Source of the DNA: Heliocidaris erythrogramma
Lineage: Eukaryota > Echinodermata > Echinoidea > Camarodonta > Echinometridae
NCBI GenBank assembly: GCA_025617745.1
Contig: CM046856.1
Location: 32,668,208 to 32,732,207, forward strand
Direction: 5' to 3'
DNA length: 64,000 bases
Positions 1-64,000 of this stretch are shown in pieces (positions within the stretch are counted from its first letter, which is position 1; every line of letters begins with the position of its first letter). The position numbers were made by a program, and so were the translations under genes. The notes under the pieces were generated by a model that worked only from the letters and a program-made list of their open reading frames with translations, did not search any database and was not told the DNA's origin.

Positions 1-125
1 AGAGAGAGAGAGAGAGAAGGAGAAATTGAGAGAAAGGGGGGAGTTTTTCATTAGGGAGTTTGATATAATGGATTTGAAGGATGTATTGAAGGAGTGAAGT
101 ATATTACAAGAGAAAGAGGGATTGG
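1..125. repeat. GA-rich low-complexity region
   Basis: Starts with an AG run and stays purine-rich to about 125, broken by short unique words. It probably continues left of the window. Confidence 0.7.
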
Positions 126-200
126 CGAAGAGAGAGAGGAGGAGATTTCTCAAACATGTAAACAATGACTCAGCAATGCTTTAGCACAATTTTCATACGT

Positions 201-530
201 CTAATTTGAAGTTTAGGATTTCAAAAATATCGACAGGAATTTAAACAGCTTATATTTTATGGTGAGTATTGTGGTAGGCCTCTTATTCTCACCTTATTTT
301 ACCTTAGCTCTTTTTTCTCTCTCTCTCTTGTTTTAGATCTTAAAGAAAATTAATGTAAAACAAATCTAATTTGAAGTTTAGGATTTCAAAAATATCGACA
401 GGAATTTAAACAGCTTATATTTTATGGTGAGTATTGTGGTAGGCCTCTTATTCTCACCTTATTTTACCTTAGCTCTTTTTTCTCTCTCTCTCTTGTTTTA
501 GATCTTAAAGAAAATTAATGTAAAACAAAT
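201..530. repeat. Perfect tandem duplication, 165 bp unit x2
   Basis: Copies at 201-365 and 366-530 appear identical base for base (from CTAATTTGAAGTTTAGG to GTAAAACAAAT). The absence of differences implies a very recent duplication or an assembly artefact. No coding content. Confidence 0.9.
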
Positions 531-2001
531 CGTATTGAGAAACAAATATGTAGCAGGTGGGCGAAAGACTGGAAGTGATTTGATTTTGCTTGGTGAATTG
601 AACCTGTACTTTATAATGCTATCAACAGCACCGTATAAATCAACATTTTGAACAAGGTAAAACAGAATAAAATATTGTGTGAGTACGTGAAAGCGAAAAA
701 TGCAATGTCGAGCACATCATACAAAGTCATGATGAATTCATTGCTTTCAACCATTCGACTTTTCTTATTATTACAATTCCCAAAATATGATGTACTTTGC
801 TACATACTTTCTATTTTTATGTGCAATGAATGATATACAAACAAGAATATTTTTGAATAATGAAATTCAACAAGTGTATTTTATGGTCGTATTCTAGTTT
901 TTACGGAATTTCGCTAGTAATAAAAAGTAGACTATAAATGAGATGTAAAACTATATTAAATATTCGTACAATGAAATACATGGTTTTGACATATATATGC
1001 TACTGTCTCAATTCAATTTGTTTCCAGCAAAACTTCCCACTTTTATATTCAAATGTACTTTTCATTATCATATCTTTTCAGAAAATATAGGTATGAGATA
1101 TTAAATCTATAACCTAATTGTAATTATTGGACATCCAAATATTACACTAGAATCGTTGATACTGCCAATATGCAATTCTATAACTTTTCAAGGATATGTT
1201 GTTTTGTGTTGTGTTGTATAATGATCTAGTTTTGATATGAACGTTGATATATTATCTATGCATTTGTTTTGTAAAACAAACAGTATCATCCTTCCGTCTG
1301 CATCAAAAAATGAATAAACCATTTCAATTCATTTCAATTCAATATTAAACCTCGGATACGAGCAGATCTCTTTTCATAATCATTTCTAACTTTTGCACTA
1401 AAGTGCTATATTCAATTGTTAAAACAAATGTGACGTGTGCCCTAGATAATACTGAAAAGAAATGCATGGAAACAAAATGATGCTTCCAATTTTCTGGTTG
1501 CCGTATTCGTGGTTCTTTATGTTGTTGCTGGAAGGGCTATGAAATAAAAAATAAAAAAGCTATATTCATTCGATCACTCGACCTCATAGCCCAAATACAA
1601 ATCTGATTCCATCACGTATATTTCGTGCAGTTCTAGTCATTCTGTTTTGTATTTTTTTCTTCAAATTATCTATGCGTTTTGTTTTGCTATTGTTGTTGCT
1701 TTATTGGGATCCATTTGAGGGAATAATATAAAGAGTTGACATAATTGCAATGCTTTCCAGGAGAATAGATTTTCATTTAATATTGTGACGATTACTAGGT
1801 ATACTTTCCAGTACAAATTGAGCAAGAATGTATATAATGGCTTTATTTATTTTTTGAGTGCTGGCAAAGGTGAAAAATAATTTGTGAGCTCTCTCAATCG
1901 TTTAATTTCCATTTCAAAGTATTTTACAGTATAGCATCGTGCACATAAAAAACTTGCTCTTGAAAGATTAGACTACTGTGCTGAAACACGTACATGCCAG
2001 C
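531..2001. other. No gene seen
   Basis: AT-rich unique-looking sequence. A 61-codon frame at 648-833 lacks any recognisable domain, splice context or codon bias and is not called. Confidence 0.5.
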
Positions 2002-2606
2002 TTAAAGGGGATACTCCGGCCTGAAATTAATATTAATTGAATGAGTACAGTAAAATTAAACAAGCAAAACACTGAAAATTTCATCGAAATCCGATAAAAA
2101 ATAACGAAGTTATTGAATTTTAAAGTTTTGCATTATTTTGGGAAACAGTTCTATGCATGTCATCATGAATATGTAATGAGTGAGCTGATGATGTCACGTC
2201 CCCACTTTCCTTTTTTAACTATATTATATGAAATCTTCATTATTTCATTTTTTCATACATGTCTATAAAAACTATCTCCCTTGTAACAAAATAAGTTACA
2301 GCAAAGATGAACTTACATATTAATTAAGGAGTCAGTCCTTTCAGTTATAGGCTCTGAGCAGAAAATTTGAATAATTTCATATAATAAAATACAAAAGAAA
2401 AAGTGGGGATATGACATCATCAGCTCACTCACTGCATATTCATGATGACGTGCATATAACTGTTTTACCAAAATAATGCAAAACTTTAAAATTCCATAAC
2501 TTCATTATTTTTCATCCGATTTCGATGAAATTTTCAGTGATTTGTTTGTTTAATTTTACTCTATTTATTCAATTCATATTAATTTCAGGCCGGAGTACCC
2601 CTTTAA
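2002..2606. mobile_element. TTAA-flanked palindromic MITE with ~200 bp inverted arms (piggyBac-like)
   Basis: The left end TTAAAGGGGATACTCCGGCC and the right end GGCCGGAGTACCCCTTTAA are inverted copies flanked by TTAA (2002-2005, 2603-2606). The arms continue through AAATTTCATCGAAATCCGAT and its complement, and through the TGAGCTGATGATGTCA-type segment. TTAA target duplication is the hallmark of piggyBac-type transposition. No transposase frame is present, so it is non-autonomous. Confidence 0.8.
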
Positions 2607-2920
2607 ACTTCACTGCTGATGTATTGATATACGATTAGCCATAATTTAAACAAATGGTGTTATCAAGGACGTTGGAAATTGGTTTACTGGAAACTCTATA
2701 GGCCGGTTTGGGTGTCAATGCCTGCATTGTATAATGATGCTGTCAGTACTTAGCGTTTGATATTATGAGTTGTATAATAATGAGTTATAAGACAATGAAA
2801 TAAGGTAAAAATGTGACAACAAATAACCAAAGATGACAGGATTAATTTGTGAATATATATCGCATGATTCGACATGACTGTATATTGTGTATACAATACA
2901 CCTAATACAAGAACATTTAG

Positions 2921-3576
2921 ATATTCTCACATTTATTTTCTTTACGATATATTCAATTTACTTCAATCCTATCAATTATGATATTTAATTACGAATTCAA
3001 ATTGTCCTCTATAGAAATTCGTTGGCATGGATTTGCCCGACTTTAGAGGGAAGACCTGTCTCATTGGTAGGCCATTATATAGCGTACGCATGGAATTGGT
3101 ATGGATGTACTACGCTCGATGGAAAGAGAGGGGCTATATGTGAGATTGTTACTTTGCTTCGACGGGAGCCCGGATAGCTCAGTTGGTAGAGCACTGGTCA
3201 TGTAATCCAGGGTCCCGGGTTCGAATCCCGGTCGGGGCATTGTAATTTTCTCATTTACTTTCTTTATGATTATGATATATTCAATTAACTTCAATCCTAT
3301 CAGTTATGATATTTAATTACGAATTCAAATTGTCCTCTATAGAAATTCGTTGGCATGGATTTGCCCGACTTTAGAGGGAAGACCTGTCTCATTGTTAGGC
3401 CATTATATAGCGTACGCATGGAATTGGTATGGATGTACCCCCTACGCTCGATGGAAAGAGAGGGGCTATATGTGAGATTGTTACTTTGCTTCGACGGGAG
3501 CTCGGATAGCACAGTTGGTAGAGCACTGGTCATATAATCCAGGGTTTTCTCACATTTACTTTCTTTACGAAACATT
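2921..3576. repeat. Tandem duplication of a ~325 bp unit containing a tRNA-like module
   Basis: Two adjacent copies (about 2921-3246 and 3247-3576) share CACATTTACTTTCTTTACGA-like ends, the block CGAATTCAAATTGTCCTC, and GGGGCTATATGTGAGATTG. The first copy carries a full tRNA-like sequence with boxes A and B. The second loses box B and runs into the next unit after ATAATCCAGGG. Copies differ by a few substitutions, so the duplication is not brand new. Short reading frames over it are incidental. Confidence 0.85.
3168..3239 (+). other. tRNA-like sequence (tRNA-Thr(TGT)-like), probably a SINE head or pseudo-tRNA
   Basis: 72 nt fold as a cloverleaf: acceptor GCCCGGA/TCGGGGC with one G-G mismatch, D arm GCTC/GAGC, anticodon arm CTGGT/TCCAG, and T arm CCGGG TTCGAAT CCCGG. 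The loop CATGTAA would place TGT as the anticodon but has A, not U, at position 33, and the last stem pair is T-T. With its tandem repeat context this argues for a non-functional or SINE-derived copy. A decayed second copy starts near 3496. Confidence 0.6.
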
Positions 3577-4687
3577 TAGATTATAACCAAATAAACAGCC
3601 AATCATTCCTTCGTGGTAACACATTTATGAAGATATGGTTAATTGGGTTTAAATCCCAATTATTTCTAACAAAAATTACCTCACTGCCAATATCTTAATT
3701 TCAAGCATTTCATTTTACATATTATTTTGTTCAATGTAGATTGATAAATCCCTGGAAACATGATGCCATAATATCCCTTCACAAAATACTTGTTCAATCA
3801 ATCCAATCCAATAATCATTATACGCCACAACTGGAGACAAGACACACCATTTATGAGAAGAAACTGAATCTTAAAATGGCATTAAACTGGCAAAACTTGA
3901 ACAGCGCCAACTTACAGTAACTTCTAAATTGAGATTATAATTTGAAATTAATTACATTTTATTTTGAATTTCGACAAACAGCTGTTGTAAAAATAGGCAC
4001 ATTTTATATTTCAAACTATTATTTTTGACGTTGCGCATGTGGAAAATTGCCTACAGATACATTCTAAGCTTCTACAAACCAGAATGGGGCATGATGGGAA
4101 AATTAGAGGCACATACACTTTTCAAATCCTGTTGAAAGATGGCGCCAATTAGGAGTTTCAATTTACTGTCACTTTAAGATGAATTGCACCCATATGTCTT
4201 TTGGGCATAGCTTCTTTTCATAAAAGTATAACACCCAGTTTGATCCGCAGGGTAGATTTTGTCTAATTTACTACAACCCAGTTTTGGTAGTTTGAAAATG
4301 ATTTAATCTTTATTTTGAACTAACTATCTGCGCAAGAGCTAATGACAAATTGCAATTTTAACACTATTTTGACAATTAAACATTTCAATAACATATAGGA
4401 ACAAAAGAATTTTCAGAATACAACCAAGTCTATATCTAGAATAAGTATACTGGAACAGAGGTGGTGTCCTCGTATCCTCGTATTCTCGAAATGAACTTAT
4501 TGTGAAAATCAATACAACAGCACAATTAACAGGTCTTTATCTGCTCCTTTGTGTATACATCCTGCTGAATGTAATGTTGCGAATTCGTAATTATTCAAGG
4601 AAACACATTCAGTATTTCCCGAGTCCCACACCACAAAACATTAGAGAGCCTGCTTATATAATATATGCAGTTATATGTCCTAACGAA
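3577..4687. other. No gene seen
   Basis: AT-rich sequence. A frame at 4502-4723 runs into the adjacent GA microsatellite and ends in a simple repeat, so it is not supported. Confidence 0.5.
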
Positions 4688-4717
4688 CGAGAAACAGAGA
4701 GGGAGGGAGAGAGGGAG

Positions 4718-4751
<34 letters not shown>
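4688..4751. repeat. GA microsatellite
   Basis: GAGAGGGAGGGAGAGAGGG, then an uninterrupted GA run to 4751. Confidence 0.9.
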
Positions 4752-4752
<1 letters not shown>

Positions 4753-5159
4753 ACAATTCACAAAAACAAATCAGGCCATGTTTGATAGGAACTTGGTTTT
4801 GCTATGCATAGCCAATCATCAGTAGATTTTATCAGTTGTATAACTGGTACTGATAACAAAATATTATGTGAAACTTCCTCCGCTTATATGTAGTAAATTC
4901 ACCAAGCCTAACGAAATAATTCCACAATTTAAATAACTCCATGACATTTAGAATTTGTCACGACAATGCACTATTCCCATGATTAATTAAGAGGTCACTG
5001 GCTTTTCGTTAAACAAGGTCAGTATGTTGTTTCACATGTATCTCACATGTATCTCATGTTGTAATTTTTAGGGTTCTTCATTGTTACCAGGATCATTAAT
5101 TTTATATATAAACTATATCATGATAATGTCCTTGTGGGGCATGAGAGCTAACTTTTAAT

Positions 5160-5640
5160 GACAATTTTAGTACACGACAAGTAGCCGAGGTTCACGTCAA
5201 GAATCGAAGTATATATCACCGATTTTACCTTGTACAGATCAAGAATAAATAAATAACTACTTTAGTACACGACCAGTAGCCGAGGTTCACGTCCAGAATC
5301 GAAGTATATATCACAAATTTGACCTTGTACGGATTGAGAATAAAGAAAAATAGTCCATCAGTTGCATAACCTCACATTAGTATATTCGTAAAGACAAACG
5401 TAAATACTAAGTATCTCATTATATTTGATATATTACCTTGTACAGATCAAGAATAAATAAATAACTACTTTAGTACACGACCAGTAGCCGAGGTTCACGT
5501 CCAGAATCGAAGTATATATCACAAATTTGACCTTGTACGGATTGAGAATAAAGAAAAATAGTCCATCAGTTGCATAACCTCACATTAGTATATTTGTAAA
5601 GACAAACGTAAATACTAAGTATCTCAGTTATATTTGATAT
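5160..5640. repeat. Tandem repeat, ~208 bp unit, about 2.3 copies
   Basis: The block TTTAGTACACGACCAGTAG, GAGGTTCACGTCCAGAATCG, ACCTTGTACGGATTGAG recurs with a 208-base period (for example ACCTTGTACAGATCAAG at 5227 and 5435). A third partial copy at the left is more diverged. Confidence 0.85.
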
Positions 5641-5925
5641 ACAGTATCACGTGGTAAGATCGGAAGCCTAGTATTTTTATATATACTTTTAATGAATGTA
5701 ACACCATAACATTGTTAGGATAGTTTGCTGAACTGCATCGGTGGTGTGGTTTGTCGAACTGCGATCATCTGATCATATTTATTTATACCTTTCTGTTTAT
5801 TTATATTTGAAGTTGTCTGAAGAAAATAAATGTAGTAAAGTCTAGAGTGCAAGAGTGAGAAAACATTAATACGAGATTGTGTTATTTTTTTTGGTTTTTT
5901 TTTGGGTATCATTTATTCTACCGCC

Positions 5926-6300
5926 GGGGGGGGGGGGGGGGATCTGTATTTTCATTTTTATAGGGTGTAACATTCTTCTGCGTCCTCCTCCACACTTTTT
6001 TTGTAAAACTTCTTCTCTTCTCTTTCTTATTCAGTACCGTTTTCGCATTTCTTCTTCTTCTTCTTCTTCTTCTTCTTCTTTTTCCTTTTTTTCTTGTTCT
6101 TGTTTTTCTTTTTCTTGTTCTTGTTGTTTTGTTGTTGTTGTTCTTCTTCTTGTTCTTCTTCTTCATCTTCTTCTTCTTCATCTTCTTCTTATTATTCTTC
6201 CTCTTGATCTTGTTATTGTTCGTCTCCTCTTCCTTCTCATCGTCCTTCTTTTTCTTCTTCTTCTACGTGTTTTTCCTTTTCTAGTTCTTCTTTATTGTGC
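5926..6300. repeat. G16 tract followed by a pyrimidine-rich CTT/TTC/TTG repeat
   Basis: A run of 16 G at 5926-5941 precedes a (TTC)n block at about 6047-6079. Imperfect TTG/TTC repeats extend to about 6300. Long frames on both strands here (Ser/Leu-rich or Lys/Arg-rich) are artefacts of the repeat. Confidence 0.9.
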
Positions 6301-9300
6301 TCAATTTGTTCATTTCTTACAGTTAGTTTCTTCCTTGGATCAGCTTTCAACCAGTAAATATCAAATTCGTTGACCCCGTTCCATTCGTTCATATCACTCT
6401 GCTTTCTCGCGATCCTTCAGTGTCATATCCAATACAGCATAGGGTGAAGCCGCTGTATGCACCCCCCCCCCCCCAAGTTTGACGACCCAAACTAAAATGT
6501 TCAATAAACTTATAGATTGTCTACAGCACGCATGCAGGTGCAGCCCAGGTGCATGTTAATCTCAACCCCCCTCATTACGCCTGGAACAGGATCAGCCTCT
6601 CTTTTTTATCAATAAATACACCATAAGTATTAGCTCAAACCCATAATGTAATTAACTTTACCTACTTTAACTACTTAACCTACGGTTACACTATAATCTT
6701 GACGATGATATATAGCACATTATAATGCATAATACTCAACATTGACAACGTTTAAAAGAACGTGAATTTTATAGCAAAACAATGCCCCAAAACAGTTCTT
6801 TAGGAAATCAGCAGAAAGGACAATCACCAGAAGTGGGTGTAAAGAGCAATATACTGTAGATAACCTAGCTAAGATCACAAGGTCTCATTGATTATCTGAG
6901 TTATAGAGATAAAACTATCAATCTTTTAAACAATGACATCTTTAAAAGAGATCTTAATCAGGTGTTGATAATGCAGAAAACGGGGCCCCTGGTGCAAATT
7001 AAGTCTAAATAATAAATCACAAGACCGGATTGTGTTGAACACCCCCCCCCCCTCACGCCACCCGCCCTCTTGAAACAAAGTAAAATAGTTTAAACCATCC
7101 TACAGGTATATTCTAGCTATTTGAATTTCCTACGGTGATGCAGAATGATATGTATTCTTAATTTGTTTTTATTGTTTTTGACTGTTTCTCTGAAAACTTG
7201 ATTCCAGACCAAGACCGCGAGCTAGATAAGATATATACGTAAGTCGTTGATTATTAGATTGCATTCGACAACGCTCCTAATTTATATGATTTATTTACCA
7301 AACTCAGATAATTATGTCAAGGAAACTATGGGGGCATGGCGTGGATATATCATTCGATATATAAGGTTATGAAAAAGTTTACAACATAATGAACGAACTT
7401 TAAAGAAAAAAAATACCATAAAAGGCATCCCCAACCGCGATCACATCAATTTGAGTGGATGCTAAATGCATCGAATGTTTGCTACCTCGCACATGCATGT
7501 GACATCATCATACTGCGGAATTAACAATAGTCCTTATTACAAAGAATGTTAAGTTTTACAGCTTTTAATGCATTCGTTTCAGCCCCCTTTTCTTGGTGAT
7601 CTCCCCATCCCTAGCCCCCTCCCAACTGCCCCACGCAAACCAGCAAAAAAGTGTATTCCATAAATACGTTGCACTAAATTTACACGGATCGCCATAAGTG
7701 TGAATGTTTCGCCCCTCCTGTGATAAAACATATATTGAATGTATAACGTATGGCTCTCTGCTATTTGCAGATATCTGAATTGTTAACTGTAGGTTTGAAT
7801 ACAAATAACGGTACCTTATTCCAACCGAATTCCAACATTTAATTTAGGTCTAGATATTGATTACTTACCACAGCATGGTGCAACAAATTTATTTTCTCTA
7901 ATGGCGATATTTGGGTAAATTATGTGAACGCAGAATTTAAACAAAAAATCTACCATACACAAAGGGGTAGCCTGAGTCCAGCCATTGAGGGAGTACTAGC
8001 ATCATCTGTGGAGGGGGGGGGGGGGGGGGGAGGTGGGCACTGGTCTTATTTGGAAATTTCAATGCGAATTTACAAGGCTTTTCCCCCTCTCCCCTTCTTT
8101 TTTTTTCGCCCTTTCGATTGGGGGCACGTGCTACCCATGTCCCCTGTATAGCTACGCGACTCGTTATACTCATCAGCGTAATGACATATAGCCTATAATG
8201 TCCAAATATCATCTTAATGCCAGAGTTCATGAGGTATTTGAGTTACAGAAAAAAACGTGTTAATGGTGTTTACAGTATGTAAGTCTATGTATGAAGTGGA
8301 TTAGTAATTAAATGCTGTCGTGGGTGATGAAATCTTGATTTTGATTAAGCTCCCTGGTATTGACTGTGTTTCTATGGTATTAGTGCCTCGGAGCTCAGAG
8401 TACAATCCTCATACTTTTTTTTGTAACCGTTTATCTTTACCCTTACTTTCAGACATCATTTTCAAGTTTTGGTCAAATTTATTCCTTTTCCACTTTATTA
8501 AACAGGACATTGAATTTCAATCCATCATAGGCATACCATATAGGTGGGTTCTTTTCACCCCACCATAACGAACAGAGTATTGTAAAATAATCGTTAAGTA
8601 TAAATACATTATAAACAAGTTAAGGTACAGTTGAGGGATCTAATAAGAAAACAAACACGGCAAAGCTTATGCGACAATTTTTAACAAACATAATATAAAG
8701 AATGATAGGGAAAATTTTAAATTCTTATTTTCATATTTAGAAAGGGTGACAATGAAATAACATGGTTTCCATTTCATTAGTACAGTAACGTATCAACATG
8801 GCGGGGGGGGGGGGGTCTGTCGTACAATGTCTGACACCCCCACCACAGCCGTCCCACCATTTGAAGGCCCAGAAAAATCGATATTATAACTTGCAATAAG
8901 CCTTACCATGTACCAGCCCCACAGGGCTACAAATAAATTCCGACCCCCCTCGCCCCGCCCCTTTTGGCAGTGTTTAAAAATCCTGTTATATTTTGTAAAT
9001 ATTTCGCTAATCAAAACATGAGCACCAATGCAGAAGGACTGTGAGACGGTTTCTCTCGAAATGCAATCATTATATTAACACAAGACGGGAACAACCATCT
9101 CTTTAATGTACACCCATTTAAATAGAGAGGGAATTGACGAAAATATTCCATTTTCGGCCATTACCACACTGCTTACTGGCGCGCATTATGCACTCTCGTC
9201 AAATGAAGATCGCAATAATGCACCATCAGAGAAGTGTGATTCATCAGCCGAATCTGTGTTTCTATTTCTGACAAATAATCAGCCCTTTAGGCACTATATA

Positions 9301-9727
9301 TAGTGCTGGAGAAAGGAATAAGGTAATAAGTCCTGGGATGAGAAACTGAGTAAATATCCATATGCACAACCATTACAAGATTGGATGACGTCTAAATAAT
9401 TTAAAAGCATTATTCATCTGTTCAAATCACCTAAGTCTTATGTTACTAAAACATGTGCAGTACATTACAAAACATTTCATACATTGCAAAAATTGATCAA
9501 AATAAGCTCTTCAAATCCATGTCGCGCTCAGCCGATAGAGCGCGATCAGACCGATACCATTTCTGTTTCGAAGGCAACGCGTGTTTGTTAATGTCTAGCT
9601 TGTTGATTACCATTCTCCGACTACCCAGTGAATACACCTCCCCCCCTTCCTACCCCGAGCCCCCTCCCCCTTTTCACCAATCCTTATCTTTCCTTTCTAT
9701 CTTTCTTTTTACCTATCCTTATCTGAT
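6301..9727. other. No gene seen; scattered homopolymer G/C tracts
   Basis: No frame with domain-like content. Poly-C runs near 6463 and 7041, poly-G runs at 8013-8030 and 8803-8815. The frames reported by simple translation cross these runs and are not credible. Confidence 0.5.
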
Positions 9728-9806
9728 GTCTCTCTGTCTGTCGTCTGTTTGATGTTTCTCTGTCTGTCGTCTGTTTGATGTTTCTCTGTCTGTCGTCTGT
9801 TTGATC
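9728..9806. repeat. Minisatellite, 26 bp unit x3
   Basis: The phrase CTGTCGTCTGTTTGATGTTT repeats every 26 bases (CGTCTG at 9742, 9768, 9794). It sits in a pyrimidine-rich tract. Confidence 0.85.
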
Positions 9807-9949
9807 TCTCAGTCTGTCTGTCTCCGTCTGCCTGTTTCTTTAATTAACACGGTATGTGTGGTTCAACCGTAAAAATAATAATACTAATACTAATACTAAT
9901 ACTCCCACTAATACTAATACTAATCATAAATCATAACTAATAAATAAAT

Positions 9950-10215
9950 AATAATAATCTGAATTTGAATAGCGCCAAATACATCTACGATGTCTCTAAA
10001 CGCTTTGCAGACATAAAGTTTATGCACCTTCTCTGCTCCATGGGGATTCCAGTCAGGCGCCTTTTTTTCAATACAGACGCTCACAATGACTTTCGCATCC
10101 TATACCGGGTACCCATTTAACACATGGGTGGATAGGAGCAATGTAAATTAAATGTCTTGCTCAGGGACATAAGTGCCGTGTCAAGTATTTAATCCACTTG
10201 ACTATGATACCTTTA
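9950..10215 (-). mobile_element. Degenerate copy of the same SINE family
   Basis: The motif GGGTACCCATTTAACACATGG, followed by TGTCTTGCTCAGGGACAT and GTGCCGTG, matches the body and head of the SINE at 23345-23643 in the same orientation. It is preceded by AAT-type repeats at about 9875-9957. Box B is decayed. No coding potential is seen. Confidence 0.6.
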
Positions 10216-10292
10216 TCAAATGCAAATGATACCTTATAATTATGTTATAACGTGAAATATGAACACCAAACGTTCCACTCACATGGCTCAGT

Positions 10293-10460
10293 TATAGACA
10301 TCTCTCTCTATCTCCCCCTCTCTCACGCTCTCTCTCTCTCTTTCTATCTATCTCCCTACTTTCCATCTCTCTCTCTCCATTTCTCTCTTTCTCTCTTTCT
10401 CTCCTCTCTCTCTCTCTTTCTCTCCTCTCTCTCTCTCTTTCTGTTTCTTTCTCTCATTGC
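10293..10460. repeat. CT microsatellite
   Basis: Imperfect CT runs with TCTATCTATC and TTTCTCTC interruptions. Confidence 0.9.
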
Positions 10461-10845
10461 TTTTCTTGTTTTCTTTTTGTTTTGTATTCATCCTTTATAA
10501 AAAGACATTTTATAAACCATGCGAATATGTCACTTAATGCAATAATGTTAATGGCAAAATTAATGTACTCTTTCTTCCGATGTATATTCAACCTGTAGCA
10601 CTCTTGGATAATTTATCATTTTCCAAAAAAATACGAGGTCATTGGTAACATTGGTAAAATCTATGGCGTGAAGCGAACCAGTAAAGTGCTCAATTCAGAA
10701 ACCCGAAAGTGTGGTTAATGGTCGTACGCTAGCTATTTTATTTTTCTAATCCATTAACACAATGCTATCTAGGCTATCTTTATGACTGATTGAAAAAAAA
10801 TGTTTCGAGCTTTCACAGGAATTCAAGTTCCATGGATGCATGCAC

Positions 10846-11032
10846 AATCATTATCATCATCATTATTATGATTATTATCATTTCATTATTATTTTGTATT
10901 ATAATCATTATAAATACTATTATTTTTTGTTATTATCATTATTATTATTATTATTATTGTTATTGTTATTATCATCATTTTATTATTTTATTATCATTGA
11001 TATTATTGTTATTATCATCATAATCATTAATA
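10846..11032. repeat. ATT/ATC imperfect trinucleotide repeat
   Basis: Repeated ATCATT, ATTATT and GTTATT words. Overlapping Ile/Tyr-rich frames are artefacts. Confidence 0.9.
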
Positions 11033-11537
11033 TTTTTTTAAATTAAAAAGTGTGATTGATTTTCATGTTGTTTTTTGTTTGTTTGCTTTAGATCATTCTA
11101 ATGAGGATAATACTAAACAATGAACGTTGCTTAAATGTAGCGCATATTATGATCTGCAATTAAACAGAATTCAAGGGGAAAAAAGAAGATAAGTACTGGA
11201 GCGAAATATACATCATAAGTTTTCATGATGCCGGTGTATATGGATACTACAAATGAATCAAACTTTCACTATTATGTTTCTTTACATTTTCTGCTTCATT
11301 AAACACCAACTTGATATCAAGATGGCCTTCCCCTTTCAGAGGTATGAAGCCTCAAGGGTGATAATTTCATTATAATACACACTTTGTTTGAAATGACTAT
11401 GAGGATACAAACAAAAGGATCCACTTGACATTCAAAACCATCACGAGAGAATAATTAGATGTTATCTGATTTCATTATCATAATAGCCCTCTTTAGCCAA
11501 GGTCCTTGATAAATAAATTATAGAGTATAATGTTACC

Positions 11538-12022
11538 TTAAGGGGGAAGGAAGTCTATACCCTGATATTAAGTTGGCTATGATTACAGCATGTTAGAAAA
11601 ACAGATCGGTGAAAGTTTGAGCCAAATCCGATAATTTGATTAGAAACCACGAAACTTATGAATTTTTGAAGTTGTAATCAATCAAGCACAAAATTGGAAC
11701 TCTGAAGTATCTTGCGACGTCATTTCCTAATTGGTTTGTAGTAAAAAAAAATCATAAATTTCCTCTATTTTAATTGATGTAAAAAATGTAACTCCTGCAT
11801 GAAACAAATATGTTCCTTCATCAAAAACCAAGAAAAATATAAATTTATGAAATTTGCAATAGAGAGCAAATGGGAGAGGACCTCGAATTTGTGCTTAAAT
11901 CCATTAAACTTTCTTATATTTCTATCGGATTTTGTTCAAACTTTCACTTGATATCTCTTTCTCTCATTTTTGTCTCATTTTATCAAAACTAACAAAAAAA
12001 ATAAGGAAAGACTTCCCTTTGG
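11538..12022. mobile_element. Probable TTAA-type MITE, right end decayed
   Basis: The left end TTAAGGGGGAAGGAAGTC and the right segment GACTTCCCTTTGGAG are inverted counterparts. The inner arms (GGTGAAAGTTTGAGCCAAAT on the left; TTTGTTCAAACTTTCACTTG on the right) are also complementary. No clear TTAA remains on the right. Confidence 0.55.
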
Positions 12023-13200
12023 AGAGAGAAAGATATTATCTTGCACAAACACATTGTTGGCTTTCAGCATAGTGCTAACAAGTATCTCACAAATCGGAAT
12101 AACGTGAAGCGGAAAATAAACGTCCAATGTCAATATGTCTATGACATCGTTATGACGCCAAACCCCAAAATAGTGGAAGACTTGAATGATCAATTCTAGC
12201 CTTGTCTAATATTTTATTATTTACTAGTAGTTTTCCTGTAAAATTTCCACTTGTGAGAAGACAGGCACTCTCTATGATTTACCCTTAAATATTTAACTAT
12301 TACTCGCTCCCACTCTGTAATCGCTCAGTTATTTCTTTGTATCTTTACGGGTAATAATACACTTTCCTATAATTTACTAGGAGAATTATTTTTTCTATTA
12401 ACTTAGTGTCATTTTGCTGAGTCTGTGACTTCTCCCACTCTGAGGAGGAATGACCAGTAAAATGGGTTGTTTTTTTCCCCAAGGGTTAAATAATTACCCC
12501 GCCCTCACCCCTACTACCCCCCCCCCCCCGGTACGACTCTATTCATTGAAGGTAATTTACACTTACGCAATTAAAATATCAGGCTGATGGCTGTTCACCA
12601 AACTGCTTGTTTTAAATGTCTCAGCATGAAATTTCACATTCGTAGCTTATTATTAGAATCAAATTAATAATTTAAAAATTATAGTTTTTATCGTAATCGT
12701 AATCCAAGTTGAAATTGTTATGAACAAGGAGTATGTCACAACAAAATTGGAAGGTACATTTGAACAGGGGGTCTATATTATGTGGTCCCTTATTTCCACT
12801 GACAAATATTATTCAAAAAGGAACATGAAATAACACGCAGTCTAGCAAACCAAGTAATAAAGGCTGATCAAATTCAAATAAAGTCACGCTTTTATGACGG
12901 CAAAAATTCCCACTATAATGTCAATAGTTTGTTTGAACTTATGAAGCGTTTATTAATGTACTGCTCACTTTAAAAATCAAGATTACATTTTAGTGACGGA
13001 TTGTATACCTAGACTGTGATCTCGAGTGAAGGATTGCTTTTCTAGTTCATGACGAGAAAACAGTAAGAACAGGGTCACATGGTGAAGTAGATTTTTACAA
13101 GGAGACGCAAAAAGCTGTACTAAGATGGATCGCATGGAAAATTAGAGGGAGTGTGGAGGAGGAGGGGAGCGGAGCAAAGAATGGGGTCTTTGCGAGTGGA
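12023..13200. other. No gene seen
   Basis: AT-rich, with a C-run near 12520. The 72-codon - strand frame at 11975-12193 has no recognisable content. Confidence 0.5.
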
Positions 13201-13312
13201 CAGGAAGAGATAGAGAGAGAGAGAGAGAGAGAGATAGAGAGAAAGAAAGAGCGCTAGGAGCATAATAGATGAATTATAAATGTATTGGCGAATTATAAGG
13301 ATATGGTACTAG

Positions 13313-13344
<32 letters not shown>

Positions 13345-14066
13345 GGAGCGGGAGAGAATGGATAATGGAAGTGTTGAAGGTGAATAAAAAAATTAAAGAG
13401 GGCAGAGTATAAGTATAGAAAAAGGTCTGACTCAGGGAAAGTGAGGAAAATATCGGGTATGCCTAATAATGTGAATTTCATCAGCACATGCATGGTGCGA
13501 AATGGCGCCTTATGGTGACTGCTGAGTGATGTGATTCCATTCGTACTACATGGCAGGGCGTCATGTCTTAAAATAGCTCTCGGTGTACTTGGCTTTGAAA
13601 GGTTGAACAAACCGAAATATGGCATATTGGATAAGCAAACGGCGCACCTATAGAAATGATGTATGACAGAAAGTGAGAGAGGGACGGAGAGAGAGAGAGA
13701 GAGAGAGAGAGTGGGGGGATGGGAGGGAAAAGATGTCGAGCTAGTAGTACAGACAAGTGGGGGTGGGGTGGGGTGGAGGAAGAGAGGGAGAGCGAGGGAG
13801 AGATAGAAACGATTATAGCTTGAGAGGGAGAGTAAGAGATAACCTGGCATGTGAGAGCAAAAGAGATACATTAACACAGAAGAGAGAGAGAAAGGGGGAG
13901 GGGAGAAAGATAATATAAACAGATTAAGAGATAAAGAGATAGAGAGAAGGTATGAGAGGGCGTTGAGAAAGGGAGGGAAACAGTGATGAGAGTGAGTACG
14001 AATGAGAGATATAAAGAAAGAAAGAAAGAAAGAAAGAGAGTAAAGGTAAGAGAGGTTATATAAAAT
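13201..14066. repeat. GA-rich microsatellite cluster
   Basis: GA runs at about 13208-13240, 13319-13342, 13685-13712 and 13882-14065 (including an AAAG block near 14014-14035) in purine-rich spacer. Long - strand frames rich in Ser/Leu/Pro are translations of this repeat. Confidence 0.85.
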
Positions 14067-14194
14067 AAGAGAGGGGGAGGGGTGACGAACATCCTAGATG
14101 TCGAGAAACTAGGGAGAAAGATAGAAATTGTGGAATGGAACAGAGAAATAGGTAGATGACGATGAAATTATGATCAAAGAGAGAAAAGGACGTA

Positions 14195-15855
14195 CAGTTA
14201 ACAACAAAATTATTCATACCCCTTGGAAAATTATAGTTTTTTGCATTTTTCCTAAAAATGAATGGTTAAATGAAGTTACTTGCACATCACTTGAATACAT
14301 TTAGTTATCATCTGCAAATGAATGCCGTTTCCGGTTTCACCTCATTTGCATAACAATAGAAAAGGTGAGTTATCCAAACTGGGCGATGTTCAAAATTATT
14401 CATACCCTTGGTGATTTATTGACTTTGTCAATCAGTATGAATCCGATCCTTGTGATTAATGCTTGTAATTCACTTTATTTTAATACACCGTCACAAGGCT
14501 TCCGGAGGGGTCTCTGCTGGGATATCAGGCCAGTACCTGTTCTCCAATGGCTCAATCTCCTTGAGGATGTGTCCACACATGCCTTCACCTGACCTTCAGG
14601 GAGTTCATTAGATTTTGTGTCCTACAGGTGATGCAGTTATCGACTTCATGATGACAGGACTATGATATTGAAATTTTCGGTCATTTATTCCATGCATTTT
14701 AATGAAAATTCTGTATCTACTTATGAAGCAAAGCACCATTCCTGAAGAGCCCTTCCCTTTTGCACTGCCTGTGGGAGGGTTCACCTTTATTCATTGGCCC
14801 CATTCTTAATCAGAGTGCTCAGGAAGGCCATGTTGGTGATATTAAAGTCATTGCATGACTCTAACGTCAGGTCACCATGAATAACAGTATGTAACCTTTG
14901 AGTACCATACACATCCCACATTGACTGTTACTGTATATCAATCTTCACATGGTATATTCTTTGTATCTTTGGTATGAAAGCTACAATCCTTGATATCAAA
15001 ATGAATGTAAACCAAATTTATACCATATGCCCTCCATGTTACCAGCTGCAGTGCACAAAATGCTACCACTTTGACAGTGCACTGGAACATAAAGATCAGT
15101 ATTTTAAGCTTCACTAGAGTACCCACTTGCAGGTGTCCATATCAAAAATGTGTCAATCAGTGTAACTGAATAAACTGATAAAATTGGCACCATCCAACCT
15201 TTAGACAACTACCATGGCCTCCCTAAACATTCTTAATAATAATGGAACAAAAGTATCAGGAAATACCTTCCCTTGACAGTGCAACAGTGAATGCCTCTAG
15301 GGAAGTCTCTCCAGGAAGAGTGCTTTGTTTCAACTTAGATACAGAATTGTCATCAGAATGTAAGGAATATTAACGAAAATATCAATATCATATCCTCATG
15401 ACGTCTAAAACTACACCACCTGCAAACACAAAATCTGCTTTAAATCCATCGAATCCCCTGAAGACCAGGTGATGGCATGTGTGGACAACATCCTCAAGGA
15501 GATTGGGCCATTGGAGACCAGGTATTGGCCTGATATCTCAGTAGAGACCTCCAGAAGCATCGTGACAGTGTGAAGAAAGTGTTACGAGCATTAATCACAA
15601 GGACTGGATTCATACTGATTGACAAAGTCAATAGATCACCAAGGGTATGAATAATTATGAACATCACCCAGTTTGGATAATTCACCTTTTCTATTGTTAT
15701 GCAAATGAGGTGAAACCAGAAACAGCATTAATTTGCAGATGATAACTAAATGTATTCAAGTGATGTGCAATTAAATTCAGTTAACCATTCATTTTTAGGA
15801 AAAATGCAAAAAACTAGAATTTTCCAAGGGGTATGAATAATTTTGTTGTTAACTG
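14195..15855. mobile_element. TA-flanked 1.66 kb element with very long (~400-570 bp) terminal inverted repeats
   Basis: The left end CAGTTAACAACAAAATTATT and its inverted copy at the right end are both flanked by TA (14193-14194, 15856-15857), as in Tc1/mariner-type insertion. The arms remain alignable through TGCATTTTTCCTAAAAATG, TCACCTCATTTGCATAACAA and GGATGTGTCCACACATGCC, to about 14600. They then continue with gaps to about 14770 against about 15290. The centre (about 14770-15290) shows no transposase frame. The element looks non-autonomous. Confidence 0.85.
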
Positions 15856-15857
15856 TA

Positions 15858-16734
15858 TATGATGTATAATTATAACGAGAGTGAAAAGGAGAGATGTAGA
15901 AATAGAGTGTGTATACTCCATGGAATACGATCAATAAGAGATTATTATGAAGACGAAATTTAAAAAAAAGGTGATGTGAGATTGAGAACGAGAAGAAAAC
16001 CCAGAAAGAATTTAGGTAACTGAAAATAAACAGAGAGATGGAAATTTATGGAGATAACGTATAAGAAATGAAGAAAGAGAGAAAGAGAAGCCAGCTAAAG
16101 AAAAGGAGAGACGGAAAGAGAGATATAAAGAACTGGATGAAGTTACTAAGGAAACAGAAATTAAGCATATTCAGAGATGACTAATTTTCTTTCTTTTTCT
16201 AATATTAAGGATGCTAAAAGCAAATGTACAAAGACATACAAAGTAATGATCGATTGCCAGTCGTGGCTTTTCTCGCAACGCTCATAATTATGCCAATATT
16301 TGCATGAAAGTGGGCAAAGTCACGGAGAGTACCTTAATGCACACGGGCGATAGAACTCTTAGCCCAAACTTCCATTTCTTTTTCATTTGTATTTACCCAA
16401 CATGGTCCTACAATCGCCTACATACATAATATCCGCAGTGCTGAAGTATTGAAAGGAGGGGGGGGGGGGGGGGTGGGGGGGATCGTACCTAAAACATTTC
16501 TGAATCGATATTTTTTGACAAATTTAATGAAACATTACGTAATTTGAGCTCTAAGAGAAGAGATCTTTATTCAAATAAATCACGGATCTAAGCATAAAGT
16601 TATCATTTTATTAATGTACATGGTATCCGATACATGTCAGTCATGAAACAACGAAAGTCGGTAAAAAAAAAAGATGATAGAGGACAGTGAGAGGAAACAA
16701 AATGATAGAGGACATTGAGAGAAAGGGGGAAAGA
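15858..16734. other. No gene seen
   Basis: Purine-rich then AT-rich sequence, with a G tract at about 16458-16480 broken by one T. Confidence 0.5.
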
Positions 16735-16830
16735 GAGAGGGAGAAACAGGCAGACAGAGACACATAAAGGAGAGAGAGAGAGAGAGAGTTAATGAAAAGA
16801 GACAAAAATAGAGAATCACGGAGAGAGAAG
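16735..16830. repeat. GA microsatellite
   Basis: GA runs, longest at about 16770-16788. Confidence 0.85.
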
Positions 16831-17267
16831 GGTTGGTAGGCAGGGATGTAAATGTATAGGGGTCAAATTAAAAAAATCGGACATCTTAAAAATATAAAAT
16901 TCTTGACTAGTTTAGAAAAGATTTCGCAGATTTTGTTCTTGAGTTTGTTGAATAACTTTCCAGTAAACTCAAATTTACAAAAGCTATCTTGTAAATATAC
17001 ATTATTATTTAGCTGTAACTTGTTGATGATTTTCATTGTGATTTTTAGTCATACAGTTTGTTAAGGCAGTTTACATGGTAATGCCTTTATCGTCTTATTT
17101 AAAAGAGCAAATCAAATCTGACGTTTTATCGACTGAATAAGGTCAAACTAATTTGTATCCTATTTGCTTTCATTTGATTGAATGTGTTACAGTTTCCAGC
17201 TAAATTTATTTAAGTGTATATCATTGTCTACTACTGTAATTATGATAACATTCTTGCTGTCTGATAA

Positions 17268-17415
17268 TGATCATGATGATGATAATGATAATGATACTAC
17301 TAATAATAGTAACAACAACAACAACAATACTACTACTAATAAAAGTAATAATAATAGTAATAATAATGATAACAATGATGATAATAATAATTATGATATA
17401 ATAATGATGATAGCT
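17268..17415. repeat. GAT/AAT imperfect trinucleotide repeat
   Basis: GATAATGATAATGATACT, then AACAACAACAAC and AATAATAAT words. The Asn-rich frame over it is an artefact. Confidence 0.9.
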
Positions 17416-17439
17416 AATATACTGCGCATATATCCATTG

Positions 17440-17670
17440 TCTGGGATGCTCAGTGCCGGTCCTTATAAAATATAGCCATCCTTCCCTAAGCCCAAGGCCC
17501 TGAAGGCATTCAAGGAGTAACTTCCTGTCAGGTTCCCATTTAAGATTTTAAATGAATGATTTATCAAATGAAATTAATAACGTGCCACGGACTCAAACCA
17601 CGAACCATTTGAACTACAGTGAGTGGACTGACTTATCAACCTATCCACTTGACCATCATGACATTTCTAA
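17440..17670 (-). mobile_element. Strongly decayed SINE copy
   Basis: The segment CGTGCCACGGACTCAAACC, then CCACTTGACCATCATGACA, resembles the tRNA-like head (CGCCGTGGCGGGATTCGAACC ... CCACTAGACCACGACACC) of the SINE at 23345-23643. A GATAAT-type microsatellite on the left matches the usual tail side. A short spurious frame across it is not considered a gene. Confidence 0.45.
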
Positions 17671-20600
17671 ACTGAAATCAACTGAAATCGGACTGGAACA
17701 TATTGATTTATCACTAAAAACACAAGCAACGCCTATCTTTTACAAACCCTTTTCTTTTTGCTTGTTTTTGTTTTGGTATCTCGTCTTCCCAATCAGTTTT
17801 CAGCTGCGATTAGGTTAAAACAATAACTTTGCATAAGATGATGTATATTCGAAGCAGCATCATACGACGCGAATGGAAATCGCTAACTGATACAGAGGAC
17901 AAAGTCCAAATTAATATGTCACCAATAAAATTATTTCAATGTGCGCTCCAGTCCTCACCATCGTCGTCCCATATCTCATACGTACATGTATACGTACATG
18001 ACATTCCGCAGACGTATGAATAGTTGTGATTAAACCAAGACGTACAATCGTTTTCTCTCAGTAAAGCGCTGGACTTGCATGACTGGATTTTATTGTGTAC
18101 ATCTCATTTCCAGGATCTATTTGTTCCATTTATAAGTGAATCTACCATACAATTGTAAGTACATTGTATACAATTTACCATTGCTCTTTTTTTTGTACGT
18201 ACTTTTATAAATTAATTTTATGAATACACATGCTGTTAATAAACGCGATGCCATAAATTTTTTTCTTCATGTTTATTACCCAATAGCTATCGTAATAAAT
18301 CAATACCTATAATATAGTTTTAAGCAAAATTATTTTGTGTACATTTGAATTATAATTGTTCAAAACCACTTTGAAATAATAATTTTAATGTCAGAGAATC
18401 TGCGAACCATATAATATATATTGGCATTAGAGTACAAAGTATTTTAATGAATGTATACTAATAACGTAATAATCTTGTAAAAGCGCAAGGCTATTCATAA
18501 TTAGAAAGAAACAATGAAACACAGACTGCAAGAAAATTCAATTTTTTTGCTTCACAACTTAATTATATAATATAAAAATGTATTTCTGGTGAACATTAAA
18601 AAATGCACCAGTGACGTATGTGAAATCATTCACACAAAACTGGCTCCCTTTACATCTGTTTTTTTTAAATATATTTTTTCAAATTATTATTATTATTTAT
18701 TCGGCAAAGTTAATAATCAAGAAATCAGTGAATACATGTACAAAACAACAGTAGATTTAGAATATTTGTTTATGTCTATGTCTGTTTATTGTAACACACG
18801 TATTTGTGACAGATAATGCCACTAAAATCAGTACCCATGTGTGTAGGAAAGGGGGGGGGGGTGAACCCCAAAGAATTTTGAAACTGCTAGTATCTAAACA
18901 TGCGTCACCTCATGTTCTGACAGTGAGATGGGGGAGGGGGGGGGGGCATGGGTGGTCAGTGTCCATTTGAAATCCAATCTCGCATACCTTAAGTTTGTGT
19001 GAATGCTGTCTGTTTTTCAGCAGGTAATCATACGACTTGGCGCAAATGAGTTTTGGCTATCTTTCAAACCATGCCTGTTTCAAACAATGACTGTTGTGCA
19101 CTCAACCGTAACAGCAACATTGAAACAATGTTACCAAACAACAAAGGAATATGTACTCTATCCACACATGCTAAATAAATGCTCTGTTAATCCCATATTT
19201 TTAAAACAATACTCAATTAAAAAAGTGTAACATTTTTTTTCTGACTCACACTGTAAGATTGTGTTTTGTCACCCTCTCACATTTTAGACCCAAAAGGCAC
19301 TTGCAAAATGTGATATTTTTTTGTTGCCTTAGTAAGTAAACACCTAAAAAATGAGTACATATTTTGGGGTGTGCTTTTCAAAAGTTTTTTGGACTTGTCC
19401 CCCCCCCCCCCCTCTTTTTTGTTGTTGTTTGTTTACACAATCCGTGATTCGCCGCTGTCTTATATAATTGACCAGTACTATTGGTCACATGTCCATACCT
19501 TGTTTTTATGAACATGTTTGTATTATGTTCCTCATGAGTTAGGTTTCTCATAATATCATATATTTGTAATTATATTGTAAAATTGCCTTTACAAATATGT
19601 AATTATTTCATTTCAAAATTCTTTCAGCCCATTTCATAGACCACTTTTATCAATCAATCAATCAATCGTTAACTGAAATATTATATCACATGAATATTAA
19701 TGCAAATATAGAGTTATTTTCATCTTTTCTCTGGACGTAACCTCAAACATAATAACTTCAGAGGCTAAAAAATAATTTCATATATACTAAACCAGCGGCG
19801 AATTCAAATTTTGATGAACAGGGAAGGGTTTCCTCCCCGGACCGAGAGGGGCTTAATTAATTTCGGCACCATCGCGTGCAATTTGCTTTGGTTTTTTTGT
19901 TCTGCCTTCAAAAGGGGAATGAGGCGTATACTGTCTCCGTGCTATAATGTGTGCGTCGATGAAGATAATGAGCGAAATATGCTGACTAATCCTTAAAATG
20001 ATAATAGACGTACCACCAACTACAGAGACAAATGGTGAAATTTTGAACTTTGAAACTGAGTAGATTTTGATTAATTTTTTTTTCTTCAATCAATTAATAC
20101 ATGCGTTTATTCTGACAAACCGTATCATTTAGAATATGGACTAAATTACATCTGGGCCCTGTCTGATAAGGAGTTGCGATTAATCCGAATTAATCATAAG
20201 TCCTCCTAATTTACAGTCTCCTTTCTCAATAATTATGTACAAAGTTTTGAGTGATATCAATATCAAATCAAGTTGCAATCAACAGCAACTCTAAATTTAT
20301 AAGAAAGGGGCTAGAACGAGTAAATTTCCCCCGAACTATGACTGTGCTCTATAGGTAACAGATAACTTTAGCCATCGTCATTATATAGGGACTATTTATC
20401 CTTATGATAAATAGTTATTATTTATCCTAGGCTAAACATTAGCCTAATGTTTATAATGATTATAATATTCTGGATGTATGCAGAGCGTAATCAATCCACG
20501 ATGTCTCTGAGAGCTCAAAAGATATTTTATCTGAATTAAAAAAAAACAGTATATACAATATTATTGTGCTAACCAACATTTCGTATGAAAAAAATAATTT

Positions 20601-21046
20601 GACGTGTAGCTTTGGTAATTCTGTACACTTTCTGTACACAAGCATAGACTCACCCTGCGCAATATTACACAAACATATATTTTAAAGAATTGGTTAATAT
20701 TTCGGTTAGCTATTAATATTGACGTTGGTAAATATTCATTCTTGAGTTATGGGTGTAATTGACCTTCGAACTGCAATATGGGCTCACCTATTTGATTAAA
20801 ATACATTCACGCAAGCACTCAATAGAAATTATGAATATTCATTCAGTGATGGAATCCAATGACCACCCCCCAAGGCCGCCCAGCCAATAACAGCGGGCTT
20901 AGTTATCACTAAATCGTCCAGGTCAAAGGATAAAGAAAACACTGATGAATATGATGATTGATGCTATTTACATTATAACAATAATTATTATTATAGCTTA
21001 TATTATTATATGCTGATCGTGCAGTCAAACCTTAATACCTATACTA
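17671..21046. other. No gene seen
   Basis: AT-rich with several G/C tracts (about 18850, 18936, 19400). Frames at 18589-18816 and 19003-19230 have no domain content or splice context. Confidence 0.5.
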
Positions 21047-21262
21047 GAGTCAGGGACGGATCCAGGATTTTGTATAAGGGGGGGGGGGGGGCACACAAAT
21101 GCAGGTTTGTCAACTTTTGGAAAAGGTAGACCCATATTAATTTTGTTTGGTCTTGCCAGCTCTCGAAAAGTCGCTCGGGGGGGGGGGGGGTTATGGGGTC
21201 CACTTTCCCTCCATAATTCTCTGACAAGCAAAAAAAAGAACTAAAAAAAAAAAAACTAACCA
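21047..21262 (-). repeat. Dispersed repeat with poly-G blocks and GGGAATTAYGGAGG-type core
   Basis: G runs at about 21078 and 21177 flank TTGCCAGCTCTCGAAAAG. They are followed by CTCCATAATTCTCTGACAAG, the reverse complement of the core in the copies at 29098-29345 (GTCAGAGAATTATGGAGG) and 52512-52770 (GTCAGGGAATTACGGAGG). Short opposing frames here come from the repeat. Confidence 0.7.
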
Positions 21263-22020
21263 AAAAAAACCCCTCTTACAAGCAGAAGATTCTAAGAAAA
21301 TGAATTTGTCTTTCATACCCGTGGGTTTATGCATGATTGGACCGTTGGATGTGTTTTATGTCTAGGTCAATATTCCCGAAGCATTTATAATACCAAAAAT
21401 CAATACAAAATCAGTGCCTACGTGCACTTGTGCTCATGATCGTTATAGGCTAAACTTTGATATTATTAAACATCAATAAATAGAATAGAGAAAAACTTTT
21501 TTCATCGTATCTGAATATAAACACACAAAAAAGTAACCCCCCCCCCCCTTAATCAAAATGGCGTAACTTTTTAACGAAAAAGATTTTGAGCAAAATAACT
21601 TGGCAGGAGTGTTCGTACACTTTTTGACCAACTTTTCTGTGAAAATGAGATTGATCCACTGAGTCATGCATGAGTGAGCAAACATTAAATGCAAAATTGT
21701 CACTTTTCAAAAGCCACAAGGGTCATTTTAGGGATTATGTGAAACGACAATTTGATTTTGATTTTAGAGGGGGAGTTACTTTTTTTGTTGTGTTTAGAAA
21801 AAAGGAAGGCTATAGCGTGGTTGTCGAATTACCTGAATTTCTTCCCTGGGCAACCATCCGGAATTTTATCATGTAAAAAAAAAAAGATTTGCCCAGCATG
21901 ATTGTACGTAAAGTTGGGTCCAAAAGTTTACATAACACAACTGGTAGAAAAACAAAATCCATTTTCACAACTTCAATCATTCCTGCAAACTTTTCTCCTC
22001 AGGAGGACAGGCACGTTTAA
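21263..22020. other. No gene seen
   Basis: AT-rich with a C run near 21538. Frames at 21473-21703 (-) and 21670-21876 (+) overlap each other and show no recognisable domain. Confidence 0.5.
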
Positions 22021-22154
22021 CGGGGTCCGCTCCCTATTCATAAGGACCGCTATTCATAGAAAACCGCTATTCATTTAACACGCGTTATGAATAGTGGTCC
22101 TTAAGAACGGAGGTCCTTATGAATAGCGGTCTTTATGACTATCGAGGTTACCCC
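22021..22154. mobile_element. Palindromic MITE (family of 49571-49988)
   Basis: CGGGGTCCGCTCCCTATTC on the left and CTATCGAGGTTACCCC on the right bracket internal repeats of CCGCTATTCAT and its complement ATGAATAGCGG around ACACGCGTTATG. About 134 bp, strongly self-complementary. Confidence 0.75.
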
Positions 22155-22839
22155 AGTTTAACATAGTTTCTGCTTAGTGAGTATAGTAATATCACTCTGA
22201 GACATTATACACGAGTCCAAATATAAGAATTAATAAATTTGAGGAAATGTGAGATAAACTGTTTCTCTCCCAGTTTAACGTAAACTTTTGGGCCCAACTG
22301 TATGTGTCCGACCAAATTTTGGGCAACTATTTTTTTGGCCAACTCGCCTAATTTTGGCTGAACTTATAGTAATTGGAGATGAAATGTTACTGGGCAAAGC
22401 ATTGTATACCCAATTTGGGCACAAAGTTGTCCGAAAGTTAGTCGAACACCTGATTTACTTCATGTTGGGCAATTTTGTACCCAACATTTTTGATAGTGCA
22501 TCGAACTTGTGTTTTTTTTTTTTTTTTTTTTTATTTATCCGGATCATTATGAGGCCTGATAATGTATCGACAAAAAAGGGGACGAGATAGATATAAACCG
22601 AGATAATGAATTTATGAACAGAAACATGGGCAAATTATGCAGATGAGATATTTTTTACGTTACTGATCGAGTCAACCATCAAGATTCGTATGGACTCATG
22701 TCTGTAAAGTTGGTGAACATGAAGCGTTAACAATAAAAACAAATGCGACTCACCATCCCCTCGCCCCCTCCTCTAACCTGCCATAAAATCTAACAAAAAC
22801 GACAATACCTACACAAACGCAGTACGCTGCAAACTAAAC
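22155..22839. other. No gene seen
   Basis: Contains a T run at about 22513-22532. The 100-codon frame at 22288-22590 crosses that run and is not supported. The sequence just before 22840 may be remnants of the retrotransposon's 5' part. Confidence 0.4.
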
Positions 22840-25503
22840 AGAATAAGCAACCATGGATTACTCAAGGCATAATAAAATCGATTTTACTCGAAACAGATTA
22901 TATAAAATATCACTTAAATCACCTACACAAGAACATCAAAAAATACAAAACCTATCGTAATAAGCTAACATCTGTTATCCGTCTAGCGCGGAAATCATAT
23001 TTTTCAAACAAAATCGAAAGCAATAAAGATAAGCAAAGTTTATGGCGTACAATAAATGAAATTTTAGGCAAAAAGAAAGAAAATCCAAATCAAGACTTTG
23101 AAGAAAATGGACGACAACTTAAAGACCCAACTGAAGTTGCTAATGCGTTCAATAATTATTTTACTAATATTGGTCCTACCTTAGCATCAAAAATAGTTAC
23201 AAACGAAAATGATTTTTCCAAATACTTAACAAATTACGCTAACCATTCTTTATTTTTAAGCCCAACTAATTATTACGAGATAATAGAAATTGTTAGATCA
23301 TTAAGATCCACCAAATCTTGTGGTCATGATGGATTAAGTGTATAATAATAATAATAATAATAATAATATGTTCCATTTATATAGCGCAGCTACTATATGA
23401 ATATACTCTACTGCGCTTAATACAAAGTATCACATTATTACCCCGGCTTTAGCCGAGCTGCCGTGATAGGCGCTAAAGCATTTCAAGGAATTTCTTCCTA
23501 CCGGGTACCCATTTACTTCACCTGGGTGGAGAGTGGCAAATGTAGATGAATGTCTTGCCAAAGGACATTAGCGCCGTGGCGGGATTCGAACCGCGAACCA
23601 TGTGAGTCACAGTCCGGTGAAGTATCCACTAGACCACGACACCTCTACATTTTAAAGAAAATAATTCACCCCATAGCTTCCCCGCTATCACACATATTCA
23701 ATCTTTCTCTTTGTCAGGGGATTTTTCCGGAAGCACTTAAACTTGCCAAAATAATTCCCATATATAAAAAAGATGACCCTTGTCAAATCACCAACTACCG
23801 ACCTATCTCTTTATTACCAAGTATTTCGAAAATTTTAGAAAAAATAGTTTATAAACGATTATATTCCTTTTTGAATGCTAATAATCTGCTTAATCATTAT
23901 CAGTATGGTTTTAGACAAAATCACTCAACTGATTACGCAATATTGCAATTATATGACAAAATAACAAATTCTCTCTCTAAAAAGGAGCACACTGTTGGGG
24001 TTTTTATGGATTTGTCGAAGGCTTTCGACACTATGGACCATCGTATATTACTTTATAAATTAAGGATGTATGGGATCAGAGGAGTTGTTTTCTCCTGGTT
24101 TGAAAACTACCTGAAAAATAGACGTCAATATGTTTCTTTTGAATCAAAATCATCTCGCATTAGTACAGTGAAATGTGGAGTACCACAGGGATCAATCTTA
24201 GGCCCCCTATTGTTTTTGATTTATATGAATGATATAGTAAACGCATCCCCACTTTTAACTTATGTTTTGTTTGCAGATGACACTAATATATTCTTTTCAC
24301 ACAAAAACTTAAACACACTTACCACAACACTAAACTTTAACACTAAACCTTGAATTAAAAAAATTATCGATATGGTTCAAATTAAATAAATATCTTTGAA
24401 TATCAACAAAACTAACTTCATGTATTTTAAACACTTTCACTCTAAACAGGCAATTGAAGATAACATTTTCATAGATGACCTGCCTATCATTGAAAAGCAA
24501 GAAACGAAATTCTTAGGCATATTGATAGATTCAAATATTACTTGGAATTGTCACATTAATAATATATGCATGTTAGTATCTAGAGGTATAGGAATTTTAC
24601 ACAAACTGAAATATTATCTTTCACAAAAATCATTATTCATGCTTTATAATTCTTTTGTCTTATCGCATATATCCTACTGTAACATAGTATGGGAAAAAGT
24701 AATACGACGCTAATAAAAACAATTTTACGCCTCCAAAAGAAAGCACTGCGTATCTGCACTCATTCACGTTTTATAGCCCATAGGGATCCTATTTTCTACA
24801 AATTGAAGACCTTGAAAATTCCTGATATTCATACTTTTCAAACTGCAATATTTATGTACAAATTTTCTGCAAACACTATACCACAGTTTTTTCGAAATAT
24901 GTTTATGTACAATAAAGACCTACATACTTATCCTACACGCCATTCATCCGATCTCCACTTAACAAATCTTATATTACTCCTAGCACATAAAACGATAACA
25001 CACCACGGCCCAGATGTATGGAATGATTTACCTGACAATATTAAACACTCCTCATCGCTTTGTTCTTTTAAAGCTTCGCTTAAAAAATATCTCCTTTCTA
25101 AATATTCATAATTCCCGCATTTTCACTCACACACGTGCACTCACTCGCATTTCACCTAAAAAAAATGATATTCCGTAGAACACGTTGTTTCTCTTTGTGA
25201 CATCCCTTTCTGCAGACTCCAACTGGTGTCATGTTACTACTTTCTCCTGGCTGTTATCGCTTCAAGCTACTTAGCTTATGATGGCTGGCCCCTGCATTCA
25301 CTTAATTTCGATATATCATTATATTTCAAGTTTTAAGATTTCAGAATATATTTGTATATATATATTTTTGTTTTCATTCCAGTTTAAGTATATTAACTGT
25401 CGCAATTCTTGTTTATCAATCGCCTTATAAATTGTATGATAACGACAAAAAATGTTAATACTTGTTTCATCAATAAATGCAGAAACAACTGCAAAAAAAA
25501 AAT
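22840..25503 (+). mobile_element. Non-LTR retrotransposon, RT-encoding, truncated and frame-broken
   Basis: A broken pol-like frame reads rightward. The upstream part (about 22840-23344) ends with SLRSTKSCGHDGLS. The reverse transcriptase core (about 23650-24350) includes YRPISLLPSISKILEK, MDLSKAFDTMDHRILL, GVPQGSILGPLLFLIYMND and the catalytic FADDTN box. The C-terminal region (24396-25111) has FLGILIDSNITWN and WNDLPDNIKHSSS. Frames shift near 24340-24395 and 24700, and a SINE interrupts the RT. A 3' untranslated tail ends with AATAAA near 25472 and an A-run at about 25492-25502, consistent with target-primed insertion. No endonuclease domain is visible upstream, so the copy is 5' truncated. 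It belongs to the CR1/L2/Jockey-like side of the LINEs; the clade is not resolved. Confidence 0.9.
23345..23643 (-). mobile_element. tRNA-headed SINE inserted in the reverse transcriptase frame
   Basis: Read on the - strand it begins with a tRNA-like head (GTGGTCTAGTGGATACTTC as box A side, GGTTCGAATCCCGCCACGG as box B). The body contains CTTTGGCAAGACATTCATC, CTCTCCACCCAGGTGAAG and GGGTACCCGGTAGG, and it ends in an ATT microsatellite (+ strand AAT repeats at 23345-23367). It splits the retrotransposon frame between GHDGLS and LKKIIHPIASP, so it inserted later. The same body recurs at 9950-10215 and 55592-55812. Confidence 0.85.
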
Positions 25504-25628
25504 GCATTGTCTTAACTATCGGACAATACTCTTTAAAAACTTTAGGGCTAAATCAACATTGGACAGAGTTTAATTTCACAATGGCACAGTTAAACGTTTA
25601 TAAAAATATTGGATGTAACGTTAATATA

Positions 25629-26685
25629 GGTTTTCCCGGTCAATTTCGCAGATTTGTCATTCAATTTGATAAGGGAGTCATTCAAATTCGCGAAAAAGAT
25701 CTGTGCCATGAAATTTATCATTCAAATTCATTTTGAGGTCATTCAAATTCGCACTTCGGTCAAGACATTTAGCGTTTACATCATTCAAATTCAAATATGC
25801 GTGGAGAGCATTCAAATTCGCTACCTCGCTTGGAAGCGTCTTTTCGAGCATTCAAATTCGCACGTGGGCATAATGAGTTCATTCAATTTAGCATGTATTA
25901 CTTCCCTATCCCCAATGCGAAAAAATTAAATGAAATAAAGAGATACATTGCCCAACATGACATAGGCCTACTATACAAAGGAAACATTATATATATAACA
26001 TAATTCATGATAACTACATGTACGTTATGAATAACATTTTTCAGAGTATACATTGACAGCCAACACAGTGACACACTCACTATATATATATATAGTTAGA
26101 CATGAAAAAAAAAAACAGATTATGAAAAAGAATAAAAATCAATCAAGAAAATCTGCAATTCTGCAGGCACTATAAACGTTAGAAATGAAGAACAAAAATT
26201 CCTAGAACTAAATTTCAAAATGATGATAAATCAGAAGAAAATGAAATAAAAATAATAAATCAGAAGAAAAATAAAAGAATGTTATTGATTATAGAAAAAC
26301 ACACCCATGTGTGCAGAAAACTCAAAAAGGAAAGAATGAAAATACCAAATAATTATCAACTGACAAAATTTACTGGAACTACATTTGATTTTGAATGCTC
26401 AACGTGTTAAGTTGAATGATCCGAAATGAAATTGAATGCTGGAATAACAGTATTGCGCAATTCCCTTGCCATTCTTTGCTAAATTGAATGAACGTTTTGC
26501 GAACTAGGTGCATTTAGTGCGAATTTGATTGACAAAAACTTAGATTCAAATGACATAAATACAAATTCGAATGATATGAAAATGAATTTGAATTACAAAT
26601 CGGCTGTGCGCGACCTAAATCCTTGAAATTGAATGCACGCAAAATGAAATTGACTGACGATCTTACGAAATTGACCGGGAAAACC
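25629..26685. mobile_element. Inverted-repeat element with subterminal arrays of ATTCAAATTCGC
   Basis: The left end GGTTTTCCCGGTCAATTTCG and its exact reverse complement at the right end (about 26666-26685) are each bordered by TATA. Inside the left end, CATTCAAATTCGC-like words recur about eight times (25658-25890). Inside the right end, the complementary GAATTTGAATG/ATTGAATG words recur in inverted orientation (about 26395-26650). The centre is AT-rich without a transposase frame. The family is not recognised. Confidence 0.75.
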
Positions 26686-26913
26686 TATAGTATTGGATCT
26701 AGCAATATGATTAGCGAAGTACATGTGGAAACGCTGTTACTTCCCAGTTCAGTTTTTATAATGTTTATATCTAGAATAATCTATACATATGGGGTGTAAT
26801 TTGCTTCGGTTATCTTTCAAGCCAGTGCTTTCGTCTTCAGAAAGATGCTTATATCTTGCTCGTTCCATCTCCTCTTGGAATAAATTAACATGTATTTACT
26901 TCGGGTGACACCC

Positions 26914-26914
<1 letters not shown>

Positions 26915-26947
<33 letters not shown>
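26915..26947. repeat. Poly-C tract, 33 bases
   Basis: The longest homopolymer in the window. Length is likely unstable and may be misestimated in assembly. Confidence 0.9.
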
Positions 26948-27756
26948 ATCCCTCTCCAAAGAAAACATGAATATGAGAAGCTTTGCATTTGTTACTAGGA
27001 TTTTTTTCCACACACACAAAAATATGTTATTGAGAGCCAGTCTGTGTAAAAGTTTCTCTCTCAGCAGACGTGGCTGCCTTTTGAATTTACATTAATGTAA
27101 ATAATGCATGATAATATGTCGTATCATATGGAACATGGTTCATGGCTTTCATATGGATTGGGAAGTGACAAGATCAACGAAATGGTCCATTGTCATGTTG
27201 GTGATAGTGAAAAGAGTCCCCTTTTAGGCACTTGTTTTTCTTTCATGCCAATCATTTCCAATTGTTATAAAGGAAGGGGGAGGTTTCTATATACATGATT
27301 AACCTGAGTGTATTATGGTCGCAATGAAAAACTGTTCTCCACAGTTAAATTATTTTTTCTCTCTCATTAACCTAATGGTTTGTTGATAATTTATTCAAAG
27401 TCTGTCCATTACTTATTTAACTTTTACAAAGACGAGTGAGGATCAAATATGTAGCGAAGTGTGAGATTATAAAGAGCATTTCAAAGGGACAGGTGCGTTG
27501 AGTTTGTAAGTTTAATGGTTTGCTTTCATTTCCGTAATTAGCAAGTAAAATGCAATAATTGATTTTATATGATGAGAGAGGGTGGACGAGGGGTGGAGAG
27601 ACAAAAAGTACACTGACGTTTTATCTTCATGAGTTTTATTTTAGATAGAATATCCTACTGGGAAACATGTAATGTGATCAAGAACACTGCTTTGATAAAA
27701 TGGAGGGGTTTATTATGTTGGTTGAAATTGCCCGGCCAGACAGATAACACCGAATT
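26948..27756. other. No gene seen
   Basis: AT-rich. The 64-codon frame at 27104-27298 has no domain content. Confidence 0.45.
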
Positions 27757-28697
27757 CCCTGATAGCAGAAAGTGTTAAAAAATGACGTGATATTTACGTC
27801 GTGGTTTTCGTCTTTTTTACGTCCTGTAATTACGTCAAGAAGACGACAACTTGCACCAACGCAAGACGTCAAGAGGAAGTCTTATTTTGACGTCATCTCT
27901 ACGTCTTCATTCCTCTTCCCTGATAGCAGAAAGTGTTAAAAATGACGTGATATTTACGTCGCGGTTTTCGTCTTTTTTACGTCCTGTAATTACGTCAATA
28001 AGACGACAACTTGCACCAACGCAAGACGTCAAGAGGACGTCTTATTTTGACGTCATCTCTACGTCTTGTACACTGTAAAAACTAAAGTGCTACTTTTAGG
28101 GGCATGTATAGTGAGTGCACCTGAAATGCTGTTTATAGCACTTGTAGTGTGCTAATTTACCAGCAAAAAAAAAATGTGACCGTGGCGAGCCTCGGACCAG
28201 GTTCCGCTGATTGAGAGGCGCTGACGTTACCGATGGACTAACGAATGCTTCTTGCAATCCAGTTTAGTCATGGGAGTCAAGTAGATAACATGAACTATGT
28301 GGTGTCGTAAATTCACTATGTAACAATATGATCTGCTCTAAATCGTACAATGTGAGTTAGTCTAGCGGTAATGCCAGCAGTTCTCGATCAGCGGACCCTG
28401 GTTCGAAGCTCGCCCAAATCATTTTTTTAATGAATGTTTAGCAGTTTAAGGAGCCGGTCCAGCTCCCGTGAAAGTGCTGAAATAGCACTCTGAGTGCAGT
28501 CCCTATGCATGCCCTCAAAAAGTGCTATATACAGCACTTCAGTTTTTACAGTGTACAAATGACGTCAAAATAAGACGTCCTCTTGACGTCTTGCGTTGGT
28601 GCAAGTTGTCGTCTTATTGACGTAATTACAGGACGTAAAAAAGACGAAAACCACGACGTAAATATCACGTAATTTTTACCACTTTCTTCTATCAGGG
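27757..28697. mobile_element. ACGTC-rich inverted-repeat element, one arm duplicated, host to a second element
   Basis: Arms begin CCCTGATAGCAGAAAGTG (27757 and, after 161 bp, again at 27918). The right end closes with CACTTTCTTCTATCAGGG (28697). All three arms contain TTTACGTC..., CAACGCAAGACGTCAAGAGG and TGACGTCAT in matching order. The arms are therefore 140-160 bp, with the left arm tandemly duplicated. A TA-flanked element (28071-28553) sits between them. Confidence 0.8.
28071..28553. mobile_element. TA-flanked element carrying two divergent tRNA-like modules (copy 1)
   Basis: The ends CACTGTAAAAACT and AGTTTTTACAGTG are inverted and flanked by TA (28069-28070, 28554-28555). Inner arms both contain AGTGCT/AGCACT words and CATGCCC. 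Two tRNA-like modules point outward from the centre: one on the - strand (about 28245-28184) and one on the + strand (about 28352-28414: GTTAGTCTAGCGGTAATGCC and GGTTCGAAGCTCGCC). Another copy lies at 35294-35783 in reverse orientation. Confidence 0.8.
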
Positions 28698-29097
28698 TTA
28701 GTGTGTCCTATCATGGCAAGTATAAGTATTTGAAGGAAATTGTGAACTTAATTTGGTCTCATAGGCCATCGTTTACGCGCGCCAAGAAGAACACATCTTC
28801 ACACGATATTTATGATTTTGACCTACGTTGTGTGTCTAAATAATCATAGAATTTAAATCATAGACATGTTTAGCAGAGGAGTTCGGATTTCTTCACCCTT
28901 GATTTGGTTAGTCAGTTTAGACCAGATATCTTAAGCAGGAGTAAACGTTTACTTTACAGAGATAATCATGATAGTAATCATGATACCGAGGTTAACTTTA
29001 TATGCGTTATATGCAAATCACTGCCTCCAATGTCGTGCATGTTTACAGACACGAATATATACGCCACCATTGTTTCATGACATACGATCCGAGTCAT
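28698..29097. other. No gene seen upstream of SLCO gene 1
   Basis: AT-rich sequence without recognisable frame or repeat. Confidence 0.4.
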
Positions 29098-29345
29098 TAG
29101 CGTACCCAATGGGGGGGGGGGGGGGGGGGGGGGGGGCAAACCTGGAAACTTTTTACCAAAAGAAACAGATTTTGAAAGACAAGTATACATTGTGCCCACC
29201 TTTGTTTCAGAACCCTTTTTTTTTTTCTTGCGTGTCAGAGAATTATGGAGGAAAACTAGACCCCATAAAATCTGGTACTGGTCCCCACTGAACGACTTTT
29301 GGAGGGCTGGCGAACAAAAGAAAAATATTTCATGGCTGGCGAAAA
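29098..29345 (+). repeat. Dispersed poly-G repeat, second copy
   Basis: A run of 26 G (29111-29136) is followed by TTTACCAAAAGAAACAGA and the core GTGTCAGAGAATTATGGAGG. It lies about 0.7 kb upstream of SLCO gene 1. Confidence 0.7.
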
Positions 29346-29866
29346 AAAAAAGTTTTTGCCAAGGTCCAGGCCAGTTACGCCAATGATCCGAATATTGTTG
29401 TATTTAAACACGGTACAATACTCTGACAGGTATTTACACAACGGCGCAGCAGCAGAATATTTCAACTGCATCAGAAATCGTCAACATACTAGAGAAAAAA
29501 AAAATCTCACTTTATTTATGACATTTTGAAAACAATTGCACAGTGAAAAACCGTGTTAGAAATAAGAATTTTGATGAGCTTCGAGTGCTTAATTATTTTC
29601 TGTGAAGTGGATCCATTGCATTGAGAAACATAACGCATCTTTCTCCTCGTTGCATTTTATGAGCATTAAAAGTAGTTTGTGCCTTCAACATCCATTTAAT
29701 GTACATCGATGCTCATTTAAAACGAAGGGGAAAAATCTTCCGCAAGATGTTATTCACATGTATGTATCATCGTTTGTTTTGTTGGGGTTTTTTTTTTTTT
29801 TTGGGGGGGGGGGTAGCAATTACGATATTTACCATCTAAAATGGAGTGTTTCCTTTTCTTTTGCAG

Positions 29867-30062
29867 AATCATAGCATCGATTTGAGCAAAATGGAAATAC
29901 GGTGGACTTATATTCTTCTATGTGTATGAGGACTCAACAATTTAGCTTATTCTTTGAAGCACCGTCCAGGGAATCCAAGGTCTTGGTGACCACACTCCCT
30001 CCCGACTATATACCAGACAATACAATACTTTACACAATCAGTACTAATCGAACGAACTAACT
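29867..30062 (+). other. Probable 5' UTR of SLCO gene 1 with upstream splice acceptor
   Basis: A pyrimidine-rich stretch ending in TTTTCTTTTGCAG lies at about 29851-29866. It would make an exon starting at 29867 and running into the first coding exon. This suggests an untranslated first exon further upstream, which I could not locate. An in-frame stop (30045-30047) lies 18 bases before the ATG. No TATA box is evident. Transcript data would decide it. Confidence 0.35.
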
Positions 30063-33000
30063 ATGGAGGGAACATACAAAGCAAGTGATGATAGGATACT
30101 GTTAAGACCGCCCTCTACGATTGGGACTCAAACCAACTTTAACGACCCTCAGCGATTAGCCGAGCTCGAACGGGGAATCGACAACCCACTTGCTGTCGAA
30201 ACCGAGACATCGCTACAAAACGGTGACACCCATGAACACAATGGATCAGCCTCGAATGGAACAGCCTCGAATGGAACAGCCTCGAATGGAACAGCGAACG
30301 GCGAGGCGAGGACGATGTCAAATGGCAATGGCCACGTGCCTGGCCCAGATGAAATCCCGCCGAAGACAAGCGACGCCGACGATGATGACGATAACCCGGA
30401 ATGCGGATGGTTTCGCTGGAGACCTGACTGCTTACAGGTATATGTAATGAAAAACATTTTATAGAATTGCCACGAAATTCCTGTCATTTTGTAATTTCTT
30501 TATCATTCACATAGTTTCTCAGGCTGTAGCTCATAACTCCTTACATAGTTTCCTCAAATATATGTCATCTTTTGGGGGTAAATGTTATCTGGTTATTGTC
30601 CATGAATTGATTTTCAAAAATGGTTGTAGAACAATCGTTCCAATTTTGAGCGTGCATTTAGATTCACTGCTTGAACAGACTGACGTTGAGTAGGCAGTTA
30701 CGTACTCTACCAAATTCTCAAAAATACATTCATCTTAACCTGATGATATAGCAAGAAACGTTTCCCGATCTGGTTGAGTAGAAAAGAAAATGTAATATGT
30801 AATCATGTGGCAGGATAGAATGAGACCAGATGAATACTTCGATAAGGACCCTACTAGAGATGTGTAAACTTACAGAAACTTGGTATGTTTGACAAATTTT
30901 ATTTTTATCCCTTCACAGTGCTGCAATAACATTGTCGGCTACACGCTCTTCCTCTCCATCTTCGTCATCGCTCAGGGTATGACCGTCAACGGGCTCGTCT
31001 ACGTGGTCATCACCACGCTCGAGCGCCGCTTTGGCTTCACGAGCGTTAAAAGCGGCTTCATCTCCAGCAGTTATGACTTCACGGTCATGGTCATCATCAT
31101 CTTCGTCACGTACTTGGGGGAGAAGGCTCACAAACCCGTCTGGTTGGGCTTGGGAGCCTTCATTTTTGGGATAGGTTCGATCATTTTCACGCTTCCACAC
31201 TTCTTGACCGGAGATTATGTTTATCAGGTAAATAATAAAGCTTTCCCCTTGTGGAAGTGTTTTTTCCACTTCTCTTATTCCTCGCGTAATGCGCTGCATT
31301 TGTATAATACAGGGCAAGTCCAATGTATTCGGTCATTTTTTTTTTTTTGGGGGGGGGGGCGGAGAGGTTAGTTTCCCTAAACATCTTTTATATTGTCTGA
31401 ATAATTATTCAAATCAATGCAGTGACGTAACCCATAGCCTATTACAAGCATACTTGTAATTTGATTTAAGTTGATATATTGCAGGTTACTCACTTTTTCA
31501 AACACCAGCAAAATACATCTTGTCTATAATCTAAAAGTCAGAATCATACTCTGTTTCCTCATTTATATTATGACACTGCCATTACTGCACATGATCTTCA
31601 GATTGGTTAGTAAAAACGTTAAAACTCGCATATAAGTGAGTTAAAGAAAATCTACTTACATTAATTAGCTCGGTATTACTGCTTCATGTCGTGCTTTCGT
31701 TGCTTCACAGACAATATATAATTGATTAAATTACCTTGATAATCATGACTGCGTGCTTCTGCCATTTCTCTTCGTAGGATTCCGATTTCGAGCTCTGCGA
31801 CAGCAACCGAACAACGGAAAATGCCTGCGCTGGGGTAACCGTACAAGACGAAAATCTGGTCAATTTCTACGGCGTCTTCATTCTCGCTCAGGTGTTCCAC
31901 GGTGTCGGGGCCTCACCGCTTTACACACTCGGTATCACGTATATCGACGAAAATGTGTCGTCGGCCGCCTCGGGACTTTATATAGGTAAGAACCGACACT
32001 GGGGGTAAAGGATGGTGGTGGAATGGTTTCAACAGAACAGTTCACAAATGCATTCAACTCTTGTACGTACATAATTCTTATAAGCATGCACAAAGTAGCT
32101 CTTGGATACCTTGAACACAAGTTGTTTTTGATGACCTCAAAGCTTGCCAGAGGCTTGTCGGACGAATCAACAAGGCCCTATTGTATGTAACCTGCATTCT
32201 ATTCAAATACAATGACCCGTAACAAACAATGTACAAGTGAGAGCATGTGTCGGTTTTCGGAGAAGAGGCGTCTATGAATTTTAATATAATTTGTGAACAG
32301 GGGATCGTTTCATCAAGCGTTTTATCAGTGATTTTTACCGACAAATATAAGCTACTGAAATCCTTGCATCTGATTGGCTGAGAGCAAATTTGTCAATAAA
32401 ATCACTGACAAAACGCTTGATGAAATACTCCCAGGTCTCTTGGAAAGCACGTTTTAGTCGAATGCACGTTGCACAGGAGGTGTTATATCACTATGCTAAT
32501 TTGCTAATTGAGTGTTCCATTCCAAATAATTAATGCTACGGTGAACAGCAAACAATATACATGTAGATAACGGTGAATGGCTCCTCACTTGCATGGAGAT
32601 AAAGCAATGTTCCATAATTATGCTCTTAATGGCTTGAGTATTTTTTTAAGCCAGTGCTCCACCGACATTGCGTCAGTGAGTTGCATCTGTGCCTTGAGAC
32701 TGCGTCAGGACATTCCTATGAATTTAAATGCATAAAAACGCTCTTGAACGACACATTGAAATGACGCCTCATGTAATGTGCACGCAGAGCGTCAAGGCAC
32801 GGTGCATCATTTGCTGGCTTAGGACTGCGTCAACGTATGGGGCTGTCTTTGACGCTATGTTAAGCCAGGCTCACATGAGGCGTCATTTGCTGACGTAAGG
32901 ATTGCGTCAGTGATTTGTACGGTCTTTTGCGCATCATGAAAGAATGATATCGTTTAAAAAGCGATTGCAAAGTGAATTTTACAGTGGAAACAAACGTATG

Positions 33001-34924
33001 AAAAATTGCATTGACGGGCTCGATTAGCGCAGGTACTGACGCAATCGAAATGACGGCTCTTGTGAGTCGGACTTTAGAGTGATATCATACACACAAAGTG
33101 AATATCAGTGAATTTATGATTCATCATATTCGACAGGTATCTTCAAATCCATGGCAATTCTTGGACCAGCAATAGGATATATAGTGGGAGGAGTATTCCT
33201 GGGCCTCTACACTGATTTACAAGATGCTGATGAGTGAGTATACTTTTACAAAAAAATCCCAATGCACCTTCAAGTTGCTTAATTTGCATGTAAAAATGTC
33301 CAAAAAACAACAGCAAACGTGTCAGTAGAAGTTTGAAAAAAAATCAGACCAAGGTTGCAGCCCTTCAAATGATGATTCTTAAATTGGCGACTCGGTCATC
33401 TGATTATAATGATACTATTCATTTATTTCCTCACAAGTTTCATATCTAAATTTCAAGTAAAATCTTGGGTGTGTAGACATTTTCTCCTACCCCCATAATT
33501 ATATATTGTATACAGTTTTGTAGTCGAGACATGGGGTCCCGAAACTAAGGCCAGGAGGAAGTAAATTTTGATAATTTGTGGTTTTTGAGGTCAAGGCCAA
33601 GACCGAGACATAAAAATATCAACCGCGACCAAAAACTGGTCTATACCATCACTCATTACATAATACACAATTAAAATTGTAACGATGAGGTATGGTTTTA
33701 TTCTAGCTTTTAAAGTAACGTTATAACCAAAACACCCATGGCCTGAACTTCTTCGCGTTCCATACTTTAGTTGTCGTTTGTTATTTTTGATTGCTAATTT
33801 GTCATACCCAGATAAAAAAAATGGCCGTGAACGTTTTCCATCATGCTCGACCTAAATATGGTCATAAAAATACTGAAATACAAAAATCAAAATTTGATGA
33901 CGTCACACTTCGGTACTCTATTGTGACGATGATTATTTTGTTGCTGCTTTCATTTATTACTGTTATTATTATTACTATGTTTTGCTATATATTTCTACCC
34001 CAGTCTTGACATCACTCCTGCTGATCCTACATGGGTTGGTGCTTGGTGGCTAGGTTTCATCGTAGCTGCTCTTATCTCATTTTCAATAGTCATCCCTTTC
34101 TTCGGATATAGCAGGACGTTACCGGGTAGGTTATGTGATTGTTTTAATGGTTTAGTTTAACTGACTGCTAAGAAAGCAGGCAGATGTTTGCAAGTAGGCA
34201 ACGAGGGGAATATACGGCTTCACGTCCTATCTCGGTAATGAGGAGTAATGCCTTATCAAAGGTCACTATAGCGGGTCGACTTGGTTTCGGATCCTGGACC
34301 TCCCGTTTACGAGACCACTAAGTCATCGCGCCTTCTCTTATATTGACTATTTTTTTCTCTGTAAAAGTGAGTTTCAACTGGCCCTAAATTGGATAGATTT
34401 ATCAACAACCCCCTTTTTCATGGAATCAAGGCAAAAAATTGCCTCTCTTAGACTTTCCAACTACTACAGGTACATCCATGCTGTGTTCACTATCAGTTAT
34501 TATTATGCTCTCCATGTGGGAAGTTTACTTAGCTATATTAGCCTTAATATGAAATTAGTGTAAATTTTAAAATAATGCAGATCTATATGTGTTTCTCATT
34601 TCTTATCTTATTTCCATCTGGTTTCGCCAGGCGGAAAGAAAGTCTTCGCCCAGCGCGAGGTCGAAACCCAGAAGGGGACGGAATTCGAAACAAAGTCGGG
34701 GTGGAAATCGATTGCCCAATTTCCCAAAGCTTTATGGACGCTCATCAAAAACCTTCCGTTTATGTTCAACAATTTATCGACTGCTTGTGAAACATTTATC
34801 TTGGTGGCTGTGGGAGTATTTGGTCCCAAATATATGGAGTCGCAGTTTAATATGACCGCCGGCGAGGCTGCTATTATCGCTGGTGAGAAAATTACTTATT
34901 TCTTCTAATTAAAAAAAAATACTT

Positions 34925-35004
<80 letters not shown>

Positions 35005-35013
35005 GTACTACTT

Positions 35014-35066
<53 letters not shown>

Positions 35067-36028
35067 GTACTACTAGTAGTAGTAATACTCACTGGCGTAA
35101 ATCTGCAAGAATTTCTTTTCAACTCGGGGGGGGGGGGGGGGGGGGGTGACCATTCAAGGAGAAGAAAGCCACCCCCCCCCCCCCCCCTGATGAAAAGAAG
35201 GAATGTGCGGATTTACGCCAATGGTAATACTACCATTACTACTTCTACTACTCCACTATACTACAACTAATCTAACCACCACCAATATTACTACACTCTA
35301 AAAACTTAAGTGCTGTATATAACACTTTTTGAGGGCATGCATAGGGACTGCACTCAGAGTGCTATTGAATGCACTTTCACGGGAGCTGGACCGGCTCCTT
35401 AAACTGCTAAACATTCATTAAAAAAAATCGTGATTTTGGCGAGCCTCGAACCAGGGTCCGCTGATCGAGAATCGCTGGCATTACCGCTAGACTAACTCAC
35501 ATCGTACGATTTAGAGCCGATCATATTGTTACATATGGATTACGACACCGCATAGGTCATGTTATCTACTTGACTCCCATGACTAAACTGGATTGCAAGA
35601 AGCATTCGTTAGTCCATTGGTAACGTCAGCGCCTCTCAATCAGCGGAACCTGGTTCGAGGCTCGCCACGGTCACATTTTTTTTTTTTTGGCTAGTAAATT
35701 AGCACACTACAAGTGCTATAAACAGCATTTCAGGTGCAGTCACTATACATGCCCCTAAAAGTAGCACTTTAGTTTTTACAGTGTACTACTACTACTACTT
35801 CTAATCATATTACTATTACTACTAGTACTACTACTACTACTGCTGCTGCTACTACTACTACTACTACTTCTACTATTTCTACAACAACACTACTAGTAGT
35901 AGTACTATTACCATTACTACCACTGCTACTACTAGTACTACCACCACTGCTGCTACTACTTTTGATAATGCTACTACTGCTATAACTACTACATGTACTA
36001 CTACTACTACTACGACTACTACTACTGA

Positions 36029-36062
<34 letters not shown>

Positions 36063-39000
36063 GATATTAATAATAATAATAATACGACTATACATTTAAT
36101 TTTTTTTTAATCTCTCCAGGTATCATCGTTACACCATCAAGTTTTATAGGTGCTTTGTTTGGAGGATGGGTCGTGAAACATTATAACCTCAAATACCGCG
36201 GTATGATGCGTTTTACACTAGGTGTACTTATTTGCAGCTTTGCTTTCCAGTTCCTCTTCCTAATCGCTTGTGAAAACGTCGACTTCGCCGGCGTGACCGT
36301 AGAGTACGGGCGCACGTAAGTAGAAACCAGCTCCTTCTTCAAATGGATGTGTAACTATTGTTCATAAAATTACTTCTTTGAAATGATTATCGAAGAGAGG
36401 TCTAAGTGAAGAGGTCTGCTGAATATGATTTGGATAATCAAGTCATTATTTATGGGAATACAGTCGGAATTCACGGGCGGATTTAGGGGATGGGGGAGGC
36501 TGCACAAGCTACCCGTGCCCCAATTGAAAAGTCATTTTGCACACATTTGAGTTCTGGGAGAGGTGAAAATAATTTGTGAGCTTTCTCATTTTCTTTATGT
36601 CAGTTTGGAAGATAGTCATAGAATTGATGTCCTCTAAAAATGATTGCTCTTCAAAATGCCCTCATATTCGAATAGGACAACAAGGGCCGAAATATTCGGG
36701 CCAAACTTTCATACTAACATGTGTAGGTCCGCCATCATATTTCTCTCAGTAAAATGACTATATTATATTGACCATTTACTTTTATGTTATTTACGTATGT
36801 ATTTATTTTTGAAATGTAAATGTATGTCCATGAGAAATATGAAAATAAATGAAAATGAAATGAAATGAAAATGAATGAAGTAGTCCCATGTACCCATTTC
36901 TGTGTGCAACGCATATGTCCGCTCTCAGCAGGATTGACTCCCGCCCCCCCCCCCCCCCCCCCCCCCCTCGGAGGTCGAAGGGACCGTATGCGTGTTCCCC
37001 AAATCTCCGGTAAAGGGGTACTTTTTGGGCGACACAATCCGGCCCGTGAATTGTAAAAAAGGGGGTGTTTTTTATCTTTCACCCGGAGATTTCATTAAAA
37101 AAGGGGGTGTTTTTCTTTCTCTCTCTCTCTCTCTTCGACACCTGAGAAATTAAAAAAGGGGGGTTATGAAATATCTTGAAAAATTGATCAAATCCCAGGA
37201 TCAAATTCCTGAAATTCCTGCTAGTTTTGATAGCTCATTCAGCCAGGATTATTTCATTTTGAAAAGTAGAAACACTGGCCCCCAGTCCCACCCAGTCCTC
37301 CCTCGATTGTAATGACAGCTTACTTGGGAGGGGAGTTGGTGTCTGTCCTGAGATATGGGGTTGGAATGAGAGCTCACCTGAGATAGGGGGGTACATTGAG
37401 CAGTGTTCTGAATTTAGGGGGGTCTCCAAGGCAGGAAAAGCCCGCGCAAAGCCCGCGATAGGGGGGTTCAGAAATTTTGGCAGCCCTGAGGTAGGGGGGT
37501 GCTTTCAAAGGGAGGGAACAAGCATACGCGTACCCTAAATAATACTGAGGGGGGGGGGGGGGGGGGGGCCGGGGATTGAAACAATTTCTTCTCATTTCGG
37601 TAATACCCAAACCTTATAGCATGCACCAATTCTTATATATAATCAGCCTATCCCAACTGCTTCCAGACGTTTCATTTCACAAAATAATCGCATGACACGC
37701 AACCCCGTCTAAAAAAAATATGCGCCCCTCAGTTTCAAGTTTAAGTTTGTAAAAAAAAAAGAGGGGGGGGGGGGGGGACGTTGTCCAAATCCTTACCGTG
37801 ATTCCAACTATACAAATGTCGATCTTCATTCCAACGCCATCTCGGTATCTATAGTGGGCTACACCATAAAGTGTTAAAATAACACCAGTTTCGAATCGAA
37901 CTGGATTGTTTTTAACACTTATCTCGTGTAGCCCAATACCAAACTGGTGTTTTTAAACATATTTCTGGTGTAGCCCAATATTGATGGTGTTGAATTAACA
38001 CCCTGTTGTTGTTTTTTTGCAGTGTGCTGTTGCAGAAAGCATAAGGCTCAATACATTTCTCTCCTAAATTATAGCCAGCTATAAGTCTTTGTAAAGAGTC
38101 ACAATTGAAGCATTGATCTTGATTGACAATCGTATGGCTTACTCCCCTCATTTTTTTTTTAACAGATTGCTATGGTAAGTTTAAAAATTAAGATGTAATC
38201 AATTTCGATTTTCTTTCCTTGTGTTTTTAGCCCTGGGGACATCGCGCCAGAAGACGGCTCAAACGTCACAGCAATCTGCAACGGAGACTGCAAGTGTACT
38301 AATAACTTCCAACCCCTCTGCGGTGAAGACCAAGTCATGTACTACTCTGCATGTCATGCAGGTTGTTCTGTCAAAGACATCAATGAAGACTCAATATCAG
38401 TAAGAATGTTTGATATTAATTGATTATATCCTATGACTCCATGATCACAGAGTTTTTAAAAGAAATCAACCTTAGGGCATTTTCAGTATTAAACCCAGTG
38501 CATCATTTAATTATTAAAATATGCGAACATTTCATTGACGTGTTATATAATCCAAGCGTCATTCCTATTGACATTTCAGTGCAGCTTTATTGAAAGTCTT
38601 TGCGATCAACTTATTATGGTACATGGCACTTAACCCATAGACTACTGGGGAGCGTTTCATCAAGCGTTTTGTCAGTGATTTTACCGACAACTGTTATAAG
38701 GTACTGAAATCCTTGCGTCTGATTAGCTGAGAGCAAATTTGTTGGTAAAAATCACTGACAAGACATTTGATGAAACACTCCCCTGAATTCTCTCGTTCCC
38801 ATAGGCTTGATACAGAAACTATCCGATTCCAGGGGAGCGTTTCATCAAGCGTTTTGTTAGTGATTTTTACTGACAAATTTGCTCTCAGTCAATCAGATGC
38901 AAGGATTTCAGTAGCTTATACTAGTTTTCGGTAAAAATCACTGACAAAACGCTTGATGAAACGCTCCCCAGTAGCCAATGGATTAATAGCTAAAAATGAA

Positions 39001-41357
39001 ACGTATTTTCTCTAAACTATGCATATCTTGATATGCTGTAAACACGCTAGTTAGATGGGTAAACTTTCGTGAAATTATAGTCATTGATATTGTAGACTTT
39101 CTTTTGTAGGTATTGACCAAAAAATACGAAAAATGTTAAAGGCAACATAGCTTCTTGAACAAGGATATTGAGATAACATAGTCAAGTCCAGAAAAGTTAC
39201 AACTTACAAAAAGAAATGCTTCTTATAGGGACTGATTTAAACATATTTTAAAAGGGTAACCTTTCATCACTAAAGAAGCATCTTAAAATAAAGATAGAAT
39301 TATCATAGAATGCATTAGACATATACTACCAGACGCCTGCAAATCACTGTATTTGATAATACGAAGTAAAATGATATAAAATATTGTAATGGGGAAGTGA
39401 ACCAAATTCTAATGTGACAAAACTTTGTTTCTCCGAACAAGCTATAAAGGCAGTCCATGTTTTATATTTGTTTTGTTATTGATATGCTGACGACTTTGAA
39501 GCCAATGATTACTAGAGAGTATAACAATTCCGACAAAAGGAATTTTAACATTCTAGCGACGCCCGTAGTTTTCTATGCTAACTATTCTGAAATCATGAAC
39601 AGACTTTAAACAAGTTACTGATGTGTGAGGGTTTTTTAATCCCATATTTGTTAGGTGTACTCCCAGTGTGATTGTATACCAGCTGTGAACGTCACCTCGG
39701 GGGAACTAGGTACAGGAACCGGTGGCCGATGTGAACAGGGCTGCTCATACCAACTCACTTTCATCCTCCTCGCCTTTGTTCTAATTACCGTGACGTCAAT
39801 GATTGCCGTCCCCCAACTCACTGCCACGCTACGGTAAGTAGCCAGATTTTTCATGGTTTTTTTTTTTTTTTTTTTTTTGGGGGGGGGGGGGCATCCCACG
39901 CGAGTAGGCCGATGAACGTTGCACAGGATAGGACTCATATTTGCTGATATGAGGTTAAATTGTACCGACAAATTATTTTCCATCTTTGGAATGGATGGGG
40001 TGCCCCATCTCTCTGAGCTAATTATGATACAGGGTGCTGAGAGAGGCACCTCATGATGAATTATAATGGTTATTGTCGTACTTGACGACAGTTATAATGG
40101 CGTAGGTAAGATTTTTAAACTAGGATTTTACTATTTAAAAGCAGAAAGAAAAAAATTCTCGTTTTATCAGTAGTATTTTGCAAACGAACACTTAAGAAGA
40201 AGGCATGAATTTTGATTCCATTCATCATGTTCATGGAACGAAGCTCTCTATACATATCTGCGGAGTAGGCATTGACAATATCCACACAGCGAAATAAAAC
40301 GAAAAATAATGAATAGCATCTATGTCGGTTTACCGTTTTTTATGTCACCTTTTTTCTTTCAGATGTGTCTCGCAATCACAAAGAACATTCGCCTTAGGAG
40401 TGCAATCCGTCATATACCGATGTTTAGGTGAGTTCAACATAGCCATGTTTATCCTCATATAATTTTGCAGATTTTTATCGTCTCACTTTCCAGCTACCTC
40501 TCCTTGTTTCTAAGCACTAGTAGAGATTGTTCCTGAAGCCAGGGCTCCAGGATATGGAACATTTTTTTTTGTCTTGACATAAGACTCAAAAATCCATTGC
40601 TGTCGACAATTTTTTTAAAGGCAAATTCGAAGCGTGGACTCATTTAAAGGCTGGCTCACGTTCTCGCAAAAATCGTACTGCCAAAACAGCAATCTTGACT
40701 TTCTAAAAGTTTGTGGTCACTCGGGGGGGGGGGGGGGGGGGGACAAGTGGGACAAGTAGGTCAACAATTTGCCAATAAGCAAACAGGAAAAGAGTCATGG
40801 TAATTTGTCGATTTCTGACAAGGCTTGAAGAATTCCAAAATGCGGAAAAAGAAACTTTGTTCAGGTTAGGGGGTGTCAAACACATCACCCCTTTCGAGCG
40901 ACGAACCTTGGGCTGAAAACGCGAAGTGCTCTATATTAGATCACCCAGGGTTGAAAATAAGGTTCTGTTTCCTCAGTTATATGTTTGTTACCCTGCCTTT
41001 TTTAAGAAAAACAAATCATGAAGAAATACCTAACGTTTCATGTTTTTCTAATCCTGATCAGGTTCCGTGCCTGCACCAATCATTTTCGGATCCCTGATCG
41101 ACAGAACGTGCCTGATCTGGGAGTACGAGTGCGACGGAAGCAGGAATTGTTGGATGTACGACAACGAAGAATTATCTCGCTACACCCTCATCATGTTGCA
41201 ATCTGCTAAAGGCCTCTCCATCGTCTCTATCATCTTGGCGCTCGTCACCTACCGTCCAGCCACCGAGAGCAGCGCCGAGTCTACCCCGCCGAGCACAATC
41301 AGCAAGGACGTCATGCCCGAGATCCCACGAGTCGAAGACGTCGATGAGCAGGTATAG
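30063..41357 (+). CDS. SLCO4A1-like: Organic anion transporter (OATP), SLCO4A1-like, complete, 11 coding exons
   Basis: Coding exons: 30063-30437, 30919-31227, 31778-31985, 33137-33233, 34004-34125, 34631-34882, 36120-36315, 38231-38399, 39655-39833, 40363-40427, 41062-41357. All introns are GT-AG and the phases join into one 755-residue frame. OATPs are 12-pass plasma-membrane exchangers of bile salts, conjugated hormones and other organic anions. Seen: acidic, Asn/Gly-rich cytosolic N-terminus (1-120); [12 protein letters not shown] at the end of exon 1; QGMTVNG and HKPVWLG in exon 2; [20 protein letters not shown] in exon 3; WVGAWWLGF (about 340-348) in exon 5; a Cys-rich Kazal-like loop (about 520-610) in exons 8-9; and a last membrane segment followed by an acidic tail. 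The start has A at -3 and G at +4, with an in-frame TAA at 30045-30047. The family call is near certain. The SLCO4A1 label rests on motif resemblance only. The substrate is unknown. Confidence 0.95.
30238..30300 (+). repeat. Coding minisatellite: 15 bp unit in the N-terminus of SLCO gene 1
   Basis: Three identical copies of the 15-mer CCTCGAATGGAACAG encode ASNGT repeats at residues about 60-78. They lie in the predicted cytosolic N-terminus, so the NGT sequons should not be glycosylated. Copy number may vary between alleles. Confidence 0.85.
32299..32433. mobile_element. ~140 bp palindromic MITE, intron 3 of SLCO gene 1
   Basis: GGGGATCGTTTCATCAAGCG, then TCAGTGATTTTTACCGAC, then the complement near 32400-32433. 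The core AATCCTTGCATCTGATTGG matches the copies at 38647-38783 and 38832-38969. Confidence 0.8.
32859..33076. mobile_element. GCGTCA-rich MITE, intron 3 of SLCO gene 1
   Basis: TTAAGCCAGGCTCACATGAG, GACGTAAGGATTGCGTCAGT, ATATCGTTTAAAAAGCGATT, then CAGGTACTGACGCAATCG and an inverted end near 33060-33076. Partial relatives lie just upstream at 32648-32858. The same family is at 57725-57933 and 60527-60745 in SLCO gene 2 introns. Confidence 0.75.
34158..34336 (-). mobile_element. tRNA-headed SINE in intron 5 of SLCO gene 1
   Basis: Read on the - strand: a tRNA-like head (GCGCGATGACTTAGTGGTC, box-B-like GATCCGAAACC), a middle with CCTTTGATAAGGCATTACTC, and the end TGCTTTCTTAGCAGTCAG. It lies 32 bases past the donor of the WVGAWW exon, antisense to the gene. 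The matching intron of the - strand paralogue holds the same family at 61966-62162, also antisense. Confidence 0.7.
34925..35068. repeat. CTA/TAC trinucleotide array, intron 6 of SLCO gene 1
   Basis: Nearly pure CTA repeat over about 140 bp, interrupted by CTTCTA and TGTACTACTT. Confidence 0.9.
35098..35226. repeat. Inverted repeat with G21 and C16 arms
   Basis: TGGCGTAAATCTGCAAGAAT ... G21 (35126-35146) ... C16 (35172-35187) ... GAATGTGCGGATTTACGCCA. The outer arms and the G/C tracts pair with each other, giving a potential hairpin with a G-C stem of about 16 bp inside a weaker outer stem. Confidence 0.75.
35294..35783. mobile_element. TA-flanked element carrying two divergent tRNA-like modules (copy 2), in intron 6 of SLCO gene 1
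   Basis: The ends CACTCTAAAAACT and AGTTTTTACAGTG lie between TA dinucleotides (35292-35293, 35784-35785). The interior is the reverse complement of 28071-28553, including GGCGAGCCTCGAACC on one side and GGTTCGAGGCTCGCC on the other. It landed in a TAC/CTA trinucleotide array that continues on the right. Confidence 0.8.
35784..36080. repeat. TAC/TACTGC trinucleotide array, intron 6 of SLCO gene 1
   Basis: Imperfect TAC repeats with CCACTGCTGC and ATAATAATAAT blocks, ending about 30 bases before the exon 7 acceptor. The Ser-rich - strand frame is an artefact. Confidence 0.9.
36316..38230. other. Intron 7 of SLCO gene 1: G/C tracts and a short palindrome
   Basis: Holds poly-C at 36944-36967, poly-G at 37549-37568 and near 37763, and a CT run at about 37120-37134. 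A small inverted repeat (about 37857-37934) has GGGCTACAC and GTGTAGCCC ends with AGTGTTAAA inside; another GTGTAGCCCA lies near 37969. No extra exon is needed: phases of the flanking exons join directly. Confidence 0.6.
38647..38783. mobile_element. ~140 bp palindromic MITE, intron 8 of SLCO gene 1 (first of a pair)
   Basis: GGGGAGCGTTTCATCAAGCG opens it and GATGAAACACTCCCC closes it. The inner CTGAAATCCTTGCGTCTG matches the copy at 32299-32433. Confidence 0.85.
38832..38969. mobile_element. ~140 bp palindromic MITE, intron 8 of SLCO gene 1 (second of a pair, inverted core)
   Basis: The same termini as 38647-38783 (GGGGAGCGTTTCATCAAGCG, GATGAAACGCTCCCC). The asymmetric core (CAGATGCAAGGATTTCAG) is in the opposite orientation. 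Two copies within 50 bp of each other in one intron can form a larger hairpin. Confidence 0.85.
38970..39654. other. Remainder of intron 8 of SLCO gene 1
   Basis: AT-rich with no recognised repeat, ending in the acceptor TTTGTTAG. Confidence 0.5.
39834..41061. other. Introns 9 and 10 of SLCO gene 1 (exon 10 at 40363-40427 between them)
   Basis: Intron 9 (39834-40362) holds a T run then a G run at about 39857-39891. Intron 10 (40428-41061) holds a G run at about 40724-40741. No other element recognised. Confidence 0.6.
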
Positions 41358-42200
41358 CGAGACCGATGTCGGTATACCGCGTACAGCTGAGTGCGTCTTG
41401 CAAAGAGTGCGTTCTGCCGCGAGGCCGTTTCGCCGTAAAATCTCCACATTAAAGCTCCTCTCACCCTTTGAAGAGTTGGGTGCCGAATGGACCATTAACC
41501 AACTCGGCACAACTCGGCACAACTCGTAGAGAACTCGGGGAATCAATGCAGGGTTATTCGGAATGATTTGTAGAAACTCGTAATGATTCGGAAATATTCC
41601 GAAACTATCTAAAATAATTATGCCGAGTGTCACTTGTCCTTTTCCAAGCTCCTACTGCTCGGGAACATCCGAAACTCGGGAAAGATCGGCACCCACATGA
41701 CACTAACTTGCCAAAGTAGAGAGCCTTTAATCTGCAGTTAATGTGTCTACGAGCTCAAATATAAAATTCATTTTCGCGCTGGTGAAACGGAATCGCTTTA
41801 CACGACTATTAGATGGGAACGCATTCTTTCAAGGCGGAGTAGGAATTCTGCGCTTGTTATCGGTGATTTGTCACTGGTGTCGGCTGTGTTGCACCAAGTC
41901 ATCAATGCCATCTAATCATTATGCATTAACTTCTGTGTTTACCAGTCGTACTGGTCGCGATACAAATCCGAGCCAATGACAAAACACTGATGCGTTGCGG
42001 AATCCTAGACAATAATGATTCCAATACATTGCCAGTATTCATCAATAAATTGTCACTGTTCTTAATGATGAAACTAGTTTACCTCTCGTACCAAAGGTAC
42101 AATGGAAAATGTCAAATGTTTATACTTTTCTCGGTTAGTACTGTACGCTTTAAGCAAAAGTTTATAGAGTAGAAAGAAAAAGATTATTTTAATAGAAAGA
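41358..42200 (+). other. Probable 3' UTR of SLCO gene 1
   Basis: Sequence after the TAG at 41355-41357 has no continuing reading frame. An AATAAA hexamer at 42044-42049 is a candidate cleavage signal. The stretch also holds a short internal duplication CTCGGCACAA near 41504-41522. The true 3' end is not determinable from sequence alone. Confidence 0.3.
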
Positions 42201-45200
42201 AAAGGATTATCTAGTAGGCCTACATTTAGCGTTTGACGTTGTAAATGTTTGCGTTTCGTCTTAATTTTGTTTTTGTTGTGAAAATGTCCCTCCGTTGTTA
42301 TAACAAATTAATATGTATATACATTATCTGCTCTATTAAAAGTTCCCACCTTAATACTGTAGATGCCATTAGGGCTATATAACGGGAGATTCGCTTTACT
42401 GTAAAGTCAGTTACACTTTCGCCTTGCTGACAGGGACGTTACTATACCATTTTGAATGGGGAGGCCTTTGTCGGACAAAATTTTCCTTTAAGATGGCCGG
42501 AAAGTTTCCAACAAGCAAAATAGAGAAAGAAAAATAAATCAATTTTCGCGATTTGCCTACAAGGCGCTAGAAAATCCACATTGCCGACACAAAGTTTAAA
42601 ATGTTTACAAATACAAGCAATGATTATAAAACATGTCTCACATCTTTCATCACTCCCACGCCTCTTTCTCCTCTAGTGACGCCCCTGCTTGTTGTTAAAA
42701 GAAAATTGATAGTGACTGCACACATGGCGTAGTGTAAAGTTCCTGTAGGATTTCTTTTTTCTCCGCGTGAACTTGAAATGGACTGAACAGTTTGGGGTTC
42801 TTTTTGTAGACTTTGTAGACTGAAAGAGAACATAATACTCGGATTTGTTATTTTTTTAATGACTGTACAAAATGTAATATCCTGTATACATGTAGTATAC
42901 TTTTTGTTCCAGTTTTCGAAGCAGGGTTTACATGCCGCTAATATTATTATTAGGAACAGAACTAGTAAAATTAAGTAACATTATTATTTTCCTCAAATGT
43001 GGATAGCAGGGGTTGTATTATTTAAAGGATACATTGCTATTCCGTCACCACAGGCAGATATATCACTCGAAAAACTTATTATACTATTGTACGGTGGAAG
43101 TAATACTATTAAGGACATAGTCCGAATACATCATTCATGAATTCATATGACACATATATTTACCCTTTTTAAAATATATAATATTGGCTAAATAGTCTGT
43201 ATTCAATCGGATTTAATGGATGATGTGTGCTTTCAGAATAATAAGCCTGACGTTATTTATCATACAAGTAGTGCTAAACTTTTGACATTCCAGTAAAAAA
43301 ACTGTAGTCTCCCGGTGTGACGAAAAGAGGGAGCTTCGACTAGAACGGCGAGATTTAAATAAAATTATATCGGTTTTTTCTAATTCGTCACTGATGTTGC
43401 ATTGCTGGGATGCGATGCTTATGAAAAGGAGCAAAGTTACCTATTTAGGCTTTCATTTGGTCTTGACTAAGTTCTTAAGTATTCTCTAATTGCCACATAA
43501 GATGGTACTCTATATCTTCCAATATCCTAAATTAATTTGTTGTATTATCGTCAAAACCTGGCGTAATAACATATACCATGACGCAAATAGTAGCAGTCGC
43601 TGAGGGATGAATTCTATGTGGTGAGTGAAAAGCGAAGAAATAATTCTTGAGGGCTATAAATACTTCCCATTTCAAAGAGCAGGTAATATTTTTTTCCTAT
43701 CGGCCAAACATAAATACACACTCATACATCACATACCATAAGCATGCACACACACGACCACATGGCATCACCATTCCCAATTAAGGTCATAACCATTCAG
43801 CCACCATGCATCATTTTTTGTCTGGTGTTTGTCATCTTGTGTTAACAGAAATTGAGCATTCAGAATACGCTTTAAACTGCCGAAAGCGAACGACATGCTG
43901 GCATGAATATTAAATAGGTATTTTCATCATAAAACTTCATTTTTCCTTCCTCAACTTAAAAAGAAAATGTATTTTACAATTTGTAAAATTCTAACAAAAT
44001 CGTGCTAACAAATTGTTCGGTAACTGTTATGTCTGAGGCCTCAAGTGCTATATCTGCACGCTTTCTATCATTGTGTTGCAGCAGTGGCAATCCAATATGA
44101 ACTACGCCCTCTCAACTCCAGATACGCTAGCTTGGGCACTCAGTTGGAACGTAGTGATCAGGCGTCCCGAGTTTCCGTATCACGATTACGGAAGACAAAC
44201 TGTCTACACGACTTAACCCATCGTCTGCCATCGGCACTCATGCTTGTGCCTTGCCGGCCATATGGCGATCGAATCTCAGGGTCATACTGGTTAAATGGAG
44301 CTATAGTCCAACGCCAGTATAAGAGTGCTGCATATTTTGGAGGCCTGTTTAATAAGCTCTATACAGGTATCAGCCATTAATGGTTATCAGTATACGCATT
44401 TATCAAAAGAAGATACTGCATTCATCACAATTATCGCATGCTGAAAGCTTTAAAAATGATATAAAAAGCATCATGAAAAGTATAATATTACAAGACGTGT
44501 GTTTGAATGGCATAATGTAACATGATAGTGCATTGTAATTTTTTGCAGGGGATGAAATATTGTTCAGAAGTGAATTTTCCATCATCATCCCGATTCGAGC
44601 ACGTAATATCAAAACATCATATTCCCAACTCATTGGTTTCTAAAATGTCAAGATCCCGTATTCTTTAGTTAGCCAGTACAGAGACAAAAGCAAGGTCTTT
44701 AAAAGTAAGACCAAAGCATCAAAAAATTATAGGCGCCCCCATTCCAATTGTCACCACCTGTTCAGGGCCCCCACGCATGTAACTCTGAACTATGTCCGTG
44801 TGTATGCCAGTTCGCTTCATCCCTATCATTATACATCATACTCACTCATTACGTACATTCATACGACATAACAACCCCTTTGATTTATAAACGTTTTACA
44901 TTTATAAACAAGGTGCGATTTCATTCCATTTATACGCTTTTTCATTCTCATTTTTCATTCAATTTAAAAAATGATAGGAGTTAAAAAGAGACACTGGATT
45001 TTTGTATATGACCTGTGTGACGATATAAATTAATGTTATTTCGTGATTACACCAATTTGGAAAATCAATGACCTTCTCTACGATGATGTCATTCATTTTT
45101 TTCTCTAATAAAATGAAATAATTGTCCGCCTTTAAGTCATTCATTCACCAAAAAGTTTATATTTTCTATTTTTTACAACATGTATATTCATTATATACCA

Positions 45201-45371
45201 ATTATCATGAATTATTGCTCAATTTCACTTAATGGTAATTTTACACGTGTGTGCCAAACGAGAGCTTAGAGTGTGTTCATGATCATACGCTCTTCATGTC
45301 GAACACGTTTGTTCAATAATAATTCGATATTTTTCATTCTTGGAAGTCTTTCAAAATTGAAAAATCATGCC
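42201..45371. other. No gene seen between the SLCO genes
   Basis: AT-rich. Frames at 43213-43434 (-) and 44045-44380 (+) have no recognisable domain and no supporting splice or start context. Confidence 0.45.
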
Positions 45372-45996
45372 ATTGTACTAGGTGTAAAAAATGACGTTTG
45401 ACACCTTTGCTGTTAATAACTCAAAAGTTATAGTTTGTATCAAACTGAGGTTTTCACATTGTAAAGTTGAAAGATGTAAGATTTATTTGAAGTAAGTTTT
45501 GTGACGTTCCTGTGAATATAATTCATTAAACAAATGCTCTGAATATTTAATTAGATTTTCACTTTATGAAAAATCAAGGCCACAAAAATCCGTGTGTATC
45601 AATTAATTCAGAGCACAATTATTTTTGTGGATTGCAGCCGAAATTCCACAACACCTCTTTTAACCCATAGTCATGAATCGTGACACTGGATAGCAAAAAT
45701 TTAGCAGAAATGACAGGTGCGATGCACAATGGTTTTGATGTGTTTTTCAATTTAATTACTGATACACAAAGATGTTGTGGCATTTAAATATGGCGATATT
45801 TCACAAAAATTAAAATCTAATTTAATATTCAGAGCATTAATTTAAGAATTTCATTCATGGAAGTTTCATAAAACTTACTGCAAATGAATTTTACATCTTT
45901 CAATTTTACAATTTGAAAACATCAGTCTAATACGAGTTTCAATTTTTGTACTTATTAAGGATCAAACTGTCAATTTTTTTTCATACCTAATACAAT
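45372..45996. mobile_element. ~625 bp inverted-repeat element
   Basis: The left ATTGTACTAGGTGTAAAAAA and the right TTTCATACCTAATACAAT are inverted. The arms continue with GTTTGTATCAAACTGAGG versus CATCAGTCTAATACGAG, AAAGTTGAAAGATGTAA versus TTACATCTTTCAATTTT, and CTCTGAATATTTAATTAGAT versus ATCTAATTTAATATTCAGAG. Arms are diverged, so it is an old non-autonomous element. Confidence 0.65.
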
Positions 45997-48630
45997 TCTC
46001 TCAGTCTAATTTCCTTTTCTTAAATAAGGTGCTTTTGTTACTATTCTTTGCTTTTCCATTGATTGCATCAATCTCTATCATGAAAGGGGGAATCTTCTCT
46101 TTGCTATTACCAAAGAATATTTTGTATAGTTTGATATAACTTGTATTGTATTTTACTTTCTACCGAAACATATGTTAGATAATGCATCTAATTTGTAATT
46201 TTTATTACGTAATAATGTCCTATAGGGCGGAGCCTACCGTGCATAATAGTACCCTACCGTAGAAAAGAGATTGGTCATGCCATTACAATAAGATTTATAT
46301 CTTTGGTAGATTACGTATCCAATGAAATTGGATGAGTTGGTCAGAGTAACAAATTAAATTCGTTATTGCGGACCAACATGTCGATGGTTATAAGATGGTA
46401 TGCTGATGGGAGATCGGTTAATAATGTTTCTTTTTTAAAATTTATTTTTATTTTTAAAAAATTGCCATGTGTGATTTCCATTTCTAACAATACACACCTT
46501 GAGCATTATCAGCACCAGCTCTCTATTTTTTTCCTTAAACATTATTCTGTTGAAATAAGAATGATTCCTTTAACTCAGTCTGCATCTTGATTATTTCTTG
46601 AACAGCAGCCCGCTACAAAAGTTTCTCCCATTTTTATTTGATGTTGGTCGTCTACATATTATATATTGATTGTGCATTTTCACTCTGTAGCCTTACTTAT
46701 GACGAGCAATAGCTCTTAACCCGTTGGCTCCTGAATTCCTTAACTCTCATATGCTTAATACAGGAGCCACCCGGTTCCCGTAGTCTTTGGGTTAAAACCG
46801 CTTTCACAGAAGATTCTGCGTGAAACATTTTGAAACGCATTATGTATCAATTTCGAGTTTATGCTGCGTTGTCATTTTTCTGAATTCATGTATAAAACGT
46901 GAGAGTTCAAAATGTGTGTGCAATGAAAATGTTCAATTGTCTTTCTCATTTGCTTTTATGATTCATTGTGTTTATGATTGTGCTGATTATCTGAAATCGA
47001 ATTCTGAGAAGTGCACTTCTATACAATCACTGAAAATAAAGCAGCAAAGAAGCTTGTATTTTACTCCCGATGTGAATGGTTATTAGAATTAATTTTAACC
47101 TTCAAGACATTCCGGTTATTGTAACATAGATTACATTCGATTATTTAGGTATTTCTAAAGCATAGACCTTGGTTGCATATCACTCTTATACCAGTATATA
47201 TAACATATAATTTATATGTGATTTGTGAATTGTAAACATATAGCTGGTGTACACAGCGACATAATCAGGGAATTCAAACATATTTTCTTGCAATATGAAT
47301 AATGTGGCAACATAATTATACTATGAATAATTTTCTTTTACTCTTTCTCATTTGAGAGTTTTTTCTTGACTATTTCATGAACAGCGATGCAATCATTGTT
47401 TGAACGAGACTCCTCGAATGTTATAAGTGTATTGTCACAGTAATACTGATTACCGTATACCGTACACCAATCGTAATAATTTCGAATTGGACTTTTCTAC
47501 GAAAACATTGACGGAAATGATTATCAAGTACTTTATGTGATGCAATGAATTGCCTTTGAATATAAGATGAGATGAAATAAATTCTATGCATTCCAATTAT
47601 TATAATTATGTATATAAAAACGATTCAAGAGAGAATGATAATTTATTGAAATAAAAGATGACAATCTCTTAGAAAATATCTAGTTTGCAGTTTTTACTTT
47701 CTGTTGTATGCATGAATTTTTCTTATAATCATGAATATGGCCGTGCTGCATATTTAAAAAAAGAAAATTACACTTGCGATATATAGCTTAAATGACTTAA
47801 TAAATTTCGTCTGATTATTTTAGATAATTGCAGCAAGACTCACGCCATGATTTCTACTTGTGTTTCTGACGAATAATAATCCTATATATTGTACATAGTT
47901 GTATGTAAAATATATAGAAGGCAAAACCCATTATTTAATTACTGCATGATCAGTTCTCTTAAAACTGCCAAATATCTTGCTTTTAAATTTCCTTATACTA
48001 TCTACTATCATGTAGTATGATTATAATCTTGAAATAAATACCTCTATAAATTCATTTTTTTTAAATAACACCTGTTTTGATATTATTTCAATTTTTCAAG
48101 ATAAGAACCTTTCTTCTTTTCTATATTTAAATTATTGTTTATCCTTTAAGGTTTTAGATAAAATTTAAATCTTTTGCACTCAAGTTACTTATCTAAAAAT
48201 CTACATGTTAAATAATCAAAACGATAGATCTTTCATTCTACAACCAAAGCAATTTGCGTATTAGTGTGTGGCGGCGCAGTATCTCATTATTTCAAATAGT
48301 TGTGCATGCACAGTTTATCAATTAAAGCAATGAATTATATATATCACCCATATCACAGGGATTTAAGGTTTTATAAAGACATTGGAATTATTGTTATTGG
48401 GGAAAATATAGCCAGGTTTGAAAGAAATGAATTTATTTATTGGTGAACAATGGACATTGTGGCACGAAATACTCTCATAAATTTGTACTTCTTAGCAAGC
48501 AAATCACAGTTTTATATTGGTAAAACTGTAACCTGTTTGTGAGAAGGTTACAATTGACATACAGAACTACGTTTGCAGTATAAATTTATTCTAAAAAATA
48601 AACCAAGCAGATAATACCATATTTAACATG
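45997..48630. other. No gene seen
   Basis: Very AT-rich, with short spurious frames (46366-46590, 46820-47086) and no recognised repeats. Confidence 0.5.
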
Positions 48631-49229
48631 TTAAAGGAGATTGAAACCCCCATAATAAATGCATTCTAATAGAAGCAGAAAAATTAAAGAAGCATATCAG
48701 TGAAAGGTTAAGGAAAAACGGACAACTAATAAAGAAGTTATGAATATTTGAAATCCTAAAATCGCTAAATGAATGGAGATCTGAAATTGGCAATGTCCCT
48801 TTTATGCTAATGAGATGATGTGATGTAAATGTGCTGTACTTTTCAATTGCCTTATTAATAATGTTGTAAAAATCCACTTTCCTTGAATATATCTTAGAAA
48901 ATTTGATTTCTGTATTATAGGTCGTGTTCATAAATTTATTCCTCACCATATATTTCAAGCACAATGTTGAAAATTCAATTTTCTTTTTTTAAAAGATGAA
49001 ATCTGATAATTTTCTTATTTATTACCTATAAAGAGACAGCAAACGTCATAGCATCTCATTACCATAATAAGTATGTTGCCAATTTCATTTAAAGATTTTG
49101 GGTTCTTAAAATCTTCATAACTTTTGTTATTCTTTATCCCTTTTTCCTCAAATTTTCAGTGATATGCTTCTAAGATTTTTCTACTTCTATTAAAGTGCAT
49201 ACAGGTTTGGGGTTTCATTTCTCCGTTAA
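48631..49229. mobile_element. TTAA-flanked palindromic MITE (piggyBac-like)
   Basis: The left TTAAAGGAGATTGAAACCCC and the right GGGGTTTCATTTCTCCGTTAA are inverted copies, with TTAA at both edges (48631-48634, 49226-49229). The arms extend through GCATTCTAATAGAAGCAGAA versus TTCTACTTCTATTAAAGTGC and through CAATGTCCCTTTTATG-side sequence. No transposase frame. Confidence 0.8.
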
Positions 49230-49570
49230 GCATGTCGAAAGTAAAAAAAAAAAAAGGAAAACACAAATTTCTAGATGCACAGTAGTATGATAGGGGGTCT
49301 AAAATTCACTTATAAGTTGAGAATTTCAATTTTAATTTCAATTCAATATATATTTTCCAATTCATTAAAAAATTATACAAACGAAATCTAACAAAAGAAA
49401 ACAAATAAACAAGTAAAACAACTAAAAATGTTCAAATATGAAAATAAATCATCAACATATAGACATATCTCTTTAATCCAAATATCTTACATCCGTGAAG
49501 CTTAGAAGTTCTATCTAGATAAGTCTCGAAGTGAAACAAACCGAATAAAATCTACGATAGAGTCTAAATT

Positions 49571-49988
49571 CGGGGTCCGCTCGCTATTCATAAGGACCGA
49601 TATTAATTAAAAAAAAACGCTATTCATTTAACACGCGTTATGAATAGCGGTCCTTATGAATAGTTATGAATGGTGGTCCTTATGAATAGCGAGGTAATTT
49701 GTCTATTGTTTGCTCGCTATTCATACAAAACCGCTATTCATACAAAACCGCTATTCATTTAGTCACGCGTGTGTGTGTGTGTAATTGGGTTTTTACAGAC
49801 GTGTATCAATCAGATATGATTATTTACGTCTAGGACCGACCTTTAACGTCACCATCCGAAAGACGTGACTCAGTCTCGAACCTGGGTCCGCTGAATCAGT
49901 TTATAACTTCCACTGGTAGCTGGATTACAGGCGCACGCCACAACGCCCAGTTATGGATAGCAGTCCTTATGACTAGCGAGGTTACCCC
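49571..49988. mobile_element. Palindromic MITE (CTATTCATAAGGACC family) split by a 7SL-like SINE
   Basis: CGGGGTCCGCTCGCTATTC, repeated ATGAATAGCGG and CCGCTATTCAT blocks, then, after the SINE, ATAGCAGTCCTTATG and GCGAGGTTACCCC. The ends match 22021-22154; an internal expansion makes this copy longer. Confidence 0.75.
49768..49949 (-). mobile_element. Second copy of the 7SL-like SINE, nested in a palindromic MITE
   Basis: The + strand reads GTGTGTGTGTAATTGGG, ATCAATCAGATATGATTATT, then TCTCGAACCTGGGTCCGCTG and GGATTACAGGCGCACGCCAC. This is the reverse complement of 63705-63896. It splits the MITE at 49571-49988 near its ACGCGTTATG centre. Confidence 0.7.
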
Positions 49989-50499
49989 TAAAATTCACAT
50001 TAAATATATCACAGCAAAATTACCACACACATGCAAAACTGAGACAAATAACAAAATCTAACTTAACTGTAGCTGTAGGGTTACACCATGTATTCTTTCA
50101 AGATTTAACTTGGTGCCATGTTCATAGTTCAAAATTCATTTTCGTCCCGATGTCATGTTCACTCCCTGTTTTGTTTTTTAAAACTAGATGTCATTGCTGC
50201 CATGATTTGATCGAAGAAGATCAATCACTATTATCCGCAATTCTTGTATAGCCGCATATAGGTATTAGTTGGTCCTATATCGCTGAAATTGATGCATGTC
50301 TCGACAGCTTTAGTCACACTGGTCGTAACGTCAGATGGGCGAAACACGAAAAGGAAATGCACTATTACCCTTCCTTTTTTGTCTTACTTTACCGTGACAC
50401 TAAAGCTCATCTTTAATGTTTATAATAATACCGTATATCAAATGGCGAAATCAATTAATTGCTTATTGGTTTTGCTGTTCCCTTGTTACGCCGAGAGTA

Positions 50500-50850
50500 C
50501 TCGTTTTTTCCGAAGGTTCATAATTCCGAAGGTTCGTAATTCCGAAACACAAATGTCAAATAGCAGGGGGTTCATAATTCCGAACATTTGATGCACTACT
50601 CCGCAGGTGCGTTATTCTGAAGGTTCGTAATTCCGAAAATGCAGAAAGGTTCGTAATTCCGAAATTGAAAAAGGGTTCATGATTCTAAAGGTTCGTAATT
50701 CCAAAAATGCGATATCGCGCTACATAACTCGGAATTACGAACCTTCGGAAATATTAACCCTTTTTCTTTTTCGGAAGTATGAACCCTATTTCATTTTCGG
50801 AATTACGAACCGTCGGAGAAACGAACCATCGGAAAAATGACATGTAACCG
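50500..50850. repeat. Array of a near-palindromic GGTTCGTAATTCCGAA motif
   Basis: About ten copies of GGTTCGTAATTCCGAA (direct from about 50515 to 50700, inverted TTCGGAATTACGAACC from about 50728 to 50830) are separated by 5-40 bp of variable sequence. The array is organised as two inverted halves around GATATCGCGCTACATAACTC. No coding potential. Confidence 0.8.
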
Positions 50851-51310
50851 TTACGCCATGAGTATGTTTCGTCTCGAAGCTTAAAGACCTTAGCCTGACC
50901 GAATTTTGAAATATACCCTTTATTCATCAACGGGGAGCTATATATTTTCTGAACAAATTGAAACCAACTTCATGAGATTCCGTTTCCTGTGGAATGAGTA
51001 ACAGCGTCCCGAATGTTGAGCCCCGGTGGTTTGGGCCCCGTCTCTGAGGAACGCTACTTTGCGGGGGGTGAAAATTTGATGACGACATATCGTGTAGACG
51101 CACTCGGAGCTGTATACATGACATGTCGTCACACGTCTAGCGACCCCCTGCAGTGTTACGCCATAGGGAGGGGGCGGACCAAAAAAAAATATCTTTTTTA
51201 TTTTTTATGGATAAACGGAGACGAAAATTTATGAATAACCAGGGTAATTATATTCTTTGTTTACTAAGCTTTACGTCAATATATGGTTGTTTTGGGTCAG
51301 GCTGAGGTCT
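50851..51310. other. No gene seen
   Basis: Overlapping frames on both strands (50927-51234) give no recognisable protein. The GC-richer segment near 51010-51180 may be a repeat of unknown family. Confidence 0.4.
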
Positions 51311-52124
51311 TTAAGAATCGGCAGTTGTATCATCTGTAGGGGTTGCAGTCAATTCCTCAGTTGTAGCCTCAGTATTCGTCACTAAAGTATCTGCAGTTGG
51401 TCCGGTCTGACTAGTACTTGATGAATCACTCGTGGTTACCTCAGCGGAGTCAACGGTCGTCATGGCAACAGTGACCTCCTCTTCTTCTTCTTCCGCGGTT
51501 ACTTCTTCACTGGTGACAGCAACATCGGATGTTGTACTTATTGTGGTACTGGTCGTTGATATTTCTTGTGTGGTAGTGTGGCAAGTTGAAGTAGCATGAC
51601 TGTATAGCCACTGTGTTTGAGGCATAGGTTTGAGGTAGGTGCAGCTGTGGAAACCTGGGTGGTAAAGGGTGTTGCAGAGCTCTGTACATTTGTGGTAGAA
51701 GAAACTGTAGCAGCTTGGGTGGTAGAAGTTGATGCAAAGCTCATTGCATTTGTACTAGATGCAACTGTAGCAACCTAGGGTGTTAGAGGTTGCTACAGAG
51801 CTCACTACATTTGTGGTAGATGCAGCTGTCTCAGCTTGGGTGGTAGGGGGTTGTTGCAGCGCTGACAGACTCTGTGATAGCCACTGTATTTGTGGTAGAT
51901 AAAACTGTAGCACCCTGGGTGGTAGAAGTTGTTGCAGTTACAGTGGTAGCTGCTGTTATTGTGGAAGGTGTAGTTGATGTGAAAGCAATGGTTGGTGTGG
52001 ATTTCAATGTTGAAGTAGTCGTTGCCTCAGACGATAAGCTGCCAAACTGGAAGCCTGTCCGACAGAAAAAGATTAAGAACAAACATGAAAACATTAACTT
52101 GGCAAGCCCCCGTTTAAAACCCAA
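51311..52124 (-). pseudogene. Thr/Ser-rich mucin-like secreted protein reading region, frame-broken
   Basis: From 52124 the - strand encodes a short basic start and a hydrophobic segment (LMFSCLFLIFFCRTGF, a plausible signal peptide), followed by Thr/Ser-rich sequence. The Thr/Ser-rich character carries on to 51311 but jumps frame at least three times (near 51845, 51780 and 51640). Within about 51650-51930 a 60-63 bp unit encoding TTSTTQAATVSSTTNVQSSA-like sequence repeats about five times. The last part has an EEEEEE stretch and Thr-rich tail. Either a decayed gene, a gene with assembly indels in repeats, or a non-coding minisatellite downstream of a chance frame. No conserved domain recognised. 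Confidence 0.4.
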
Positions 52125-52511
52125 AACAGAATATTAAAAAAATGAGTATGATAGGATGTTTTTGTTTTAGAAGTGATAATTCGATAGTGAAAAACTGCGT
52201 GAAAACGATCGTTGTCATTATTGACATTATGTACCATTATTGATATTATGTACCATTTAGTACACGCACCAGTTACAAAGAAGGTGGATTTGGTATCATT
52301 TTCTTTCGTCTACATAAAAGATTTTCAACCTCACAAATTAGATTAATAAAGGTTCTTTCTCGATTTTCACGAGGTATTCACAAATATCCAGGAGTAATTT
52401 TACGAATATCCAGGATGAGTTTTAAATATATGTTTTATTCCATATTTAGTTCACCCTTTGCCTGCAGGTTGGAGGGTTTTTCGATGCCGATTTTGGTTTT
52501 CTTCATTATAG
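52125..52511. other. No gene seen
   Basis: AT-rich. Includes a short direct repeat TTATGTACCATT near 52226-52258. If the mucin-like frame is real, its promoter would lie here; no TATA-type element stands out. Confidence 0.35.
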
Positions 52512-52770
52512 GCAGTGGCGGCACCAGGGGGGGGGGGGGGGCATGGGGGGCATTTGCCCCCAGTCAGAAGCTTTGCCCCCCCAGTTGCCCCCCCTCCCCC
52601 AATAATTTTCGGAGTGAAAAAAAATAAAAGGGTGGAAATTTTTTTTTTACTTGGCGCCATTTTTCTTGGCTTTTTCTTTTTTGCTTGTCAGGGAATTACG
52701 GAGGCAAAGTGGGCCCCATAACCCCTTTACTGAGCGTTTTTTTGAGGTTTGGCGAGAATTTTTTTTTGGT
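52512..52770 (+). repeat. Dispersed poly-G repeat, third copy
   Basis: GGCAGTGGCGGCACCAGG, then a G run, then CATTTGCCCCCAGTC and the core TTGTCAGGGAATTACGGAGG, followed by GCCCCATAACCCC. The layout matches 21047-21262 and 29098-29345. Confidence 0.7.
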
Positions 52771-52778
52771 CCCATTCA

Positions 52779-52811
<33 letters not shown>

Positions 52812-55267
52812 CTGGTGTTATGTCCGCTGTAATCCCTTTTGTGTATTTGGCGTGAGCATTTGCACATCCCCTTTGAATACTACCAGCTTTGCTTATGTAT
52901 CTTTCGATGTTTTCTTTTCCTTGTAATAAAAACAGAGTAGTCACAACAGCATGTTAAACACAATTGACATCACTTTCTAACTTTTTTCTTTACTTTTATT
53001 TGCTCTCGTGATTATTCAGACTTGGATAGGGAAGAAGGTGCTTACTAAGACTCTGCACATCCAAGCTTGATAAAGTTACCAGATATCCTTTAAGTATCTG
53101 CAAATCTGTAAATTTTGCTTCTGATATTTTCAATTGAAATTTAAATCTCGTGATTATTATACTATAATTATAAAGGCGACGTGTATACGCTCTCGCGGTA
53201 GAGGGAGCGGGGGCAGAGACAGAGAGGCAGATAAAAGAGACAGACTAGACTAAGAGAGAAAGAGAGAGAGAGAGAGAAAGAAAGAGAAAGGGGGTAGTTG
53301 TCAGTATGTTTCTTTATTTTCATGACAAAAGGGAATAATTTCAAAGGCATAACAAAAATAAAACTGAGCGTATATATATATATAACCTATTAATAATCAC
53401 TTGTATTTTAATTTTTTTCAGCTGATTTTGTCACAACAAAAATGATTTGACGAATTATATCAATTATTCGAACTTGAGGAAATTATTGATGCATATGTCG
53501 TGAAAAAAGGTGTAGTTTGATGTCGAAAGAAGCATAAATTTAAAAAAGAGCATAAGAAAATATTTTGTTTTTCATCTCGTTTATTCGTGGAAAGTACTGT
53601 ACAAATCAGGGGGGAAATGTATTTAACATTTGTTATTTTCTATCTCAAAAGTTTAGTAATTATGTACAACATTTCAAAGGCAGTTCAAGTAAAGCAAGTC
53701 ATGCATTTATCCTAAATTGCACGATTAATATCTTACAAAAACATTACTATCATCACATACGATGACATACGATGACATACGATCACATACGATGACATAC
53801 GATTGGCATATGATCACTCGTCTTCACTCTTGATAAAACATGGAGGAAACATTTTTTGGATGTATGATGGGGAGCCCTATGTCTGCGTAGCTAAGATTTG
53901 ACCAGAAAATGAAGAAGAATTTCTCCAATGTTCCTCTAATGCATAATTTTCTATTATTCCTGATATTCTAAAGAGTAAGTTTGCAAAAAATCTCATCAAA
54001 ATTAGAGCAAGAACAATGTCATTTTAACAAGAAATGGCGACCGTGTCATTAAAACATTAAAAAAACAATGGTGCCCATGTCTGCGCACTCATTCATTTTA
54101 CACGCAGTTTGGGAGTTTTGACGTGAAAGACAACATTTTGAGGCTTGTGAATAGAATATCTGGAATAAGACCCTTTTTCATCATTTTGACTCGTTTTTTG
54201 CATGAATACCGATTGCTATGATAAAGATGAAAATTTTGTGCGCAGACATGGGCACTGCGCAGACTTGGGCACTCTAGCCATACTGCTGAATTTCACGATT
54301 ATAATTCAATAGAAGTTCTAGAAAAAGGCGTCATGCACACCCGTACACGTTATGTAAGGCACTTATGTATATACATGTATAATAATATTCATATTAAAAG
54401 TTTCAACTTTGGCAATGATACAATGGACAACAAATTACAAATATTCATTCGTGGGTCTTTGGCAATGACATATTCAGCGTCACTATGCACTTATGCACTG
54501 GTGTCTTACATAATTATTTACGACTGAATGCGCACTTTTAACTGCGCGATTGTGAAAAACAAAACATGGAAATGACATCAATGTCCACTTGCAATAATAT
54601 CGATATGCATTCACAATGCAAATAAAAGTACTGAAGTATTCAAAATGTACACAATGACTGCTTTCCACTATGCATTGTTTGCATATGTTAATTCACTGCA
54701 TGATCATTTCAATTCAGTTCAGTTCATTTTATTCAATTCAATTCCATTAAGAAAAAATGACAAGACATTGAATAAAAGCATGCGATTCAATGTAACATAT
54801 TACATTTCAAATCACAAAATAATTATATTAATTGTGATGAAACTAAATTAGGCACAGCTGATAAAAATAAAACCACAAGGCTTTTGTCAGGATGTGATGA
54901 GGACGTCAACTCAAGCTCTGCTTGTAACGACCCCTTTTTAAAGTATGGTTTTATGTGACTGTACTCGTTGAAAGATTGTAAATTTATAATGATATAAATT
55001 GTAACAGAAAGGAGAGAGGGAAGGTAATTAAAAAGAAGATGACAAGACGACATTCTGTATCCTCACCTCACTCGATGTCATTGTTCTCTTGCATATACAG
55101 TATTACACATACCCAGTAAGTCTGGTGCACAACCCCCCCCCCCCCCCCCCCCCCCATAACAACATCGCCCCCTACGTCAGTGATTCTACTCGTCACTATA
55201 TCTATGCACCTCCCGTGTGCTTCTATCACAGTCTATGTCCCTTTAAGCATTAAGTTTCAAGCAATCA
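52771..55267. other. No gene seen downstream of SLCO gene 2
   Basis: TG microsatellite (52783-52808), GA microsatellite (about 53205-53292), a short tandem CATACGATGA block (about 53755-53802), and poly-C at 55133-55155. A TTTATT at 54728-54733 (AATAAA on the - strand) is one candidate polyadenylation signal for SLCO gene 2; this is weak. Confidence 0.4.
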
Positions 55268-58200
55268 TCAGAGTTCTCTAGTTGGAGCCCGCGGCCTCAT
55301 CCTCCCGTATACGTCATTTGCATCCATCTTCTCATCAGCGGGCGTGTAGCAGTACCGCGAGAGCACCAAGAACAGGAACGATGCCGACTTGAAGCACATG
55401 ACGAGGATGAGGAAATACTTGGCGAAGGCTTCGTTGTCGTAGACGAGACACGCCCCAGACCGGTTGCAACTTGCATCGTCCCACTTGATGCAGGCGTGGT
55501 CGATGATCAGGCCGAATACGATGGGTGCCGGAACAGTGCCTAGTTAGGGGGAAGGGTCAAAGCAGAACCATTAAGTTATAGAGTATGGAAGAATAATACC
55601 ACTATTCTTGTATAGCGCATATCACATTATGATACAACGTCCCCATGCGCTTCCAAAGGGTTTTGGATATTATTACCCTGGCTTTAGCTCCGGCAGCCGT
55701 AATCAGCGCACAGTGCATTTCAAGAAATAAATCCTGCCAGGTACCCATTTACTACACCTGGGTTGAGAGTGGCAAATGTGTATTAATGTCTTGCCAAAAG
55801 ACGCTACAGTATGGAAGGATGCTATCACTTTTTTCAAAACACATTTATTTGTATTTTGTTTTCCGTTTGAAGAAATAAAAATCTGAGATTATATAGCATT
55901 GTTTTGTTGTGTTTATACGAAACAGGGAATAGAGTAAATTTGGTGAAAACATCAACTTTGGAAATCTGTTCCAGATTTCATAGACTACTAACTAACACAG
56001 TGGTCAGTCAAAAAAATCATGTAATTGGTGGATATCATTTGAAAGTTGGGGTCCCTGAATCTCCCGTACAGTGCGATCATATTGTGTGATGTCATACAGA
56101 GAGAAATGTTCCATTTTGGCGTATTGTAAATAAATGTTATTTCAAAGAATTCTTCCAATTTTAATGACAGAACAGTCCTCATTATATATTTTTTTTCAAA
56201 GAACTAATATCACTCATTATCATGAGGAAAGTCCGGATATCATTAGTACAGTTGATTCTACCACTGATATCAAAATACATGTACCTACCTAGACCACCAT
56301 AGAATATACTTTGCACGCCAAGGGCAAACGCCCTCTGTGAGTACGACACCGACCTGACGAAAAAATAAAATCAAATCAAGTTAAGTACAAGGTATAATCC
56401 GATGATGCTCGTCCAAAGCAGGTGCTACCAACCATAGACGTATTAAACTGATTACTAACAAATCACGAATTTCATTATAGACATCACCAATTGTTAGAGT
56501 GTAAAAGGGAGAATTTGTGAAAAACAACCACACTGTTCGTGCTCTAAATGAACTGTCAGAAACATATTTTGCTCTAGGGCTATACGTCACAGAATGCTAA
56601 AAAAACAAACAACCCACCAATGTTATACTTAGCTCGTTTTATCATTCTGAGACAATATACAATTGGACACTAATATATTAATAACCGGTATGAATACATC
56701 AGAGTTCATTGGTGGTTAGCCCTGATTAGATTATTATATATGTTTTATGAGGCATAATTGATACATGTTCCACCTTCAAACAATCCTTTCTACGCCACCA
56801 AGTTTTTGAGCAAATTTCATAACTGTCAAGTGATAAATCGTGACGTAAGGGCTGGTCACATTAGTCCGATAACGATAACGATAACGATAACGAGATTTTT
56901 AATTAAAGGCCCACCCTACACCTGTCCTACTATAAACATACACGAGCGTATACTTACACGTACACACACATTGTAGGGTGTACCTTTAAAAATTTCGTTA
57001 TCGTTATCGGACAAATGTGACCAGCCCTTAAAAATGCTTGTTTTCTATATACATGTACATGTATATTGGCTATTGAAGACATACCATAGGAGTGAACTTA
57101 ACAATGAGGGTACATGGTTCTGTTTCAGGAAGAAAGTCATGTTTAGTCTTAACTCCTTGTTCATTACTCAATTTCCTTGGTGGGATTTGCCGACCACGGC
57201 CAGAAAGGTCATAATAAATGATACATTACCTCATCGTCCCAATCCAAGCTGGAATCGACGTCATGGTTCCAAAGAATGCAAAAAACCATATGAACACCAG
57301 ATACACCCATTTTAAATTACACTGCGTCTGACACCGCCCCGGTACCACACCCCCATATAGGTATGGTCGACCCTCGCTGTCCGTTGTGACGTCATCATAG
57401 GTAGATGTGGACGTACCGTTAAGTATTATGCATCGGCAGTCGATGTACACCTGTAAAAGGAAAATAGTAGACTGAAAATAGCATTTCTTGCGAAGGTGCC
57501 GCCGTCATTATACGCCAGGCAAATGACGGATCGTGTGCAACATGCATACAATTAATGATGTGGTCTTTAACGCCCAATGTTGAGGGTGACATCGTACAAA
57601 ACAAAAGTGATTGGGAAATGAACAGTGGATTCACTGAAGGATGGGATTTTTGCATTCACAGGCTCAATTAGCGCATTTTTAAAAATGACGCAATCGAAAT
57701 GGCGCGGTGTGTGCAACAGACCTTTAACCTGGCTCACACGAGGCGTCATTTCAAATGCGTCAGTACCTGCGCTAGTCGAGCCTGCATGTGAAAGGCAATG
57801 AACCCATATCAGTTTTTAAAAATACTGATTGCACTGCTCCTTTTGAGATCACTTTTTAAACGATATCGTACAAGTCTCTGACGAGGTCCTTACGTCAGCA
57901 AATGACGCTTCATGATTGTGAGCTTGGCTTAAGCCTGGTGCACATGGAACGTTACTTCATTACATTGTGACGAGAGGCTCCTGCAGACAGAGACCAATGC
58001 GCTTGACTGCGCTTGCATACAGCAGAGTAGTGTTCTGTCCGCACTCATTTGGCTTGTTTAGATTGTTACCCGAGTTTTGGACTTGTCTAAAAACTCCGGA
58101 CGCAGCCCCGGCCAGCCGTCATTATCTGTAGGGATCTATTGTTCGCCGTTTACTCTGGCACGAATTTTATTTAACTGAACAATCAGTTGGTGCAATGGGT

Positions 58201-61200
58201 GGTAGTGGAATAACACCTGGGGTGTATTGAGCTCTAGGGATTTCCTCACCTGTGTTCCGGCATCATCGACGTAACCATCCTCCGTACAACCCGCATGACA
58301 AGGCGAGAAGTACATCACATTGTCCTCCCCGCATACGGGTTCGAAATACGCTGGACACGTGCAATGGGAATTGCATGCAGAGATGAGAGAGACTTCTTCG
58401 GCGGATATGGGTACCGACCTGGGACCATCAAAGTTAGTCAGAAAGTTGAAATGGTGGATTTTGTTTAAAAGAAATAAGTTCTATATTCTAATAAGAATTA
58501 ATCAAAATAGAATCATCATAGACTGTTCAGCTATAGTTTGTGGCGTAGCGGGAGTCCACCCATAGTCTGGATGTACTGGAGGAGAGGGGCGCCTGTCTTA
58601 CTACATAAAGACGTAAGCCTAAGCCTAACCCTAATATAAAAACAAATTTGCATCCTTTTACAAAATGAAACCTAGAGCAATTGTCATCGGAGCAAACGTT
58701 GAATTACCCCTTTAAAATATATAATTGTGAATACGTCTACTTTCATGCAAATTACTGGATTATGACACTGTACGTATGTCTAGTAATTTTAGTGAAATCT
58801 AGTCTAAAAAATTAATACAATACTCACGTTTGAAGGTACTCCACAGTGATTCCTGCTATTGGTGGATTGGGACAGTGCATGATGAAGGATAATCCTACTA
58901 ATAATGCTGCGAATACGGAACAAATGCACAGCTTCAGGAGGCCTTCAAATTTTAAATCCAGCTTCTTGATTAAACCTCCGCTAATCAGGGACCCAAAAAA
59001 ATGTTGTGTCATTACCATCAATCCTGTAGTGAAGAAGGATTGTTTAAGAGATCGTTTGTTTGTATTGTTTGTATTTATTTCCATATTAAAAAGACAGATA
59101 TATAAATAATTATCAATGAGTACAAATATGACGGATAGCCCATTTCAGTGGCACTAACATAGTGCCACTGTTCTTCCACTTAACATATAAACAATAACAT
59201 GCATAATTATAAAACATAACAAATCATCATAATCAATAAAACAAAATCATAATACATTAAAAACCATGACACACAAAAGGGGGAAAATAAAATATCTTAC
59301 AACCCCACCCCCCCCCCCCCCCCCATCCCCACGCAAAAACAAATTGCAACAATAGGCAACAACAGTTACCGAAAATCGAGATAGGCTTGGATATTGGATT
59401 TAAAGGAATGGTCCGTTGACATTGCTGATAGATAAGAAGGTAATTGATTGTAAAGTGTAGCCCCCTATAAAAAAATGTTCGTTTACAGCTACTTGTTTTC
59501 GGTCTAGGGAGACTAAGGTGATTTATTGTTCGAAGTGAGTAAGGGCAAGACTTTTGAGAAAATGACATTTTCATATATTCAGGTGCCAAATTATTTAGAA
59601 CTTTAAACATCATTACGTATATATGCTCCCTTTGACGAGTAGTTAATTTCTTCCATTTCAGAATATCATGTATGTATGAGGTTGAAGTAGGAGAATATGG
59701 ATTTATTTTTAGAATGATTAATTGGAGTTTTTGTAATAATATCAAATTATATCAGCATAACCAAAATGAGGAATGATAATCATTTTACCGATTTTTTAAC
59801 ACATATGATCAATATGGACATTCCATTTGAGTTCCTTATCTATAAAAACTCCACGATACTTAAAACTTTCTACCATTTGAATATTAGTTTCACAAATACG
59901 TAAGTAAAGATTATTATGTCTTGCTAACATGTGCCGATTACCAAATAACATACTAACTGTTTTACTACAATTTAATTTCAGTTTGTTTTTGACTGGTTCA
60001 GGAAAATCAGTGTGGTCTTATACTCTAACTGATATAATGATATAATAATAATAATAATACATGTAATAATAATAATAATATGTCTTGTTTACCCAGGGTA
60101 GCCTCATCAGTATTATATACTGTTCTCCATGAGGGTCATGCATACACAAATTGTCTTAAGTAAGAGTACATTTCGGATCGAAAATAGTTGTTCATAAAAT
60201 TCAAACTGTATCACGTTGTATACGATGCGTCCTCTGCTGATGTCGGACTGCGTCAGCAACTGACGGAATCTTTGACGCACCAAGTGAGTGTGATATTGTA
60301 TACAGAATGAATGCGAAATGAACTGTGCAGACAGTGTGTTGAATTACCATGATTACTGGTGCTGTGGCGCATGCCATAATTTCCCGTCATAGGCTTGATT
60401 AAGCATAGGTAATAATAAATCGAAATGAGGCCTCGTGGGCCTTAACCCTTACTGTGCCACTGTATCATTTAGCACAGACTCTATACACAAAGCCCATAGA
60501 AGAGTGATTATGTGGCAAAAGAAGAGTTAAGCTTGGTGAGAGTACGATTGCGTCAGTACCTACTGTAATTGGCCCTGTGAAGGTAATTAACCCCTACGCC
60601 AGTTATCAAAAGTATTGTTTGCAACTGTTCATTCTACAATCACTTTTTAAACGATATCACTTTTTCAGGACGCGCAAAAGACCCTGCAAGTCACTGACGC
60701 GGTCCTAACGTCAGTAAATGACGGCTCATGTAAGCCGGGCTTTAGTGCAAATTACCTAAAAGCCGCATGGGAACCTTTCTGTCCTTCCTGAGTATGATTA
60801 CTGCTATCGTCATGGAAATATTCTATTTCAGTAATGTAATGAACATTTTCTTTGGGAACAAGAAGGGCATCATTATGTTACAAGAACAACAGTGGAGTCA
60901 ATGAATTAGAAACATAGGTGGAAGATCTTTTATTGAAAAAAGTGTTTAATTTCGGTGCATTATTATCACCAAAAAGGAAGTTTTTCCGATTTGGGAAAAT
61001 ATGAGAAACGTAGGTCTGCCTTCGATGCATACTACTAAGGAAGTACTAGGCAAGCTTGGCTAGTACCTCCTTGATACGACTAACCCTTAAAAGGATTCTA
61101 TTTCATTAAATTTAGCTCGATATTTGCTCACCTAAATATTTGCCGACGTCTCTCGAGTTCATGTTAAACTGCGACTCGATGAACTTCGGCGTGAAGGCGA

Positions 61201-64000
61201 AGATGCCTGTGGCGATGAAGTAATCGGTGGCGGCCTCCAGAGAGAGGAAAAGGAAAGGGACGTTGCTGAGGACCTTGACGAGGGCCCGAGGAGCGTCACG
61301 TATCGAGTTACCAAGTCCCGGTCGACTCACGAACTCGCTACCCTTCTGCCCTTGACGACGACGCTCACGCTGATTCTTTTTCATTCCTTACAAGGGAAGA
61401 GGGGGAATGAGATAGAGAGAGAGGGGAGGGGGAGAGGGGAGAGAGTGGGAGAAAGAGAGAGAGATGGACAAAAGAGAGAGAGAGAGAGAGAGATGGGAAG
61501 GGATCGAGAGGGAGAGAGAGTGTGAGAGAAAAAATGAGTGAGTGAAAGAGACGGAGATGGGCATTTAGACAGGGAAAAAAAACATATACACGGTATGAAA
61601 TACAATCAACAACCGAAGGTTTTGTCTACCATGTATAAACATATGAGGCAAAGTATATCTATACGTTCAACTGTTCATCTTTATCTAACTTCGCTTATTT
61701 CACCATCTTGTCTCACTATGACATTAAGATGGACGTGTTGCATTCATTATGTGATAACATTACAAATATGGAATTTAAACTACATTTACAAATATGGAAT
61801 TTAAACTATATTTAAAAGGAACCAGTCAAACATTTATTTGAATCGAACTATAAAACAAGACCGTATTCCCACAAATAAGTATGTACAAACATTCTTTAAT
61901 TTTTCACACAAAAAATATTGATTTATCTTTAATATAGACTTTTTCTCTTTGTGTTGAGATCATAAGAAGGAGGCGCAATGGTTCAGTGGTGGAGGAGTGG
62001 ACTCGTAACTGGAGGACCCGTGTTCGAAACCAAGGGGATGCAATAGTGCCCTTTGGTAAGGCATAAATAATCACTATCAAGTCCCTCGGAGAGGACTTAA
62101 ATCCGTCGGTCCCCTGGTTATTAGTTACAAGTATACACATGCTTTCTTAGCAGTCAGGTAAAATGGACCATCACACCATCAAACCATCAAACTAAACAAT
62201 AGTTACCTGGTAGTGCTTTCGGGAAAGCCATGATTGCAAATGCTGATAGAGAGATGAGGCTGGCACTGATAAGGAATCCCAGCCACCATGCACCTACCCA
62301 CAGAGGGTTGTCTGGAGTGATAGTTACGCTGAATACAAAACAAAACGAATGCCCAGTTTCATAACATGGTACAAATAAATGCAATATCTAAAACATCCTG
62401 TACATACGAAAACGAATGTCCGATTATTTCATAACATAGTAAATGATATCTATATATTCAGTGACGTGTAAATAATCTATGTCAAAACGTTATCAATAAT
62501 GATTAGATGAAAAGTAACTTATAAATCATAACTTAACATATACATTTAGTAAGTTACTATTATTTTGATCATCAATTTGATACGCTGCACTTATACAAAC
62601 AGTTATGTTGAACAAATTATAATTATATACAGTAAAACCTGTATATAGAGACCGCTCAAAGGAGACAAGAAATGCGGTCTTCACAAACAGATGGTCTTAG
62701 TGTACAGGTTCCTTTAATACAGATTTCATTAAGAAACACTGTTCAAGAGAAACAAAACTTGTGGTCTCTATATAGACAGGTGGTCTTTCTATGCAGGTGG
62801 TCACTGCAGCAGGTTTGACTGTATTTCATCTTCATTGGGGTTTCGTCTGTTGAGAGTGGGAAGAGTGTTATGCAATCTTTGGTGATATTTCTGATTACAT
62901 GCCAAACTGTGTTACGATCAATAAAACCATAAAAATATATATTTCTTTGGGAGAAATTTGAAAAAAAATGTAAAAAAAATGTAAATATCCAAAAGTAAAT
63001 AGTGAATACATAGTGAGGAAATCACGTCATCGCTATAAAATAATGGCAAATTATAACCATATCACTATTTCATATTCGAGGTCTGATTTTTCTCAAATAA
63101 AGGCTTTAATTCATTCTTTTCTTTCAGTTTACTCCTTTCGTGTTCTCAACAGAGGATCCTTTTTTTCTTTTATTTGCTGTTTTTACCTGGAAATATCAGC
63201 GTAGAAGTCTGTATGAAGGGAGAGCGTAATGACCCCGATGAAGTAGCCTATAGCTGGTCCAAAGCTCATCAATGCGTTGAATATACCTACGTGGGAGAGA
63301 TGTGCTTAGGTAAAGTCATCATCACAAAAACAATCATCATCACAAAAAAAACCTATCTAGAATTTTATTGAGGGGGGTGCGGACATTATATGAGGTGGAC
63401 CTTATTGAGGGAGCGATGTCAAGCGGACCTATGGTCACTAGCAGGGGGGGGGGTATATATAGGCACCCCTCGCACCCCCCCCCCGCAACGGACCTGTATG
63501 GTCTAATATTCTCAATCTTTTATTATCATTATAGGCCTCTGCACCTTGCTTTCTACATCCGATTTGATAACTCACGTAGTAGAAAAAAACAAAAACATTA
63601 TAGTCCCTACAAATGGATTGTAATTACCAATTCATTCCCACCGTTGTTCTGTTGGTAATTATTTTTAAATGTTTAACTGTCATATTCAACTCTTAAAAAT
63701 CATAGACTTTGTCTTGGCGTTGTGGCGTGCGCCCCTGTAATCCAGCTACCAGTGGAAGTTATAAACTGATTCAGCGGACCTAGGTTCGAGACTGAGTCAG
63801 TCTTTCGGATGGTGACGTTAAAGGTCGGTCCCAGACGTAAATAATCATATCTGATTGATACACGTCTGTACAAACCCAATTACACACACATACCCATGTA
63901 TAAACCGAAATTTTTGGTTGAGAGGTTGTCATCCATGTACGTCAAGCCGAGGGTGAAGACCGGCGCGGAGGCGAGGCTGTTGAATATCTGAGCCAAGATG
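55268..64000 (-). CDS. SLCO4A1-like: Organic anion transporter (OATP), SLCO4A1-like paralogue, 5' end beyond window
   Basis: Exons in transcript order: 64000-63894 (partial), 63286-63187, 62328-62207, 61386-61132, 59023-58828, 58418-58250, 57450-57230, 56353-56289, 55539-55268 (stop TGA at 55270-55268). They give 501 residues in one frame with GT-AG introns throughout. They correspond to exons 3-11 of the + strand gene with the same phase at every junction; the exons of 65, 122, 169 and 196 nt match exactly in length. Seen: FTLGLTYMDDN in the first exon; [25 protein letters not shown] ahead of the next transmembrane pair; a Kazal-like loop with CGEDNVMYFSPCHAGC; and the ending PTREL. It is tail to tail with the first gene, so a duplication origin is inferred. 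It has diverged strongly from its neighbour, so substrate preference may differ. The missing N-terminal third should lie just to the right. Confidence 0.93.
55592..55812 (-). mobile_element. Head-truncated copy of the CTCTCCACCCAGGTG SINE in the last intron of SLCO gene 2
   Basis: The + strand reads TATAGCGCATATCAC, then CCCTGGCTTTAGCTCCGGC, then GGTACCCATTTACTACACC and GAGTGGCAAATGTG. This is the same order as in the SINE at 23345-23643. The tRNA-like head is missing, so the copy stops near 55812. It sits just upstream of the terminal coding exon in transcript order and does not disturb its acceptor at 55540-55541. Confidence 0.75.
56846..57030. mobile_element. ~185 bp MITE with CGATAA-repeat tips, intron of SLCO gene 2
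   Basis: TAAGGGCTGGTCACATTAGT on the left and the inverted ATGTGACCAGCCCTTA on the right, each followed inward by GATAAC repeats (four copies on the left, two on the right). No coding content. Confidence 0.8.
57655..57933. mobile_element. GCGTCA-rich MITE (plus a truncated neighbour), intron of SLCO gene 2
   Basis: TTAACCTGGCTCACACGAGG, GCGTCAGTACCTGCGC, TTTTTAAACGATATCGTAC, GTCCTTACGTCAGCAAATGA and the end CTTGGCTTAA. It is inverted relative to 32859-33076. A truncated related piece (GACGCAATCGAAATGGC) precedes it at about 57660-57725. Confidence 0.7.
59150..60005 (-). pseudogene. 3' fragment of a second non-LTR retrotransposon, decayed, in an SLCO gene 2 intron
   Basis: On the - strand, remnants read SKTVSMLFGNRHML, ESFKYRGVFIDKELKWNVHI (a post-RT FLG-like motif), PHFGYADII, LTTRQREHIYVMMFKVLNNL (59745-59257 frame) and LSLPRPKTSSCKRTFFYRG. 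This is the C-terminal region typical of LINE pol proteins, with stop codons, frame changes and an internal deletion. It differs from the element at 22840-25503 and probably belongs to another clade. The intron is otherwise spliced normally. Confidence 0.8.
59307..59323. repeat. Poly-C tract inside the LINE fragment
   Basis: About 17 C interrupted from neighbouring CCCCA words. It disrupts the frame of the retrotransposon remnant. Confidence 0.8.
60028..60081. repeat. AAT microsatellite
   Basis: ATAATAATAATAAT words split by ACATGTA. Confidence 0.85.
60225..60745. mobile_element. GCGTCA-rich MITE copies, intron of SLCO gene 2
   Basis: The better copy is 60527-60745 (TTAAGCTTGGTGAGAG, GATTGCGTCAGTACC, TTTTTAAACGATATCAC, GGTCCTAACGTCAGTAAATG, AAGCCGGGCTTTAG). 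A more decayed copy occupies about 60225-60440. Confidence 0.65.
61396..61560. repeat. GA-rich microsatellite next to an SLCO gene 2 exon
   Basis: GAGAGAGAG and GGGGAGAGG blocks begin about 10 bases from the acceptor of the exon 61386-61132. On the transcribed strand this is a CT-rich tract that can serve as a long polypyrimidine tract. Confidence 0.85.
61966..62162 (+). mobile_element. tRNA-headed SINE in the matching intron of SLCO gene 2
   Basis: The + strand shows GGCGCAATGGTTCAGTGGTG (box A side), GTGTTCGAAACC (box B), CCCTTTGGTAAGGCATAAAT, and the end TGCTTTCTTAGCAGTCAGG. It lies about 44 bases past the donor of the WVGAWW exon and is antisense to the gene. It is the counterpart of 34158-34336. 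Confidence 0.75.
62628..62821. mobile_element. Probable MITE with ACAGTAAAACCTG-type ends, intron of SLCO gene 2
   Basis: ACAGTAAAACCTGTATATAG on the left and CAGGTTTGACTGT on the right, both bordered by TA, with inner GGTCTCTATATAG and CTATATAGACAGG words. No coding content. Confidence 0.6.
63287..63704. other. Intron of SLCO gene 2: no gene seen
   Basis: Contains G/C tracts at about 63444-63453 and 63475-63484 and a CATCATCACAAAAA duplication near 63314-63350. The 96-codon + frame here is not supported. Confidence 0.45.
63705..63896 (+). mobile_element. SINE with 7SL-like 5' head, abutting a splice donor of SLCO gene 2
   Basis: The head TTGGCGTTGTGGCGTGCG, CCTGTAATCCAGCTACC resembles the first 40 or so bases of SRP (7SL) RNA. 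A box-B-like GGTTCGAGAC follows, then TTTCGGATGGTGACGTTAAA and a tail ending in ACACACACATAC. A second copy in the opposite orientation is at 49768-49949. The CA-rich tail, read on the - strand, forms GTATGTGTGTG immediately after the exon ending at 63894. That makes the intron donor part of the repeat, or directly beside it. Confidence 0.65.

Follow-up and report, generated by a model that had tools for sequence, protein, structure and literature searches.

The 483-bp palindromic element at 28071-28553 does not stand by itself: a second, outer element encloses it on both sides, and together the two make up a larger composite transposon, with the 483-bp element as its core (Table 1). The window, meaning the whole 64,000-nucleotide stretch of Heliocidaris erythrogramma DNA analysed here, had been described from its sequence alone, and the composite around the core is new relative to that original prediction. 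We consider it likely that a MITE with a captured SINE or tRNA fragment, doubled by inversion, became nested in a second MITE and was then mobilised with it as a composite.

Table 1. Coordinates of the composite element, its core (e1) and the second copy of the core (e2) in the window.
Feature	Position	Strand	Basis or remark
Left target duplication of composite, TT	27755-27756	.	
Composite mobile element (outer + core), ends CCCTGATAGCAG / CTTCTATCAGGG	27757-28697	.	Ends and flanks at 24 loci
Left outer arm, two tandem units of ~160 bp, the second from 27918	27757-28068	+	TRF
TA, left flank of core	28069-28070	.	
Core palindromic MITE, copy e1, 483 bp	28071-28553	.	Self-alignment, shuffles, genome search
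Terminal inverted repeat CACTGTAAAAACT	28071-28083	+	Observed in window
T-run after left module (A10 on + strand), Pol III terminator-like	28165-28174	-	
Left tRNA-like module	28184-28242	-	Box A 28240-28229, box B 28198-28188
Right tRNA-like module	28356-28414	+	Box A 28358-28369, box B 28400-28410
T7 run after right module, Pol III terminator-like	28422-28428	+	
Terminal inverted repeat, reverse complement of CACTGTAAAAACT	28541-28553	-	Observed in window
TA, right flank of core	28554-28555	.	
Right outer arm, one inverted unit	28556-28697	-	96% identical to left unit in reverse
Right target duplication of composite, TT	28698-28699	.	
Second copy e2, solo	35294-35783	-	TA at 35292-35293 and 35784-35785; beside TAC repeat
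Right-type module of e2, box A to box B	35442-35494	-	
Left-type module of e2, box A to box B	35610-35662	+	

The TA-flanked element with inverted ends that had been proposed is present: e1 opens with CACTGTAAAAACT, closes with its reverse complement and has TA on both sides. The reverse complement of e1 aligns to e1 itself, and the local alignment of one half to the other scores 80, compared with at most 26 in 1000 shuffles; the palindrome is far beyond chance. The core consensus (482 bp, with perfect 13-bp ends) is likewise a long palindrome, and on folding forms one long hairpin. A stop-to-stop listing gives no reading frame of 110 or more amino acids at 28071-28553. The core therefore has the hallmarks of a MITE, being short, without coding capacity, bounded by terminal inverted repeats, present in many copies and flanked by a target duplication of fixed size. 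Among 38 distinct full-length solo copies, 28 have TA at both edges, which bears out the proposed DNA-transposon chassis. A TA target duplication is that of Tc1/mariner elements, and superfamilies other than Tc1/mariner are also described as using it (excerpts of PMC12730594). Longer patterns for the ends and the module gave no match in IMG/VR and prokaryote contigs; the 15-base pattern matches from that search were discarded as chance loci without a match to e1 at E 0.01.

Between the inverted ends lie the two predicted tRNA-like modules, pointing outward from the centre, so that each half reads, from centre to end, box A (TAGTCYAKYGGTAA), box B (GGTTCGA), T-run, arm and end. In the right module box A is TAGTCTAGCGGTAA and box B GGTTCGAAGCT; in the left module box A is TAGTCCATCGGTAA and box B is GGTCCGAGGCT, one base off, the family consensus being GGTTCGAGGCT. 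The distance from the start of box A to the start of box B is 42 in all four modules of e1 and e2, compared with 43 in the tRNA-Thr gene and 44 in the tRNA-derived SINE of the window, and in both halves the T-run follows at about the distance found in tRNA genes. With both strands counted, a shuffled 64-kb window yields on average 0.27 box pairs at the mismatch level of the right module (1,1), and 21.4 and 1.3 pairs at the levels of the left modules of e1 (2,2) and e2 (2,1); at these chance rates the boxes by themselves are no more than suggestive.

Box A and box B are present in the modules at a spacing that may point to a SINE head, and the cloverleaf that a tRNA gene would require is lacking by ARAGORN, Rfam or folding. 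ARAGORN reports no tRNA at either module, and the Rfam tRNA model has no match there up to E 10. The Rfam result has little weight because the model also missed a plain tRNA-derived SINE (~23645-23570), and it was set aside as a test of the modules. Nor do the core copies resemble SINEs as whole elements: in place of a LINE-type 3' tail, retrotransposition and the absence of inverted ends, they are bounded by inverted ends and TA, and the run that follows each module on its sense strand is of T and is not a 3' A-tail. The control SINE occupies window positions ~23645-23342 (-), has a (TTA)n tail and sits between two LINE-like reverse-transcriptase frame pieces.

The second copy in the window, e2, keeps both modules, as had been noted; e1 in reverse aligns to it with 462 of 481 aligned bases identical and 19 mismatched, and with 11 gap columns. 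To survey the family, 1.06 Gb in 26 contigs was searched with e1 (best 40 of 251 candidates scored) and with e2 (best 40 of 1358). After 10 exact-duplicate cores and 5 copies without an end or arm were dropped from 95 rows, these similarity searches provided 80 distinct full-length cores, not all of them independent, since L168, L172 and L177 are one duplicated locus. A separate position sample comprised 40 loci among the listed junction-pattern places on contigs 1 and 2.

Of the 80 similarity-picked cores, 75 carry both modules with a T-run behind each (at most two substitutions in box A, at most one in box B, at least five T), and 49 have all four boxes letter-exact. In the position sample both modules occur in 34 of 40 copies under a looser test that allowed three substitutions in box A and two in box B, did not require a T-run and used the whole stretch where the right end was missing (L223, L231, L237 and L252 were counted as having both). 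The remaining six lack the right module (L217, L247), the left (L230, L238, L246) or both (L243). The paired arrangement is thus a family feature as predicted, and a family made up mostly of single-module copies is not what we found. L230 and L238 are near-identical composites on two contigs in which the left box B is deleted; they share 10 of 10 bases outside the right end of the composite and are therefore probably one duplicated locus, for which reason we dropped them as a candidate young subfamily and excluded them as evidence.

Solo cores account for 38 of the 80. TA flanks 28 of these on both sides, four on one side and six on neither, and no flanking sequence is shared among them except by L168, L172 and L177, which belong to the ten solos without TA on both sides. 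The other 42 cores, e1 included, share the outer sequence and the junction with it, give or take point changes, whereas the DNA that flanks the composites differs from one to the next. The outer sequence runs in opposite orientations on either side of the core, with one to three units of ~160 bp in the left arm and a single unit in the right arm, and has CCCTGATAGCAG ends; across 24 loci the left outer arm measures 153-474 bp. Bases flanking the composite match at 22 of the 24 loci, or at 21 of 23 once L140, which duplicates L139, is set aside. The match is 2 bp of varied sequence at 21 loci and 8 bp within a repeat at L133, and there is none at L122 and L124. On duplication length alone (2 bp at 21 of 24 loci) the outer element would fit the CMC (CACTA/Mirage/Chapaev) superfamily, for which excerpts of PMC4482050 give target duplications of 2-4 bp. 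Elsewhere in the window, a long hairpin at 38826-38975, perhaps another small palindromic transposon, resembles Rfam MIR2606 at 66.7 bits, below the cut-off of 139.7, and two-copy tandem repeats, exact or near-exact, occupy 200-531 (165 bp) and 5225-5641 (208 bp).

Allowing at most one mismatch, the junction pattern of the composite has 1728 matches genome-wide and the outer-end pattern 4522, with none for either reversed control. An empty outer site had no match in the same kind of genome pattern search (at most one mismatch), and core sequence, in some cases truncated, was present in 12 of 12 outer elements sampled on contig 1, which were picked from those without a listed perfect junction. 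An earlier separate life of the outer element is something we infer, since no core-free outer element was found.

How core and outer element came together was addressed with a tree of 111 cores (38 solos and 73 composites). Left out of it, and of the box test on 31 composites described below, were L217, L223, L231, L237, L243, L247 and L252, with lengths outside 460-520 bp, and L230 and L238, as diverged. All 73 composites and five of the 38 solos fall in one supported group of 78 (96/86), and 69 of the 73 composites form a solo-free group at weaker support (84/39). The solo and composite labels need four changes on the tree, compared with about 32 when they are shuffled. The shared junction and the tree support a single founding event, an insertion of the core into the outer element that we grade as likely; that the solo element is older than the composite is probable rather than proven. 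Neither is put more strongly because the tree is rooted at its midpoint and its bootstrap had not settled. The midpoint root also leaves room for the reverse order, in which the composite came first and the solos are inner parts that escaped later by their TA-flanked ends, as does the lack of core-free outer elements both in the empty-site search and among the 12 sampled. We nevertheless think that order unlikely, as the core within the composite has TA to its left and right, just as an insertion would leave it, the solos surround the composites in the drawn tree, and they are the more diverse, with a median divergence from their own consensus of 2.3% compared with 1.3% for composite cores, in two sets that were picked differently. 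Against the nested-MITE reading itself stand the absence of TA from at least one side of 10 of the 38 solos and, for its tRNA-like parts, an A/B match close to chance level for a window and the exactness of all four boxes in only 49 of the 80 cores.

The origin of the modules turns on their resemblance to resident repeats and on the symmetry of the core. In the right module, the half that contains box B, TCAGCGGACCCTGGTTCGAGGCT, shares 21 of 23 bases with a 7SL-headed SINE resident in the genome, which no shuffle of 1000 equals; the match (19 and 18) also exceeds those of all 4101 stretches of the window that lie outside the elements and the copies of that SINE (11 and 13 at best). In the left module it is the 3' part that shares 16 of 19 bases with the head of the tRNA-derived SINE, again better than all 1000 shuffles, at a score reached by five of the 4101 stretches, that SINE itself included. 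By comparison, the matches of the right module to the tRNA-derived SINE head and to the tRNA-Thr gene are equalled by 40 and 37 of 1000 shuffles, and the SINE and tRNA comparisons in the window reveal no source for the box A half. A module-only search, a weak negative because it passes over very common words, found no free source SINE: each of the 30 places fetched from its 36 candidates contains sequence of this MITE family. These last results, together with the missing cloverleaf and the rate at which box pairs of right-module quality arise by chance, are what one would expect if the modules were not derived from a tRNA or SINE at all, and were a box A/B look-alike in an ordinary MITE, doubled only by the palindrome. 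We find this doubtful, given the two matches just described and the presence of tRNA spacing and a T-run in both halves.

In the solo consensus the ends of the two halves agree at 13 of 13 positions, their B boxes at 11 of 11, their A boxes at 10 of 12 and the stretches between the boxes at 23 of 30; the arms agree at 65 of 84 positions and take up 29 gap columns. The halves are collinear through module, T-run, arm and end, for which the simplest explanation is that a single ancestral half was duplicated as an inverted copy of itself. A history of independent SINE captures into each of the two arms would find some encouragement upstream of box A, where the halves align poorly (28 of 37, with 37 gap columns); with module, T-run distance, arm and end collinear and similar in both halves, such a history seems extremely improbable. 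In the variants L175 and L178 a right-type arm stands at both ends and the left module is retained, and the halves have therefore exchanged sequence. The original prediction had offered SINE capture twice or a palindromic SINE-derived MITE; the former fits worse, and the latter, broadened to a SINE/tRNA-derived MITE, is favoured by the collinearity of the halves and by the likeness of the B-box half to a resident SINE.

A 7SL origin of the modules was considered and rejected because shuffles match the 7SL gene as well as the right and left modules do (378 and 189 of 1000) and because the shared B-box half belongs to the non-7SL part of the SINE. That SINE merits description in its own right. 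Copies lie at 49951-49780 (-) and 63713-63884 (+) in the window and at L148:3177-3349 and L149:2442-2615. The match starts at the first base of the 7SL gene, and in its first 46 alignment columns has 42 identities, 2 mismatches and 2 gaps relative to the 5' end of the animal's own 7SL gene; beyond the 7SL part come a non-7SL part with box B and then the body. A strict pattern for the fusion has 2834 matches genome-wide and none in the control. Copies also occur in rows, at G000:C1:7720558-7721337 and C1:25604380-25604626, the former with five copies at 181-bp spacing, as if a tandem array had arisen from the SINE. The 7SL RNA genes themselves (best 26 of 11405 candidates scored) include a cluster at G000:C16:41.24-41.72 Mb that holds 12 of at least 18 above-cut-off genes, mostly ~2 kb apart. 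The hagfish 7SL SINE family is presented in excerpts of PMC7245038 (2020) as the first evident one outside Euarchontoglires, and the 7SL-headed SINE described here, of a kind absent from the matches listed in open-licence literature, may represent a further independent origin.

We found little to suggest that the modules work. Boxes better conserved than the rest of the element, as the original prediction anticipated, were seen in none of the sets tested: random windows were as low in substitution as the boxes in 2295 of 5000 draws for solos, 2407 of 5000 for composites, 983 of 10000 for the 31 position-sampled composites and 7016 of 10000 for all 111 cores, and leaving out CpG-type columns did not change the result. 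The power of this test is limited because the copies differ so little from their consensus (medians of 1.3% and 2.3%, as above). Transcripts reading outward through the ends, also anticipated, are unlikely, since T-runs separate the modules from the ends and Pol III would probably terminate there, before leaving the element; a run of at least five T lies beyond box B in 76 of the 80 right modules and in 79 of the 80 left ones. At low power, then, sequence comparison gives no apparent sign that the tRNA-like parts are kept for function.

The modules might still be working divergent Pol III units, yielding RNAs of ~70 nt from upstream of box A to the T-run that would aid the element, through open chromatin and transposase access, or the host. 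Box A, box B, spacing and T-run are retained in the 75 of 80 copies although the cloverleaf is gone, and in position-sampled composites substitution is 0.0077 in the boxes compared with 0.0133 in the rest. With the difference between boxes and random windows not significant in any set, we judge working units to be decidedly unlikely. Going further, two divergent, terminated Pol III units could, by transcription from the centre of the palindrome, open the hairpin or extrude it and in this way link Pol III activity to DNA transposition, the outer transposon having multiplied by adopting the core; this we regard as very improbable.

The nesting history that we favour would thus begin with a non-autonomous DNA transposon whose target is TA and whose sequence is a long imperfect palindrome between CACTGTAAAAACT ends. 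Both of its arms would hold a decayed tRNA- or SINE-like piece, in which boxes A and B keep the tRNA spacing and a T-run follows; this piece would most likely have been captured once and doubled by inverted copying of one half. A solo copy would then have inserted at a TA within another palindromic MITE, with CCCTGATAGCAG ends and 2-bp target duplications, and the founder, mobilised by its outer ends, would have given rise to about 1,700 composites, of which that around 28071-28553 is one. The tRNA-like modules would be passengers.

Such an element is a high-copy transposon built by nesting, in which the compound is common and the free outer element was not seen where we looked, and through which SINE-head-like sequence has been spread in hairpin form by DNA transposition. 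Repeat annotation could easily call it a SINE, a tRNA pseudogene or two unrelated MITEs. Its parts have several counterparts among known systems. Foldback or TU elements carry tandem units in long inverted arms, and the outer arm, with its variable number (1 to 3) of ~160-bp units, is likened to them by description; unlike theirs, its unit number varies in the left arm only (24 loci). Inverted-repeat SINEs of Xenopus were reportedly described by Unsal and Morgan in 1995. MITEs with tRNA or Pol III parts are absent from the matches listed in open-licence literature. Excerpts of PMC2872659 describe CMITE-IN of Acropora corals, in which a small proto-element harbours a complete MITE and the two travel together as a new element; the composite resembles it in being a MITE nested in a small element and mobile together with it. 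CMITE-IN has TTAA ends, direct repeats and an estimated ~70 copies in one species, and a likely insert-free proto-element was found for it (PMC2872659), whereas none was found here; the composite, in contrast, has a TA core, 2-bp outer duplications, inverted arms with tandem units, tRNA-like modules and 1728 junction matches. MER6/MER6A of mammals, a Tc1/mariner-type MITE with V-SINE sequence according to excerpts of PMC6887750, is likewise a case of SINE-derived sequence spread by a TA-flanked MITE. MER6 keeps the SINE body and tail without the RNA-related head, whereas the core has a head-like piece only, in both arms. The element described here combines a nested MITE with SINE-derived sequence spread by a TA MITE, and adds to them paired box A/B modules.
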